A DNA stretch of 64,000 bases from Neovahlkampfia damariscottae. Lineage: Eukaryota > Heterolobosea > Selenaionea > Neovahlkampfiida > Neovahlkampfiidae. Below the pieces are notes generated by a model. It was not told the DNA's origin and searched no databases. It saw only the letters and a list, made by a program, of their open reading frames with translations. The translations under genes were made by a program, and so were the position numbers. This document shows, piece after piece, positions 1 through 64,000 of this stretch (position 1 is its first letter; every line of letters begins with the position of its first letter). The stretch is from the NCBI GenBank assembly GCA_016618085.1, contig JABLTG010000039.1, positions 56,945 through 120,944 of the forward strand, written 5' to 3'.

Positions 1-806
1 TTGATTGTCAAAATTTCATTTTGATGTGTTGATTTTAAACTTTCTAATTCAAGACGTTGTTCTATTTTAACTTGTTTCACTTCAGATTCAAGTTGTTTTG
101 AAAGTATTTTTAATTCTAAATTTTCATTTTCAAGTTTTTCTTTGATTTTTGTAATGGCTGTAAGTTCATATTCAACTTCTCTAAATTTTGAAACACTTTC
201 ACGTGATTCATATTTTAAAGTATGTAATTCAGATTCAATTTCATCTTTTTCTTTAGCATTTCTTTCTAACTTTCGAATTTTTGAATCTCTTTCATCCATT
301 TTTTCTTCAAGTTGTTTTTTTTGTTCTTCAAGAAGTGTTGCTTTTGTTGTTGATTGTTCACATTCTAATTTGAATTGTTCAATTTGTTTTTTTTGTTCAA
401 CCATAATTTCTTCAGGTGTTGGTCCTTTTTCAGGAATATTTGCATTTTGTAATTTATTTTTTGTTGAACTTCCTAAAGGTTTACGAGCTATACTATTCCT
501 TCCAGTTGTTGTGGTTCTTGAAAGTCTTGAAGTATTTGTATTTCTTGTTGAAGAAGTTGTAGGTCTAGTTGTACTTGTTCTACTGGTAGAAAGTCTGTCT
601 GATAGTGATTGTCTACTTCTACTAGTTGTTGTTGTTGAAAGTCTACTTGTTGAAAGATTATTCTCTTTGTTGGAATTAAATTTGGTCAAAGTTAGATTTG
701 TTGCTTTTGTGGTAGTTGGTTTCTTTACAGTTTTCTTCACTTGTGGTGATTCATCTCTTTTTGTTCTATTGTTCAACGTATCCCAAACTTGGTGTTGTTT
801 GCTCAT
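1..806 (-). CDS. Coiled-coil protein, N-terminal part (kinesin-14-like tail?)
   Basis: An open minus-strand frame runs from an ATG at 806 off the left edge of the window. The first 130 or so residues are basic and rich in Ser, Thr and Arg, with a run of SRLSTTT-type motifs. From about residue 145 the sequence becomes a long charged coiled coil (repeated E, K, Q, L heptads) that continues to the edge. A basic, disordered, microtubule-binding-type tail followed by a coiled coil is the layout of C-terminal-motor kinesins (kinesin-14), but no motor domain is visible, so that is only a guess. A TGATTGG promoter element lies about 50 bp upstream. The plus-strand frame across this region is its antisense shadow. 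Confidence 0.65.
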   Translation of the reverse strand, partial: MSKQHQVWDTLNNRTKRDESPQVKKTVKKPTTTKATNLTLTKFNSNKENNLSTSRLSTTTTSRSRQSLSDRLSTSRTSTTRPTTSSTRNTNTSRLSRTTTTGRNSIARKPLGSSTKNKLQNANIPEKGPTPEEIMVEQKKQIEQFKLECEQSTTKATLLEEQKKQLEEKMDERDSKIRKLERNAKEKDEIESELHTLKYESRESVSKFREVEYELTAITKIKEKLENENLELKILSKQLESEVKQVKIEQRLELESLKSTHQNEILTI

Positions 807-856
807 TGTTGTGTTGTCGTTGAAAAAAAGAAAAGTGTTTGAGCGCCAAAAATCAA

Positions 857-863
857 CCAATCA
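857..863 (-). promoter_or_regulatory. CCAATCA-type promoter element
   Basis: The plus strand reads CCAATCA, about 50 bp upstream of the minus-strand ATG at 806. A TTTATAAA stretch lies next to it. Confidence 0.5.
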
Positions 864-886
864 TTTTATAAATAATTAACTACATT

Positions 887-2236
887 TTATTGGTCCAATT
901 GTCTCTCTTGTAAATCGATTTCTTTGACCGTTTTTAATTGTTCAACAATTTCCTTTGGAAACTTACAATTTTGAAATTTAATCTTTTTCAAATTTGACTT
1001 TGCAAAATATTGAATTACACCAGAAGTTAATTTTGACAAATCAACACCTTCAATCTCTAAATTAAATAAATTTTTGGCAAAAAGTAAATTTTTAAAATCT
1101 TCATCTTCATATTCAATAAATCTTCTTTCAAATAATTTAACCATTCGAAATTGTTTTAAATTTGGAATTAAAAGACATTCTCTAAAATCTTTTTGTGAAA
1201 TGACACTTTGAATTTGTAAATATTCCAAAGAAGTTGATTTTCTAATATTTTCAAAATTTCTACAACGAACTAATGAAATACCTTTTAAAAAATCAAAAAA
1301 AAAAAACTTCTATTTTTACCTTTTAATTTTGTCAATTGTAGAATATAATCAACTTCAATTTCATCAGCACCAAGTAACTCTAAATCTTTTGAATTATTTA
1401 CAATAACCTCTTGATTATTTTTTGATAATCCAGAACCTAAAAAAAATAAATAAAGTGTTTTAAGTTGAGATAATCCAGAAAGTGGTTGTAAACCTTCTGA
1501 TGTTACACCATGTCCATGAATGAATAAATATTTTAATTTTGGAAATGATGAAAATTGAATCATATTTACTAAATCATCATCTAAACGACATATATCTTTT
1601 TTTTAAAAAAATCAACTTTTTTTTTTTTTTTTTACCAAGTCTCAAAGATAAAAGGTTATGAGATGAAAGTTCTTTTGCTATTTTTTCAAAATCGAAATTT
1701 AATTGAGATTCAAAATCAAAATTCTTCAGTTTGTTGTTTTTCATGATTATAAGTATCTTTTTGTCAATAACTGAGTTTTGAGAAGTTCTGTTGTCTCGAA
1801 TTTTTAATGAAGTTATAGATTTGAATTTTAAAATCTCGTCTTTTATATCTTCTTCTGTGTTTTCTATAAGTAATTCTGATAAAGAATTCATTAAAATTTT
1901 ATCATTCAAATTTGAAGAGAACATATTTTGAAGTGATGTTGTGTTTGTACTTAAACGAAATAAGTTCCGAGGTAATGGCAAGTATTTTGGATAATGAAAT
2001 AATTCCATGGATGAAAATATCAAGAATATTTTCCTTCTTGAATCTGCCTCGAAGTATCCAAAGAGTGAATATAAACTAAAGTTCAAAGGTTGTTTGTAGT
2101 TGTAGAATTTTAAAATGTACAATATAATCGAGTATGGAATCTTATTCAATTGAACAGACCTCCTTATCTTCTTTGAAGGTGAATTTTCAGAAGTTTTTGA
2201 AGGACTGAAGGTACTGTTTGATTTTTCTTTCTTCAT
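887..2236 (-). CDS. Leucine-rich-repeat protein, three exons
   Basis: The protein starts at ATG 2236 and is joined across two mini-introns, at about 1596-1635 (40 nt) and 1282-1319 (38 nt). Splicing keeps one frame of about 400 residues. The N-terminus is polar and Ser-rich, and a hydrophobic stretch after it (PYSIILYILKF) resembles a degenerate F-box start. The rest is irregular leucine-rich repeats of the RNI/F-box-LRR kind (for example LKYLFIHGHGV, LKTLYLFFLGSGL, LFNLEIEGVDLSKL). It is probably a substrate-recruiting or scaffold protein, but no specific partner can be named. Confidence 0.7.
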
Positions 2237-2468
2237 CGATTTGATTGGGTATTTTTTTGGTTGGATTTTTTTACAAAAAAAAAACTATGAAAAATTTACA
2301 AAAGAGACTTCAAAATGACAAGAAAATGAATTTTGACAAATTGATGTAAATATGATTGGTGGAATAAAAATATCTCGATTGGGGTCGGAATTACTTTTTT
2401 ATCAATTTTTTTGACAAAAATGCATTTCACAAAAACCATTTAACATTGACGGAGAAATTAAGAATTGT

Positions 2469-2475
2469 CCAATCA
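2469..2475 (+). promoter_or_regulatory. CCAATCA promoter element
   Basis: CCAATCA lies 25 bp upstream of the ATG at 2501. It falls inside the longer frame that would have to begin at a TTG at 2465, which supports the ATG start. Confidence 0.5.
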
Positions 2476-2500
2476 CCAGACTAAAATTTTTAACGTCGTT

Positions 2501-3838
2501 ATGAGTGACCACGATAACATCGAAGAACCAGGTAATTCACCTCAAATAGAGACCATAGAATCAAAAGATAAAGCTCTGGAAGCAGTGGTTGCTCATTCAC
2601 ATATGTTGCAACATGTTTCACCAAAACTCCAAAAAGACAAATTTGTCGTTCTTGAAGCTATTAAAAAAGATCCATATAATCTTTGCGCTGCATCAATCGA
2701 ATTACAAAATGACAAAGAAATAGTTTTAACTGCTGTATCTTTGAACGGAAATGTTTTACGTTTTGCTTCAAAAAACTTGCAAAGTGATAAAGAGGTTGTT
2801 TTAGCTGCTGTAAAATCAAATGGAAACTCATTACGTTACGCTTCAAAAAAACTGAGAAATGACAAAGAGATTGTGAGCCAAGCAGTATCCACTTGTGGCT
2901 TTTCCATTTTTGAAGCATCAGAAGAATTACAACAAGACGAAGAAATAATATTATGCGCTATAAAAGAAGACCTTTCTTTATTTTCATCATTAACTTCATC
3001 ACAAATGTCAAAAGAAGTAATACAATTTTGCCTAAATGGAAATACATCCTTACTCAAATATGTACCTTTAAAATTTTATGAAGATGCTGATATCATTAAA
3101 TTTTTGATAAAAACAGAACCTAGGTTAATTCAGAAATCTAAAGTTGCTCTTAAGAATCCAGAGTTGGTATCTATTGCTGTTGAATATGATGGTTTATTGT
3201 TAAATTATGCCCATGAAACTGTACAAAATAACTTTGATGTCGCTTTGATAGCTGTAAAAAATAATGGATATGCTTTAGAGTTTTGTAGTCCTCAACTTAG
3301 GAATGACCCACACATTGTTGAAGAAGCTGTAAAACAAGAAGGTTTTGCTTTGAAATTCGCATCTGAAGAATTAAAAAATGATAAATATGTTGTTCTTAGA
3401 GCTATTGAACAAGATGGTGGTTCTTTACAATTTGCTTCAGATGAATTTAAAAACAACAAAGAAATTGCAATTGAAAGTGTAAAAAGAGATGGTTGTTCAA
3501 TTGAATTTTGTTCACCAGAATTAATTGTTGACCGAGATGTAGTTATAAGTGCTGTTACAAATGATGGAAATGCTTTATATTATACTTCTGATGAAATAAA
3601 AGAAGACAAAGATATTGTTTTACTTGCTGTTTCAACAACAGGAAATGCTCTTCAATACGCATCAGATGAATTGAAAGATGATGAAGAAGTTGTTTTAACA
3701 GCTTTCAAACAAGACTCAGATGCTGTTTCTTTTGCCTCTGAAAGAGCTCAAATGATTCTTGAAGAATTATTGGAGAATGGTGAATTATCAGAATCAAGTC
3801 CACAACCAAATTATTATTCTGATGATGAATTTATTTAA
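2501..3838 (+). CDS. DUF4116 repeat protein
   Basis: A single-exon protein of about 445 residues made almost entirely of 24-25-residue DUF4116 repeats. Each repeat reads roughly L-N-D-K-E-[IV]-V-L-x-A-V-x-x-[DN]-G-x-[AS]-L-[RQ]-[FY]-A-S. At least a dozen copies can be counted, with the central ones (residues 150-240) more degenerate. The C-terminus is acidic and Ser-rich. DUF4116 proteins are expanded in protists such as Naegleria and in some large DNA viruses, and their function is unknown. I chose the ATG at 2501 over an upstream TTG. A decayed fragment of the same family lies at 7.84-7.98 kb. Confidence 0.85.
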   Translation: MSDHDNIEEPGNSPQIETIESKDKALEAVVAHSHMLQHVSPKLQKDKFVVLEAIKKDPYNLCAASIELQNDKEIVLTAVSLNGNVLRFASKNLQSDKEVVLAAVKSNGNSLRYASKKLRNDKEIVSQAVSTCGFSIFEASEELQQDEEIILCAIKEDLSLFSSLTSSQMSKEVIQFCLNGNTSLLKYVPLKFYEDADIIKFLIKTEPRLIQKSKVALKNPELVSIAVEYDGLLLNYAHETVQNNFDVALIAVKNNGYALEFCSPQLRNDPHIVEEAVKQEGFALKFASEELKNDKYVVLRAIEQDGGSLQFASDEFKNNKEIAIESVKRDGCSIEFCSPELIVDRDVVISAVTNDGNALYYTSDEIKEDKDIVLLAVSTTGNALQYASDELKDDEEVVLTAFKQDSDAVSFASERAQMILEELLENGELSESSPQPNYYSDDEFI

Positions 3839-3861
3839 AATTTTTAATTTTTTTTTTTTTG

Positions 3862-5072
3862 TTAATCAAAATAATAATCAACTTCTTCTTCATCTGAACA
3901 TTCTGAATTGTCATTGAATGTGATTCCACTTCCAATTTCATTAAACAATTTCTTATTCACTTCTAATTTCTTTTTTACAAATTCTTGTTTTATAACACCT
4001 ACTTTTCCACTTTTAATTTTGTTTAAATAAGTGTCAATATCATCCATTTTTACTTTTCTTAAAATACCAGGTGATTCAGAAAAACTATTTTCAGGTGTCG
4101 AATGTTGTACAAATGTTCGGTTGAATTGTAAATCATCAAATGAACAATTTAAAGAATCATTCATTAAATTTTCGTCTTGTTCTTCTTCACTAAAAATATC
4201 ATCTGTATGTTTTGAATCTGCGTGTTTTAAAAGCATTCTCATCTTTCTTTTTTTGTTGACTTTTCCTTTCATATTTTGAAGTTCATTTAAAACAATAGGA
4301 TGTGATTTAACTTTCTTTGTTCTTTTTGGTGTCTTTATACGATCTTGGTAATGAAATTGACATTGTTGTGCTGTTTTTCCTTCAACTTCCAATGAAATAA
4401 CATTCCAGTAGTTTTTTGTTTTAATAGGTACTGAACCTATTGCTTGATGTAATTGTTCATTTTGTTTTCTTGACCATGGTTCTTGTGGTTCTGTTTTTCT
4501 TTTTTTCTTGGCTTCAGGTGATTGGTAGTGTATGATTAACCGATTTTCTAAAGTTGGAGTGGATGACTCTTTCAAATCATTTGAAATTTCTTTTTTTATT
4601 TCTTTTTTTCTGAATATTTCGTCCTCTGAGTCTTCTTCGTCAAGAGAAAAATCTGAACTATCTTCTTCAACAACTTGTTTTTTTATTTTTTTTTCCACTG
4701 ATGATTTTTTTACAATGACAGTTCTTTTTGCTTTTGATATTAAATTTGAATCTATTTCAATTTTTTTAGGACTTGTTTCAGTTCGTTTTAATGGTGTTTT
4801 TGAAACTGTTAATCTAATTTTTTTTTTTGGTTTATAGTTCAGAATGAGATTTGGATCTAAAATATCTTTCTATGATCACTTTTAATGAATTAATAATTTT
4901 ACCTCGTTGACCCAAGAATTCATCCATGAAGAAAGATTTTTCCATTTGATCAAATATTGAACATTATCCTGAAGAAAAAATGAGAAAATTATAGATTTAC
5001 TTCTTTTGTTCTTTTGTTCAAAATTCTTTCTACTTTTTGAATTTCAACTTTTACTTCTTTGTCCTCGTCCAT
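3862..5072 (-). CDS. Chromodomain plus SANT/Myb nuclear protein
   Basis: Three exons join across introns at 4969-5000 (32 nt) and 4857-4902 (46 nt). Residues about 12-50 (VERILNKR... YLIKWKNLSSWMNSW) look like a chromodomain, with the expected hydrophobic start and KW...W aromatic positions. A basic linker and an acidic stretch follow. Residues about 190-235 (PWSRKQNEQLHQAI ... YWNVISLEVEGKTAQQC) form a SANT/Myb helix set of the kind seen in MIS18BP1/KNL2 and other chromatin proteins. The C-terminus ends in an acidic tail. The protein probably binds methylated histone tails. It starts 89 bp from the divergent gene at 5162, so the two likely share a promoter. Confidence 0.7.
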
Positions 5073-5161
5073 CAAAACCAAAAAAACAGTTAAAAAACTG
5101 ACAAATCAAATTGTCTAAAATAAACCAATTATTTTAATTCCCACCACCAACAGAAAAGTTA

Positions 5162-5829
5162 ATGATTCGTGCACCATTGTCGGATGTTTCAATTGATCAA
5201 ATAAACCGAGAAAGTGATACCAATAAAAAGAAAGTCCGTTTGGTATCAACTAATGAGCATCAAAAAGAATATATAGTTTCAAAAACAGTCGTTTTCAATG
5301 AATCTGAAGATTCCAAAGAATTAAAACGAAAAAGCACCGAAAATAAATTTAAATTGGAAGAACTACTCAAACAAAATAAAATACTTCAAGATAGATGCAA
5401 CTTTTTAGAAAACGAAAATAAGTTGACGAAAAATGCAAACAAACTTCTTCAACAAAAAGAAGAAAATTTTCAAAAAGAAATTAATGATTTAAAACAACAA
5501 TTAGATCATATAATAACATTGTACAAAACTTCAAGAGAAGAGAATGAAATCAAACAAGACCACTTGGAAATTCAAATTGATGATTCTATTTCATCTGAAT
5601 CACCAATAAATCAAATTTTAATTAATAATAAAAATGAAGAAATTAACGCTTTACGTATGAGTAATGAAATTTTATATCAACAAGTAACTGAATTTTTTTT
5701 TTTTTATTTTTTAAAAAGTTGAAAGAAGTCGAAAATACTTTCAAATCTAATGAAGAAGAAGCCTTAGATATGATTTCAGATTTGAAACAAAAACTCAAAT
5801 TAATGGAAGAAAAAAATAAAAACAATTAA
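5162..5829 (+). CDS. Coiled-coil protein, two exons
   Basis: Begins at ATG 5162. The 35-nt intron at 5684-5718 (GTAACT...AAAAAG) joins YQQ to LKEVE. The N-terminal 45 residues are unstructured; residues about 50-205 are a nearly continuous coiled coil (LEELLKQNKILQDRCNFLEN and similar heptads). No catalytic or membrane segment is seen. It is divergent from the chromodomain gene. It may be a cytoskeletal or spindle-associated protein, but the sequence does not say which. Confidence 0.65.
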
Positions 5830-5935
5830 TTTTTTAATGTTCTCCCTGGATTTCATGGGTTTTTCACCTCAATTCTTAATTGTTCTTGTTTCCTTAAAAC
5901 GAATATTCGAGATTGAACTATTTCATTGGTTAAGA

Positions 5936-6874
5936 ATGAAGCACAAGTTCAACTTTTTGTTTTATGGACCTGATTCATGTGGAATTGAAGTAATCTCAGA
6001 ATATCTCTGTGACCACTATGGTCTTTCATATATTACAAGAAATAATTTAATACAATATGCAATTGAATCTTGGCCAGAAGACAATATAGAAAGGTTTAAA
6101 AAAAAAAAAATTAAAACAAAATAGAAAAACATTAATCAGATATTTAAGAAATCAACAAGAAGATAAAATAACTGAAAAATTAATGGCTGAAATATTTTCA
6201 ACTTTTTATCATGACAAACATGAAACCAAAGTTAATGGTTTTATTTTTCACAATTTTCCAAGTACTTTGGAAGAATGTAAAATGATGGGTAATAAAAAAA
6301 AATGTTTATGATTTTTAGAAATGATACTTACTCATTATGATGAAAAATTGACAAATGTTTTTTCATTCAACATTTCACAAGAGAATTTAGAGAAAAGAAA
6401 AAGTTTCATTTGTTACTCTAAACCTGCACCAAGATTTTATTATATAGGTTATAATGACCCAATAACAGGGTTATTTGATGATGTAAAATGTTCATTTTTT
6501 TTTCAATTCTTTGGTAGATTACAGGTGAAAGTTTAATTGAAAATAAATCAAGTTTCACTGTTGAAGATTTTGAAAAAAAACACGAAGATATTTTAATTAG
6601 ACATGTAAAGATTTTTATTGAAGTTAATGGGAATTTACCACTTCAACAAGTGTTAGATAATGTGGATGATGAAATTGAATTGGCTACAAAACCTACTTTC
6701 TACTTGGCTGTTCTTGCAAATCACTTACTTTTAAATGGAATGAGTAGTTTACTCAAAGAAGCATACAATGTACTCAAAGAAGCTTATCCAAATGGAAAAG
6801 TGAAATCTTATTCGTATGTGCTGGATTATTTGGTGTCTGCTGTCATTGTGACAGTAAAAGAAAGTTTACAATAA
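5936..6874 (+). CDS. Adenylate-kinase-like protein with degenerate P-loop
   Basis: Four exons with introns at 6094-6124, 6289-6318 and 6483-6517. The spliced protein follows the order of an AK3-type nucleoside monophosphate kinase: a P-loop position near residue 10 (FYGPDSCGIE), then IFHNFPSTLEE where kinases have the GFPRT motif, then a LID-like part (KPAPRFYYIGYNDPITGLFDD followed by ITGE, compare VTGEPL). The Walker A lysine and the R of GFPRT are missing, so catalysis is unlikely. The C-terminal 75 residues are helical. I chose the ATG at 5936 because an ATTGG element lies 12 bp upstream; an in-frame ATG also exists at 5837. The stop is 7 bp from the convergent Borealin-like gene. Confidence 0.6.
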
Positions 6875-6881
6875 AAAAAAT

Positions 6882-7263
6882 TTATTGTGAAAGAAAGTTT
6901 TGAATTTCTGATGTTTTACTCTCAGAATAATTTGATAAACTTGGTTTATGAATTGTTGATGATGTTTTTACAGTTCCATTTGGAGTGAAAAGAGCAGTTT
7001 TTGTTGCTGGTCTAATTTTATGAGTTTTTAAATATGTTTCCAAATCTTCATTGTATTTTTCTTTGTATTCTTTCATTTTCATTGTTTTAATAGTGCTTGG
7101 AATTTTTGATAATTGAAGTTGAAGTTTTGTGTCAAGCAAAGAGAGCATAACTTGTTGTTGTTGTAATAATTGTTGAACTCTTGCGTCAACTAAAAAGTAA
7201 AAAAATCTAGAAAGGATTACCTTCGCAGTCAATTTCTAAAAGAACTAAATCCAACGACGTCAT
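6882..7263 (-). CDS. Borealin/Nbl1-like N-terminal domain protein
   Basis: Two exons, with the intron at 7190-7220 (31 nt), give a protein of about 115 residues. Residues 5-55 (EIDCEVDARVQQLLQQQQ ... LQLQLSKIPSTIKTMKMKEYKEKY) match the pattern of the Borealin/Nbl1 N-terminal helix: an FD-R-EVE-R-like start, a hydrophobic heptad, then L-x-x-P-x-x-[IL]-x-x-M-x-x-x-EY. In other eukaryotes this helix packs with INCENP and Survivin in the chromosomal passenger complex. No C-terminal Borealin dimerisation domain is present, as in yeast Nbl1. The remainder is Ser/Thr-rich. A CCAATCAAATC promoter lies about 36 bp upstream. Confidence 0.5.
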
Positions 7264-7835
7264 TACAAGTTTAAGCGCGAAATTGATTTGATTTGATTGG
7301 ACCAATATTTCGGAGTAAATAATTTTCACAATTATAACAATTGTAATACAATTACTTATTACGTACAAATAAAGGTTGAAGAAAAATTATCCAATGAGCA
7401 TAAAGATGAATTAGATGGGAAAGACGAAAAACAGAACACATAAAGAGACAAATGTAATGAAAGGCCAACATTTTTTCTTGCCAACAAAAACAGTCAACAT
7501 TATTCCCTTCCAGAAACTTTTTCAATTTTAGGATGTGGGTTGGAGTGTGAAATGAATAACACACAAACAAATGAACAAACACAATGTTGTCAACAAACAG
7601 GAAGGATATTTGACCAATCACACCACAATTTTTTTTACATTCGTTTGTTTGTTTGTTCATAAAAGACAGTAAAACCAAAAATTTAACGTTGTAATTTAAA
7701 CCAATGAAATCGTTTAAATTCGACCAATAAAATATTCGTACTTCAGCGTTAGGTCAGTCTTATACTTCGTCAATTTTTTACTCAGAAGCGAATTATACAG
7801 CCACAACATGTAACCAAATACACCACCAGCTGAAA
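7264..7835. other. Gene-poor stretch, no supported gene
   Basis: A 108-codon minus frame at 7352-7678 begins at TTG and resembles no domain. The strand around 7550-7660 holds simple CAAA/TTTG repeats (ACAAACAAATGAACAAACAC and its reverse). CCAAT-type elements occur at about 7299 and 7612, but I see no exon attached to the second. Confidence 0.4.
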
Positions 7836-7978
7836 CAATTCATTTTGGAAGCAGCAAAATACCATATCATTCACTTGAGTATGCATATTCAAGGAATGAA
7901 AAATGATAAAGAAGTGGTTTTGGAAGCAGTAAAACAGGATGGTTCTTCACTTCGATATGCATCATCCATTTAATTTCT
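7836..7978 (+). pseudogene. Decayed DUF4116 repeat fragment
   Basis: About one and a half DUF4116 repeats can be read on the plus strand (ILEAAKY, HSLEYAYSR, then NDKEVVLEAVKQDGSSLRYAS). The pieces lie in different frames and end in a TAA at about 7977. There is no start or further repeats. It looks like a broken partial copy of a gene like the one at 2.5-3.8 kb. Confidence 0.6.
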
Positions 7979-8030
7979 TTATCATTTTGTAGTTTGTCAT
8001 ACAAAATGATAAAGAAATTAAATGGATGAT
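7961..8030. repeat. Perfect 31-bp inverted repeat, 8-nt loop
   Basis: Left arm 7961-7991 and right arm 8000-8030 are exact reverse complements, separated by GTTTGTCA. The arm overlaps the end of the DUF4116 remnant and itself contains the repeat's NDKEI codons in inverted orientation, as a template-switch copy would. Confidence 0.85.
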
Positions 8031-8065
8031 TTTGATCTACACTTGCAGTCCATGTTTCATCCAAG

Positions 8066-8280
8066 TTATGGTAAAAATATAAATAGCATGTGATTTTTCA
8101 TCTGAGAATATTTTTTGAGAAATTTCTCTACTGCATCATGGACAATTTCAGTTTTCTGTTTTTTTGCTTTATGCTCTTCATCATCTTGGTCACTCTCAGA
8201 TTCTATATATAATGATTCTTCTTCTTCTACTGCTTTAAATTCTTGTGTTGACCATAAATCTTTTGTTAAATTTGTAAACT
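8066..8280 (-). pseudogene. Possible orphan exon, acidic protein fragment
   Basis: On the minus strand a frame reads FTNLTKDLWSTQEFKAVEEEE and continues with an acidic, Lys-rich segment ending near KKYSQMKNHMLFIFLP. It is preceded by TTGATAG, a plausible 3' splice site, and an ATG 80-90 bp further upstream (about 8349) could be a first exon. Composition is coding-like, but no family is recognisable and the 5' splice site is unclear. It may be a small two-exon gene or a remnant. Confidence 0.3.
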
Positions 8281-8425
8281 ATCAATTTTATGTGAAAGTT
8301 TTTTTGAACAAGAAATAAATTAAAAAAAAGAAAATTTTTATAAAGAATGTCATTTCAAAAGCCTACAAATATATAAAAAAAGAAATCTTCTTGATCCATA
8401 AATGAACATAAAATTACAACTGATT

Positions 8426-9511
8426 TTATTTTTTATTTTTTTCAATTAATTTTCTATCAATAAAAAATTGAATTGTATCTTTGATTGAATCTTCAACACT
8501 CATAAATTCAAAATTTAATTCATTCTTAATCTTTGAATTATCAACACAATACTTCATACCTAAATTTGTTCTTAAATAAGAGCCCATTCCAACAGGTTGA
8601 AAATAAGACAAAACAGTTGTCAAAGTAGTGCCAAAAAATCCAGTGGCATCTGTTGTCGGAACTTTTGCGGAGTATTCTGGAAAGTGTTTTGAAAGCATCA
8701 CACATAAGTCCTTCAAGTCAACTGATTCTGAAGCACATATGTATCTTCCATTTGCTTTTGGATTTTCCATTGCTTGTATATGAGCTTTTGCAACATCTCT
8801 CACATCCACACCTGACCAGTTCAAATCAAGAACCATTGGAAATTCACCACTTAAAATTTGTTTTAGAACAGCTTGTGATTCAGAAAGTGAGTCTTTGTGA
8901 CCAGGTCCAAAAACAAATCTATTCAAAAAATGTTAATTTTTTTCTTCTAACGTTGGATTGATGACTACAAGGTCAAAATTCGGTTTTTTTTCTTCCATGA
9001 ATTTCCAAGCTGCTTCTTCAGCAAGTTTTTTACTATAGTAATATGGATTTCTTGTTAAACTTGAATCATTATTCCAGTCTTTTTCTGTGTAAGTTATTTT
9101 TGGGTTTGGTGAGTCTGTTATAGCAGCAACTGAAGATGTCAAGACAACTCTTTTGACAGTTTCTGATTTCGAACAAGCTTCAAGCATTGAAAGAGTTCCT
9201 TTTAAAGCTGGATCAACCAAATCTTTTTGAGCATCTTTAATGTCCATCACAAAAGGAGAAGCAACATGTAAAACATATTCACAACCCTTTACAATATCAT
9301 CAAAGGCACCTTCATCAAGTAAATTAGCTTTGAATAATTCTAATTTGTCTCCATCTGAGTCCAATTTCTTGATGACGTCATTAGATTTAGATTCAACATT
9401 TCTAACAGTTCCTTTGACTTTGTACCCTGATTTTAAGAGATTTTCAATGATATGAAGTGCAATAAATCCACTTGCTCCTGAAACAACAACAGGTTGTTCT
9501 GTCACTCCCAT
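8426..9511 (-). CDS. NAD(P)-dependent reductase, extended SDR (DFR/CCR/Gre2-like)
   Basis: Two exons with a 33-nt intron at 8919-8951 give about 350 residues. The Rossmann motif is at residues 8-15 (VSGASGFIA), the catalytic Tyr/Lys pair is YYYSKK near residue 168, and NPT...GPG follows it, as in dihydroflavonol/cinnamoyl-CoA/methylglyoxal reductases. The family reduces small aldehydes or ketones with NADPH in the cytosol; the substrate here is unknown. The start at 9511 is preceded by CCAATCAG 23 bp upstream. A longer frame would run into the neighbouring tRNA and is rejected. Confidence 0.85.
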
Positions 9512-9670
9512 GTTTTTCTGATGTGATTCTGATTGGAAAACAATTTCCGGACCAATGACATTAAACTTATACAGAATTTTCTTTTTTCTTCCAAAAAACT
9601 GGTCAAATTTGATAGAATCTCCATTTTTATTTAACATCACAATTCTTGTCAGACATGAAACAAAAAAGAA

Positions 9671-9743
9671 CTCCTCCACTTGGGTTCGAACCAAGGACCT
9701 GTAGGTTAACAGCCTAACGCGCTACCGACTGCGCCATGGAGGA
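9671..9743 (-). tRNA. tRNA-Asn (GTT), copy 1
   Basis: A 73-nt cloverleaf. The acceptor arms TCCTCCA/TGGAGGA pair fully, the D-arm is GCGC/GCGC, the anticodon loop is CTGTTAA (anticodon GTT), and the T-loop is TTCGAAC. The anticodon stem has a T/C mismatch at its outer pair. GTTCTTTTTT, a poly-T terminator, follows. Confidence 0.95.
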
Positions 9744-9794
9744 TTTGTTAATTAAAATAGAAAATAAAAAAATCAAATAACAGGGAACACTAGG

Positions 9795-11150
9795 ATGAAT
9801 ACAAACCAAAAGAAATCAACCAACTTCCATTGGTCAATGTTTTTCCGTTTTTTCTGCGGCTTAGTTTTGCTCAACAGTTTTTTCTTTTTGGTTTTTAGTC
9901 AGACAGAGTATCCAAAAGAATATCACCACATACTTTCTGCAGCAGTCGCACAAAATTTATGTTCTTCAATTTTTATCAGCAAAAGAGAATTTTCAACAAC
10001 ACCACCTTTCATAGAGGATTTATCAGATGGTCCAGGATATTACTCAACAATTAAAGTAGATAAGAAACAACAATTTGTTATCGCAACATCCATCAAATAT
10101 CCAGAAATTCAAAAAACATCAAAATACATCGATAACTATCGTGGATGCACAATTATCAGAGAAGATTTGTCCACCTTTAAAAAACGAGTGTTTCCACTAA
10201 AAAGAAATAAAAAAAATAAAAAAACAATGAACATTCAAATTGAAAAAAATTCAGAAATTGAGAAAATAATCAATGAAGAATTCCAAAATGAAAAAATCAA
10301 AACAAGATCAATTATTGTTTATCATAAGAAAAAAATTATTGGTGAGAGATATACAAATGAATTTACAAAAAATACTCGTCAATTCGTTTGGTCAATTACA
10401 AAATCAATCACAAATTTGTTATTTGGTGTTGCAATTCATCAAAAAAAATTGAAACTTGAAGACAAAATATCCGCACCTGAATGGTCACCAAATGATGAAA
10501 GAAATCAAATGACAGTATTAGATGTTTTGAAAATGGCTTCTTCATTGAATTTTACAGAAAAATATGGATATAAATCAGATCCAGCAAAATTGGTTTATAA
10601 TTCAACTTCAATGGCAAGTTTTGCATCCAAAAAGAATTTGAAAAATAAACCAGGAACTTTATGGAATTATAGTACTGGTGATTCAAGTATTTTATCAAGA
10701 AAATTGAGAAGTTGTTTCAAATCTGATGAAGAATATTGGAGATTTCCACGCGAACAGTTATTTGATAAAATTGGAATTACTGAAGGTTCATTGATCAATG
10801 TTGATTCAAGTTTGACTTTTGCTGGAGGTGTATTTGGTTATTTTACACCACGAGATTTGTTAAAAATTGGTATATTCTTGTTGAATGATGGAATAGTTGA
10901 AGAAGAAAGAATTTTACCTGATTATTGGATAAAATTGACATCAACACCGACTGAAGTCTCTAGAGGATTCTATGGATTACATTTTTGGGTCAGAAGAGAA
11001 CTTCCAAAAAACTGTTTTGTTGCAGTTGGCTGGAGAAAACAATTGATTTTGATTTGTCCAAATTTAGATTTGATTGTGATTCGTCAAGGACTCACAGATA
11101 TATTTTGGAATGAAATAACATTCTTTAGAAAGATTTTAAACGCAATTTAA
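9795..11150 (+). CDS. Secreted or membrane serine hydrolase, beta-lactamase (class C) family
   Basis: A single exon of about 450 residues with a hydrophobic N-terminal segment (FFCGLVLLNSFFFLVFSQ) that acts as a signal peptide or anchor. The class C beta-lactamase/NylB-type nucleophile motif SxxK is seen as WSITKS near residue 200. A Tyr-containing second motif (NYSTGD) follows near residue 292. These enzymes hydrolyse amides or esters; the substrate is unknown. An alternative ATG at 9837 sits just after an ATTGGTCA element and would give a cleaner signal peptide, so the true start may be there. Confidence 0.75.
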   Translation: MNTNQKKSTNFHWSMFFRFFCGLVLLNSFFFLVFSQTEYPKEYHHILSAAVAQNLCSSIFISKREFSTTPPFIEDLSDGPGYYSTIKVDKKQQFVIATSIKYPEIQKTSKYIDNYRGCTIIREDLSTFKKRVFPLKRNKKNKKTMNIQIEKNSEIEKIINEEFQNEKIKTRSIIVYHKKKIIGERYTNEFTKNTRQFVWSITKSITNLLFGVAIHQKKLKLEDKISAPEWSPNDERNQMTVLDVLKMASSLNFTEKYGYKSDPAKLVYNSTSMASFASKKNLKNKPGTLWNYSTGDSSILSRKLRSCFKSDEEYWRFPREQLFDKIGITEGSLINVDSSLTFAGGVFGYFTPRDLLKIGIFLLNDGIVEEERILPDYWIKLTSTPTEVSRGFYGLHFWVRRELPKNCFVAVGWRKQLILICPNLDLIVIRQGLTDIFWNEITFFRKILNAI

Positions 11151-11164
11151 TAAATTTTATTTTT

Positions 11165-11709
11165 TCATCCCCAAACACAATTCGATGGTATTGGATAAGA
11201 TTTAGAAGCTATTAGAATAAAATCAATGAAAGGCCAAATAAAAAAACAACCAAAATAACAAAAAGTACAACATAACTCAAAAACCATATTTCCAATTGCA
11301 AGTAAATAAACTCCGAAATATAAAAAATCATCATCATCATAATATTCATTTCTTTCAATGGCCATTTTTTTGATATCAAAACAAGCAGCTGATAATCCAA
11401 TAGTCATTGATATAGAATAAAGTGAACAGATAATTAAACTTACAAAAATTATACATTTTGCTAATCCACCAACAATATCACCTCTTGAGGAAATTAAATT
11501 ATTTTTTTGTTTTACAAATAAAAACGGTCAAATCCAAGTGATCCTAAAAACAGTGAAAACATAGTGGCTGTTGTATGATCAAAAACACAAGTTGAATTTT
11601 GTGATAAACTATCAAACTGTATTGTTGTATATTCTGGAAGTTTAATACTCTCGGAAAAAGTTCTCATGAAACATAAAAAAAATAAAAAGAGAATCAACTT
11701 CTGGTGCAT
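11165..11709 (-). CDS. TM2-domain membrane protein
   Basis: Two exons with a 32-nt intron at 11484-11515. There is an N-terminal signal peptide (LILFLFFLCFMRTFS), a short lumenal part, then a TM2-type hairpin. Its first helix ends SLFLGSLGFDRFYLGD, which continues across the splice junction into IVGGLAKCIIF. A final helix reads FIWPFIDFILIAS. The insert between the helices is longer than in usual TM2 domains and contains DDDD. TM2 proteins are small membrane proteins of unclear function. Confidence 0.75.
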
Positions 11710-11774
11710 GAGATACCTGATGTTTGAGGGTGTCAGATGATTGGTTAAAAAATAATTAGAAATATGAACAAGAA

Positions 11775-13449
11775 TTAAAAAGGGAATTTCATTTCAGTAG
11801 CGTTTTTTTGAATTCTATGAGATGCATTTAAAACTAAATCATCATCAAATAAACGACCAACAACTTGTAATCCAATAGGTAAATTATCTTTGGTAAAGCC
11901 AATTGGAACTGAAGATGCAGGTTGTCTTGTCAAATTAAAGAAATAAGTGAAAGGTGTCCAATGTTGCCATGTTTTTGGATCACCTTCTTTCAGTCCATAA
12001 ATATTATCATCTGGATAATCCATACCAGCATCAAAAGCAGGTAAAGGTAACTTGAAAAAGAAGATCAATTAAAATTTAAATTACGGTTGGAGTTAATAAT
12101 AAATCATATTTTTCATGAAATTTGTTCATAATTACACCTAATTCATATCTTGAATTTTCTGCTTTGATATAATCAATTGAAGTATATTCAAATCCTTTTC
12201 TAACAAAATTTTGAAGTCCTTCATCAATATCATCATTTGTAAGTTGATTAAGTTCATATGTTCTTGCGCATCCAGACATCCAAATTGTATTGAAAATTTC
12301 TTCAATTTTGAAATTTGAAATATCAGGGAATGCTTCTGTCATTGTGATTCCTTCAACTTTTTGTATTTTTTGAATTGTTGATTTGAATGATTCAAGGATT
12401 TCAGGATGAACATTTACCCTAATATTTCATTAAAATATAGATTTTTCTTACATTCCATTGAAATCAAATGAATAAGCAATTTTCAAATTTTTCAAAGGTT
12501 TGTTGAGATTTGTCAAGTAATTAATATCAATTTTATGTCTAACTGAATGCCAGTCATTATTATCTTGTTTTCCAATGATATTTAAAGCCAATGCACAATC
12601 TTCAATTGTTCTAGCCATAGGACCACTTTCAAAATTTTATGTTAAAATGAATTATTCCTTTACGTGGTTGCAAGAGTACCAAATCTTGAAATACAATGAC
12701 CAACTAAAGAATGAGTTGGTTTTATTGTTGAAATTCCAGAGAAACCTGCTGGAATTCTTACAGAACCACCTTTAAAAAATAACAGTTAAAAATTTGAAAG
12801 TTTGTTTACCACCATCAGTTCCCATTGAAAGTGAACCCATTCCTAAACCTACAGCTGCACTACAACCTCCTGATGATCCACCTGATGTTTTAGTGAAATT
12901 AAATGGATTTGTTGTGTTTCCAGAAACAGGTGAATCTGTGACACCTTTCCAACCAAACATTGGTGAAGTTGTTTTACCAAAAATAATTGCACCACTTTCT
13001 CTTAATCTTTTAACACCTTTTGAAAGTTAAAAAAGATAATGATTAATACATGGATGATCGATTTCAGATGGTTTTGTTCCTAAAAACTTTTTGTTTCCAT
13101 AAAATATTTGAAATCCTGTTGTTTTTGTTTAGATTTTGTTTTTTTTTACCTTTGACTGTTAACAAATCTTTGATTGAGACTAGAAGTCCGTCTAATTCGC
13201 CAACTGGTTTTCCTTGGGACCATCTTTCTTCTGATTCTTTTGCTTGTTGTAAAATAATTTTTTCTTCATCCACAAACGTAAACGCGTTTACCTTTTTGTC
13301 CATTTCTTTGATTCTGAAGAATTAATCACTTGACGTTTTTACCTTGAAAGTACAGACATAGCCACATCAACAGGAGACAATTCCTTTGATTTGAATAATT
13401 TAAGACATTCGACACTAGTTAATCTCCAGAGGTTTTGTTGTTCAGACAT
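11775..13449 (-). CDS. Amidase-signature hydrolase
   Basis: About eight exons, all joined by introns of roughly 29-45 nt. The amidase signature triad is present: Lys in LLVSIKDLL (about residue 80), the Ser-rich motif KTSGGSSGGCSAAVG with the cis-Ser, and the nucleophile region GTDGGGSVRIPAGFSG. The C-terminal QPASSVPIGF...LPIGLQVVG is typical of the family. These enzymes hydrolyse carboxylic or fatty amides (FAAH-like). There is no signal peptide. The start ATG at 13449 is only 2 nt after a CCAATCA element, showing how close this promoter motif can sit. Confidence 0.85.
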
Positions 13450-13451
13450 AA

Positions 13452-13458
13452 TGATTGG
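13452..13458 (-). promoter_or_regulatory. CCAATCA promoter element at the amidase start
   Basis: TGATTGG on the plus strand gives CCAATCA on the minus strand, 2 nt before the amidase ATG. The motif therefore must lie at or inside the transcription start region here. Confidence 0.5.
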
Positions 13459-13546
13459 ATGAGAAAATTCGGTTGAATTGATAAAATCTACTGAAAACAG
13501 TAACCTTTCTTGTGATATCGAAATAATTTCGCAGTTTGTCAACAAA

Positions 13547-13619
13547 TCCTCCATGGCGCAGTCGGTAGCGCGTTAGGCTGTTAACCTACAGGTCCTTGGT
13601 TCGAACCCAAGTGGAGGAG
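13547..13619 (+). tRNA. tRNA-Asn (GTT), copy 2
   Basis: The same 73-nt sequence as copy 1 but on the plus strand, again followed by GTTCTTTTTT. It is divergent from the amidase gene and faces copy 3. Confidence 0.95.
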
Positions 13620-13640
13620 TTCTTTTTTGTTAGGCAGAAG

Positions 13641-13877
13641 ATGGAAACAATAATTGAACGATTATTTAATGAAGTTAAAACAACTATAAAATCAAATGCA
13701 AAGGGATATCAAAAAATACATGAAACATCAATTAAAGTGTAAAATTCTATTCTTGAAGAAGTTAAAACTAGATTCTCTACTGATAAAACTATTCGTACTA
13801 ATAAATTGATTATTTTAACTGAAAATTTACAGAAAGATCGTGAAGTATTGAAGGAAAGTAACTTGACTTCATCATAA
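13641..13877 (+). pseudogene. Small helical-protein remnant with one in-frame stop
   Basis: An ATG 21 bp after tRNA copy 2 opens a 78-codon frame (METIIERLFNEVKTTIKSNA...) that is interrupted by TAA at 13740 and continues to a second TAA at 13875. Residues on both sides are coding-like and amphipathic (ILEEVKTRF, LTENLQKDREVLKE). No family is recognised. It could instead be two short pieces of a degraded gene. Confidence 0.4.
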
Positions 13878-13936
13878 GTCATAACAAAAAAGGTTAGATC
13901 ATTGAATATATCCAAACATAATCCAACCAAAAAGAT

Positions 13937-14009
13937 CTCCTCCACTTGGGTTCGAACCAAGGACCTGTAGGTTAACAGCCTAACGCGCTACCGACTGCGC
14001 CATGGAGGA
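13937..14009 (-). tRNA. tRNA-Asn (GTT), copy 3
   Basis: The same 73-nt sequence on the minus strand, 317 bp from copy 2 and inverted relative to it. The downstream flank is GATCTTTTTGG rather than GTTCTTTTTT, so its terminator is weaker. Confidence 0.95.
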
Positions 14010-14123
14010 TTTGGATATCCAATAATAACTCTAACTTGTAGAGGAATATGGCAAAATGATGGAGGATAATTATTTCTTTCCACGACATCAGAGACAGTTT
14101 GTTGAGATAACTAAAATAATTTA

Positions 14124-15891
14124 TTACCATCTCCATGAACGACGTTTTCTAGTTTGACAATATGTACCAGAATAAAAGAATGAACAACGACATTTTCCAC
14201 GACTGATATATCCTCTTCCATTGCAAGCCCGTTGTCTAAAATCAATCACATCATTTCTTGGAGCACCAGAATATTTTGCAACACCAATATATCTTGGCGT
14301 GAATTGAGTGGTCGGTCTATGATTAAGAAATTGCCCAGATCCATAAGAAGTACCATATCCAGCTTTGATATAACCACCTTGGAATGTTACCCAAACTTGA
14401 GTTGGTCCTGTTCTTGTTCCAGTAGAAACAAATGCGATTTGTTTTAAGCCAGTTATTTTTCCATTATACCATTTTCCATATCCAAGATAGGATTTTTTAT
14501 TTCCCCAGCCATTAAAAACCAAAAAGTAAACAGAAGCACCGTTTGATCTGGATGAACTTAACATAACATATGTATCATATGAACCCATTTCAAATTGCAT
14601 CATATAATTTGCTTTGTATTCAATAGGAAATTTTTGTTGATTAATTGGACCTACGTTATAAAAGTTGTATCGACAGCTTCCATCTTTTTGACAGATGCCA
14701 CCATTTGGACATCTACATGGGCAGTTATTTTTACATTTGTTTTCTAATGCTTCCATATAACGATATTTGAAACCAATATTTGATATGCCAAATGTTGATT
14801 TTACAGTTGATGCTGATTGTGATTTCATAATTTGGAAGAATCTTTGGTAATCCGAGCATAAACAAAAATCTTTTTGTGTTGACATTCCTGAAATGAGACG
14901 AAGGAATTTTTCTTTGAATAATTTCTTTGCTTTTTTCATTAAATCTTTTCTTTGTACTTTATCATCTTTACTGAGTTCAGTTGAGGTTTCCCAGTTGTCT
15001 TCTTCATGTGCAGCATAAGCAGCTGAATCAGCTCTGATTGATGAAGAACTTCCACTTTTAGCTTTTGCTTCAGCATCTCTTTCAAATTTCTCTAAACGAT
15101 ATTGAAGGTGTTTAAAATAATAAGTATTAGATCTACATACATTAACAAATCCTTTAAGTCCGTCTGAAACAAAAATTTAAGTAAGAAAAAAAGTTAACCT
15201 TTGAATTTGTTCAAAACTCTGATGACAGCAATTTTGTTGATTTCTTTTGGAACTTTTGCTGCTACCCATTTTACATATTCATCATCATATTTTGTGTGAG
15301 ATGTGTTTGGTTTTTCTTTTTCAAATTTTGACATTGATTGATGCGTCAAAGATTGAACAACAACTCTGAACATGATTGAAGCATAACTCATTTTTTGATC
15401 TAATCCAGAAAATATATTGTTTTTGCAAACCCTAAGAAAATAAGTTTTTTTTTTGACAATTACCAGTTGTAAGCTGTTTTTTGATCAGAATCCATTTTGA
15501 CAGCATCTGTGAGATCAAAGAAACCACTAGCTTTAGAAGTACAAGTTGGCATAACATCTGAGCATTTGTATTCACAAACATATTTATCCGAACATTTTGA
15601 GTTGTTTAATGCTCTTTTTTTCTCCAAATCTGCTTTCATTTTGGCAACAAGTTTTTTAATCTTTTCCATGATGCTTTTTATTATTGAAGAAAATCCTTCA
15701 GTTTCTACTTCTTCAGTTTCTGCTAAAGAGTTAATGTAGGTTTCAACTGTGTCTTCTTGAGGTTGAACTGCTTCAATGTCTTCCACATCTTCTGATAGAA
15801 CATTTGCTGTTTGCACACAGTCAACTGTCATAGCGTTTGTATAATAAATTATTCCTAAGAGGAAAACAACAAAAAAGAGTTTGAGCTTCAT
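14124..15891 (-). CDS. Secreted EGF-like protein with farnesoic-acid-O-methyltransferase-type domain
   Basis: Three exons join across introns at about 15432-15463 and 15165-15199, giving about 560 residues. The signal peptide is LKLFFVVFLLGIIYYTNA. The N-terminal half is acidic then Lys-rich, with a four-Cys segment (CSDKYVCEYKCSDVMPTC). After an alpha-helical middle comes an EGF-like Cys cluster (CKNNCPCRCPNGGICQ). Next is a beta-rich domain of about 140 residues (NYMMQFEMGSYDTYVMLSSS ... VWVTFQGGYIKAGYG) resembling the Methyltransf_FA ligand-binding fold. A second EGF-like piece (CNGRGYISRGKCRCSFFYSG) ends the protein. It is probably an extracellular adhesion or recognition protein. A TTGATTGG element precedes the start. 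Confidence 0.7.
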
Positions 15892-16078
15892 TAGAAAATT
15901 TTTTTAGCCAATCAAAGCGGCTGACTGACGTTTTATCCAATCATTGAAGGAGGAAAGAAAATTTTTATTTTTTTGAGCAAGGAAATGCACCTTCTGATCA
16001 CTCTCACACCCAAATTTTTACCTCTTTCCCTAACACTTTTTATGAAAAAATATTCATAAATGAAACAAAAAAAAAGAA

Positions 16079-16151
16079 CTCCTCCACTTGGGTTCGAACC
16101 AAGGACCTGTAGGTTAACAGCCTAACGCGCTACCGACTGCGCCATGGAGGA
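16079..16151 (-). tRNA. tRNA-Asn (GTT), copy 4
   Basis: The same 73-nt sequence as copy 1, including the flanks CAAA upstream and GTTCTTTTTT downstream. Confidence 0.95.
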
Positions 16152-16274
16152 TTTGTTGCGATTTTAAGAAACAAAATCCAATCAGTAGATAACAATTCTG
16201 TTAATTTTTTTTAATCTTGCAATTTTTTGTTTCGAATTGAGTTGAAATGTTGGAATTGCTGATACAAAATTTAT

Positions 16275-17402
16275 TCAAAAATCTTCAAACAATGTAGAAT
16301 CGAGTTCATAAGCTTTTCCATAACATTCTTGAGCGTCCTTTTGACACCCAAAATCATCAAAACATTTCCCTAAATTATAGTGATATGTTGCATTTGTTGA
16401 ATCAATCTCAATTGCTTTTTGAAAACTTTCAATTCCATTTTCATATTCTTTCATCAAATCTAAAAAAATTTAATTCGCAAAAAACTTACAATAAACATTT
16501 GCAATGTTAAAATGATAAATTGAGTTCAATGGATTCATTTTAATTGATTTCAGATGAAATTGAATCGAAGATTTGAACTCTTCCAAAAAACAGAGTGCAT
16601 CAGCTTTCTTTGAATAGTATTCAGCATCATTAGAGTTTAATTCAATTGCAGTTTCAAAATCTCTCAAAGCTTCTTCATAGTTCTCCAATTCAATATTCAA
16701 ATTTCCACGATTAAAATAATAAAATGAATCATTTGGATTTAATTCAATTGCCAAATTCATTTCATTTTCAGCTTCTTTAATTTTACCCAATTTCATTAAA
16801 CAATGACTTTTGTTTGAACAAATTCTTGAATCTAGAGGATTATATTTTGAAGCAGAATCAAATTCTTCAATTGCTTCTTTAAATTTTCCAAGTTCTAATA
16901 AAATGTTTCCTTTTAAAAAATAATACTCAAAATTTTCAAAATCTAAATTTATGGCTTCTTGAATTGGTTCCAAAGCTTCTTCAAATTTTCCAATTTCATA
17001 AAAGTTCAAACCTAGTCTGTAAAAAAACTCCGGTTGATTTTTTTCATTTTCTATTGCTTTTTTATAATGATGTATAGATTCTATTTTCCTATTCAAGCTC
17101 ATTAAAATTTTTGCTTTGTTGAAGTGAAAAGATGCATTATTTTGGTTGATAGAAATAGCTTTGTTTATCTCTTCAAGAGCACTTTCATGGTCTTCAAGAT
17201 TTATAAATGCAAATGCTTTTGCTGAAAATATTTCTGGATTTTGGTTTATCTTTAAAGCCTTGTCCAAGTTTTTAATTGCTTCTTGGAAATTTTTTGCATC
17301 AAAATTAGACTTAACATCACGAATATATTTCATGTATGTATCATCTTGGTACAATCTTTTTTGTTTAAAAATTTTATCTGCTGACAAAATGAATCTCTTC
17401 AT
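16275..17402 (-). CDS. TPR repeat protein
   Basis: Two exons joined by a 30-nt intron at 16460-16489 (GTAAGT...TTTTAG). The protein is about 370 residues. From about residue 30 onward it consists of roughly nine or ten 34-residue tetratricopeptide repeats with the G/A-x-x-A and P positions in place (FEEALEPIQEAINLD, YEEALRDFETAIELN). There is no catalytic domain or signal peptide. It is probably an adaptor for protein complexes. The start is 48 bp from the divergent MGN gene and shares one TGATTGG element with it. Confidence 0.8.
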
Positions 17403-17425
17403 TCAAAAATAAAAACAGAACAATC

Positions 17426-17432
17426 TGATTGG
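17426..17432 (+). promoter_or_regulatory. TGATTGG element, shared divergent promoter
   Basis: It sits between the TPR gene start (17402, minus) and the MGN gene start (17451, plus), 18 bp before the latter, and is the only such motif in the 48-bp gap. Confidence 0.5.
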
Positions 17433-17450
17433 ACAAATTCACAAAGCAAC

Positions 17451-18617
17451 ATGGGCAATGTTACAGCAATTGGATCAGACCTTACACTTGATGTAGCTGA
17501 ATCAATAATAGATAAATTTGATTCTGGAAAATCAACAAATCCAGTCAAAAAATTTGAAAATGAGTTAAAACAACTTGAACAAAAGTCAAAACTTTATTAT
17601 GAAAAAACTAAACTTCCATCACAAAAAATACAAAAATTTTCGTTTTTTCCTTTCATATTTGAACGTCCAAATTCTCTAACTATGAAAATAATCAACATGG
17701 TCAACAAAGAAACATGGTTTGTTATTTTTGAAAAAGTACAAAGTTCAAAGTTTATCAATTTTTTTGAAGATGATTTAGTTTTATATGTTCACCAAGGTAA
17801 TGATTCATCTGTTTCAATATTTGAACTTGAGATTCAAAAATCTGATCAAGATTCACTTGAAATTAATGATAAAACATATTTAGCTAAAAAAGTATCACAA
17901 GAATTCCCTTTACAGGATGAAAATATTTATTTTCGTTTTTTTAGATTTAACAAAAATCTTGCAATTTCCAGTGATGAAGGCTTAAAGATGTATGATGAAA
18001 AAACTGGCGAATTATTGAGCTATGATTTGGAAATATCTGGAAGGGTCATTCCAACTTTGAATGAAGAGTATCTCTACCTTCCAGCAATGTATTGGTATAA
18101 TATGGGATTGAATGAGATGACCACACTCAAAAAGATCAAAAATGACGAATTTAGAAACACTATGATTGGATTTCAAACAATTTCTAACAATGGTGAATAT
18201 TTGTTGAAGGTTGATTATGGGGCATCGATTATCAAAGTTTATCAAATGTCAATGATGAAAACTGACTTGAATTCTCTATTCAAGAAATCTATCATTGAAT
18301 TTTCTTTGATCAATAATATTGTCAATGTTAACTTCTCATATGATTCAAATTATGTTATTGTTATTTGTTGGATGGATTCAAGTTGCGAAAATTATGAACT
18401 TTTTATTTTTTCAATTGAAGAAAAAAAATTTGTTCTCTATGTTCCTGATTCGAAAGAAGAAGATTTTTTTTCTTATGAAAATTATTTATTTCTTGGGAAT
18501 ACATGTGATGATGATGAAATTAACGCAAAATATATGATGAAGTTACATATTCCTGATCACAAAATCAAATCAATTAAAAATGATCATTTTAGAGATTTGC
18601 AATTTAAATTTGAGTAA
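17451..18617 (+). CDS. N-myristoylation-type beta-propeller-like protein, paralogue A
   Basis: A single exon of 388 residues. It begins MGNVTAIGSD, with Gly2 and a small residue at position 6, which fits an N-myristoylation signal. A short coiled-coil-like stretch follows (KKFENELKQLEQKSKLYYE). The rest is beta-rich, with WD/propeller-like strands (LAISSDEGLKMYDEKTGELL, VNFSYDSNYVIVICW, ELFIFSIEEKKFVLYVPD). The family is unrecognised. It is a tandem duplicate of the gene at 19314-20444 (about 40-45% identical by eye), and the Fanzor fragment lies between them. Confidence 0.75.
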   Translation: MGNVTAIGSDLTLDVAESIIDKFDSGKSTNPVKKFENELKQLEQKSKLYYEKTKLPSQKIQKFSFFPFIFERPNSLTMKIINMVNKETWFVIFEKVQSSKFINFFEDDLVLYVHQGNDSSVSIFELEIQKSDQDSLEINDKTYLAKKVSQEFPLQDENIYFRFFRFNKNLAISSDEGLKMYDEKTGELLSYDLEISGRVIPTLNEEYLYLPAMYWYNMGLNEMTTLKKIKNDEFRNTMIGFQTISNNGEYLLKVDYGASIIKVYQMSMMKTDLNSLFKKSIIEFSLINNIVNVNFSYDSNYVIVICWMDSSCENYELFIFSIEEKKFVLYVPDSKEEDFFSYENYLFLGNTCDDDEINAKYMMKLHIPDHKIKSIKNDHFRDLQFKFE

Positions 18618-18681
18618 AGATTCGATTTGTAAAAGTGAAATTTTGAATATTTTGATTTCTTTATTTCATTTAAATGTATCT

Positions 18682-18790
18682 GCTATCTTAAAACTGACTT
18701 TTCTGTTCATTCTGATTAATCAAGGTTTCTTTTGGGATAGGACCGTCGCCAGCAGTACTGGCAGTTTTTGGATTTCCAATAAAATTTTGT
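18682..18790 (-). ncRNA. Candidate guide-RNA scaffold at the 3' end of Fanzor copy 1
   Basis: This overlaps the last codons of the nuclease fragment and ends where homology to copy 2 ends (GTCAGTTTTAAGATAGC on the minus strand). It contains the hairpin GCCAG/CTGGC with loop cagta (18748-18762, plus-strand coordinates) inside a GC-rich patch that stands out in an AT-rich window. TnpB and Fanzor guide RNAs overlap the 3' end of the gene, so this is the expected place. There is no transcript evidence. Confidence 0.35.
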
Positions 18791-19092
18791 ATATTCATCA
18801 GAAATATATTTCTTGCTCCATTATAATCTCTTGGAAGAGAAAAATTACAATATTTACAATTGAAATGATCTTTTTTTCCAAGTTTCCAATCTATTTTTCC
18901 ACATGATCCACATGTACAACTGGTATAATGTTCTGAAACTTCATGTACTTGAACAGAATCTTTTTGAGCAAGATGTTTTAGTGTTTGACGAAATTGAAAA
19001 TGAGACCAATGAAGCATTTTTCTCACTGTTGTACTATGAATTTTTCTTTCCCATTTTTTAATCATTCCTTTGACTGGAAATTTTGAAATCAA
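18688..19092 (-). pseudogene. Fanzor/TnpB RNA-guided nuclease, C-terminal fragment (copy 1)
   Basis: The frame holds the last 130-145 residues of a TnpB-superfamily nuclease. Seen in order: LISKFPVKGMIKKW (the RuvC-II strand region), TVRKMLHWSHFQFRQTL, VHEVSEHYTS, a zinc ribbon with CGSCG and CKYC, then LPRDYNGARNIFL with the RuvC-III Asp. The tail TASTAGDGPIPKETL recalls bacterial TnpB ends. The usual RuvC-II Glu position holds Ser, and the Glu of SEHYTS matches the alternative catalytic Glu described for Fanzors. Upstream, the frame hits TAG at about 19126 and no N-terminal half is readable, so this copy is probably dead or its exons are hidden. A full protein would be 400-700 residues. The listed start is only the open segment; there is no credible ATG. 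Confidence 0.8.
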
Positions 19093-19127
19093 AATTTCAT
19101 CATTCGAGATCTTTTTCAGTATTTTCT

Positions 19128-19157
19128 AGTTGAACAAAAGGTCTTTTTTGTTCAACT
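19128..19157. repeat. 12-bp hairpin upstream of Fanzor copy 1
   Basis: AGTTGAACAAAA (19128-19139) and its exact reverse complement (19146-19157) flank a 6-nt loop. It sits just beyond the recognisable nuclease frame. Confidence 0.6.
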
Positions 19158-19258
19158 TGAACAACTTCAAGTAAAAATAACTGGCAAAATTAAATCTAAT
19201 TGACCACTTTTATCACAATAACCATCAATTCATTAGCCGTTAATCTTGAAAAACAAAA

Positions 19259-19265
19259 TGATTGG
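19259..19265 (+). promoter_or_regulatory. TGATTGG promoter element
   Basis: It lies 48 bp upstream of the ATG of paralogue B (19314). Confidence 0.45.
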
Positions 19266-19313
19266 TTATTTTGATTGTGGATATTCTTAGCACAACTTCA
19301 CATCAATTGCAAG

Positions 19314-20444
19314 ATGGGCAATATAACAGCAATTGGATCAGACGTTTCAATTGATGCAGTTGAATCCATAGTTGATTCTGGAAATACTAACATTGTATTA
19401 CAAAAATATGATAACGAAATAAAACAATTGGAACAAAAATCAAAACTATATTTTAAAAAAGAAACAATTATACTCCAAAAAATGACATTAAAATCAGATT
19501 CACCTTTAACTTACGAACTAAAAAATGAAAGTACAATACATATATTCAATATCCTCAACAATACTTGTTATAAAGTCTTTTTTCAAAAAAGATTCCTTCA
19601 TGAAGTGTTTGATTTAGAATTTTTCGAAAAGGATTTAGTGTTATACATTTATGATACAACTGTTGTTTCAATTTATAAATTGACTCAAAAATCGAATGAA
19701 CAATGTGATAAATATTTGGCCCAACTATCTGCTGAGATTTTTCCTTCAGAGAATGGAAGTCAAACTTATTCTCTTTTTAGATTTGAAAAAAAACTTGTTA
19801 TATCTCATTTAGAAGGTAATTTAGATTTTTATGATGAAAAAACTGGTGATTTATTGAAAACAAATTCAAATTGTATTGGAAATCTCACTAAAACCTTGAA
19901 TGAAGACTTTATTTATTCGAAAGGTTTTTGTTGGTATGATATGAGTTACGAAGAAATGAATCAAAATTCAAAAACCATCCCTGGATTTCATTCAATTTCT
20001 AATGACGGAAATTATATTTTACAGGTTGATTATTTCAAATCATTAGTCAAAATATATCAAACTAACTCATTGAGAACTGAATTGACTTCTCATTCAGACA
20101 ACTTCATGATTCAATTTTCATTAATCAATGAAATCACCACAATTGAATTTTCTTATGATTCAAAATATATAATTGTAATTTGTTCTATGGATAAGAAAAA
20201 TTCAAATTTTTTTTCTATTTATGAACTTTTTATTTACTCAATTGAAGAAAAGAAATTTGTTTTATACATTCCTGATTTGGATAAAAACACATTTAGATCT
20301 TTTGAAAATTATTTGTTAATGGGAACAAAATATGGGAGCGAGCAACTCAAAGCATACAGTCTGAAATTAACTTTACACATTCCAAATCACAAGATCAAAT
20401 CCACTCAACTTTGTTTTAGAGATTTACAATTCAAGTTTAAATAA
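19314..20444 (+). CDS. N-myristoylation-type beta-propeller-like protein, paralogue B
   Basis: A single exon of about 376 residues beginning MGNITAIGSD, nearly identical at the N-terminus to the gene at 17451. Shared blocks are IKQLEQKSKLYF, DFYDEKTGDLL, IEFSYDSKYIIVIC, LFIYSIEEKKFVLYIPD and the C-terminal FRDLQFKF. I rejected a longer frame starting at TTG 19275. The conserved MGN start in both paralogues supports lipid anchoring. Function is unknown; a membrane-tethered propeller scaffold is a reasonable guess. Confidence 0.75.
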   Translation: MGNITAIGSDVSIDAVESIVDSGNTNIVLQKYDNEIKQLEQKSKLYFKKETIILQKMTLKSDSPLTYELKNESTIHIFNILNNTCYKVFFQKRFLHEVFDLEFFEKDLVLYIYDTTVVSIYKLTQKSNEQCDKYLAQLSAEIFPSENGSQTYSLFRFEKKLVISHLEGNLDFYDEKTGDLLKTNSNCIGNLTKTLNEDFIYSKGFCWYDMSYEEMNQNSKTIPGFHSISNDGNYILQVDYFKSLVKIYQTNSLRTELTSHSDNFMIQFSLINEITTIEFSYDSKYIIVICSMDKKNSNFFSIYELFIYSIEEKKFVLYIPDLDKNTFRSFENYLLMGTKYGSEQLKAYSLKLTLHIPNHKIKSTQLCFRDLQFKFK

Positions 20445-20476
20445 AATTCATGATTATTCACAAAAAAGAATTATAT

Positions 20477-21529
20477 TTAAATGGATTGATTTTCACTGCT
20501 CAATTTCGATTTTTTTTCTGTTGAATTCTCTTGAACTTCATCCATGTTTTTTCTCTTTTTATTGTCATTTCTTGAGATTTTCTCTAATTTCAAAAAATGT
20601 TCAAATCCATTATCAATTCCACTTTTTATCAGTTTTGCATTTGCAATAACATCATCCAATGCACAATGAAATTTTTCATTAATACTTCTGTGATGTTCAC
20701 ATTTATCATCGTGTTCAACGAATCTGGCAGCCTGATGTTCAACATGACATAAATGGTCAATTTGCATATCTAAATCATACATTCCAACCACTTCATACAA
20801 TTCAAAAATATGTAAATTTAAATTCCAATTCAATCTTCTTGATATCCAATCAAATGTCTTAATTTCTGTCAAAGTGTTTTTTGCGAATAAAATTGGAATT
20901 GAATGATCATAATCAATGAAATTTAGAAAATTATTCATTATTGTTTTTAAACTCTCACTTGTTAATTTTTGCATTTTTCTGAATGGCAAACCATGAATAT
21001 GTTTTTCTGAATATTTACCAAGATAGGAAAAAGCAAGTGGATTTATGAATGCATGGAATTTTTCAACAATTTCACCTGTTTTTGCGTTTATTTTAACGCA
21101 TCCAATTTCAACTGGAAAAAAGTCTTCTTCAATTGAATAAGCAAGTTCAAAATCAACAGAATAAATGAATTCTAGTTGTTTTATATCTGGAACTAATTTT
21201 GGTTTGTATTCTGGTCCAAAATATTCTTTCTTGGAATCAAAATTATTTGCCAGTCTCACACCAATAATTTTTTTTTTTTCCCCTCGTTTCCGAAATGGTT
21301 GCCCACAAGTTTGAAAAATTTCAGGATATTTTTTCAGAAATACATCCAAACTTTGTGATTTGATTAATTTTGATTTTTCTTCTTCTGACAAATAATTAAA
21401 AACTTTTTTCAATGATGATGTTTTATCTTTTGGAATATTTTCTGCAAAACCTTTGAAAAATACTGGATCTATATATTTTTCATTTTCAATCATTTTTGGA
21501 ATCAGTTTGATTGTTTCATTCTTTTTCAT
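20477..21529 (-). CDS. Maelstrom-like DEDDh exonuclease domain protein
   Basis: A single exon of about 350 residues. The N-terminal 125 residues are Lys-rich with short helices. Residues about 130-310 resemble the Maelstrom/DnaQ-H fold: FIYSVDFELAY carries the D-x-E motif, EIGCVKINAKTGEIVEKFHAFINP is the Maelstrom-style strand pair, KNTLTEIKTFDWI carries the third acidic residue, and KFHCALDDV carries the final H and D. A Cys/His cluster (LCHVEH...KCEHH) lies just before, where Maelstrom proteins have their Glu-Cys-His-Cys motif. Animal Maelstrom (piRNA pathway) has lost the acidic set; here both sets appear. The start at 21529 was chosen over a TTG, and CCAATCA lies about 30 bp upstream. Confidence 0.55.
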   Translation of the reverse strand: MKKNETIKLIPKMIENEKYIDPVFFKGFAENIPKDKTSSLKKVFNYLSEEEKSKLIKSQSLDVFLKKYPEIFQTCGQPFRKRGEKKKIIGVRLANNFDSKKEYFGPEYKPKLVPDIKQLEFIYSVDFELAYSIEEDFFPVEIGCVKINAKTGEIVEKFHAFINPLAFSYLGKYSEKHIHGLPFRKMQKLTSESLKTIMNNFLNFIDYDHSIPILFAKNTLTEIKTFDWISRRLNWNLNLHIFELYEVVGMYDLDMQIDHLCHVEHQAARFVEHDDKCEHHRSINEKFHCALDDVIANAKLIKSGIDNGFEHFLKLEKISRNDNKKRKNMDEVQENSTEKKSKLSSENQSI

Positions 21530-21747
21530 TGCTGCTTTTTTTTGTGGCAAAATTGAGTGATGTGATTGGTTAGGTTTTCTTCAAACTGTTTATTGGCTAA
21601 AAAATCCATTTTAAAATATAATTATTATTCTTCTATTTCTTGAAGTAACAAATGCCAATATTTAATGGTTTCATGAACAAATTATGTTTCAAGAGATAAT
21701 TCTTAATTTGAAGCAACTCAAAAGAGGTGCACCAAAAAAAACAAAAT

Positions 21748-24177
21748 TTATTTAGCCAATTCATTTCCAGAAATAGTATTGAAAATTAATTCATCATTTT
21801 TTAATAAAATCTCAATTCTTGAATTTTTTTTCAAATTTCCTTGTAATAATATTTTTGAAAGTGGGTTCAAAATGTATTGTTGAATTCCTCTTCTCAATGG
21901 TCTTGCTCCATATTTTTGATCATAACTCAAATTACAAATCCAAGTTTTAACATCATCTGATAGGATCAATTCAACATCCATATTTCCTAATCTTTGTCTT
22001 GTTTCTTCAAGTTCAATATCAACAATTTTTCTCAAATTTTCTTTTGTTAAACGATTGAAAAGAATGAATTCATCAATTCTATTCAAAAATTCAGGTGCAA
22101 AATGAGATTGAAGTTGTTTCATCACAGCATCATAAGCAAAAGAAGAAGGAATTCCATCTTCTAATTTTGCAAGAACATGAGCACCAATATTACTTGTTAA
22201 AATGATAATGGTGTTTTTAAAGTTAACTTTTCTTCCTTGTGAATCTGTCAAATGACCATCATCTAACATTTGTAAAAGTAAATTTGAAACTTCTTTATGA
22301 GCTTTTTCGAATTCATCAAAAAGTACAATTTGATAAGGTCTTCTTCTGACACTTTCTGTCAGAACTCCACCTTCTTCGTATCCAATGTAACCAGGAGGAG
22401 CTCCAATTAACCTTGTTACCGAAAATTTCTCCATATATTCACTCATATCAATTCTCAACATTGCATCTTCACTGTCAAACATAAATTTTGCAAGTTGTTT
22501 TGCAAGCTTGGTTTTACCAACACCAGTAGGTCCCAAGAACAAAAATGAAGCAATTGGTCGATTTGGATTACCCAATCCTGATCTACTGATTCTCACAGCA
22601 TTGGAAATTGATTTTACAGCATCATCTTGTCCAATAATTGATTTTTGAATCATTTCCTCCATATGCAAAAGTTTTTCTTGCTCACCCATTTCTAAATCAG
22701 ATTGAGGAATATCTAGTAAAATTTTTGAGTAATCCAAAAGAGTTACTTGTTGTTTTTGAGACAACGTATGAAATATGTTTTGCTGTGACAGCGTCACTTA
22801 ATAATGAAGTTGTATCACTATCAAAATCTTCTGTTGGAAGTTCTGATTCCATTGCAGGAATTTCAACATATTTTAATTTTCCAGCTTCTTCATATCTTCC
22901 TTCTCTTTCTGCTTTTTCTAAATCAAATCTAGCTTTTTCTAATCTTGCTTTGATTTCTTTACTTTTCAAAAGTTTATCCTTTTCTTCTCTCCAAACTTCA
23001 GTTAATCTTGCAGATTCTTTTTGTTTCTTTTCAAGTGATTTTTGAAGTTCGTTTCTTTTTTCAATTGATTTTGGATCTTTTTCTTTTTTTAATGCTTCTA
23101 ACTCAATTGATATAGTTGCAATTGCTCTGTCAATAATTTCAAGTGATTCAGGTTTACTCTCTTGTTGTAATCTCAATGAGGCAGCAGCTTCATCTAATAA
23201 ATCAATTGATTTATCCGGTTGGAATCTATCTGCAATATAACGATCTGATTGAACTACAGCTGCAACAACAGCTGAATCTAAAATTCTGACACCATGATGA
23301 ATTTCTAATTTTTCTTTAATTCCTCTTAACATTGTGATCGTATCAACAACATCTGGTTCTGAAACAAATACAGGTTGAAATCTACGTGCTAAAGCTGCAT
23401 CTTTCTCAATATAACGTCTATATTCATTTAATGTCGTTGCTCCAATACAATGTAAATCTCCACGTGCCAATGCAGGTTTTAACATATTCGAAGCATCCAT
23501 TCCATCACCACCTCCAGTTGAACCAGCACCAACTAAAGTGTGGAGTTCATCAATGAATAAAATAGCTTCTCCTTGTAACTCATTTATATCTCTTAAAACA
23601 GCTGTAAGTCTTTCTTCAAATTCTCCTCTGAATTTTGAACCTGCAACTAACATTCCTAAATCAAGTGAATAAACTTGACAATTTTTGATTGAGTCAGGTA
23701 CATCTCCAGCAACAATTCTTTGGGCTAATCTCTTTAAAAAATGAATAATAAAAAAAAATTACTTCAATGATGGCTGTCTGTTGTTTTATGAATAAAATTT
23801 AATTGTTACCTTTCCCACACCTGCTTCTCCGATTAATACAGGGTTATTTTTTCTTCTTCTAGTTAAAACTTGGATAGTTCTTCGTATAACATCTAAAACA
23901 ATTAATGTTAAAAAAACTCACCTGATCTTCCAATAACAGGATCTAGTTTTCCTTCTTTTGCTAACTTTGTCATATTTACAGAGTACTTTTCAAGATACTC
24001 TCCTTTTACTTCTTTTCCTGGTACTTGATTTTCAGGATTAACCCATTTTGTGTAATTAAATCTTTGAGTGTTGTTAACAAATGGATTTGTTTGAAATTTT
24101 TTTGGTGTAACACTTAAAGTGATTAAACTTTTATGAAGTTGATTTTTTTTGAGGAGTTGTGGGACGAACCTCTTCAT
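21748..24177 (-). CDS. Mitochondrial ClpB/Hsp78 disaggregase
   Basis: An AAA+ protein of about 780 residues in four exons. The N-terminus ([20 protein letters not shown]...) is basic and hydroxylated like a mitochondrial presequence, then goes straight into LDPVIGRS. The Clp N-domain is therefore missing, as in yeast Hsp78. Walker A of domain 1 is GEAGVGK, Walker B is [10 protein letters not shown], and the middle coiled coil ([21 protein letters not shown]) follows. Domain 2 has GPTGVGK and LFDEFEKAH. Introns lie at about 23896-23923, 23732-23809 (the longest) and 22712-22745; the last joins VVSKTT to NIPQSD. It reactivates aggregated proteins in the matrix with Hsp70. Confidence 0.92.
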
Positions 24178-24268
24178 CAAATGTTTTTGAAAATTTGAAG
24201 AAAATGATTGGTGGGAATTTTTGATAATTGATAAAATGAATTCCGAATTCCGATCAAAATTCCTTGTT

Positions 24269-24463
24269 TCATTCATAACTTAATACAGAAAAATAATAAG
24301 CTACAACGGAGATAATGAAAAATGCTGGTCTCCTTGCACACAAGAAAACGGATTGGAGTCTTTTTTCCTTCGAACTCACTAGATTTTCAAGATAGTTAAT
24401 TAAACCAAAAGTTATTGTTTTATAAAGATTCCTCTCCAACGTCTTATATGTTGTCGACATCAT
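24269..24463 (-). CDS. Possible small single-pass membrane protein
   Basis: A 63-64-codon frame with real ATGs at 24463/24460. The first 35 residues are polar (MSTTYKTLERNLYKTITFGL), and the end is a hydrophobic helix (PAFFIISVVAYYFSVL). It lies directly upstream of the ClpB gene. No family is recognised and no CCAATCA element is seen close by, so it may be chance. Confidence 0.25.
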   Translation of the reverse strand: MMSTTYKTLERNLYKTITFGLINYLENLVSSKEKRLQSVFLCARRPAFFIISVVAYYFSVLSYE

Positions 24464-24464
24464 T

Positions 24465-24773
24465 CTATACTGCGAACTCTCAGTAAATCAGAAAAGGAAC
24501 CGGGTAGCAAATTCAAAAATTTTTATTTCGAATTTCCTGAAAAGAAGGATCATCATTTTCCAATTAACGAGAAAAATCTTTCATCCAGCCAATTCCAAAT
24601 TGGAAAAGACAAAATTAAAGGAGTTTGTTAATTAATATCATGATAATGTTAACGTGACATATTTTTAAGTTTGAACTATAAATCACAGGGCATTCCTACG
24701 TATTTTTTGTCCATTAATCAGCAAGTCCTTCGGATAAATCGCTGATTGGACCGGACTTTGGCAAATCAAATTG
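24465..24773. other. Intergenic region with several CCAAT-type motifs
   Basis: No gene is supported. Motifs are TTCCAATTAACG at about 24560, CCAATTCCAAATTGG at about 24589 (a palindromic pair) and TGATTGG at about 24742. The last is 27-30 bp before the AIG1-like gene. Confidence 0.4.
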
Positions 24774-25424
24774 ATGTCAACACTTTTTCACTTTCTTGCA
24801 GCACTCAACTTTGTTGGGCAACAAATATTTGTACGCTCAGTATTACCTTCAAACAATCTATTCAGAGTAAATCCACTTGGATCAGTTTTCTTGACGAACC
24901 AAGCAAATCAACTATTGACACTTTATTTTTGCTTAAATTTTTTCTCATCAATAACACAGAATGAAAAATTAAAAACCAAATTGAATAATTATTCAGGTAT
25001 ACTATTTACACTTGGAACTTTTGTTTGTTTTGCTTATTATGGTTTAGTTCATCATGCAAAAGAAGTTCAATCAAAAATTGCAACCATTCCATATTTTGGA
25101 TTAGTAATGCTTTGGACACATGGAATATCTTTCGTATTTGTCTTAATTGATCTCATCATCAAATCAAAAAATGGTGAAAAGTTGAATATGAAAAGAGATG
25201 CAAAATACTCTTTGATATATTTTATTTTTTACATCACTTATAGTTTAATTTTATTCAATTTCAACAGAGTCTGGCCATATCCATTTCAAAATGAATTAAC
25301 TGTCTTTCAAACAATTGTTTTCGATGTTATTGTTTTGATTTCAATTGTAGTTGTTTCTCTATTGTCAAATCTATTCAACAGAATATTGATCAAAATGTTG
25401 CATTCTGAAGAAAAACTTGAATAA
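24774..25424 (+). CDS. AIG1/FAR-17a family integral membrane hydrolase
   Basis: A single exon of 216 residues with about six hydrophobic segments. The FAR-17a/AIG1 pattern is visible. The first is a Thr-bearing segment VFLTNQANQLLTLYF; human AIG1 uses a Thr here as nucleophile. The second is VMLWTHGISFVFVLIDLII with the conserved His. RVWPYPF follows near the C-terminal end, where the family has WVYP. Animal members hydrolyse fatty-acid esters of hydroxy fatty acids in the ER membrane. The start is the ATG at 24774. Confidence 0.7.
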   Translation: MSTLFHFLAALNFVGQQIFVRSVLPSNNLFRVNPLGSVFLTNQANQLLTLYFCLNFFSSITQNEKLKTKLNNYSGILFTLGTFVCFAYYGLVHHAKEVQSKIATIPYFGLVMLWTHGISFVFVLIDLIIKSKNGEKLNMKRDAKYSLIYFIFYITYSLILFNFNRVWPYPFQNELTVFQTIVFDVIVLISIVVVSLLSNLFNRILIKMLHSEEKLE

Positions 25425-25432
25425 AATTTTAT

Positions 25433-25439
25433 CCAATCA
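25433..25439 (+). promoter_or_regulatory. CCAATCA promoter element
   Basis: It lies 9 bp after the AIG1-like stop and 42 bp before the Ran-like ATG at 25482. Confidence 0.5.
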
Positions 25440-25481
25440 AATCAGTTTTCCTTTTCCTTATTGTTGACAAAGTTCAAAGGA

Positions 25482-26090
25482 ATGAGTTCAGTTCGTGAGT
25501 TTAAAGTTCTACTAATAGGAGACGGAGGTGTTGGAAAAACAACTTTTATCAAAAGACAGCTGACAGGTGAATTTGAGAAGATATATATTGCTACTTGTTC
25601 AATTGATCAATACAGTATCACTTTCACAACAAACAAGGGAAACATCAAATTAGTTTTTTCAGATACACCCGGAAATGAAAAGTTTCAACCAGAAGGAGGA
25701 TTTAGTTTTTTATCAATGAATGATTACGATGCTGTCATGATCATGATAGATGTTTGGTCAATAAAAAATTCAAAGAAGTATTTAAATATTGCAAATGAAT
25801 ACTGCCCTTCAGTTCCAATAGTAGTTTCTGTGAATAAAGTGGATTTAGATAACAAGATAAAAATAGAACAACAAGATACTATTGTATTGTCATGTTTGAA
25901 GAATTACAATATGGATAAGCCAATCATTAAATTATTGCGGAAAATATGCAATGATAAGGATTTAAAACTCGTTGAAGGATATATTCCTCCATTTATTCCA
26001 GAAATGAATTCTGAATTAATAGATCAGTATCAAAAAGAGTTGGAATTAGCTTTGGCAATAACTCTACCAGAAGAAGATGATGATTTTTGA
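25482..26090 (+). CDS. Divergent Ran-like GTPase
   Basis: A single exon of 202 residues. G1 is GDGGVGKTT and G4 is NKVD. The Ran signatures are KRQLTGEFEKIYIAT (Ran: KRHLTGEFEKKYVAT) and an acidic C-terminus EEDDDF (Ran: DEDDDL). Switch II is DTPGNEKF instead of DTAGQEKF, so the catalytic Gln is Asn. G5 is also changed (SCLKN for SAKSN). Ran drives nuclear transport through its GTP gradient; this copy looks like a hydrolysis-impaired paralogue. The true start is ATG 25482, after a CCAATCA element; the longer frame uses TTG. Confidence 0.8.
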   Translation: MSSVREFKVLLIGDGGVGKTTFIKRQLTGEFEKIYIATCSIDQYSITFTTNKGNIKLVFSDTPGNEKFQPEGGFSFLSMNDYDAVMIMIDVWSIKNSKKYLNIANEYCPSVPIVVSVNKVDLDNKIKIEQQDTIVLSCLKNYNMDKPIIKLLRKICNDKDLKLVEGYIPPFIPEMNSELIDQYQKELELALAITLPEEDDDF

Positions 26091-26206
26091 ATTTATTGAA
26101 CTAATAAAAATCGAACATTTCAATTTGTCTTTCAATTTTACCAATGAAATTAGAATTAATCCTGAATGATGAAATTGCAGTTCCTGTATTCAGAAATACG
26201 TAAATT

Positions 26207-27005
26207 TTATTCAATAATTCCACAATCATCTATTAAAACCTCTTTCACTGGACCATTGTACATATCAGTTTTGATGTGCTCAATTTTTTTAACCAATTCC
26301 ATTCCTTCTTTAAATTATAAAATTGTAAGTGGTTTCAAAAAGTTTAAATACCTAATACTTTTCCAAAAACAACATGTCTTTGATTTAACCATGATGTTTC
26401 GGCGGTTGTGATAAAAAATTGTGAACCATTTGCTGAAAAAAAAAATTAGATTTTTCGAAATTAGAAACTTACTTCCTGGACCTGCGTTAGCCATTGATAA
26501 ACATCCTTTGAATAATTAATCGAAATACAGAAACTCACCTGGAAAATGTGCAATTTTGAAGTTTTCTGTGAATAGAGATTAAAAACAAAAAATTTACCAT
26601 CAGCAAAATGACGACCATAAATTGAATAACCTCCTGTGCCATTTCTATTTTCGAAATCTCCTGATTGTATCATAAATCCTTTAATTACACGATGGAAAAT
26701 TGTTTTGTGATAAGATTGTTTTGATTTTGGATCACATCTTTGTTTAAAATTTTCAACTGTTTTCGGAACAATATCGTCAAACAATCCAATAATTATTTTT
26801 CCTTGATTTTTTCCTCCTATTGAAATTGAAAAGAAAATTTTCGTTTTCACTGCCAATTCCTTTCAAAGTTGTTAATTTTTTTTTTTTTTACATTAAGAGG
26901 TAGATAAGAATGTGGTTTGAACATAATCTTTCTTAACTTGTTTAATATGTAAAATACAACAAAGACTGCTGCAGTTTTTACCAACCAGAGAACAAACGCA
27001 TTCAT
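26207..27005 (-). CDS. Membrane-anchored cyclophilin peptidyl-prolyl isomerase
   Basis: Six short exons separated by mini-introns, from ATG 27005. The first exon encodes a transmembrane segment ([18 protein letters not shown]) and a basic linker. The cyclophilin domain follows with the active-site residues in order: [14 protein letters not shown] (Arg), [24 protein letters not shown] across three exons, GSQFFITT (Phe) and [13 protein letters not shown] (Trp). It catalyses proline isomerisation, probably at the ER or another endomembrane. The longer reading at the second exon would need a TTG start and is rejected. Confidence 0.85.
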
Positions 27006-27066
27006 GAAACAAACAGGAAACAAATAGATGATTGGAAGAATAAAACAAAAATAAATTTTCAACTTT

Positions 27067-28596
27067 TTAATTCATTGCTTCTAATTCTTTCATTAAATCC
27101 TCTGTTGATTGTTCAGAATTTACTTGAACCATATCTTCTTCATTAGCTTCTTTTTTACCTTCATATTCAAATTTCAACTCTTCCTTCTTTTTTTCAACAT
27201 CTTCTTGTTTGAGATCATCTTCATCAATAACTTCAATATTCCATTCATTTGTTGAATGAATAGGTTCATTTGAAATGGTTTCAATTATTTCAACCTTTTT
27301 GTGAACATATTCCTTTTGTCTTTTTAAACAATATTTGTTTGAACATGTCGGGTTTGGTTTCAAAGTCATTTTTGGGAAGAAATCTTTCAATGCATTGTAA
27401 CCAACATAATCAGAAACTTCACCAAATTTGAGAAGATATTTCAATGAATTTTGAACCAATAAACCTGCAACAATACCCATTGTTGTTGGTAAAGAAGCTA
27501 AGAAATGAATTTGATAATGAACTTACCTGCACAAACACCTTCTCTTTTGACTGGTTTGATATTGGTTGCAACAACTAAAGGAGGAGCACATGCATAACTG
27601 TAAAATATCTAATTAGAAATTATTGAATATATCAGACCATGCTTAAAAAAAGTTACAAATAATCAAATTCTTACCACTGAATCCTGGTTGGATGAATTGA
27701 ATATGTCCAGAAACTGCATCTTCACTAACACCAGATTCCATCCAAATTTGATTCAACTCATTACAAGCTTGATTTACTGTCATTCTAGCTTCAAAATTAT
27801 CAACACATGATAAAACTAAATCAACTTGTTTTCCAGTTTTGGAACCAGTCGAAATTCTTTTCATGAAATCTTCAAAGTTATCTACAGTGGTAATATTGTA
27901 ACTATAAGTTTCAAATTCAACATCTGGATTAATTTCAGATAAAGAACCCTTTGCGGCATCAACTTTTATGTTAAAAAAAAAAAAATTTTTTTTCTTTACC
28001 TTTGCTAAGACCAACTTGGTCAGGTGTGAAAAATAAACGATTCATCTAATGTTGGAAATTTTTAAGGAAAATATAAAAAATTTACATTTGCTGTTGTAAC
28101 TGTATCATAATCGAATAATAATAACTTTCCAATACCACATCTTGTGAGCTAAAAATAAATAAAAAAAGAAAAAATACCATTTCCGCTGCTACCGATCCAA
28201 CCTTTTTGGAAAATTAAACTATTTTGTTTTTTTTTACTCCTTTAAATATATATTATAAAAAAAACTTCAAAAACTTTACCTCCAACTGAAAGTTTTAAAA
28301 AATGATTTTTCTACCTCCAATAATTAAAACAGAAAAATTTCTGATGTCTTCATAATTTTCAACAATTCCCATTTTTTTTAATGCCTTTTATATTTTTAGT
28401 TGTTTTCTTTGATACCATTAATCGACTTTGATTTTTAATTTTTTTTTAAAATGAACCTGTATGGATTTTCATCAATCACTTCTGTTGACATTTGTTGAAC
28501 TTTCTCTCTTTTTTTATTTTGCTTTTTTAATTGTTCAACTTCAATTTTTAATTTTTTGTTTTCTTCCAGTAATTTTTCAAGTTGTTTTGGATCCAT
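27067..28596 (-). CDS. UBA5: UBA5, UFM1-activating E1 enzyme
   Basis: About nine exons with introns of roughly 28-100 nt, total near 410 residues. A coiled N-terminus ([16 protein letters not shown]) precedes the adenylation domain, whose glycine-rich ATP loop is assembled over two splice junctions ([13 protein letters not shown]). Also seen are [39 protein letters not shown], and [18 protein letters not shown] with the catalytic Cys. The C-terminal NEWNIEVI and DLMKELEAM match the UFC1- and UFM1-binding tail. UBA5 adenylates UFM1 and passes it to UFC1 in ER ufmylation. Start 28596 has CCAAT-type sequences just upstream. Confidence 0.92.
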
Positions 28597-28803
28597 GTTA
28601 ACCACACTTTGTTATTGTCCAATGATCAATCATCAAAATATTTATAGTTAATAAACTCAAAATGAAACAGTTTATTTCTAGTTTATTATAAAATATATAA
28701 TTCGTTTGGGATCCTTAGATGCAAAATTTCCAACAAATTTGATTTGTTTTGAAGAAATTAACTTTGATGCCCAAACATTAGAAGCATTTTATCACTGTAT
28801 TAT

Positions 28804-29104
28804 TTATTTCCATGTGTATACTGTGAAACCAGCTGTTTTTTGTGTTTTATCTAAGTTTTCAATTCTTTCAAAATACTTTTTGGAATTATAACCTTTTCCT
28901 ATGCACTTTTTATATTTTTTTCTCCATTCTTCGCATGTTTCATTTTTTTCTTTGCAGACATAATATTCTTGTGCAAATTTTGAACAAGGATTATTGGTTG
29001 ACCAAGTAGAGGAACTAATTTTTCTGATTTCAAGAAATTTAAAATATCTTTTTCTCATACGTTAGTTTTGGTGGATTTCTTTCTCTTCTGTCAGTTCCAG
29101 CCAT
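28804..29104 (-). CDS. Twin CX9C (CHCH) mitochondrial protein
   Basis: Two exons with the intron at 29024-29060 (37 nt) give about 87 residues, starting MAGTDRRERNPP. Cysteines fall exactly as C-x9-C-x6-C-x9-C (NPCSKFAQEYYVCKEKNETC, then EEWRKKYKKC). This is the disulfide helical hairpin of intermembrane-space proteins imported by Mia40/Erv1, such as cytochrome oxidase assembly factors. The exact member cannot be named. The unspliced frame starting at 29058 is rejected. Confidence 0.7.
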
Positions 29105-29225
29105 TTCAAAAAAAATTGTTGAAGAAAATTCAGCCAATAAGAAACAAATGATTTAAAAAATAAATTGAATTTATTCTATTTTTTATTTATTGCCACTCAT
29201 ACCTAAAATTCTGTTAATACAAAAA

Positions 29226-30993
29226 TCACAAACTGAAAGATTCAAGTCTTATTTTTTGTTGAGGTGAAATTCCTTTTGTTTTCATGTAAGAAAGGAATTG
29301 TGTTGGAACTTCTTGTAAAACCTCTTATTTAATGTTAGAATGTGATATATTCGTCAAACCTTCTGCCAAAGATTCAAGACTTTCATTTTTAAATTGATTA
29401 AATGGAACAAATTGAACAATATCTCTTTTTGCCCTTACACCATCACTCACTAATGCCTTATCATCACCATCTAAAATAATCATGTTTTTAAAGTCTTCAT
29501 TTCCTATTCCAATAATAATTATACCTTTAATTAACATTGAAAATAAGATTGATTTTTCTTACTCATTGGAAGAGTTGATGCTTTTACAATTGCATCAACA
29601 GTTGCATCCATATCTGTAATTTCACCATCTGTTAATATTAACAAAACAAAATATTCAGTTCCAGTGAAACTTCCAGCAATTTTACTGCATGCAGTGATCA
29701 AAGGCGCAAAGTTTGTTGGTCCAAAGAATTTAACATTCGTGACACTGTAATTATAGGCACTGAGTATCCCATCAACACCGTACACCTCAGGATTTTGAGG
29801 ATCAAAATTGCAGTGGAAACAATGCGATGTTTGTCCATTAGGTAATTTTGCTCCAAATCCATAACTTTTAGAGGTCAAAAAGATTTGAATTCTTACACTG
29901 GGTATTTTTTATCAGAGTCATAATAATTTAAGATATTTCCAACTGAAATGATAGCTTTTTGATAATCATTGTATTTGCCTTGTTGCATATGATGCAATGA
30001 ATCAACATCATTGATATTACCATTTGATGCAGTGAAATCAATACCTACCATGAGAGATATTTGAAATCCACTCATGATATAATCTAAAAATGTTGGTTCT
30101 TTCACTAAAACAAAATTGTCAAGTTTTAAAACACCTGAATTTGAATAAGTAGGTTTCCATTTGTATTTTGGATTGATCAAATCAAAAGATGCACCTTTTG
30201 ATATATTAGCAAGTTTTTCTAAGGTAAAAACTGTCTCTCCAATGAGTTTTGTCTTTCCAGACCAATTCCAATCCAAGCATTCGACTTTTACAGGTTTTTG
30301 AAAATCATTTGAGCAAAAATTTTGACCTGATAATTTAAATTCATTAAACATAGGGTTTAATTGGACTTTGTAGTATTCAGTTTCATGGACCATTTTCCAA
30401 CTTCCATCTGGAAGTTGTTTTGAAAATCTCAAAAAAGGATCTCTGTTAACAATTAGATTGATTTTATATTTTTTTACGATTTTCCAAAGAAATCCTTTTT
30501 ATCCAAACCTTTACATGAAAAACGAAAAGTTAAATCATATTTTTCATTTTTGACTTCATCAGCAGTTACACAGATCAATCCATTTTTTCTTGATTTGTCT
30601 TTAGGGTAGATTAGATCTTTTGTCAACATTGAGCCTCTACTACCAATTATTTCAGCAAGTTTACATTCAATTTCACCAATAACTTCTTGGTCTTCAATTT
30701 TACTTGACTTCACATCATCAACATCTAAAACCAAAAATTTTAAGTATTGAGTTTCTTCGAATTTAAAATCCATCATGAAAGTTTTTTTAAAAACTGGATT
30801 AGGTTGATCTTTTTGAAACTCAGTTCTCCCAAATTCTTTCCACTTTGACTTTTCTTTTTTGTATACAATACACATTGGGTCACTAGCACTGAAAGTATCT
30901 AATTTGATTAATTTTCTTTGATTAAGTAGTTGTTTTTTATTACCTACACTTTATTATAAGTTCTACTTTTGATGAAAGTGAATCTTGTATCAT
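29226..30993 (-). CDS. Copine (C2A-C2B-vWA)
   Basis: Six exons joined by mini-introns give about 550 residues. C2A has the calcium loop SASDP, spliced from exons 1 and 2. C2B begins with KSDPFLRFSKQ and contains WNWSGKTKLIGE. The vWA/copine domain runs from LMVGIDFTASNG (MIDAS-like DxTxSN) through SYGFGAKLP, to ILTDGEITD and the C-terminal VLQEVPTQFLSYM. Copines are calcium-dependent phospholipid-binding proteins acting in signalling and membrane traffic. The start is 57 bp from the divergent gene at 31051, with one shared ATTGG element at about 31036. Confidence 0.9.
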
Positions 30994-31050
30994 GTCGTCA
31001 ATTTTTTAGTTGTTGGAATTTGTGGTGAAATTTTATTGGACGACTATTTT

Positions 31051-31695
31051 ATGAAGAACCAAAAAACAACCTTCGTCAATTTGTTGGAAAAATCAAACTT
31101 TGAAGAATGTATATTATTCCTTAAGGAGAACTATCATGAAAAAGAATCACTTTTGAATATTGTATATCACTATTCCTCTCAAAATATTTCAAAAGAAAAT
31201 CTCTTCGATTTTTTTTTGTTCAAAAGCGTTTGTTTTCATATTTTTGGATATTACAAAGAAGAAGTAATGATAGTCTTAATAATAATTTTTAGCTCATTTT
31301 TTTACGAGAAGCTATTGAAAAAATAAATCTCATCAATTACCAACAAAAGATTGAATTTAATTTGATTTATATTAAAAAATGCATAGAAATTGATCAATTA
31401 TACATTTTAGAAAACGTTATTTCAGGTTTTAAAAATTAAAAATTCATCAAAAGAAACAATTCAACTCTTTGAAGAGAATGATCCAAAAAATTATCAATTA
31501 TCGGAAATTTATGAAATCAAATCCAAATGTCTTCAAGCCAAAGGAAAATCAAGTAATCTAAAAAATTGTAAAAAAAAAAAAGTTGATTCTGCAGCATGTT
31601 TAATCATTTCAAAAAATTTAAAAAAAAATAATGAGAAAATAATCAAAAATAATGTAACAATGGCATATGAAAAACTCTCTAAATCAAAAAAATGA
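31051..31695 (+). CDS. Unrecognised helical protein
   Basis: Starts MKNQKTTFVNLLEKSNFEEC. A 30-nt intron after YYKEE (about 31263-31292) joins LIFLREAIEKINL, and another 29-nt intron is likely near 31552-31580. The junction at about 31410-31430 is not resolved: the frame shifts by one, a good acceptor (CATTTTAG) exists, but no GT donor keeps the frame. The visible sequence is alpha-helical and Lys-rich with no domain I know. The stop is 5 bp from the convergent FPP synthase stop. Confidence 0.5.
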
Positions 31696-31700
31696 GATTT

Positions 31701-32827
31701 TTATTTTGTTCTTTTTTCAATTTTTGATAACAATGATAAGAATATTTCTTGATTGAATTCAATATTTTTGATTTTTAATTTTAAACTTTGAATTGCATTT
31801 GATTCATATTCTTGATAATATTTTGTCATATTTAAATCTTGGTAAACTGATTTTACTTTTTTAACACATTCTTTATCATCAATTCCATAATTTTTTTTTA
31901 AAATTTCTTTTTGTTCTTCTGTGCATAATTGTAATGCATTTACAATCATCCAACAACATTTTTTTTCTTCAATATCTCTTCCAATTTTACCTAATACTTT
32001 CTCATTAGCATAACAATCAAGAAAATCATCTTGTATTTGAAAGTACTCACCCATTTCAACACAAATTTCTTGTGTTAATATCAAGTTGTCTTCAGTTGCT
32101 TTTTCTGATAAAATTAATCCACAAACAATTGGAAGATAAAAAGAATAAAATGCTGTTTTGTATTTCACTATTTTTTTGTAAGCATCCATTGTGAAATTAT
32201 TCAAATTTAACTCTTCATCCGGTGGAAGAGTTCTGAGATCCAATAATTGACCTAATTCTGTTTTATATGTAGTTTCAAGAAATATTTCAAGAAGATCAAC
32301 ATAAAAACTTCTCTTTTTGAAATATTTTTTTAATATTCTGTAAACATGATTTTCTAAAATCACATAATCATTACATGCAAACAATTGAACATCCTTTACT
32401 TTGTACCAACAAGGTTGGTTTCTTCTCAATGTAGATTGATCCATAATATCATCAGCAACTAAGAAAAAAGCTTGCAACCATTCAATACACCAACCAACAA
32501 TACCTTGGAAGAAATTTTTAAAATGATGAACTTTTACATGCTTCTTTCATTTCTTCTTCAGTTGGTTTTTCTTTCAATAAAATAACTGTGTCAAGAACCG
32601 CAATACCACGATTTAATTTTCCTCCTTTAACATTGTAGGTTGTCATCTATTTGTTAGTTCAATTACAAACTTTACTCTGTCCATGTATTTTTTAGCTAAT
32701 TCAGGCATTTCATAATCTTTTAATTCAGAAACTAACATATTATTAATTTCATCAAAGTAGGACAAAAATACTTTGGTTTTTTAATTTTTGTTTTTTTCTT
32801 ACACTTCACTCTTTCTTCTTTGTTCAT
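31701..32827 (-). CDS. FPPS: Farnesyl pyrophosphate synthase
   Basis: Four exons, about 345 residues. Present are YNVKGGKLNRG (substrate loop), GWCIEWLQAFFLVADDIMD with the first Asp-rich motif, RRNQPCWY, KYKTAFYSFYLP, and QIQDDFLDCY with the second Asp-rich motif followed by KIGRDIEEKKCCW. The enzyme condenses DMAPP and IPP to FPP for sterol, prenylation and ubiquinone synthesis. The first two exons are very short (MNKEERVK, then 35 residues). The aromatic-rich positions before the first Asp motif fit a farnesyl rather than geranylgeranyl product. The stop is nearly contiguous with the convergent gene. Confidence 0.93.
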
Positions 32828-32966
32828 TTTTTCTAAAAATATTTTTATTGGTTGATTTGATGATTGTATTTTCAGTATTTATTTCAACTTTTATATGAAT
32901 TTTATATTTATTCATTTTCAATTTATTTTTAAATTGAAGCTGAATCTTTTAACCAATAGAAAAAAA

Positions 32967-34085
32967 ATGAGCAAAATTTTGTTGAGGGTGAGACTGCCTA
33001 ATGGTCAACTCAGAATTGACGATGTTACATCAGATACAACCCTTATAGAATTGAAACAAAAAATAGAACAACAAGGAAAGATTCCATCCTTCAAACAAAA
33101 AATAAAACTCGGTTATCCACCAAAAGAATTAGAGTCTGGAAATAAAGACAAAAAACTATCAGAATTAAGTATAAAATCAGGAGAAACAATAATAATTGAA
33201 GAATCAGATGATATAATTGACACAAATTCTTCAGCAAAAAAACCAAAACCAGAGCAATACAAAGGTTTGTTCAAAAAAAAAAAAAAAAATTAATTTTCCA
33301 AAGGATACATTCCTGAGAAACCTTCAGATGTCATGACTTATACAAGTGATGGTTTTGCTGTTAAAAGAAAAATTGAAGCTGATAATTCATGTTTGTTCAA
33401 TGCAGTTGCATATACCTTAGAAGGAAGTGTAAGCAGAAAAAAACCAAAAGTAAATTATCTTTATATCATTTTATTATATTAATTTAGGCACCTGGTTTAA
33501 GACAAGTCATTGCAGATATTGTAAAAATTGAAAAAGATTTTTATTCAGAAGTTGTTCTTGGTCAACCAAACGCAGAATATTGTCGTTGGATTTTAAAAAA
33601 AGATTCATGGGGTGGAGCAATTGAATTATCAATCCTTTCAGATTTCTTTGAAATTGAAATTTGCGCCTTTGATATAAAATCTACAAGAATGGATCGATAT
33701 GGAGAAGATAAGAAATATAAAAACAGAATTTATTTACTTTATGATGGAATTCATTATGACGCTTTGGCATTTTCACCAATGGAAGAAACTTTAGAGTATG
33801 AAGATTGTGATGTTACTGTTTTTTCTGTTGATGATTATAATATGCTTGTAAAAGCCCAAGATGTTGTAAAACAAATTAATAAGGTAACAAAAATGAATAA
33901 TTAAAATTTTAAAGAGACATGAATACACTGATGTTTCAGATTTCAAGTTGAGGTTTTTTTTGAAATTTTTTGTGTTAATTTTTTTTTTTAGATGTTTAAA
34001 TTGTCAAAAACAGTTTGTAGGACAAAAAGAAGCTGCTCTTCATTATGATGAAACAGGTCATGATCAATTTGCTGAAAATTTATAA
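32967..34085 (+). CDS. YOD1: OTU1/YOD1 deubiquitinase
   Basis: Five exons with introns at about 33265-33298, 33451-33488, 33883-33912 and 33952-33991. The ubiquitin-like UBX-type N-domain (LLRVRLPNGQLRIDDV) is followed by the OTU catalytic core with EADNSCLFNAVAY (Asp, Cys) and GIHYDAL (His). A C-terminal C2H2 finger (CLNCQKQF ... HYDETGHDQF) ends the protein. YOD1 trims ubiquitin chains on p97/Cdc48 substrates in ER-associated degradation. The start MSKILLR is 10 bp downstream of a CCAAT element; the longer frame is rejected. Confidence 0.92.
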
Positions 34086-34123
34086 AATTGAAATTTTTTT
34101 TTTTAAATGTTGAAAAAAATTTT

Positions 34124-34648
34124 TTATTCGCCGTAGATGAAAACTTTTGAGACATGAATACCACTTCCACCATAATTTTCGGTCTATTAATAATTTTAAA
34201 GATCAAAAAAAAAGTTACTAAAATAAATTTTACATATTGGGCTTCAGCTTTAATATCATAAACATATTCTCCTGCTTTTTGTTCCAATTCATCCTCAGCA
34301 ACAGTTTCATATGTACTGTCATCTTTTGATGTTTTTATAATCAAATCTAAAAAAAAATAAAAAATAAAAAATATTTGACTACGTTTTGGGTTTTGATTAT
34401 TTTCACCATGGATAAATAATCCTACTCTTTTCAATTTTGATATTTTATCAAGTTTAATTATTACATATTGTGGTAATGGTTCCAAAGAGTGAGAAAACCA
34501 AACTAAAGTTGGATCACGATTCATTAAATTCAAACAACGTGATTCGTGATGGTATTGTGAAGAAAATTTATGAATTGAACCACCATTATCTTTTAAAAGT
34601 TATTTTTTTTTCTTTTTTGGCTTTACCTGGCATTGCTAAGTTTTTCAT
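34124..34648 (-). CDS. Discoidin-like (galactose-binding fold) protein
   Basis: Four exons give about 130 residues, starting MKNLAMP. The core follows the F5/8 type C pattern: SSQYHHESRCLNLMNRD, PQYVIIKLDKI, VGLFIHGENNQNPK, GEYVYDIKAEAQY, and the end GGSGIHVSKVFIYG. A standalone jelly-roll domain like this resembles IFT25/HSPB11 or the CEP104 N-terminal domain, both ciliary; I cannot decide which. It is divergent from POT1 with 80 bp between starts. Confidence 0.55.
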
Positions 34649-34728
34649 TGTTTTGCAGTTGGAGGAAAAGGAAAAGTCGTTTGGTTGGACAGATTACGAC
34701 CAATTAGAAACTTTGCGCTTTTTTCTTC

Positions 34729-36547
34729 ATGCAAAACGAACAAACAAACATTTCCGTTTCAAAAATTGAAAAGGAAGAAAATGAACTGAAAGGATTCATT
34801 GAAGGTGAAATAAAAACATTGTCAAATGAAAAAACTGGAGTATTGAATCTCATTCTAGAAGATACATTCAGCAAACCAACGTCAGCAAAAGATATGACCA
34901 TTAATTCAACTATTCTTTTAGAATTACCCCCAAGATGGTCGGAGTTAATTAATGGAATTGTAGACTTGAATGTAAGAGATTTTTTTTCTAAAGTTTCTTC
35001 AACTAAAGGATCTTGTTTCAATTTATTGTGCTACTGTCAAAAAGAATGATAGAATTGATATTCCACATGATTTTAAGTTGACAATAAATTCAAAATCATC
35101 CATATCCATTCAAACAAAAGAAGGCACTGTCACCATTGATCAAGAAACCATCAACTCAAAAAAATTAGTTTGGAGAGGAAAAAAAAGAAAAATCAAAGAA
35201 AAAATTGTAAATAATCCGAAAATAGTTACACCAAAATACAGCTATACAAAATTAAAAGATGTCAAAGAAGGAGATATTTATAATTGTTTTGGATTTGTTG
35301 AGAATTATTCCAACCCAAGATCTGGATGTAATCATTTTTAATTATTGATTTTTAAGATTACACAAATATGACACTTACTATTAGAGATGAAACTGGTCCT
35401 TTGAATTTACTGATTCAAGCAAAAGATAAATCTCAATTAATTGATGTAAAACAAATTGGAGATGTTGTACGAGTACATAGATTGAAAGTAATCAAATATC
35501 TTGGAAAGTTACAAGGAAATGAATCACCTGGTTGTGATTTCTATCTTTCTCCTATTGACTCAATCAATATTGAAATACCAAAATCAAAAACATTTACTGA
35601 ATTGGATATTGAAAGAATCAAAGAACTAAAAGTTTATTCAAAGAAATATTTACAAAAAAATTCATTAAAAAATCAATTTACTTGTACAGTTTCAACAATT
35701 CAACCTTTAAAATATGTTGATATCATAGGTAGAATTACTATGGCAACAAAATTGAGTTTTGGTTATGTTATTCATTTTAATGATGGAACAGAGAATGATA
35801 AACTTGGATCTTCTCTTGAAGTTCAAGCAACAAGTTCTCATTTACAAGATGTTATTGCTGAAATACAAAAAAGATTAAACATGAAAAAAACGGTTTTTGT
35901 AAAATTAAGAAATATTTTTTGTGTGCACTCATTTGCAGAAGTAAGAACTGTTGACAATTCTTCAATTGGATTTTTACCTTCTTTTTGTTTGGATGTTAAA
36001 AATTTGAATGAACTGAGAACCAAGATTGTCACTTCAACAAAATTCTCCAAAGCTCCTTCATCAATTTCTCAAGTTTTGGAATGTCAAGAAAGGAATGCTA
36101 AATTCAAAATTATTGTGAATGTGATTGATAGTTATCCATCAAATTCAAATGAATTCATTATTTTATCTTGTCCTCAATGCAATCAAGAATTAAATAGATC
36201 AATTTGTAAGAAATGTAATATAGAAGGGAAATATGTATTTTGTTTTAAATTGTTGTTGAAAGATAAAACTGGTGAAATGACAACATATATATTCGATAAA
36301 CAGGCAGTAAATAGAATTCATTTTGAATTAATTTTCAAAGGAACATTTTTTTGGAATCAAAGCTTCAGAATTGAAAGATAATCTTGAAAATCAAGTTGAA
36401 TTATCAACTCAAATGAAATTACTGAAAAATTCAAAGAATTTCTCTGAAATTTGTTTATTTTCTTATCAAATTGATAAAAAGAAATTTTATCAAGTCTATG
36501 ATACCAAATGCTTGAAGGAAGAAAATTTTGAATCATTTATTGAATAA
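34729..36547 (+). CDS. POT1: POT1-like telomere end-binding protein, with one suspected frameshift
   Basis: Introns lie at about 34972-35009 and 35330-35356. The OB fold at residues about 185-280 matches the Telo_bind/POT1 OB1: YTKLKDVKEGDIYNCFGFVE, MTLTIRDETGPLNLLI, IGDVVRVHRLKVIKYLGKLQG. Further OB-like strands follow, and a zinc knuckle CPQCNQELNRSICKKC lies near the C-terminus. POT1 binds single-stranded telomeric DNA. After IFKGTFF the frame breaks at a run of seven T (36346-36352); dropping one T gives an open frame to TAA 36547. This is either a sequencing error or a real lesion. The stop is 3 bp from the convergent GFA gene. Confidence 0.75.
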
Positions 36548-36550
36548 AAA

Positions 36551-37072
36551 TCATTTATATTTCAAATAAAAGATGTATCCAAGAGAAGCTGTTAATGCAA
36601 TACTGGTGAAATATTCTTTGATGAAGGTTCCAACTCTCATTCCTGAAAAACTTTTCGGTTTTGGAATTCCATTGAATTTCATTTTACCATCTGGTACTAA
36701 AACAATAGCTTCTTCATAACAAACATGAACTTTTGGTTCTAAATGTGAAGGAATTGCACTTGGTTTGATACCTTCAATTAATGTCAATGGAATCGAATAC
36801 ATTGTTTCACGAAAATTGTTAAATATTCTACCTCCACATTCACCACAAAAATTACGTGTTCCATTATTGTTTCCATGAAATGATTTGATTGATTCTTTTC
36901 CTTTAGTAACTTCAAAAGTTGGGTTGTTAAAAATTACAGTTGTGAAAAAAGAAGAGGAATGAAATCTTCTACAACTATCACAATGACAATGTGCTACAAT
37001 AGGATTCTTGTCAAAAGTAATTTTGACTTCAACTTTTCCACAAAAACATTTGGCTGTGTGACAGTTTGTCAT
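36551..37072 (-). CDS. GFA/CENP-V domain protein with C-terminal membrane anchor
   Basis: A single exon of 173 residues. The zinc-binding Cys pattern of the glutathione-dependent formaldehyde-activating (GFA/CENP-V) fold is complete: KCFCGKV, AHCHCDSCRRF, NFCGECGGRIF. The domain covers about residues 1-125. The last 25 residues (FTSIALTASLGYIFYLKY) form a predicted tail anchor, unusual for the family. It is likely a small-molecule thiol-adduct enzyme at a membrane. A CCAATCG element precedes the start. Confidence 0.8.
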   Translation of the reverse strand: MTNCHTAKCFCGKVEVKITFDKNPIVAHCHCDSCRRFHSSSFFTTVIFNNPTFEVTKGKESIKSFHGNNNGTRNFCGECGGRIFNNFRETMYSIPLTLIEGIKPSAIPSHLEPKVHVCYEEAIVLVPDGKMKFNGIPKPKSFSGMRVGTFIKEYFTSIALTASLGYIFYLKYK

Positions 37073-37120
37073 CTTTCAAAAATTGTAAAAATCAACGATT
37101 GGTTGAAAAAAGATTAATTT

Positions 37121-38693
37121 TTATTCCCAATCTGAATCATCTGATTCATCATCAGAGTCATTTACCTTTTGGAATTTTTGAGCTAAAATAGCAGCAACAT
37201 TAAATCCACCAACATTTTCAGGTTCAGGAGCAGGTTTTCTTTCTTGAACTTCAACTTTTTTTAATGTAGCTCCTGATCTAATACTGTCAAGTAAATCACC
37301 TCTACCACCTTGTGGTTTTGGAGCATTTGTTGGTTTAGCTTCTTTTTTCTTGAAAGTAATTGTACCACCTGTCATTGGAGGAGGAGGTCCTTTTAAAAGT
37401 TAATTTCAATATTTATATAAATTTACCTGGTGGTGGTGGGCCACCTGTTGGTCCTCCTGTTGGACCACCTGTAGGACCGCCAGTTGGTCCTCCATCCATT
37501 GGTTTTGGCGCATAATATGATTTTCTTCTTCCACCTTGTGGTGGTCCAGGAGGAGGTCCTGGTGGTGGACCACTCATTTGATTAATATCAAAATCATATT
37601 TTTCTTCTTGATAATCTACATACGTTCATTATGTTAATTTTTTTTTTTTTTTTTTTACCAGGAGGAGGTCCAGGTGGAGGACCTTGATTATAGCCTTGAT
37701 TGTAACCTGGAGGTCCAGGTGGTGGTCCTTGATTATATCCTTGGTTGTAGTTTTGATTGTATCCTTGCGGTGGTCCAGGAGGAGGTCCAGGTGGTGGACC
37801 TTGATTATAATCCATACCAGGTCCTGGAATATCTAATGAAGGTGGTGGTCCATTATAATTTTGATTATAACCTTGATTATAATTATCTGTTGGAGGTGGT
37901 CCAGGAATATAATCATTTTGAGTTGGTGGTCCTGGAATACTTTCATCACCTGTTGTTTGTGTTTTATCACCAGGTTTTTTGATTAATTCACCAGTTTCTT
38001 TGTCATACATTTCTTTATCAATTCCTTTGACTTCTTTTTTTTTTTTTTTCTTTTTTTTTTTCTTTTTCTTTTCTTGTCTTTCTAATTCAGAAACTGCCCA
38101 TGCTTCAAAGAAGTAACCTGGATCTGAGTAATCTTTGACACATGATTTTTTTTCATGGTATTCATCTAATTGTCCAAAGTTTGGAAGTGATTGACAATTA
38201 TTTTCATATTGAGAATTTAAAGCAGGTGGAAGATTCTTCTTTTGAATATTTTGTTCACTTTTTCTGTTCAAAAATTTGACAGATTGTTCTCTATTGAGTT
38301 GTTAAAAAAAATTTTTTTTTTTTTTACGAAAGTTGATAAGCATGATTTGAGTAGAATTTTGTTGAGTTGTTTGAAATATAATCATCAATACCATCAAGTT
38401 TTTCATTACACGTTTGGAGTCTTGTTGAAATATTTGAAATTCTCGTGAAGGTTTCTTTTGAAGAATCTAAAACAGATTGGAAGAGTTCATCAGCAATTGT
38501 TGAAAGAGCTGAGAGTTGATAAAGTAAACCATTTAAGTCGTTCATACAACTTCCTTGCAAGGTTTTCTGTTTTTTAGAATTAGAAGTTGTTTTGTTAACT
38601 TACTCCTGCAATTTGGGCGGATTTGATGAGTTCAACTCCACCATTCTGATGACCAACAGTGGAGTAGTGAGGAATAGCTCTTTTTACCACCAT
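37121..38693 (-). CDS. WAVE/SCAR actin nucleation-promoting factor
   Basis: Five or so exons from ATG 38693 (MVVKRAIPHYSTVG). The N-terminal SCAR homology domain includes LYQLSALSTIADELFQ and the later LPNFGQLDEY and YSDPGYFFEAW. A Lys-rich run follows (partly a slippery AAG/AAA tract), then a long Pro-Gly-Tyr-Asn-Gln region. At the C-terminus come a WH2 motif (RGDLLDSIRSGATLKKV), a central/amphipathic segment (NVAAILAQKFQKV) and an acidic tail ending DSDWE. WAVE activates Arp2/3 downstream of Rac. Intron read-through produces spurious KKKK extensions, which I exclude. Confidence 0.88.
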
Positions 38694-39052
38694 TTTGTTT
38701 TTTTGATTAAAATCCAATCAAACTGTTTTTTATAAATAGAAAAAACAGGCATCTGATTGGTTGGTCATAGAGATATTTTTATAAAAGAAAAAGAAAAGTG
38801 TTTCATATTTCCCAATGCTTGGAAAAGTTTCATTTCCCCTAAAAAATGACGAGATATTTTCAGATTTGAAATTCGTTCAATTTTGTCAGATCAGCAGAGT
38901 GTCTTTTGTCTCTTCATTTCAATCCATGGAAATGAATTTCAGTGAAAATTCTTTGTTTCTGATGAATTCTTCAAATTTTATTTTTTTGAAGCTTCCATTT
39001 TCTTCTTTCTTGAAAAAAACAAGTGAAAAAAAAATCAACCAATAAAATCTTC
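38694..39052. other. Divergent promoter region between WAVE and kelch-SAM
   Basis: It contains CCAATCA at about 38711, TGATTGG at about 38754 and CCAATAAA at 39039. A 76-codon plus frame at 38815 is Ser/Phe-rich and overlaps the last element, so I do not call it a gene. Confidence 0.4.
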
Positions 39053-41270
39053 ATGGAATTGTTCACTGTTGCCGAAGTGAAACATGGCACCAGACCAGAC
39101 ATGAGATTAGGTCACACAACCACACTTCTACCAGATAAAAACCTCTTCATATTCGGTAAAAAAAAATAAAAAATAACAAACAAGGTGGATTTGATGGTAC
39201 AAACACTTTAAACGATAGTTTAATTTATGATATAACCAAAAAAGAGTGGATAAAATTAAAAACAGAAGGAAATCCACCAAATCCAAGAGCAGGACATACA
39301 AGTACCTTAATAACTGAAACTTCGGAAATTTTTATATTTGGAGGAACAGGTCCACGTGATTACAAAGTAAGAAAAAAAAAAAAGAAAAAAATTAACAAAA
39401 ACAAAGGATTTATGGGTTATAGATACAAAAAAAAAAATTTGGAACAAACCAAAAACGACAAGTAGTGTTAAAGTTTATATCTCTGGTGATTTGTTAATTG
39501 GTGATAAGTTATTGAACAAAATTTTAAAAATTGATAATGATGAGGAAGGTGAAGAGAATAAAGAGTTGGAGCAATTGTTAATGGAAGGTAATTTGATACA
39601 GGAACAGACAGAATTGAACAATGAAAATAATGAAAAATTTGTTTCATCAAGAAATCTATTTCCAGCAGCAAGATCAAGACATACATGTATATATAGAGAA
39701 AAACAATTATATTTATTTGGTGGTGGATCGTCAAATAAAATTTATGATGATTTTTGGGTCTTGAATGTTGATAACTATAATTGGGACAAATTAAAGATAT
39801 CAGGAGAAAAGCCAACAGGTAGATGGGGTCATACTATGAATTATTATGATAAAAATGATAAAATTTATCTATTTGGAGGAGCTTATCAAAACAAAACGTT
39901 GAATGATTTGTTTGAATTTGATCCAAAAAATTTAATTTGGAAGAAAATTGAATTATCAACAAAGTATGGATCTATAGCACCAAGAGCCTCACATTCTTTC
40001 AACATCTATAAAGATTATTTCTTTATTTTATGGGGAGGTAAAATACAAATTCATTCAACTCTTGTTAAAAGGTGATAATAATATATTGATGAGCGAATTT
40101 TTAATTATATCTTTGGAGAAGTTACAAATTATTAAAAGAGAAAAATTCAAGAAACCCACAGCTAGATGCACTCATACTTCAACTTTAGTTGACCATCAAA
40201 TTTTTATTTATGGTGGTGGTGGAGGTATGGATGAAAAACCTGGAATTGAATATCAAGAAATTTTCATTTTGGATATTGAGAAATTTTTATCACAAGATTT
40301 TTTAAAACACAAAGAAAATGTTCATTCAAGAACAACTTCAAATCCAAACCACAATCTAAATCAACAAAACAACCAATCAGAATCAAAAGAAAGTGACGTG
40401 ACAATTCAAAGGAAAAGATCATCATCAAAAGATATAAAATACTCAAGGGAACAACAAATTTTTAGTGATAAGGATACAAAAGAAATGACAAATTGGTTGG
40501 TATCGTTAGGATTGGGTAGATATGCTTCGTTGTTTATTTCTGAAGAGATTGATTTAGAATGTTTACCTTTACTAACAGAAGCTGATTTATTCAGAATAGG
40601 TGTATCAAAATATGGTCCAAGAAAGAAAATTTTAGCCGCTGCTGAGGAATTAGCCAATGATTCAAAAAAATCAATACCACCACCTCCACCAACAAAACCA
40701 AAAGAGCAATCTTTCACTTACTCAAATTTACCACCGAATATGCCAAATAATAGTAGCAATTCAAATCAACAATTGATCGATTCAATACAAAAATTGACCA
40801 ATTATATTGAAAATTTCAAAGAAGCGGTGAATGATTTGACAGTCACATTAACAATCATGTCTTCTTCATTTCAAAATCAAAATTCAAATCAGAATCAAAG
40901 TCGTTTGCATCCATCAAATTTATTCAACAATGCTTCATCATTTAGTAATCAACAAAATGATGAAATTCAAACACCTTCTTATAAATATCAAATTCATCCA
41001 AAACCAAAATCAAATCATAAAAACAAAAGAAATTCAGCAAAAACAATTACAACAAATGAACCAAAAATTTCAATGAATAAATTAAATGAAGATGTGATAT
41101 CTACACAAAGGAGTAATTCTGCTCCAAAAACACCAACAACTATTGATTCACCAAAAGTAGAAGAGAAGAAACATTCAAAAACTTCAATATTAGATGACAT
41201 CATTCTTCCACAACCACAGTCGAAATCTTGGTTTGAGAAAATGCAAGAAGAAGAAGAAAATAAAAAATAA
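39053..41270 (+). CDS. Kelch-repeat and SAM domain protein
   Basis: Four exons with introns at about 39161-39189, 39368-39404 and 40040-40073. The first 380 residues form a kelch propeller with clear blades (RLGHTTTLLPDKNLFIFGG, RAGHTSTL, RSRHTCIYREKQLYLFGG, RWGHTMNYY...IYLFGG, RCTHTSTLVDHQIFIYGG). A SAM domain follows (NWLVSLGLGRYASLFISEE ... YGPRKKILAAAEEL), then a long Asn/Gln/Ser-rich tail. SAM-kelch proteins act as scaffolds. The stop is 9 bp from the convergent gene. Confidence 0.88.
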
Positions 41271-41279
41271 AAACATTTA

Positions 41280-42086
41280 TTACATGTACAAATCATATGT
41301 TGTATCTTGTTTTTTTTCAATTTGTTTGATGATATAGAATTCATTTTTTTCTTCATTCATTCTACTTAAAATTTTTCTCTTTTTGATGAGATTTAGGTAA
41401 ATAGACTCAAATTTTTGTCGATTTATGTTGAGTTTTATTCCATATTCTTTTGCTTTGGTGTATCTATCATTCAAACAAAACAAATCAATGAAAATATTTT
41501 GAGTTAATAAATCTTCAATTTCGTTCATCAATTCATGTAAAAAAATATCATTACTTTTTTGTCTTTCAAATTGAAAAAGTTTTTTAACTTCAAATAGTTC
41601 ATTATTTTTTACATATTCAGAAATTAAGTGAAAATTTCGAAACGCATCATCATTTGAAAATAATTTTTCATTTTTGACACTCAAAGTGTAATTTTCTTCA
41701 TTTAATGAATATATAATTTTAATTAGCAAGACATATTTGAAAAACATAACATGATCATCATTTTTAAGTTTTTCCTCTGTGAATAAATTGGTAATCAAGT
41801 AAGCAGATTTTGGTATTGTTTCTCCAAAATCAAAATTTTCACTTTCACCAATTCTAAAACTGAATCATTTTGGTTTGAAAAATCAATCATTCTAACATTC
41901 TTTGTGAGATCCTTTAAATACTTTATATTTTTTAATTGTAAATTTAATTCCACTTCTAGTTGAAGAATTTCATTATAATTCTTTGTCTAATTTAATATCT
42001 TGAATCCATTTTTACAACTCTACATATTTCTTTTGTTTCAATAAACTCTTTCCAAAACATAAATCTTTTCTGTTTTTGTTTTCCAT
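41280..42086 (-). CDS. Unrecognised helical protein (PCI-like?)
   Basis: The main exon encodes about 165 alpha-helical residues (NDDHVMFFKYVLLIKIIYSL ... QKFESIYLNLIKKRKILSRM ... KNEFYIIKQIEKKQ). Upstream exons can be read as YNEILQLEVELNLQLKNIKYL and, past an intron ending in CAGTTTTAG, IGESENFDFGETIPKSAY. The most distal start is ATG 42086 (MENKNRKDLCFGKSLL). The last 60 residues have a winged-helix look, as in PCI proteins, but this is weak. The exon map is provisional. Confidence 0.5.
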
Positions 42087-42204
42087 TCCTCTGAAGTCAG
42101 TGATGTGAGTCAATGAAATATCTCCATGTTCAAAATAGATTTATTTTTAGTTTTAGTTGGAAGTAGATTCAATAGTAAAATTACCTTGAAAAATGGAGAA
42201 ATAT

Positions 42205-42893
42205 TTAATAAATTAATATCAAAAAACTCAAAAAAACAACCAACAAGAAACAAAATGAGTGTTTGAATCCATTTGCTGCTCTGACATATCCATGATCCAT
42301 TTTGAAACAATCCTCATCATAATTAGCATATGATTTATATTGACCTTGACAACTAATTGAATTGGAATATTTCTTAATGAAATTGGAATATGGTGATCTT
42401 GTCAACCAATGTTTCACTGAATCTATCGTATAACTTTGATTTCCTTCCATATTGCAATCATTACGATACAATAATGTATAGGATTGTAAATTTTCTTCAG
42501 AACATGTAGAGTCATTTCCATAGAACCTAATGTGTGCTTCTTGTCCACTAACAGGAAAAATTGGAAATCTTGATAAACATTCAGCATGATATCCAGTTGG
42601 AGAATTTGTGCAATTTTGAGCTTTAAAAAAATTTAGAGTTTGATTGTCAAACCATAAGTCAAGGTTCTAATTTTTTGTTGGCATAGTTTGTCTGAATATA
42701 CATCTGTGATTAAATGAGATGAGGTACATGTTGCCTTTATGTAGGTTTGGTTGTGGTACACACATCCGTAGGAATAAAAAATATAAGCAGCCGCAGATGT
42801 TTTGTATGCTGATGGACAAGGTTTTAGCATGTATTTTTGTGACTTAATCAAAAAGAAACAAATCAAAAATAGTAATAAAGATAATTTTGACAT
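42205..42893 (-). CDS. Secreted Cys-rich protein with C-terminal hydrophobic tail
   Basis: Two exons; the intron at about 42621-42652 joins RTLTYG to AQNCTNSP. There is a signal peptide (LSLLLFLICFFLIKSQ), about 190 lumenal residues with 12 or more Cys and several N-x-S/T sites, and a final hydrophobic helix (FCFLLVVFLSFLILIY). The C-terminal tail could be a GPI-attachment signal or a membrane anchor. No domain is recognised. It is probably a cell-surface protein. Confidence 0.65.
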
Positions 42894-43026
42894 CAAAGTG
42901 ATGTTTGCTTTTGGATTATTTCTCACAATCCAATCAGATTCATTTATTATTTTTCTGTTGAGAAAAGACGTTGGGATTTTCGAAATTTCTAAAAATTGAT
43001 CAAGTTTGAATCCAAAATAATTATTT

Positions 43027-44038
43027 TTAATGAAATTCAATTAAAGTTCCAGTTTGTTGGTTGACATACATTGTCACTTCAGCACCGTTCATCAAAGCTT
43101 GATTATCTTCAATATGACCAAATTTAACATTCCAACCAATTGGAAATTTATTTGATACACTATTTGCCAATTGATTAATAACCTCAGTTACATCTCCAAA
43201 ATATTGATCTGATCTCATATTAGTCATTCCACCAACAACTAATCCTTGTAATTTATCAAATTTCTTTGCATTTTTTAATGCTTGAAGATATCTGTCAACT
43301 AAAAAAAAAAAATGTTAAAAGTCAAAATTGAATTTTACGTGCATATAAACTTTCACCGATTTCTTCAATAAATAAAATTTTTCCATCAGTTTGAATTTCA
43401 CCAATACTTCCTAAACTATTTGCCATTAAAGATACATTTCCAACAATAATTTTTCCTTGAGCTTTTCCATTTCTGTTGCTATTGTGTCTGTCCACATAAA
43501 TTTTTTTTGACAGATGAAGAAATAATATAGACTTAATATGTCCAGCATTAGAAGGTGTTGTAAATCCGGATGATGCTGGCATTGGACCATGTATACCTCC
43601 TGGAATTCCATGACCTTCCATGTGTAACAAAATAAGTGTCACATCAGAATAACCAATGACGTATTTTGGTTTTTTTTTTAATTTTTCAAAGTTTAATTGA
43701 TTAACAATTCTAGGAGATCCATATCCACCTCTTGCACAAAATATAGCTTTTACATTATCATCTTCAATGGCTTTATTGAAATCTGAAATTCTTTGTGCAT
43801 CAAGACCAGCAAAACCACCAACAGAAGTAGAATTTTTGAATATATTTTCACCTAAAGTGACTTTTAAATTCCATGATTTTAACATTTCAATTGATTTTGT
43901 TAGTTGGGCACGATTTGCTGCAGTAAGGAAACCAGAAGCTGCAACAATTCTCACTTCATCACCACTTTTGAGTTTTGGTATTTTTATTGCAGAAATAAAA
44001 CCAAATACAAAAAATAATAAAGCAACCTTTCCAAACAT
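43027..44038 (-). CDS. Secreted LD-carboxypeptidase (MEROPS S66, MccF/LdcA-like)
   Basis: Two exons with the intron at about 43299-43338 give about 320 residues. A signal peptide (VALLFFVFGFISA) precedes the S66 fold: VRIVAASGF at the start, ARGGYGSPRIVNQL, then VIGYSDVTLILL with the nucleophile Ser. The acid is in LFIEEIGES and the His in KFGHIEDNQALMNGAEV. Bacterial relatives cleave the L,D bond of peptidoglycan tetrapeptides. A secreted or lysosomal form in a bacterivorous protist would help digest cell walls. The family is bacterial in origin, so ancient transfer is likely. Confidence 0.85.
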
Positions 44039-44147
44039 TAACTATTAGAAATGAAAATATGCTTGATTGGTCCAAAGAGGATTTTATTTAAATGTAGATT
44101 CTAATATGATTTGATTGGTGGGAAAAAATAGACCAATAAAATGTTTG

Positions 44148-47100
44148 TTATTTTTTTTTTGCTTTTTCAAAATTACGGTCTAAAATCTTATCCAATTTCT
44201 CCACTTGTTCATCACTAATCTTATCACAAATGCCAATATCAATGATGGAATAATTTGATTCCAAAGCTTCAATTACATCATCAATTCTCTTTGAACTGAA
44301 TTTATTTCCTTCCAATTCAATTGTGTCCAATGTTTTGTTTTTTAAAATCAAATCTATCAACCCAGGTATTGAAGCATCTGTTAAATCATTATCTTGAAGA
44401 TTGAGTTTTTTTACAATCACATTTTCTTCCAAACTTGCGTAGATGTGTTCAGCAGCATCATCTTCCATTTCTTTATCTTTCAAAATGATAGCAGTCAAAT
44501 AATTATCATTAATTCTTGCTCTATGAACTTGCATCGCAAAAGGACCTTGATATTTTGCATTTGACGGTAAAGTTCCAGCATTTGAAAAACTTTGACTTTT
44601 TTGAAGTCTTTTCTCTTTTGATGTTGGTGATTTCAAACTTGTTGATGTGGAATTTGAATTTGGCGCAGACAAACGATTTGATTTTGGATTGGTTTTTGGA
44701 TCAATTGATTTTAATTTAACTTTATCCCAACCTGGGTCTTCACGTGGTGAGATGAATTCAGTTGATTTAAAATGTTTTTTTTCAACAATAATTTCTGATT
44801 CTTCATCATCTGATTCATTTTCCTCTTCTGTTGTTAATCTTTCTCTTTGTGGTAATCCAATTGTTTCTGGAATATTGTTCTTTTTTTTATGTTCTTGATT
44901 TCTATCCATGACTTCCATTAGTGTATCAATCTCTTCCATTGTTAATACAGTTTCATCAACTTGTAAATCAACAATGGTGAAATTAAAGTCTTTCACTGCT
45001 TCAATTAATCTTTTTAATCCAAGTTTTGTGCTTAAATTTCCATCCATTTTAATAACTTCAAGAACTTGATTTCTTTTAATTGCTTCTTTGAGATAACTAA
45101 AATATCTTCCTTCTAAATTATTATCTCGAATATCAAGTTCTTTGAGATACTTATTATTATCAATTGCAGGCATGATAATCTTTAAATCTTTGCCTTGTTG
45201 AATCTTTCCTCTCAAATCTAATTTTTTAATTTCTGGATGATCAAAATAAAGCAAGCAAGCAACGTAATGAGGATCTGAAAATTTTGATTCATCAGGAGAA
45301 CCTTTAATCGGTTCATATTTTGTAAAATTATTGCTTTTAATTTTTTGTGGTTTTTCTGTTTTGACTTTATCCAACTTAAGACTCAATTGATTCTTCTTTT
45401 GATTACTTCCAAATGAAAAACTATGACTTTTTTGAAGTGGAGAATTAGATTGTTGAGTTGGTAATTTTGATGATTGTACTGACGTTCTTTTGAAAGGATT
45501 CTTAAATTCAAAGTTACTTGTTTTTGTTTGACCCAAACTTTTATCACTTGAAAGTTTAAATGAACTAATACTTTTTAATTTCACTTTATCATAACCAGGG
45601 TCTTCCCTTGGTGATTTAAATTCAGTTGATTTATAATGTTTTGGTTCATCTTTTTTTTCAATTTCTTCATCATCGGATTCTTCTTCTTCTTCAACTGTCA
45701 ATCTTTCTCTTGGTAAAACAATAGGTGTTTCTGGTATTTCATCTTTATCTTTGTATTCTTCATTTCTCTCCATGACTTCCATTAAGATGTCAACTTCTTC
45801 CATTGTTAAAACTTTTTCATCAACTTGTAAATCAATAAGTGTGTTGTTGTATTTTTCTACAGTTTTGATTAATCTCTTCAAACCAAGCAACGTACTACAA
45901 TTTCCATCCATTTTTATGACTTCTAAAACAGAATTTCTTTTGACAGTTTCCTTGAGATATTTAAAGTATTTCCCTTCAATATTATTATCTCTGATATCAA
46001 GTTCTTTTACATATTTGTTGTAATCAAGAGATGGCATGATAATTTTTAAATCTTTTCCATTTTTGATTTTTCCTCTTAAATCTAATTTCTTAAGTTCTGG
46101 ATGATCATGATATAGTAATGATGCAATATATTTTGGATCTGAAAATTTTGATTCTTCTGGTGATCCTTTAATTGCTTCATATTTTGAAAAGTTATTACTT
46201 TTGACTTTATTTGTTTTTTTGACATCATTTATTCTCAATGAAATAGCTCTATTGGATTTCTTTTCTTTTTCTTTATTTCCACGTGGTGATGACTTTTCAA
46301 CTGAAATTGAAAAATCCATACTCTTATTTGATGATGTTTTATTTTTAGAAATATCCAAATTTGTCTTTGGTGTTGATAATTTAAAACTTTTGTCGAGTGG
46401 TCTTGTTGAAAATGAAACTGATTTTGTCAGTGGTTTGGAAGAATCAGAGTAAGAAACTGATCTTTGATGTTTTGGTCGATTATGACTTGAAGGATGTTCT
46501 AAATTAGATGATTTTAATTTGACTTCATTCCAAGAAGGTGTTGTTGACATTCTAGGTGTAATTGATCCAACTACATGTTTTACAACAACTATATCTTCTT
46601 GTTCTTCTTCATCAGATTCTTCTTCTTCCTGTTGAGTGAGACTATTGAATACAGTTTCAAAATTTATTTTTTTCTTACATTTTTCTTTTTGGTATGTTCT
46701 TTGGTTCTGGTTTTTCTCCTTTTTCTTTGAGTTCTTGATTTCTATCAATTACGTCTACAAGTATATCAACTTCTTCCATAGTTAAGACATTTTCATCAAC
46801 TGTTAAGTCAATGATTGTGAAATTATATTCTTCTACAGCTTTTAATAATCTAGTTAATCCAAGTTTTGTGCTTAAATTTCCATCAAGATGCAGTCTATAA
46901 AAGTTTGATTTTTAGGAATTTTCTAAAAAAAGAGTTACGTTTCCAAGGTTTTGTTTCGCATTAAAGCTTCTTTTACATATTTAAAGTATCTTCCTTTAAT
47001 ACGGTTATCTCTTAAATCAAGTGATTTTAATGTTGTATTGTTGTCCAGGGAAGACATGAATATTTTTACATCTTTTCCATTTTTCAACTCACCTCTTAAA

Positions 47101-47189
47101 TTGAGAGATACAAGTTCTGGGTCATTGGAAGAAATGACCTTTGCCAAGTACCTTGGGTCAGATAAAAAATCTTTTTCCAACTTGTCCAT
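44148..47189 (-). CDS. Repeated tropomodulin-like LRR protein
   Basis: Three exons from ATG 47189 (MDKLEKDFLSDPRYLAKV), with introns at about 46899-46942 and 46644-46680, about 980 residues. The protein is built from a module of about 130 LRR residues (DPxYxAxLLxxxHPELKKLDLRGK, NGKDLKIIMPSLD, KELDIRDNNIEGKYFKYLKE, LEVIKMDGN, TMEEVDILMEV) repeated three times, separated by Ser/Lys-rich linkers with SPREDPGYDKVKLKS. A fourth, partial module ends the protein. Tropomodulin/leiomodin-type LRRs cap or bind actin. The N-terminal residues of the large third-exon frame are intron sequence and are excluded. Confidence 0.75.
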
Positions 47190-47221
47190 CACCGCCAAAC
47201 TTCTTTCAAAGAAGGGTATTA

Positions 47222-47228
47222 TGATTGG
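47222..47228 (-). promoter_or_regulatory. CCAATCA promoter element
   Basis: TGATTGG on the plus strand, 32 bp before the minus ATG at 47189; it supports that ATG over an upstream TTG. Confidence 0.5.
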
Positions 47229-47373
47229 ATGAAAAATTAACGTTTATTTTTGAAGACAATTTTAGTGTGAATTATTCAGAAAATAAAAATCGTAATAAAA
47301 CTAAAACGATTTGTTTAGGTACAAAGCAAAAAAAAACAGCCAATCATATTTGTCACAGCTTGGTTGGGTGAGA

Positions 47374-49053
47374 ATGAGTAACTCTGGTGCACAATCACCA
47401 ATTTCTCAAGTTAATGACTCGAATAAACTTGTAAAAATACCATTATTTTTTAAATTTTTAAAAGAGAACGAAATCCATCACTAAAAAAGTTTCTACAAAA
47501 AAAAAATTCAGTTCAGAAGACTTTGAGTTTGGAAAAGAATTAGGAAAAGGTGCTTTCTCAAAAGTTTTATTAGCAACCTATAAAAAAACAGGAGATGTTT
47601 ATGCTATCAAAATTATATCCCAAAAACTACTTGTTGAAAATAATCAAGTGAAAACTGTTAAAATGGAAAAACAAGTTTTGAGTATGATGAAACATCCTCA
47701 TATTATCGGTTTATTTTGTACTTATATTGATAGTGAATCATTATGTAAATGAAAAAAAAAAATAATAACCTCTCTTTAAAGATTTTGTTCTTGAATTAGC
47801 TCCTGGTGGAGATTTATTTCGTTATGTTTCGAGATATGGTAAAATTAAATCAAAAGCTATTGTTTATTATATGGCTCAATTGGTTGATGCTTTGGAATAC
47901 ATGCATGGACTTGGTATTCTTCATAGGTTAGTTGTTTTTTTTTTTAATTTTTTTTTTTTACAAAGAGATTTAAAACCAGAAAACTTAATTTTTGATAAAA
48001 ACATGCAATTAAAAGTAACAGATTTTGGAACAGCTAAATTACTGGATTCAAATTCTGAAGAAGAATTACAAAAAAGAGTAAAAGGAACATTTTGTGGTAC
48101 AGCTCAATATGTATCACCTGAAGTTATTGCAGGTGAAGAACAATCAATGGCTTCTGATTTATGGGGTCTAGGTTGTATAATTTATCAATTATATACATCT
48201 AAATATCCGTTCATTGGGTTATCAGATTACTTGATATTTCAAAAGATAAAAGAAAGAGATTTAGAGTTTCCAAGTTTTATTCCAGATGATGCAAAAGATT
48301 TAATTGATAAATTACTTCAAGTTGATCCATCAAAAAGAATAGGAGCTGGTCCAGATGGTTATAAAGAATTAAAAGCTCATCCATTTTTTAACAAGATTGA
48401 TTGGAAGAATTTAATTAATAATAATCCACCTGAATTAGTTGATGAAGATTTAAAAGAACAAATTGATAGAAAAATAAAACAAGAAGAAGAAAAAAAAAAT
48501 CTTCCACCAAAAGTTGAAGATGATGACGATGATGAAGAAATGTTATTAATGAAAAAACAAAAAGAAGAAGCTGCTCAAAAAAAACAAAATCCTCAAAAAG
48601 AAAAAAAAAATGCTACAAATCCAAATGCTGAGTCTCAAGTTGCTAAATTAAAAGATTTAGAATTAACAAAAGAATGGGAGAATTTTTTAATGAAAGGTGA
48701 ATTCATTGTTTATGCTGCTCCAATGATTAAAAGAAGTAGATTAAGTTCAAAAAGGAGAATGTTACTTTTGACTTGTTTTCCAAGATTTATTTATGTAGAT
48801 CCTGATAAATGGGAAATGAAAGGTGTTATACAATTCACAGATGATATTCAAATTATTCCTTCAACAAAAGATATGAAAAAATTTATAATCAAAACTGTTT
48901 TTAAAAAACAAAAAATTTTAACTTTTTTTTTAGCCTGGTAGAAATTATGACATTGAAGATTTGAATGCAGATGTTGATAAATGGATGGATTATTTTGAAA
49001 AATTAAAGGATGCAATGTCAGTAGATGAAAAAAATGGAATTGAATGGATTTAA
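47374..49053 (+). CDS. PDK1-type AGC protein kinase with PH domain
   Basis: Five exons with introns at about 47434-47463, 47747-47781, 47928-47965 and 48898-48935. The kinase domain has GKGAFSKV, AIK, the catalytic HRDLKPEN (split by an intron), DFGTAKLL, and the PDK1-typical activation loop GTFCGTAQYVSPEV. A charged linker precedes a PH domain (EFIVYAAPMIKRSRLSSKRRMLLLTCFPRFIYVDP). PDK1 phosphorylates the activation loop of other AGC kinases downstream of PI3K. The stop codon overlaps that of the convergent BRF1 gene. Confidence 0.93.
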
Positions 49054-50987
49054 AATGAAAATTCTTTTAATAACTGATTTGAATCAATTGTTGTTGGTGA
49101 ACTAACTTTTCTTTTTCTTGAATCATCATTTTCCAAAATTTGTTCCATTTTTGTGTTTTGAATTTGTGACTGTTCTTCTTCCATTTTTTTTGTTTTTCCA
49201 CTGAATAATGAATTTACATCAATTCCAGGAATAGCTCTTGAATGTCTTTGTTTTAACATATTTGCTGTTGCTTCCGCTGCACTTGATGCAATAATTTCCT
49301 TTTAAAAAAAAAAAAATTCAAAAAATAAAAATCTTAACTTACTTCTTCTTCTAATTTTTTTTTTCTTTTTTTTTTTGGTGGTTTATCATCTTTTTCTTTT
49401 TGTTTTCTTTCTTTTTCTTCTAGTACTTCTTTATATTCAAAATCAAAAATAATTTCACGACTTTTAATTTCATTTTCATCAGTTAAGAGATATTCATCAA
49501 TTTCATCATCATCTAATTCTTCTAATTTACCATCATCATCTGGTAATATTCTTGTATTTACAATTTCTTCATGGTCGAAAATTAATTTTTCTTCAGGTTG
49601 TAGTTCAGGTGCTGTATATTCTACATCTTTAACGAGGCTTTGAATTGTTTTTGAACTCATTGTATCTTCCATTTCTTTCATAACAGCTTCATCTTTATCT
49701 AAATTGATTTTCTCACTTAAATCTTCTAATTCTGGATCATTTTTTTTTTCTTTTTCTTCATCTTCTTCTTCAGAGTTTTCTTCATCTTGTCCTTTTTTTT
49801 TTTTTTTAAATTTTTTTGAGAATGATGGTGGATCCATTTCTAATTCAATGGTCTCTCCATTCCTTTCAAATTCTTCCTGTTTTTATTTGAAATTAAAAAA
49901 AAATGAAAAAGTTACAGGAGTCATTTGAGAAGCTGGTGTTTGAGCGAATTCTTGTAATCTTTTTGATATAGTAGCTGAACAAATTCTAACTTTATTTGCG
50001 ACTTCTTCTTGAGATCTTCTGAATCCATGAATTCTAGCAGCAATGATTAAAGCACTTGCGCATAAACCAGCCTTTGTAGAATGTTAGAATAATTTTATAA
50101 ACTTACTGGTCTTCTACCAATTTGCATCCAATCTCTTTTCATTCTTTGAACTAATTTCAAAGCTGTATTAATCACAGCATTGGTTTTTGAACCAAATTCC
50201 AACTTTTATTAAATATGGATTAAAGTTTCTTACTTGTGCAGCAAAACGATGAATATAATACCATGGTTCAACAAGTGGTAATTGTCCTTCTCTATCTCCG
50301 TATTCAATTTTCAAAGTTTTAATTAATGAAGAAAAACAATAACCTAATAAGAAAACATCTTCCTAATTTCATTTAGATTCGTTTTTTTTTTAAAATGTTA
50401 CTTGTAACTGTTCTGAGAAATCCAAAAGCATATGAGAGGTTTTTTCTAAACGACAAGCCAAATACAAACAAGAAGCTTTGGTTTTGTTTAAAAAGTATTT
50501 TTTTTTACCTGCTACATGATTTCTTTTTCTTCCTCTTGTAAAATTATTTTGTAATGCTAATTTAAAAAATCTATGTGCTTTATCTGTCAAAGTAGTTGAT
50601 ATATTCAATTGCTATAAATAAAAAATTAATCTTTTTTTATGTTTACAGATGCTAACATTCTAAAAATTCAGTCTTTTTGATGTTTTTTTTACGCTAATCT
50701 TTTTTTCACTTTTTTTTGTTTTTGAGTTTTTTTTTTTTTATTTTACTTTTGTCCAGTGTGATTTCTCTTGAGTTTGTTTGAGATCCTGAAAGTGTTCTGA
50801 ATTGATTAAAAGAAGAACCTGATTCAGAAACATGTTGTCCGACAACATGAGAATCCTCGGAGAAGGTAATTTCTGAAACAATTGTACTTTCTTCTAATAT
50901 AATACCACAAACTTCACATGAGATATTACCAACTGAAGGATCTAAAAAACCTTCTCTTTCTGCTCCACACTTTGAACAAAACACCAT
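49050..50987 (-). CDS. BRF1: BRF1, TFIIIB subunit
   Basis: About eight exons. The N-terminal zinc ribbon (FCSKCGAER ... [12 protein letters not shown]) is followed by two cyclin-like repeats ([40 protein letters not shown]). Acidic and Lys-rich stretches follow, then the Brf1 homology block ([19 protein letters not shown]). BRF1 with TBP and BDP1 recruits RNA polymerase III to tRNA and 5S genes. The C-terminal exon contains [21 protein letters not shown] element lies 9 bp before the ATG. Its TAA shares the four bases TTAA with the PDK1 stop. Confidence 0.9.
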
Positions 50988-50996
50988 AAATCAATC

Positions 50997-51003
50997 TGAT
51001 TGG
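50997..51003 (-). promoter_or_regulatory. CCAATCA promoter element
   Basis: TGATTGG on the plus strand, 9 bp before the BRF1 ATG. Confidence 0.5.
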
Positions 51004-51077
51004 ACAACGGTTTGGAAGTTTATTTCTGGATTGAAGAACTAAAATTGAAAAATCTCATTGATTTTCTAAAAACATAT

Positions 51078-52690
51078 TTATTCGGTGAATATTGGTTCAA
51101 ATGCTTTTTGGGATTCATGTTTAAATAATTCTACAACTTTTTTGAATAATTCTTTGGATTCTTCAACAGAATTGTGGATACAAGTGACACCAAATTTACC
51201 ATGTTCTGAAACAGCTCCAACTAAATGTAGAATTGATCCTGTTTCTGTTTTTCTGTTAAAATGATGTTCACTATTTTCTAAAATATTTATGACGTCACTT
51301 GGAATGAAATTTATAAATGACTCATCTACTACATTATCTGATGCAATATAATATTTTTTCTTCCCAGATTGTGAAGTAAATTCACCCGTTTTTTCATCAT
51401 AGTCTCCTTTGATTAATAATCTCATTGTCATATTTGGATGTGTTGTCCCAGTGATTCTTAGATTAATCTCCAAAGCATATAATTCACCATCTTCAGCTGC
51501 CAAATAATCCACACCAAAATTTCCATAGATTTCAAGAGATTCAAATACTTGACCAATTTTTTCTGTGTATTCAATTACTTTTTTTCTGAATTTTTGTTCA
51601 CATGGAAATATACAACCAATATACACTTCACCATCTAAAATCTAAAAATTTAAAAAAAAAATGACAAACTTGGTCATGTGTGGAGATAACTGAAACTTTT
51701 CCTTTTTCAACATATCCTTGACCAGAAGGACTTTCATTACAATCAATAAACACTTCTGTGATCATTCCCATATCAGGAATTCTTTCTCTGAATGTATCCC
51801 AATTTGCTCCATGAGGAAACCTCATTTGTTTAATTTCCAATTTTAATTGATCCAATAATCTATCCCTTTTCTTTTTGAATATTAGATTTTCTTTCATGAA
51901 TTGTTTAAAATGATGTAATGTAAGATTTGCGTTTCCCTTTCCTGAAAATGAATCATTCAATTTTACGACCAACATTTTAGCTTTTGGATTTCTTTCAATT
52001 AATTTTAAGGTTTCTTCAAAAAATAAGTTTTCATCTTTACAAAGAGGGGTAGCGTCAGGAAAAGGTAAATTTGCTTTTTTGAATATTTCTTTTGATCCTT
52101 GTTTTGTGCCATAAAATGAATATTGAGGATCAAATCCGAGGAAAACCACATTCATTTTTTTTGCAAGTTCTAATTCAAAATTGGATGAAATATTGGATAC
52201 AATACAACTTCTTTCTGGATTTCTAATAAATTTCTTCATTTTTTGCATCAATAAAGGTCGTAGGAGAATTTTCTCCACCAATGAAATTGATTTTGAATCT
52301 ATTGGAGATAATAAGCATAATCTAGATTTAAAATCTTCAAAAGATACATCAGTTGAACATAGTTTCCAATAATATTCCACGATTGAATCATCAATAGGCA
52401 TTGAACTTAAAAAACAAACTCTTATTTTTGGATGTTGTAACATTAACAAATTGTACAATTGTCTTTGTTCATAAATTGAAACCTGATATTTTTAATCGAT
52501 ATATTTGGATTACAGCATGAACTTTACTCAATTCTTTTTGATCTAAAGTTAAACTAGGTAATATAAAAACATCATCAAAATCATTCGCTGTATTTGAAGT
52601 GGTTAATGGTTAATCAGGATACTTACAATCATAGTAGTGAAAATCACCTTTACAAAATAGTTTTATCATACATGGTTTTGTTTCGTCCAT
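51078..52690 (-). CDS. ATP-grasp protein, PGM1 peptide-ligase-like
   Basis: Four exons, with short first (MDETKPCMIKLF...) and second exons, about 495 residues. The central part has ATP-grasp features: YSFYGTKQGSKEIFKKANLP, MLVVKLNDSFSGKGNANL (ATP-binding Lys and Gly-rich loop), and EVFIDCNESPSGQGYVEKG. After an intron, GNFGVDYLAAEDGELYALEINLRITGTTHPNM carries the metal-binding E-x-N. The C-terminal quarter resembles the PGM1_C domain. Bacterial relatives ligate amino acids onto peptides; eukaryotic roles are unclear. There is no signal peptide. Confidence 0.7.
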
Positions 52691-52839
52691 CTGCTTTGAA
52701 TGACCCAACTGAGATAAATGAACTTAAATTTCTATTGGTTGGACAGATAAAAATAATGCTCATTGGTCAAAACAATTCTTCCATTTTTGAACATTTTTCC
52801 GCAACACTTCCGGGTCTCTTTTTTCGGTAATAATTTTAT

Positions 52840-53371
52840 TTTCCATCAGTTTGTGTTCCCAAATTCAAGTTCAAAAGCATTTTCTTCAAACAATCAGATA
52901 AGAACTGTCTCTACTTCAATACGAGAATCTTAAACGGTTGTTTAACATGTGAGAATGAAGATGTTCGTATGAACCATCAATTTGAAGTAATTTCAAAAAT
53001 CACAATTTTTTGTCATATTTTTCCTTTTTTAATTGTGGGATTTTATTCATTCTTTGTTTGTGGTTTATAACTTATTATTCTGAAATAGATTCCGGAAAAG
53101 CATGTATAACTTTTATTCTTGAAACAATGGAAAGAAGGTACGAATATAATTTTCTTGGGAATGTTCAAGATGAATTTCACCAATGAGAATGAGATTTAAA
53201 TCAAAAATTTTTTAGGCTTCAGATTTTTTTAAAATATGGGTGATTTTTAATTTTTTTAATTGTTTTTTTTGGTGAGTGTATGTGCATCCAGAATTGAAAT
53301 TCTTTGAAGAATACAATCATCATAAAGTTTCAGCACAGAATCTGCTTCTTTGGGTTAAAGTTGATAAATAA
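52840..53371 (+). pseudogene. Coding-like fragments of an unidentified gene
   Basis: Three plus-strand segments look coding but do not join into a clean gene: FFKQSDKNCLYFNTRILNGC and onward (52870-52990), GKACITFILETMERRYEYNF with a following VQDEFHQ stop (53095-53188), and VHPELKFFEEYNHHKVSAQN to a TAA (53282-53371). The middle piece faintly recalls the HDE motif region of family A DNA polymerases, with Gln for His; that is speculation. Base composition is less T-rich than the intergenic DNA around it. Confidence 0.35.
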
Positions 53372-53633
53372 AAAATGTCAACTATGACCATTAAAAGAAG
53401 GTGGTTTAGTTTATGAATTTTAAAAGATTAATTGATTTCACAAATCATTTTTTTTTGACGAATAAAATCCAAGAAAATTATGGGACTTTTTGAGGAATTG
53501 ATTCTTTGAAATCATTTTTACAAAATATCTTCATCAATGTCGATGTCCAATGTTGATGAAATTTTTTGATTCATTTTTAAATCCTTCGTTTTTGATTGGA
53601 TAATTCATTTTTTTTTTGACTCCACGGTGGCAA
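53372..53633. other. Intergenic, promoter side of the histidine kinase
   Basis: No gene is supported. TGATTGG lies at about 53593, about 35 bp before the kinase ATG. Confidence 0.35.
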
Positions 53634-56003
53634 ATGGAAAAGTTAACAAATAACCTTGCTGATAGTAACATCAACTCTTCATATGGAACAGTCATAGGTC
53701 TGATCCTTTTCACAATTTTCAATACAAAACTAAACCTTGGGTTTATAATTTATATGTCTTTTGAACTATTTATTGGGTTTCCGCTGGTACAACATGTATT
53801 CAAAGGTAAATACTCAGAACCAAAAACTATAGTGTTTATGTTTGTCAGAGGTTACCTTGTATCAATTCCACTGTATTAATTATTTTTTTCTAATTTTCAC
53901 AACAGAATTTGTTACTTGCTGCAGTCAGTGGATGCTCTTCTATTACTTTTCATGGTGATGTTAATCAGTAGTAGTGCTTATTTTCCAAATCAAAAATCCA
54001 ATTTTATGAATCATTTATTTTTTATGACACTTCACTCTTACATTGGAGCTATCATGATATTATACTTGAAAGTTTCCTGGGTAAAAACATTAAACATGCT
54101 ATTTTTCACCTATTGGGTTGTTTTTTACATCATATACTTAAAAGAAAACGTCACAACTGTCACAAAGAGACTTGATAAAAATTTAGAAAGTTATGAACAG
54201 ATTTTCGTTCATGTTGAATCGACAATCATGAAATTGAACAAAAAACTAGACATTATTTTCATAAACAAAGACTTTTTTGATTTAAAAAAAGAAGAATTAA
54301 TTGGAAAGAATATCAAAGAATTATTCAATGATAAAGAATTTGAAGAAAAATTAAAAGACATGAAAAAATTACCTTATACTGAAGTTAAAAGAGTTTTTGA
54401 TGAAAAAATTCATTATTTTTGTTGTTCTGGTACAAAAATTGAAGAAGAAAATGAAATTCTTTTAGTACTTGATGATATATCGTATAAGAAGAATGTTGAA
54501 GAAAAAGAAAAATCAAGAATCAAAGCAGTTTCTTCATTAAAAGCAAAAACAGAATTTATTGCGCAAATATCTCATGAAATTAGAAATCCATTACAAGTTA
54601 TCAATTACTGTTCAGAAATTTTGGCTTCTTCAAATTTAGGTGATGAACTTCAAAAAATTACATCTGATATTGTTAGATCATCAAAATTACTAAAAGTTAT
54701 TATTGGTGATATTCTTGATATGTCAAAAATAGAAGTTGGAAAAATGGAATTGACCATTCAAAAATCGAATCTTGAAGAGGCTATTCATGATGCTATTCAT
54801 ATGAACTCTGTAACTGCTTACTCAAAAGGATTAAGAATTTATCATTATTTTGATTTTAATCTTCCAAAATATTTTGAAGGTGACGTTTCAAGATTAATTC
54901 AAGTTATGAATAATTTGATCTCAAATGCAGTTAAATATACTAAAAAAGGATATATTTCAATTTACTCAAAAATGATAAAAAAAGATGATGAAGTAAAATT
55001 TAGATTTGAATGTAAAGACACTGGTATTGGAATTTCAAAAGAAGGTATTGATAAATTGTTCACACCTTTTGAACAAATTCATCAAAATAAATTATCACCA
55101 ACAAATTTCAAAGGATGGGGATTGGGATTATCAATTTGTAAAGCGTTATTCAACTTGATGAATGCTCAATATGGAGTTGAAAGTGAAATAGGTATTGGAT
55201 CAACATTTTGGTTCGAAATTCCATTAAAATCACCAAGTACAGATAATATCAACACAGGTATGCAATTATCTATCCAAAAAGCAATCATTTTGTTTCCACA
55301 TAAAGAATATTCAAATTATCTCATTGGTCTTGCGAAATCATTTGGAATTCAAAAAGCATTTAATGATTTGAATGAATCAATTATGAAAGATTTTGATTAT
55401 CAAAGAGATTTATTAATTTTTGATGAATCAATGTCTCCATTAGTAGAGAAATACGTAAAATCAAGTGTCAAATTTGGTTTTGTAATATCTGAACAGAAGC
55501 ACAAGAAATATGTCAATATGTCACCTCCATTATACATTGTTGAGCTCATTAATACATGTCTTGGTAGATTGTCTGAAAGAAAGAAATCTAGTACTCCAGA
55601 AGTTTTGCAACATTTCAAAATATTGGCAGTGGATGATAATCCAATGATTTTAAAATCAATTAGTCATTTATTGAAAAAATTGAATTTTAGTCAAGTTGGA
55701 ACTGCAAAGAATGGAGTTGAAGCAATTGAATTAATTGAAAAGGAGGACTATCATATTGTTTTAATGGATATTCAAATGCCAACAATGAATGGAATTGAAG
55801 CAACAAAGATAATTAGAGAAATGAAAGATGAATCAAAATCCAAAGTTACAATTATTGCTTTGACAGGAAATGCTATTGAAAAGTCAAAAGAAGATCAATG
55901 TAAAATATGGAGAGTTGATGATATTTTGATGAAGCCTGTAAATAAACAAGAAATTTTGGAAAGTATTGGAAGAAATTTGATGAAATTTGATGAGGATAAT
56001 TGA
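53634..56003 (+). CDS. Membrane hybrid histidine kinase with receiver domain
   Basis: Two exons with the intron at about 53875-53906 give about 780 residues. About six hydrophobic helices fill residues 15-190. A PAS-like stretch follows (LDIIFINKDFFDLKKEELIG). The phospho-acceptor H-box is FIAQISHEIRNPLQVI, the N-box is MNNLISNAVKYTKKG, and the G-boxes are DTGIGIS and GWGLGLSICK. A degenerate receiver lies near 55270-55560, and a complete receiver at the end has AVDDNPMI, VLMDIQMP (phospho-Asp) and ILMKPV. It would sense a signal at a membrane and relay phosphate to an HPt protein not found here. Confidence 0.92.
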
Positions 56004-56041
56004 ATAAAATTTGAATAATTTAATCTCGTTTTTTTTTTTGG

Positions 56042-56048
56042 CCAATCA
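56042..56048 (+). promoter_or_regulatory. CCAATCA promoter element
   Basis: 8 bp before the ATG at 56057. Confidence 0.5.
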
Positions 56049-56056
56049 TTTCGCAA

Positions 56057-57083
56057 ATGGAAGTGAATGAGACAATTGAGAAGTTGTTTCATGAACAACA
56101 TGAAAATTTTACTTCTTCAAGAAATAAGATTGTAAAAATGAAAGAACAAATTGATTTGTTTTTGAAGATTTATCTGAAAGGTATTCTCTTAGCAACAAAT
56201 GAACCAACAAAAAAAAAAATTTCCAAAAATTTAACTTCGAAAGTTCTTTTAATATTAATTTCTAATCAATTAGGAAAACATAACAAAATTTTATTTGTTT
56301 GAAGAAAAGATAAAGATTAGAATAGCTGGTGATCCAAATTTGATGAAAGGAACTTTAACTTCAACAAAATTTATACCTGAAAAAATACATCAATATTTGA
56401 TAAAAATATATTCTCAGATTATGAATTTACAAGAATATATTGATCAATTTAACAATTTTGATTTAAAAGATTTTAAATTTTTACATTTTGGAAAAGTTGA
56501 AAAATTAAATTTGAAAGACATAAAGTTTGAACAATACAAAAAATATAAAATTGATACTCTGAAAACTATTCATGAGGAATGGAATAAAAAAGATTTGAGA
56601 GCTTTTATTAATGAATTTGAGTCAAAAGAACGTCTATTTTTTGATAAACAGGTTCGCATTTTTATTTGTAAATTACCAAAAGATTTTTTGTGATAAATTC
56701 ACAATTGAAAAGAAAAAAAAGAAAGAAATTAAAACAAAAAAGCAATTCAAATGGGAGAAATTATTAGAATCGATGCAATATCAATCTGGAAAACTCAATG
56801 AAGAAATTGATGAGAAAATAGAAAAAATTGAAGAAAATACTGAACGTGAAGGTGAAAAATCAGAATTTGAATCATTTTCAACAATATTCCACAAACTCTA
56901 TGAAAATTTATTCATTTACAATCAAACACCACAATGTATCTTATTTTTTCTAAAAAATTTTCGACAGATTACACAAATCCAAGGGAAATAAGGTCAGTAT
57001 TATCATCAGATCAATCTGATGATTTCAAAGAAAACGCGATCATTGATTACATAAAACAAAATTTGAATCCTTCATTTTTATAA
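56057..57083 (+). CDS. Unrecognised coiled-coil protein
   Basis: An N-terminal exon (MEVNETIEKLFHEQHENFTS) is followed by exons rich in Lys and Glu (YLFEEKIKIRIAGDPNLMKG, FNNFDLKDFKFLHFGKVEKL, KKQFKWEKLLESMQYQSGKL). A last intron at about 56936-56969 joins PQY to YTNPREIRSVLSS, and the protein ends IKQNLNPSFL. The junction after the first exon (about 56180-56271) does not keep frame with an obvious GT-AG pair, so the model is provisional. The context offers no functional clue. Confidence 0.5.
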
Positions 57084-57179
57084 GACTTTGAAAGTATTTT
57101 AAAAAAAATCCAAACTTATAAAGGAGGAACAGAATCTCTTTTTCACAATAAATTTGAAAATAAACTTTTTTTTTTTCAA

Positions 57180-57186
57180 CCAATCA
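57180..57186 (+). promoter_or_regulatory. CCAATCA promoter element
   Basis: 32 bp before the F-box/LRR gene ATG at 57219. Confidence 0.5.
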
Positions 57187-57218
57187 CAAATTTCCTTTTT
57201 TCAACCATATCCTGATAC

Positions 57219-58340
57219 ATGGCCAAAGAACAACTAAAGAAGAAATATTTGGAGCTGTTAAAAGATAACTATGAACCAAAAGACAACACAAAATTTAAAA
57301 AAAGAAGAAAAAACCAAAAGACTGTTGACAACAATGACTTGACTTTTTATTTTCAAATGATACCTTTAGATCTTCACCAAAACATTATTTCATATGTACC
57401 TTTTTTCGATATTTTCAAGAATATCTCCAAAGTTTGTAAATTCTGGAACCAAATATCTTTGAGTGAACAAAGTTATTTTTGGAACCAAACTTCAATTGTC
57501 ATTTTTGCCTCTCACAGAATGGTGGAAAAAAAATTTTTCGAAAAATTTAAAAATTTGAAAGATATAAAATTTGAATTTTCGATACCATGTCTTGAATGGT
57601 TAAAAAACAATTCAAAAACAATTGAAAGATTAGAATTGAAAAATTCAAATGTGAAAGATGATGCAGTGGAATTTTGGAAATTAATGTCAAATTTAGAACA
57701 ACTTAAATCCTTCATTGTTACAGATTCATCAGGTTTTTTGCTGAAAATACCTCATGATAACTGTTTCGGTTCTGAAAAACCTAAATTAACATTTCAATCT
57801 CTCAGCATATCAAATTGTACATTTACGGATATCCAATTCCAACAACTCATAAATTTATTCAATCAAGATGGAATTCAACATTTATATTTGACAAATTGTC
57901 CAAAAGTTTCTGGAGAATTCTTGAAGACTTTAGGAGATGCAAATATTCATTTATCATCACTAAGTATTTCAAGTTGCAGCGGTATCAGTACGTTAAAATT
58001 GAAAGAATATTGTTTTTTAGATAAAAATTTAAGAGTTTTAGATCTATCTGGATTGAAATCATTCCCAAAGATTCCAGAAGATCTATTTGAAGCAACACCA
58101 AAGTTATTGAAATTATCATTGAAAAATAATGGATCTTTTGCCAGTTTTATTCAGTTTTTAAATTCAATTTCTTGTCTAAAATCTCTAAAAGAACTTGACA
58201 TTTCACAAAGTTTTATCTATGGAGTGGACATTGATGAAACAAAGATGCACATGATCAGAAGAAATAATCCAAGCCTGACATATTTAACTACAAATGAAGG
58301 AAGATTTGAGATTTTCAATAAAAAATTCTATGAACAATAA
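57219..58340 (+). CDS. F-box/LRR protein
   Basis: A single exon of 373 residues. A basic N-terminus is followed by an F-box at residues about 47-85 (MIPLDLHQNIISYVPFFDIF ... VCKFWNQIS). The rest is leucine-rich repeats of the RNI type (LTNCPKVSGEFLKTLGD, LSSLSISSCSGI, LRVLDLSGLKSF, LKELDISQSFIYGV). F-box/LRR proteins recruit substrates to SCF ubiquitin ligases. CCAATCA lies upstream, and another precedes the next gene. Confidence 0.82.
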   Translation: MAKEQLKKKYLELLKDNYEPKDNTKFKKRRKNQKTVDNNDLTFYFQMIPLDLHQNIISYVPFFDIFKNISKVCKFWNQISLSEQSYFWNQTSIVIFASHRMVEKKFFEKFKNLKDIKFEFSIPCLEWLKNNSKTIERLELKNSNVKDDAVEFWKLMSNLEQLKSFIVTDSSGFLLKIPHDNCFGSEKPKLTFQSLSISNCTFTDIQFQQLINLFNQDGIQHLYLTNCPKVSGEFLKTLGDANIHLSSLSISSCSGISTLKLKEYCFLDKNLRVLDLSGLKSFPKIPEDLFEATPKLLKLSLKNNGSFASFIQFLNSISCLKSLKELDISQSFIYGVDIDETKMHMIRRNNPSLTYLTTNEGRFEIFNKKFYEQ

Positions 58341-58368
58341 ACTAAAGCTTTACTATTCAAATTCTCAA

Positions 58369-58375
58369 CCAATCA
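58369..58375 (+). promoter_or_regulatory. CCAATCA promoter element
   Basis: 13 bp before the acyl-CoA oxidase ATG at 58389. Confidence 0.5.
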
Positions 58376-58388
58376 AATTAACCAGAAA

Positions 58389-60471
58389 ATGTTGAAAAAG
58401 GAAAGAGAACAATCAACTTTTGATGTCAGAGAAATGACGCATTTTTTAAATTGTGGCAAGGAATGGACAGAATTGTTGGAAAAAGCTGGTTTGATGCTCC
58501 AAAGAGATCCATACCTCTTTAAAAAAAACTTTTTTGATTTGACAAAAAAAGAGAATTTAGAAAAAACTATTGAACAAACAAAAAGATACTCACATATTTT
58601 ACAAGTGATTTCAAAAAAAGATCCACTTTTAAACAAAGCTTTGGATCACATGATCAATGAATACGACAGGAGTTTTCAAATGAAAACTTATGTTCATGTT
58701 AAATTATTTTATGAAACAATTTGGAGTCAAGGAACAGAAGAACAGTTTAAAAAATGGGAAGAAAAGATTTTAAAATGGGATGTTGTTGGTTGTTTTGCCA
58801 TGACAGAACTTGGTCATTCTTCATTTTTAAGAGGCTTGGAAACTACTGCTACTTTTGACTTGGAAAATGATGAGTTTGTTATAAATTCGTAAGACACTTT
58901 TTGTTGAGATTTATATATTTTTTAGACCAACTTTGACTTCTACAAGTATTTTTTTAAAATTTAATTTTTCTAATTTATAGAATGGTGGATTGGAATGGCT
59001 GGTTATTCAGCGACACATACTGTAGCTCTATGTCAAGTGTATTCACAAGGAAAGAATTGTGGGATTCATTGGCTCATTGTTCCACTTAGAGACGTTAAAA
59101 CAGGACAATTAATGCCAGGTGTCACTTGTGGTTCATTAGGCTCAAAAATGGGTAATTACCTTGATGAATTAATATCATTTTTATACAGGAAGAGATGGTT
59201 TAGATAATGGTTGGATTCAATTTTCAAGTGTTAGAATTCCAAAGGATAACTTTTTATCACGTTGGGCACAAGTTGATTCAAAAACAGGTGATTTTCATCC
59301 TTCAGCAAACCCTGCTCTTTCATATTTAACTCTAATAGGAGAACGTATTCTTGCACTTCCTGCTGTTGTTAGTCATACAAGTCAATGTATTACAATTGCT
59401 GTGAGATATGGAGCTTTTCGTCAACAAGGAGAAAACAATCAACAAATTTTAGACTTTCAAACACATCAATATAACTTGATGCCAATTATTGCTAATACTT
59501 ATATCTTTAAAATTGTTTCAACAAAATTGTTATCAAATTGGGAAGAAACATTGAAATTACAAAATGATCCAAAAGGAAAATTCAAGTTTTTTAGTTTAAT
59601 TCAAGACTTTCATGCTGTATCTGCGTGTCTCAAAGCGAATGGTGGATATTGGGGGACAGAAGCATTGGAACTATGTCGAAGATCAATGGGTGGCCATGCA
59701 TATTCTGCTTATAATGCGATTGCAGGTCACATTGGTGATTATGGTGTTATTACAACAGGTGGAGGAGATAATATTGTTTTGGCACAACAACACGGAAGAT
59801 ATTTATTCAGTGCATATAAAAAAGCATTAAAAGATAAAAAAATTCTTGGATCATGTTCGTTCTTAAATCATCACAAAGTGATTTGTGAAAACTCAAAATT
59901 CAAAGCAAATTCAAAAGATGAAGTAGTAAATTTAGATTACCAAATGAAAGCATTTCAATATTTAACCATTAAATCATTAGATACATTGCTAAAAAAAGTG
60001 AATGTTGATTTGAAATGTGGAAAGAAAAATGATGAAATTTGGAATAATCATATGATGGAATTGATTGATATTTCAAAAATTCATTTCTATTGTTTTTGTT
60101 TTGAAAGTTTTAATGAAACATTTAAATTAATCAATGATACAAGACTTAAAAATGCGTTACAAGATTTATTCATTTTATTTGGATTAAAAGGATTAGAAGT
60201 GAATCTTTCATTTTTACTTCAATATGAATTTGTATCTAATGAACAAGTCAATTGGATAAAAAATCAAGTTATTTTGTACTGTAAAAAAATCAGAATTAAC
60301 GCTGTTTCTCTTGTTGATGCTTTTCATCATCCTGATTTTGTGATTAAATCTCCATTGGGAAAATACGAACCTTCTTATGAAGAATATTTCAAAATGATCA
60401 ATGAGTCAAATTCAAACATGAAAATAAATTACTGGGAAAAAGAAATTAAACCATTAACTTCAAAAATATAA
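58389..60471 (+). CDS. Acyl-CoA oxidase
   Basis: Four exons; introns at about 58889-58924, 58944-58980 and 59151-59189. The N-terminal alpha domain is followed by CFAMTELGHSSFLRGLETTATF and WWIGMAGYSATHTVALCQVY, the flavin-binding strands of acyl-CoA oxidases. Next are GVTCGSLGSKMG, GALDNGWIQF-like RDGLDNGWIQF, and GGHAYSAYNAIAGHIGDYGV with TTGGGDNIVLAQQHGRYL. The enzyme makes trans-2-enoyl-CoA and H2O2 in peroxisomal beta-oxidation. The C-terminus ends LTSKI; SKI is a variant of the PTS1 tripeptide SKL. Confidence 0.93.
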
Positions 60472-60494
60472 CAAGAATAGAAGTTTTTTATCAT

Positions 60495-60501
60495 CCAATC
60501 A
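60495..60501 (+). promoter_or_regulatory. CCAATCA promoter element
   Basis: 46 bp before the RGS-START gene ATG at 60548. Confidence 0.45.
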
Positions 60502-60547
60502 AATTAATTTATTTTTTTTTTGTGCGACACAAACAACAAGCTGAAGA

Positions 60548-62174
60548 ATGTCAGAAAATAAAGTTGATAACCAAAACTTTTTTGTACATTTTCTGTCTGT
60601 TTTTACAGTTCCAGAGATGAACAAAGCCTTTCAAACTTACTTAAAACTTATTGAAAAAATTGAAGATTTTAGATTCATTGAAAGAATAGACGAGTTATTA
60701 AACTTAAAAAAAAATACAGAAGTGATTAAAACATTATGGCAATTTCAATATGATTATTTATCAAAAAATTCACTTATAAAAATACCCTTACCTGATAGTT
60801 ATAAGAACGAAGCAAACAATCTTTTAACACCACAATTTGAATCAAATAACCTGGATCAATGGGTGATTGAAAAAAATCTGAGTGATATTTTAGAACCACT
60901 TCGAGAATATATGGTTCAATTATTAAGATTAGATGTTTTTCCAAGGTTTATAAATTCAGAATTTTGTACAGAAGTTTTACAGAAATTTCCAAATGATGAC
61001 AGAATATTTTTTCCAAAAACAGCACAAAAATTCGATTTTTCAGATGAAGATTTTAAAGAACCTATCATAACTGAAAAAGATTGGAACTTCATGAAAGCTC
61101 TTTTATTTCATTCTTTGGATTTTAATGTTCGTTTATTTTTTTTTCTCATTTTTTTTTGAAAAGGTTATTGAATCAAAACAGAATTATTTCATTGATGGAA
61201 GATATTATTATTCAACATTGAATTATTGTCCTGGTGTTTCTTTTTTTAAAAATCCAGTTTGTTTAAAATTTGAATTTGTTTTACCTTATTCATTTGATAA
61301 ATTAATATCAGCATTAGCCCCTTTAGATTCAATTTATCAAACAGATCCAATGACAACCAATGTTCAAGTAATTCAAACATCATTGTTAATTTTTTTCAAA
61401 AAAAGGTATTAAAATCATATTCCAGTGAAAAAATGTCAAAAAAATCACAAAATGCAACGAAATGTGGAATGCTGGAAATTTGTGGTGATGAAATATATCC
61501 TTTTCCTTTAAATTTTTTGAACCCTCGAAAATGGTTTTCATGTACTTCTTGGGATTTTGATCCAAAAACAAAAACACTTTTTAGAATATCAAAACCGTAT
61601 TTACATGATTTTATAAAAGATATAAATTTACAATCAAAACATTCTTTTGAAGTTTGTGTTGATAAAAAATCAAGAAAAATTGAGAAGAAATCATGTTTGT
61701 TATTGTTCTCTTTTACAATGACCTCAATTCGTAAAATTGCAGATAATTTAACACAGTACACACAAACTAATTGTAATGAAAAAGTATCTTTTTTTTAACA
61801 TTTTAGATTTTGATATCAATGGAATTGGTAATATGATCCAGACGACTTTTATAAAAAAACTAGCGACGACCAGAGGAGAAGGATTGGCAAAAAATTTGAA
61901 AAAATTAGTTGAGAAATCAAATGAAAATATTTTTGAAAAATCAGATGATAAATTGGTTAATATGTTGAAAGAACTTGATATTAAAGAAATACAAAATGAT
62001 TTTGAAAAAGAGATGAGCAAATTAGATGATATCTCAAGAAGAGATGTTAGAAGAGCATATTCAATTTTACCATCTGCTCCTCCTGATGATTATAGGTCGA
62101 AAAAATTCAAAAGAAAGTATTCAGGTAAACTTAGTGTTGATGAGGTTCCTTTTTTTGAAGATGAAAAGAAATAA
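60548..62174 (+). CDS. RGS domain plus START lipid-binding domain protein
   Basis: Four exons with introns at about 61128-61163, 61388-61406 or nearby, and 61776-61806. Residues 10-140 have the RGS nine-helix pattern (MNKAFQTYLKLIEKIEDFRF ... VQLLRLDVFPRFINSEFC). After a hinge, residues about 190-430 look like a START domain (YYYSTLNYCPGVSFFKNPVC, CGMLEICGDEIYPFPLNFLN, and a helical end KLATTRGEGLAKNLKKLVEK). The last 60 residues are charged. RGS-START fusions would link G-protein signalling to lipid binding. Confidence 0.65.
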
Positions 62175-62233
62175 AAATCTAATTGGTCAATTAATTTTCC
62201 GAACCAATTGTTTTTTTTCATTTTTTCACAAAA

Positions 62234-63439
62234 ATGTTTCGTCAACAACAAAAACAAATTTTGGTGTTGGTACAAAAAAATGGAAATTTAACAAGAAACT
62301 TCCATAACAGAAGATACAGAGGAAGAAAAAATCCAAGAGAATCCAATGATGAAACACGTGTTAGTGAAACATCAACACATGAAGAAATTACAAATCCAAA
62401 AAATTTTCCAAATTTAAAAAAAGGTGAAATTCCAAATGTTAATAGACCAAAACCAACTTTTGAATTTTTAAACTCAAAAAAAAAAAAAACTTTCAAAAAA
62501 GTTAAAAAACAAAAAATTTCAGAAGAAGAATTCGACAGAAAAGTTTCTGAACACATGACAAAAGAAAGAGGTGGTGGAAGCAATAATTTTGATCATGGAA
62601 TTACAGAAGGAATGAAAGATTTTTACGAAGGAATTGAAAGAACAAACCCACAAGCTTTTGAACAAGGTTTTGAAATCAATAAAGATACAAGTGGTTGGTT
62701 ATTTAGAGATTCACCTGAATTACTACAAAAAAAACCAGGTGTCAAATTTGAACAAAAATTATTAGAATACAGAAAAGGAGATTTGATTGACCCAAAAAGA
62801 TGGAAAGATACTTATAAAGAAAATGTCAACAAATTACCATTATTCATTAAGAAACCAAAAGATCCTTTCAGAGCAAATCCACATTTAATCAGAAGAATTT
62901 CATATAAAGATCCTTCTCTTTTATATAAATTTTTAACACCAACTGGAAAAATTCAAAATAATAGATACACAGGTGTACGTTGGAAAACACAAAGAAAAAT
63001 CAAAACTGAAATTAAAAAAGCAAGATTTTTAGGTATTATTTCATTTGTTTCAAATCCTGAATACAAATTTGGAAATCAATATCAACCATCCATTCCAATA
63101 CCAGATTTATATGACATTGATGCAAAAATTGAAAGAGATGAAAAAGAAGCAAAATTTGCAGAAGAATTAGAATCAAGACATAAAGATCATTTGAAAAATT
63201 ATTTGAAAAATTTAGAAAATGATATTTCTTATGGCTATTCTGATCAAACTTCAAAAATTATTTCAAATCCAAAAATTTCAAATAAAAAGATTCAAAATGA
63301 AATTAGAGGTAGATTAGATGGACAAATGAAAGAAAAACAAAAAGAAATTGAATTTGTTGATAAATCTGAAGAATTTGATATTCCAAATAAATTGGTTAAA
63401 AAATTGAATCATCTTTCATTGAAAAATAAACTTTTTTAA
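62234..63439 (+). CDS. Mitochondrial ribosomal protein bS18m with long extensions
   Basis: A single exon of 401 residues. The N-terminus (MFRQQQKQILVLVQKNGNLTRNF) is a plausible mitochondrial presequence. Residues about 215-275 match bS18: RISYKDPSLLYKFLTPTGKI, NNRYTGVRWKTQRKIKTEIKK, ARFLGII. Bacterial bS18 is only about 75 residues, so roughly 210 residues precede and 125 follow the core. Such expansions are known for protist mitoribosomes. Confidence 0.75.
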   Translation: MFRQQQKQILVLVQKNGNLTRNFHNRRYRGRKNPRESNDETRVSETSTHEEITNPKNFPNLKKGEIPNVNRPKPTFEFLNSKKKKTFKKVKKQKISEEEFDRKVSEHMTKERGGGSNNFDHGITEGMKDFYEGIERTNPQAFEQGFEINKDTSGWLFRDSPELLQKKPGVKFEQKLLEYRKGDLIDPKRWKDTYKENVNKLPLFIKKPKDPFRANPHLIRRISYKDPSLLYKFLTPTGKIQNNRYTGVRWKTQRKIKTEIKKARFLGIISFVSNPEYKFGNQYQPSIPIPDLYDIDAKIERDEKEAKFAEELESRHKDHLKNYLKNLENDISYGYSDQTSKIISNPKISNKKIQNEIRGRLDGQMKEKQKEIEFVDKSEEFDIPNKLVKKLNHLSLKNKLF

Positions 63440-63550
63440 ATCCTTATTATTTTAATTGACACTTTTCACAAGTATACCATATTTTGATTGTCTATTTTTT
63501 AACCAGTCAGATTAAAAAGGTGGGTTCAAAAGATAAATTGTAGGGTTTCC
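63440..63550. other. Intergenic flank of Fanzor copy 2
   Basis: No gene. Immediately next to the element end the minus strand reads GGAAACCCTACAATTTATCT, the predicted guide segment. Confidence 0.3.
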
Positions 63551-63660
63551 GCTATCTTAAAACTGACTTTTCCGTTCATTCTGATTAATCAGACCAGACA
63601 TTAAAATCAAGGTTTCTTTCGGGATAGGACCGTCGCCAGCAGTACTGGCAGTTTTTGGAT
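63551..63660 (-). ncRNA. Candidate guide-RNA scaffold at the 3' end of Fanzor copy 2
   Basis: The same GC-rich hairpin as copy 1 (GCCAG/CTGGC with loop cagta, 63635-63649) and the same terminal GTCAGTTTTAAGATAGC, interrupted by the 18-bp insertion. Inferred from position only. Confidence 0.35.
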
Positions 63661-64000
63661 TTCCAATAAAATTTTGTATATTCATCAGAAATATATTTCT
63701 TGCTCCATTATAATCTCTTGGAAGAGAAAAATTACAATATTTACAATTGAAATAATCTTTTTTTCCAAGTTTCCAATCTATTTTTCCACATGATCCACAT
63801 GATCCACATGTACAACTGGTATAATGTTCTGAAACTTCATGTACTTGAACAGAATCTTTTTGAGCAAGATGTTTTAGTGTTTGACAAAATTGAAAATGAG
63901 ACCAATGAAGCATTTTTCTCACTGTTGTACTATGAATTTTTCTTTCCCATTTTTTAATCATTCCTTTGACTGGAAATTTTGAAATCAAAATTTCATCATT
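63557..64000 (-). CDS. Fanzor/TnpB RNA-guided nuclease, C-terminal part (copy 2, partial)
   Basis: The frame is open from TAA 63557 to the right edge, so the gene continues beyond the window. It has LISKFPVKGMIKKW (Ser at the usual RuvC-II Glu site), VSEHYTS with the alternative Glu, and a zinc ribbon that carries an extra CGS triplet (CTCGSCGSCG ... CKYC). PRDYNGARNI supplies the RuvC-III Asp. The C-terminus has six extra residues relative to copy 1 (LMSGLI). Fanzors are eukaryotic RNA-guided DNA endonucleases of transposon origin related to bacterial TnpB. Whether this copy is intact depends on the missing N-terminal part. Confidence 0.85.
   Translation of the reverse strand, partial: NDEILISKFPVKGMIKKWERKIHSTTVRKMLHWSHFQFCQTLKHLAQKDSVQVHEVSEHYTSCTCGSCGSCGKIDWKLGKKDYFNCKYCNFSLPRDYNGARNIFLMNIQNFIGNPKTASTAGDGPIPKETLILMSGLINQNERKSQF

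Follow-up and report, generated by a model that had tools for sequence, protein, structure and literature searches.

What kind of element leaves two almost identical pieces of one gene in a single stretch of a eukaryotic genome, and what would move it? The stretch analysed here, the window, is 64,000 nucleotides long and spans positions 56945–120944 of contig C240, which ends at 120,944, in an assembly of 20.4 Mb and 307 contigs; the right edge of the window (64000) is the end of that contig. An earlier note on this DNA had seen two copies of an RNA-guided nuclease at sites with unlike flanks and a common left boundary, and had taken them as signs of recent movement. Our analysis supports that interpretation in part. 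A recently dispersed, bounded element of the TnpB/Fanzor type is present, with defined ends and a mean difference of 1.3% (maximum 3.2%) among 25 right-end rows, from which two duplicate rows were removed and in which copy C256 was not caught by the pattern. The two nucleases, by contrast, dissolve on inspection into fragments.

The two window copies and their family

The two segments, copies A and B (Table 1), are identical at 423 of 456 positions (93%; BLASTN, E 0.0). They differ, much as first described, by 6 substitutions and 27 gap positions, the latter in one 18-nt and one 9-nt indel. The translations of both contain PRDYNGARNI and a zinc ribbon, and both match PF07282 (Cas12f1-like_TNB), at 55.0 and 61.2 bits against a cut-off of 26.3. 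Because the gene lies on the minus strand, the common left boundary in plus-strand coordinates is the right end of the element: copies A and B stop at the same element base, 18680 and 63549, respectively, and the flanks beyond are unrelated. Both segments exist as reported, except that copy A reaches beyond 19110, as far as 19240, and includes a retained left end.

Judged from its sequence, copy A derives from a longer element by internal deletion: the two ends and the 3′ portion of the gene remain, and about 1.3 kb, including RuvC-I, is gone. Its left end reads ACGGCTAATG..., with ACGG at 19240–19237, and this left end, the deletion junction and the right end are common to six other internal copies; one base of its right tip is changed. 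It lies between tandem paralogues, as had been observed, and the similarity of the downstream paralogue to the upstream one starts at frame residue 14, the ATG at 19314. Copy B is a C-terminal piece that stops at 64000 because the contig ends there, its upstream part lying outside the assembly. The extra CGS in its ribbon is a 9-nt tandem duplication, absent from the other 24 rows compared. Its end is the exact base at which short and long copies diverge, and contigs C96, C237, C256, C267 and C291 end likewise, which we attribute to assembler behaviour at a repeat fork. Neither window copy, as read from its frame, encodes a nuclease.

Table 1 Coordinates of the copies, their parts and neighbouring genes in the window, with one junction elsewhere in the genome
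Feature	Position	Strand	Remarks
Copy A, complete short non-autonomous ‘ghost’-type element	18680..19240	-	561 bp; left end 19240, right end 18680
Copy A, retained left-end segment	19105..19240	-	matches left ends of longer and other short copies
Left-end motif, candidate transposase-binding site	19201..19211	-	offset 29 from tip; AAAAGTGGTCA in copy A
Copy A, remnant 3′ Fanzor frame	18688..19104	-	zinc ribbon and RuvC-III kept, RuvC-I deleted
Copy A, predicted guide-RNA (omega RNA/reRNA) scaffold	18680..18813	-	weak fold; by analogy to IS607 right ends
Copy A, putative guide flank	18660..18679	-	first bases beyond right end
Copy B, family 1 right-end part	63549..64000	-	cut by contig end at 64000
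Copy B, C-terminal Fanzor frame	63557..64000	-	open to contig end; zinc ribbon with extra CGS
Copy B, putative guide flank	63529..63548	-	first bases beyond right end
Host gene, paralogue 1, upstream of copy A	17451..18617	+	44% identical to paralogue 2
Host gene, paralogue 2, downstream of copy A	19275..20444	+	44% identical to paralogue 1
Maelstrom-domain protein	20477..21550	-	RNase_T weakly; adjoins copy A
tRNA-Asn (GTT)	9671..9743	-	
tRNA-Asn (GTT)	13547..13619	+	
tRNA-Asn (GTT)	13937..14009	-	
tRNA-Asn (GTT)	16079..16151	-	
Protein with eight DUF4116 repeats	2465..3838	+	
Protein matching Pfam Beta-lactamase family	9795..11150	+	serine hydrolase fold
Weak POT1 (telomere protein) match	35368..36381	+	under curated cut-off
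Hybrid histidine kinase	53916..56003	+	HisKA, HATPase, response regulator, weak PAS
C20/C273 shared flank	L130 (C20) 161-304; L131 (C273) 50-193		broken family 1 left end beside

Genome-wide, the protein of this family (family 1) gave 150 matches, several being fragments of a single copy. Mapping of the ends by pattern yielded 105 right ends (23-base pattern, up to 2 mismatches) and 94 left ends (33-base pattern, up to 3 mismatches), with 0 hits for either reversed-pattern control. The tips are ACGGC[CT]AATG on the left and GATAGCGG on the right, the latter altered in a few copies, copy A among them. AC forms the first two letters in 91 of the 94 left ends and ACGG the first four in 87, a fairer count than the ACGG in 52 of 52 left flanks, which a script had selected by seeking that string. 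Beyond the tips nothing is strongly conserved (52 left and 48 right flanks), and no inverted repeats, target duplication or conserved tail were seen at the ends and flanks. Family 1 thus has ends of the IS607 type, with GG at both tips and neither inverted repeats nor target duplication. GG stands at the tips of IS607 as well (as described in PMC6188088), and GG is described as the site of IS607 exchange, which otherwise shows little preference among targets (PMC6188088, PMC4058570). The A/T that follows the right end in 46 of 48 flanks was dropped as a preference, since ACGG in the window precedes A/T in 33 of 37 cases anyway.

A search with the joined flanks of 8 copies yielded no empty site, 16 of its 17 matches being the copies’ own halves; the remaining one was a partial match (91%) of the C273 right flank in C20. 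On inspection this last candidate proved to be a rearranged paralogous stretch that carries, at that base, a left end of another family, and it was rejected as an empty site. Because no empty site was found, the AC of ACGG may be either part of the element end or a target or nuclease motif.

As far as sequence and distribution tell, family 1 is a dispersed transposon family of about 100 copies, with a Fanzor as its sole gene and IS607-like ends. Its one full-length copy assembled end to end, C144, measures 1,871 bp from left to right end; its Fanzor frame has one frameshift, no second gene is apparent on that strand, and no TnpA serine recombinase lies inside it, the locus being absent from the TnpA and Resolvase matches of a genome-wide six-frame search. 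The right end of the family sits 8 nt past the stop codon. The N-terminal part of the protein can be read in C71 and C198 and the C-terminal 384 residues in C260, open to the contig end; none of the assembled copies has both ends with an undamaged gene between them, and the frame is pieced together from separate contigs. Breaks of the assembly at the element are frequent. An element end lies within 2.1 kb, with the body pointing off the contig, at no fewer than 71 contig starts and 62 contig ends, so that at least 133 of 614 contig termini, at least a fifth, fall at a family 1 element; the count is a lower bound, with 100 of the 105 right ends used and 32 of 194 ends, on contigs of unknown size, left out.

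The protein carries the motifs expected of a Fanzor. RuvC-I is present as IIALDPGVRTF in the C260 copy, and across 84 aligned relatives the D and P of its DPG are invariant and the G is kept in at least 90%. What we take to be the place of the canonical RuvC-II glutamate holds none (ILISKF), and a shifted glutamate precedes the ribbon in SEHYTSCTC; S253 and E304 are invariant among 12 aligned sequences. The RD of RuvC-III and a C4 zinc ribbon follow. DPG together with the shifted glutamate is described as a molecular fingerprint of Fanzors (PMC10711439). A profile search extends the PF07282 matches of the window copies, with NF040570 (guided_TnpB) reaching 102.4 bits on the C260 piece against a cut-off of 100. 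The best sequence match with a solved structure is mimivirus L79 (PDB 9b0l), both for this family (E 1.2e-21) and for family 2, described below (8.7e-16), and named distant relatives, Pandoravirus and cyanobacterial proteins among them, show 34–36% identity. The family 1 gene is accordingly read as a Fanzor, the eukaryotic TnpB, with RNA-guided cutting as its predicted activity; a tentative assignment to Fanzor2 is suggested by the IS607-like ends, and the nearest solved sequence is that of L79.

The start of the protein is MSKQLKLDSFWKEK in 5 of the 5 fetched copies in which a script found the start, a count set by selection, as the script sought MSKQL. Two unnamed database relatives of about 55% identity begin MSKQLKLDSFL and MSKQLTLDSFL, and compared with relative P0009, 11 of the first 12 residues are the same and 4 of the next 24. 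An N-terminal conserved island, MSKQL[KT]LDSF[WL], followed by poorly conserved sequence, is visible in L041, L044 (C71), L045, L046, L047, P0008 and P0009. The consensus for PCNA binding is Q-x-x-h-x-x-aromatic-aromatic. The family 1 start, MSKQLKLDSFW, resembles such a PCNA box: in its own genome it fits the consensus, and in the relatives it ends in L. A PCNA-box-like string occurs within the first 40 residues of 2 of 132 collected relatives, a number of which are fragments, and a literature search for a connection between Fanzors and PCNA returned nothing relevant.

A second family and the recombinase

A second family, family 2 (C3 and others), has the IS607 layout, in which a TnpA with MerR-type and Resolvase domains is followed by TnpB; at the C3 locus this serine recombinase and the TnpB stand in that order. 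Its TnpA scores 176.6 bits against an IS607 transposase model (cut-off 110), and its TnpB has the same fingerprint as family 1 and is about 40% identical to it over the C-terminus. Patterns for family 2 gave 29 left ends (control 1) and 23 right ends (control 0); with 94 and 105, respectively, family 1 is some three to five times as numerous. The genome-wide six-frame search found six places with a Resolvase domain, and all 6 are family 2 TnpA loci; it listed no other protein with that domain.

The ends of the two families invite comparison. The ends of family 2 have in common an inverted AAAAGTGACCA, and family 1 has AAAAGTGGCCA (copy C39, used for the test) at offset 29 from the left tip, as family 2 does; an 11-base motif, AAAAGTGRCCA, lies at that offset in the left ends of both. 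With one copy standing for each family, a fixed-register segment score of the left ends gave p = 0.0005 against random window stretches, none of 20 shifted registers scoring as high, and the longest run gave p = 0.007; the plain match count (p = 0.06) and a free local alignment (p = 0.38) were not significant. Agreement between the right ends is weak (p = 0.011), one of the 20 shifted registers doing as well; the cross-pair intended as a control, right end of family 1 against left end of family 2, reached p = 0.002, a score that none of 20 shifts equalled. Similarity between the left ends is test-dependent, with only run length and the fixed-register score significant.

A further observation comes from the C20 stretch rejected above as an empty site. 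There, a family 2 left end adjoins, at the same base, the flank that adjoins the family 1 right end in C273 (Table 1), which would reflect either an exchange between the ends of the two families or two insertions at one site. Together, the lack of a further Resolvase protein, the common left-end motif and this junction favour movement of family 1 in trans by the family 2 TnpA, which they suggest without proving.

The chief competitor is a different mover: a recombinase that the genome no longer has, that the assembly failed to capture or that belongs to a different class. The core dinucleotide seems to be GG in family 1 and TG in family 2, which speaks against one recombinase for both; the similarity of the ends is weak or test-dependent; and, as the assembly breaks at these repeats, a transposase-bearing master copy of family 1 could be hidden. 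Against it stand the three observations just combined, namely that no additional Resolvase-domain protein was found, that the left-end motif lies at equal offset in both families and that a family 2 left end in C20 and a family 1 right end in C273 adjoin the same flank at the same base. We hold a separate mover to be unlikely, though a possibility with real weight.

Short copies, putative guide RNAs and host context

Seven internal short copies, including copy A, retain the left end, resume at one common position within the 3′ portion of the gene and continue to the right end, over 561–588 bp in all. All seven are ghosts, in which both ends and the right-end RNA region are kept and the full gene is missing. 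Their deletion junction recurs at 16 places (up to 2 mismatches). A second internal deletion is present at 6 loci (C8, C22, C58, C171, C234 and C236), with joints that overlap by about ten bases, and a one-base frameshift is common to 8 loci, one of which (C127) is of the short form. As these deletions and the frameshift are shared by many loci, copies seemingly unable to make the whole protein have spread. Replacement and silent changes stand at 18 : 4 in 12 long-context rows; the 7 short rows have 15 : 5 and one stop, and the corresponding sites number 354 : 84. Set against the sites, these ratios make no purifying selection between copies visible, and the changes look neutral.

The short copies might instead be host-domesticated C-terminal TnpB mini-proteins, such as a ribbon-domain repressor. 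Several of them keep an open frame of about 145–151 amino acids, and in copy A an in-frame ATG 21 codons past the upstream stop makes a product of about 120 amino acids possible. The 15 : 5 of the short rows, with its stop, is not clearly unlike the 354 : 84 of the sites, however, and the common frameshift reaches a short-form locus too, so we give domestication little credence. Still less probable is an origin as LINE-like, 5′-truncated retrotransposed cDNAs of a TnpB mRNA, which might have been suggested by a 3′ end that is fixed while the protein search shows several apparent 5′ ends. For copies with a left end this reading is refuted: the seven internal short copies have that end and one common deletion junction, many of the apparent truncations are contig ends, and the flanks show no conserved tail or duplication.

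The right-end rows also form a mosaic: of 9 SNP columns free of gaps, 7 are variable among short and among long copies alike, and 16 of the 36 SNP pairs do not pass the four-gamete test. This could be gene conversion among copies or chimeric assembly of the repeat; because the latter could also explain the pattern, we do not use it as evidence.

By analogy with IS607 elements, the right ends may act as a guide-RNA scaffold and the adjoining flank as the guide. The family 2 right end folds strongly (z = -4.61, with 0 of 200 shuffles as good). Two family 1 right-end folds are just slightly ahead of their shuffles, at z = -1.75 and -1.31 (copy A), with 10 and 21 of 200 shuffles as good, respectively; the last bases of the family 1 right end are predicted to pair with an upstream CCTATC stretch. 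Rfam gave no match to the right ends at the gathering score, and the weak matches were to unrelated families.

The genes around the copies bear on whether the contigs could be prokaryotic or giant-virus contamination. TnpB and IS607 belong mainly to prokaryotes, giant viruses carry Fanzor2, and mimivirus L79 and the Pandoravirus and cyanobacterial proteins named above are among the relatives. A profile search of the window nonetheless found eukaryote-type genes, namely an acyl-CoA oxidase, RGS, S18, SAM, a protein kinase and F-box, which place the Fanzor in a eukaryotic genome. The named relatives of the acyl-CoA oxidase among the matches listed are two fungal proteins and one from Naegleria (28–34% identity), and unnamed database proteins reach 70%. 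Family ends stand at the termini of at least 121 of 307 contigs, and at both ends of at least 12, C240 included. Pattern scans of viral and prokaryote contigs turned up stretches of which none was confirmed as a close relative; phage records gave 6 distant matches, at 38–44% over 73% of the query. Contamination is thus very hard to credit. That the window copies are merely parts of a larger segmental duplication, as two highly identical segments in one window might imply, is almost certainly wrong, given that identity stops at one right-end base, that 48 right flanks differ and that the joined flanks returned in 16 of 17 matches (8 copies) the copies’ own halves.

Several other features of the window are recorded in Table 1. 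A Maelstrom-domain protein adjoins copy A; four tRNA-Asn genes of equal score lie inside 6.5 kb, on both strands; and the window encodes a hybrid histidine kinase, here in a eukaryotic genome, a protein with eight DUF4116 repeats, a member of the Beta-lactamase family by Pfam and a weak POT1 match.

A proposed mechanism and known systems

We consider it probable that the locus belongs to one dispersed Fanzor family, of which copy A is a shortened and copy B a contig-cut member, with IS607-type mobilization in trans, guides from ghosts and cutting by the nuclease. A family 1 element would be excised as a circle and inserted by the IS607-type serine recombinase of family 2. Intact family 1 copies, which we infer to exist somewhere in the genome, would make the Fanzor, and this would use RNAs transcribed at the right ends of both full and short copies, with the host sequence next to each copy as guide. 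The Fanzor would then cut insertion-free alleles beside an ACGG-like motif, and repair of the cut allele would restore the copy, a form of homing.

A bolder version, to which we assign a low likelihood, is a fully split system, in which the transposase sits on family 2 and the abundant Fanzor on family 1, ghosts contribute ends and guides only, and the PCNA-box-like motif ties the nuclease to the replication clamp. If so, each ghost would be a self-programmed homing unit operating wholly in trans, and the PCNA tie through MSKQLKLDSFW would mean that unoccupied alleles are cut where a sister or homologous template is present.

What Fanzors do for their transposons is a question left open in the discussion of PMC10432273. 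A young Fanzor family at about 100 very similar sites, ghosts included, in a compact genome with the serine recombinase on a separate family, offers a natural setting for asking it in eukaryotes; whether ghosts depend on a nuclease in trans and whether the ACGG at nearly all left ends stems from the transposase or from the nuclease become approachable.

Several known systems resemble family 1. One is Spu-1 of Spizellomyces punctatus, a Fanzor1 element, for which 42 Fz loci and 134 ghost loci with both ends and the guide-RNA region were described in 2023 (PMC10432273). As in family 1, the Fanzor is the single gene, copies are many, a short conserved motif lies left of the left end and, so far as that account goes, no transposase was found between the ends; gene-less copies outnumber the Fz loci there, and in human cells their RNAs are described as functioning together with that genome’s own Fanzor (PMC10432273). 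Spu-1 has 30-nt terminal inverted repeats, whereas family 1 has IS607-like ends without them; compared with Spu-1 ghosts, moreover, the short copies of family 1 still contain about 0.43 kb from the 3′ part, and the genome has an IS607 TnpA elsewhere (comparison with PMC10432273 as described).

In 2013 Bao and Jurka described Fanzor2 proteins carried by IS607-type elements in eukaryotes and giant viruses (PMC3627910). Family 1 shares with those elements the protein motifs and the lack of inverted repeats and target duplications that the paper reports, and family 2 shares their arrangement of TnpA followed by TnpB; unlike in them, no TnpA in cis was seen in family 1. The IS1341-type insertion sequences treated in the same source (PMC3627910) are also alike in having TnpB as sole gene and no inverted repeats or target duplication, but they are bacterial. 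With IS607 TnpB and the pro-Fanzors, as PMC10711439 presents them, family 1 has in common DPG and the shifted glutamate, GG tips and a right end that serves there as RNA scaffold; it differs in its eukaryotic host, long N-terminal extension and PCNA-box-like start. Mimivirus L79 (PDB 9b0l) has its glutamate at the equivalent shifted position of the alignment, in which only family 1 query residues 119–351 take part, and its host and N-terminus are different. Our searches for PCNA-box transposases, miniature TnpB elements and Fanzor families or ghosts met no title or abstract opening that describes family 1. The family is an addition to the known Fanzor and ghost elements, and its unusual trait is that the transposase and the abundant Fanzor are carried by separate families.
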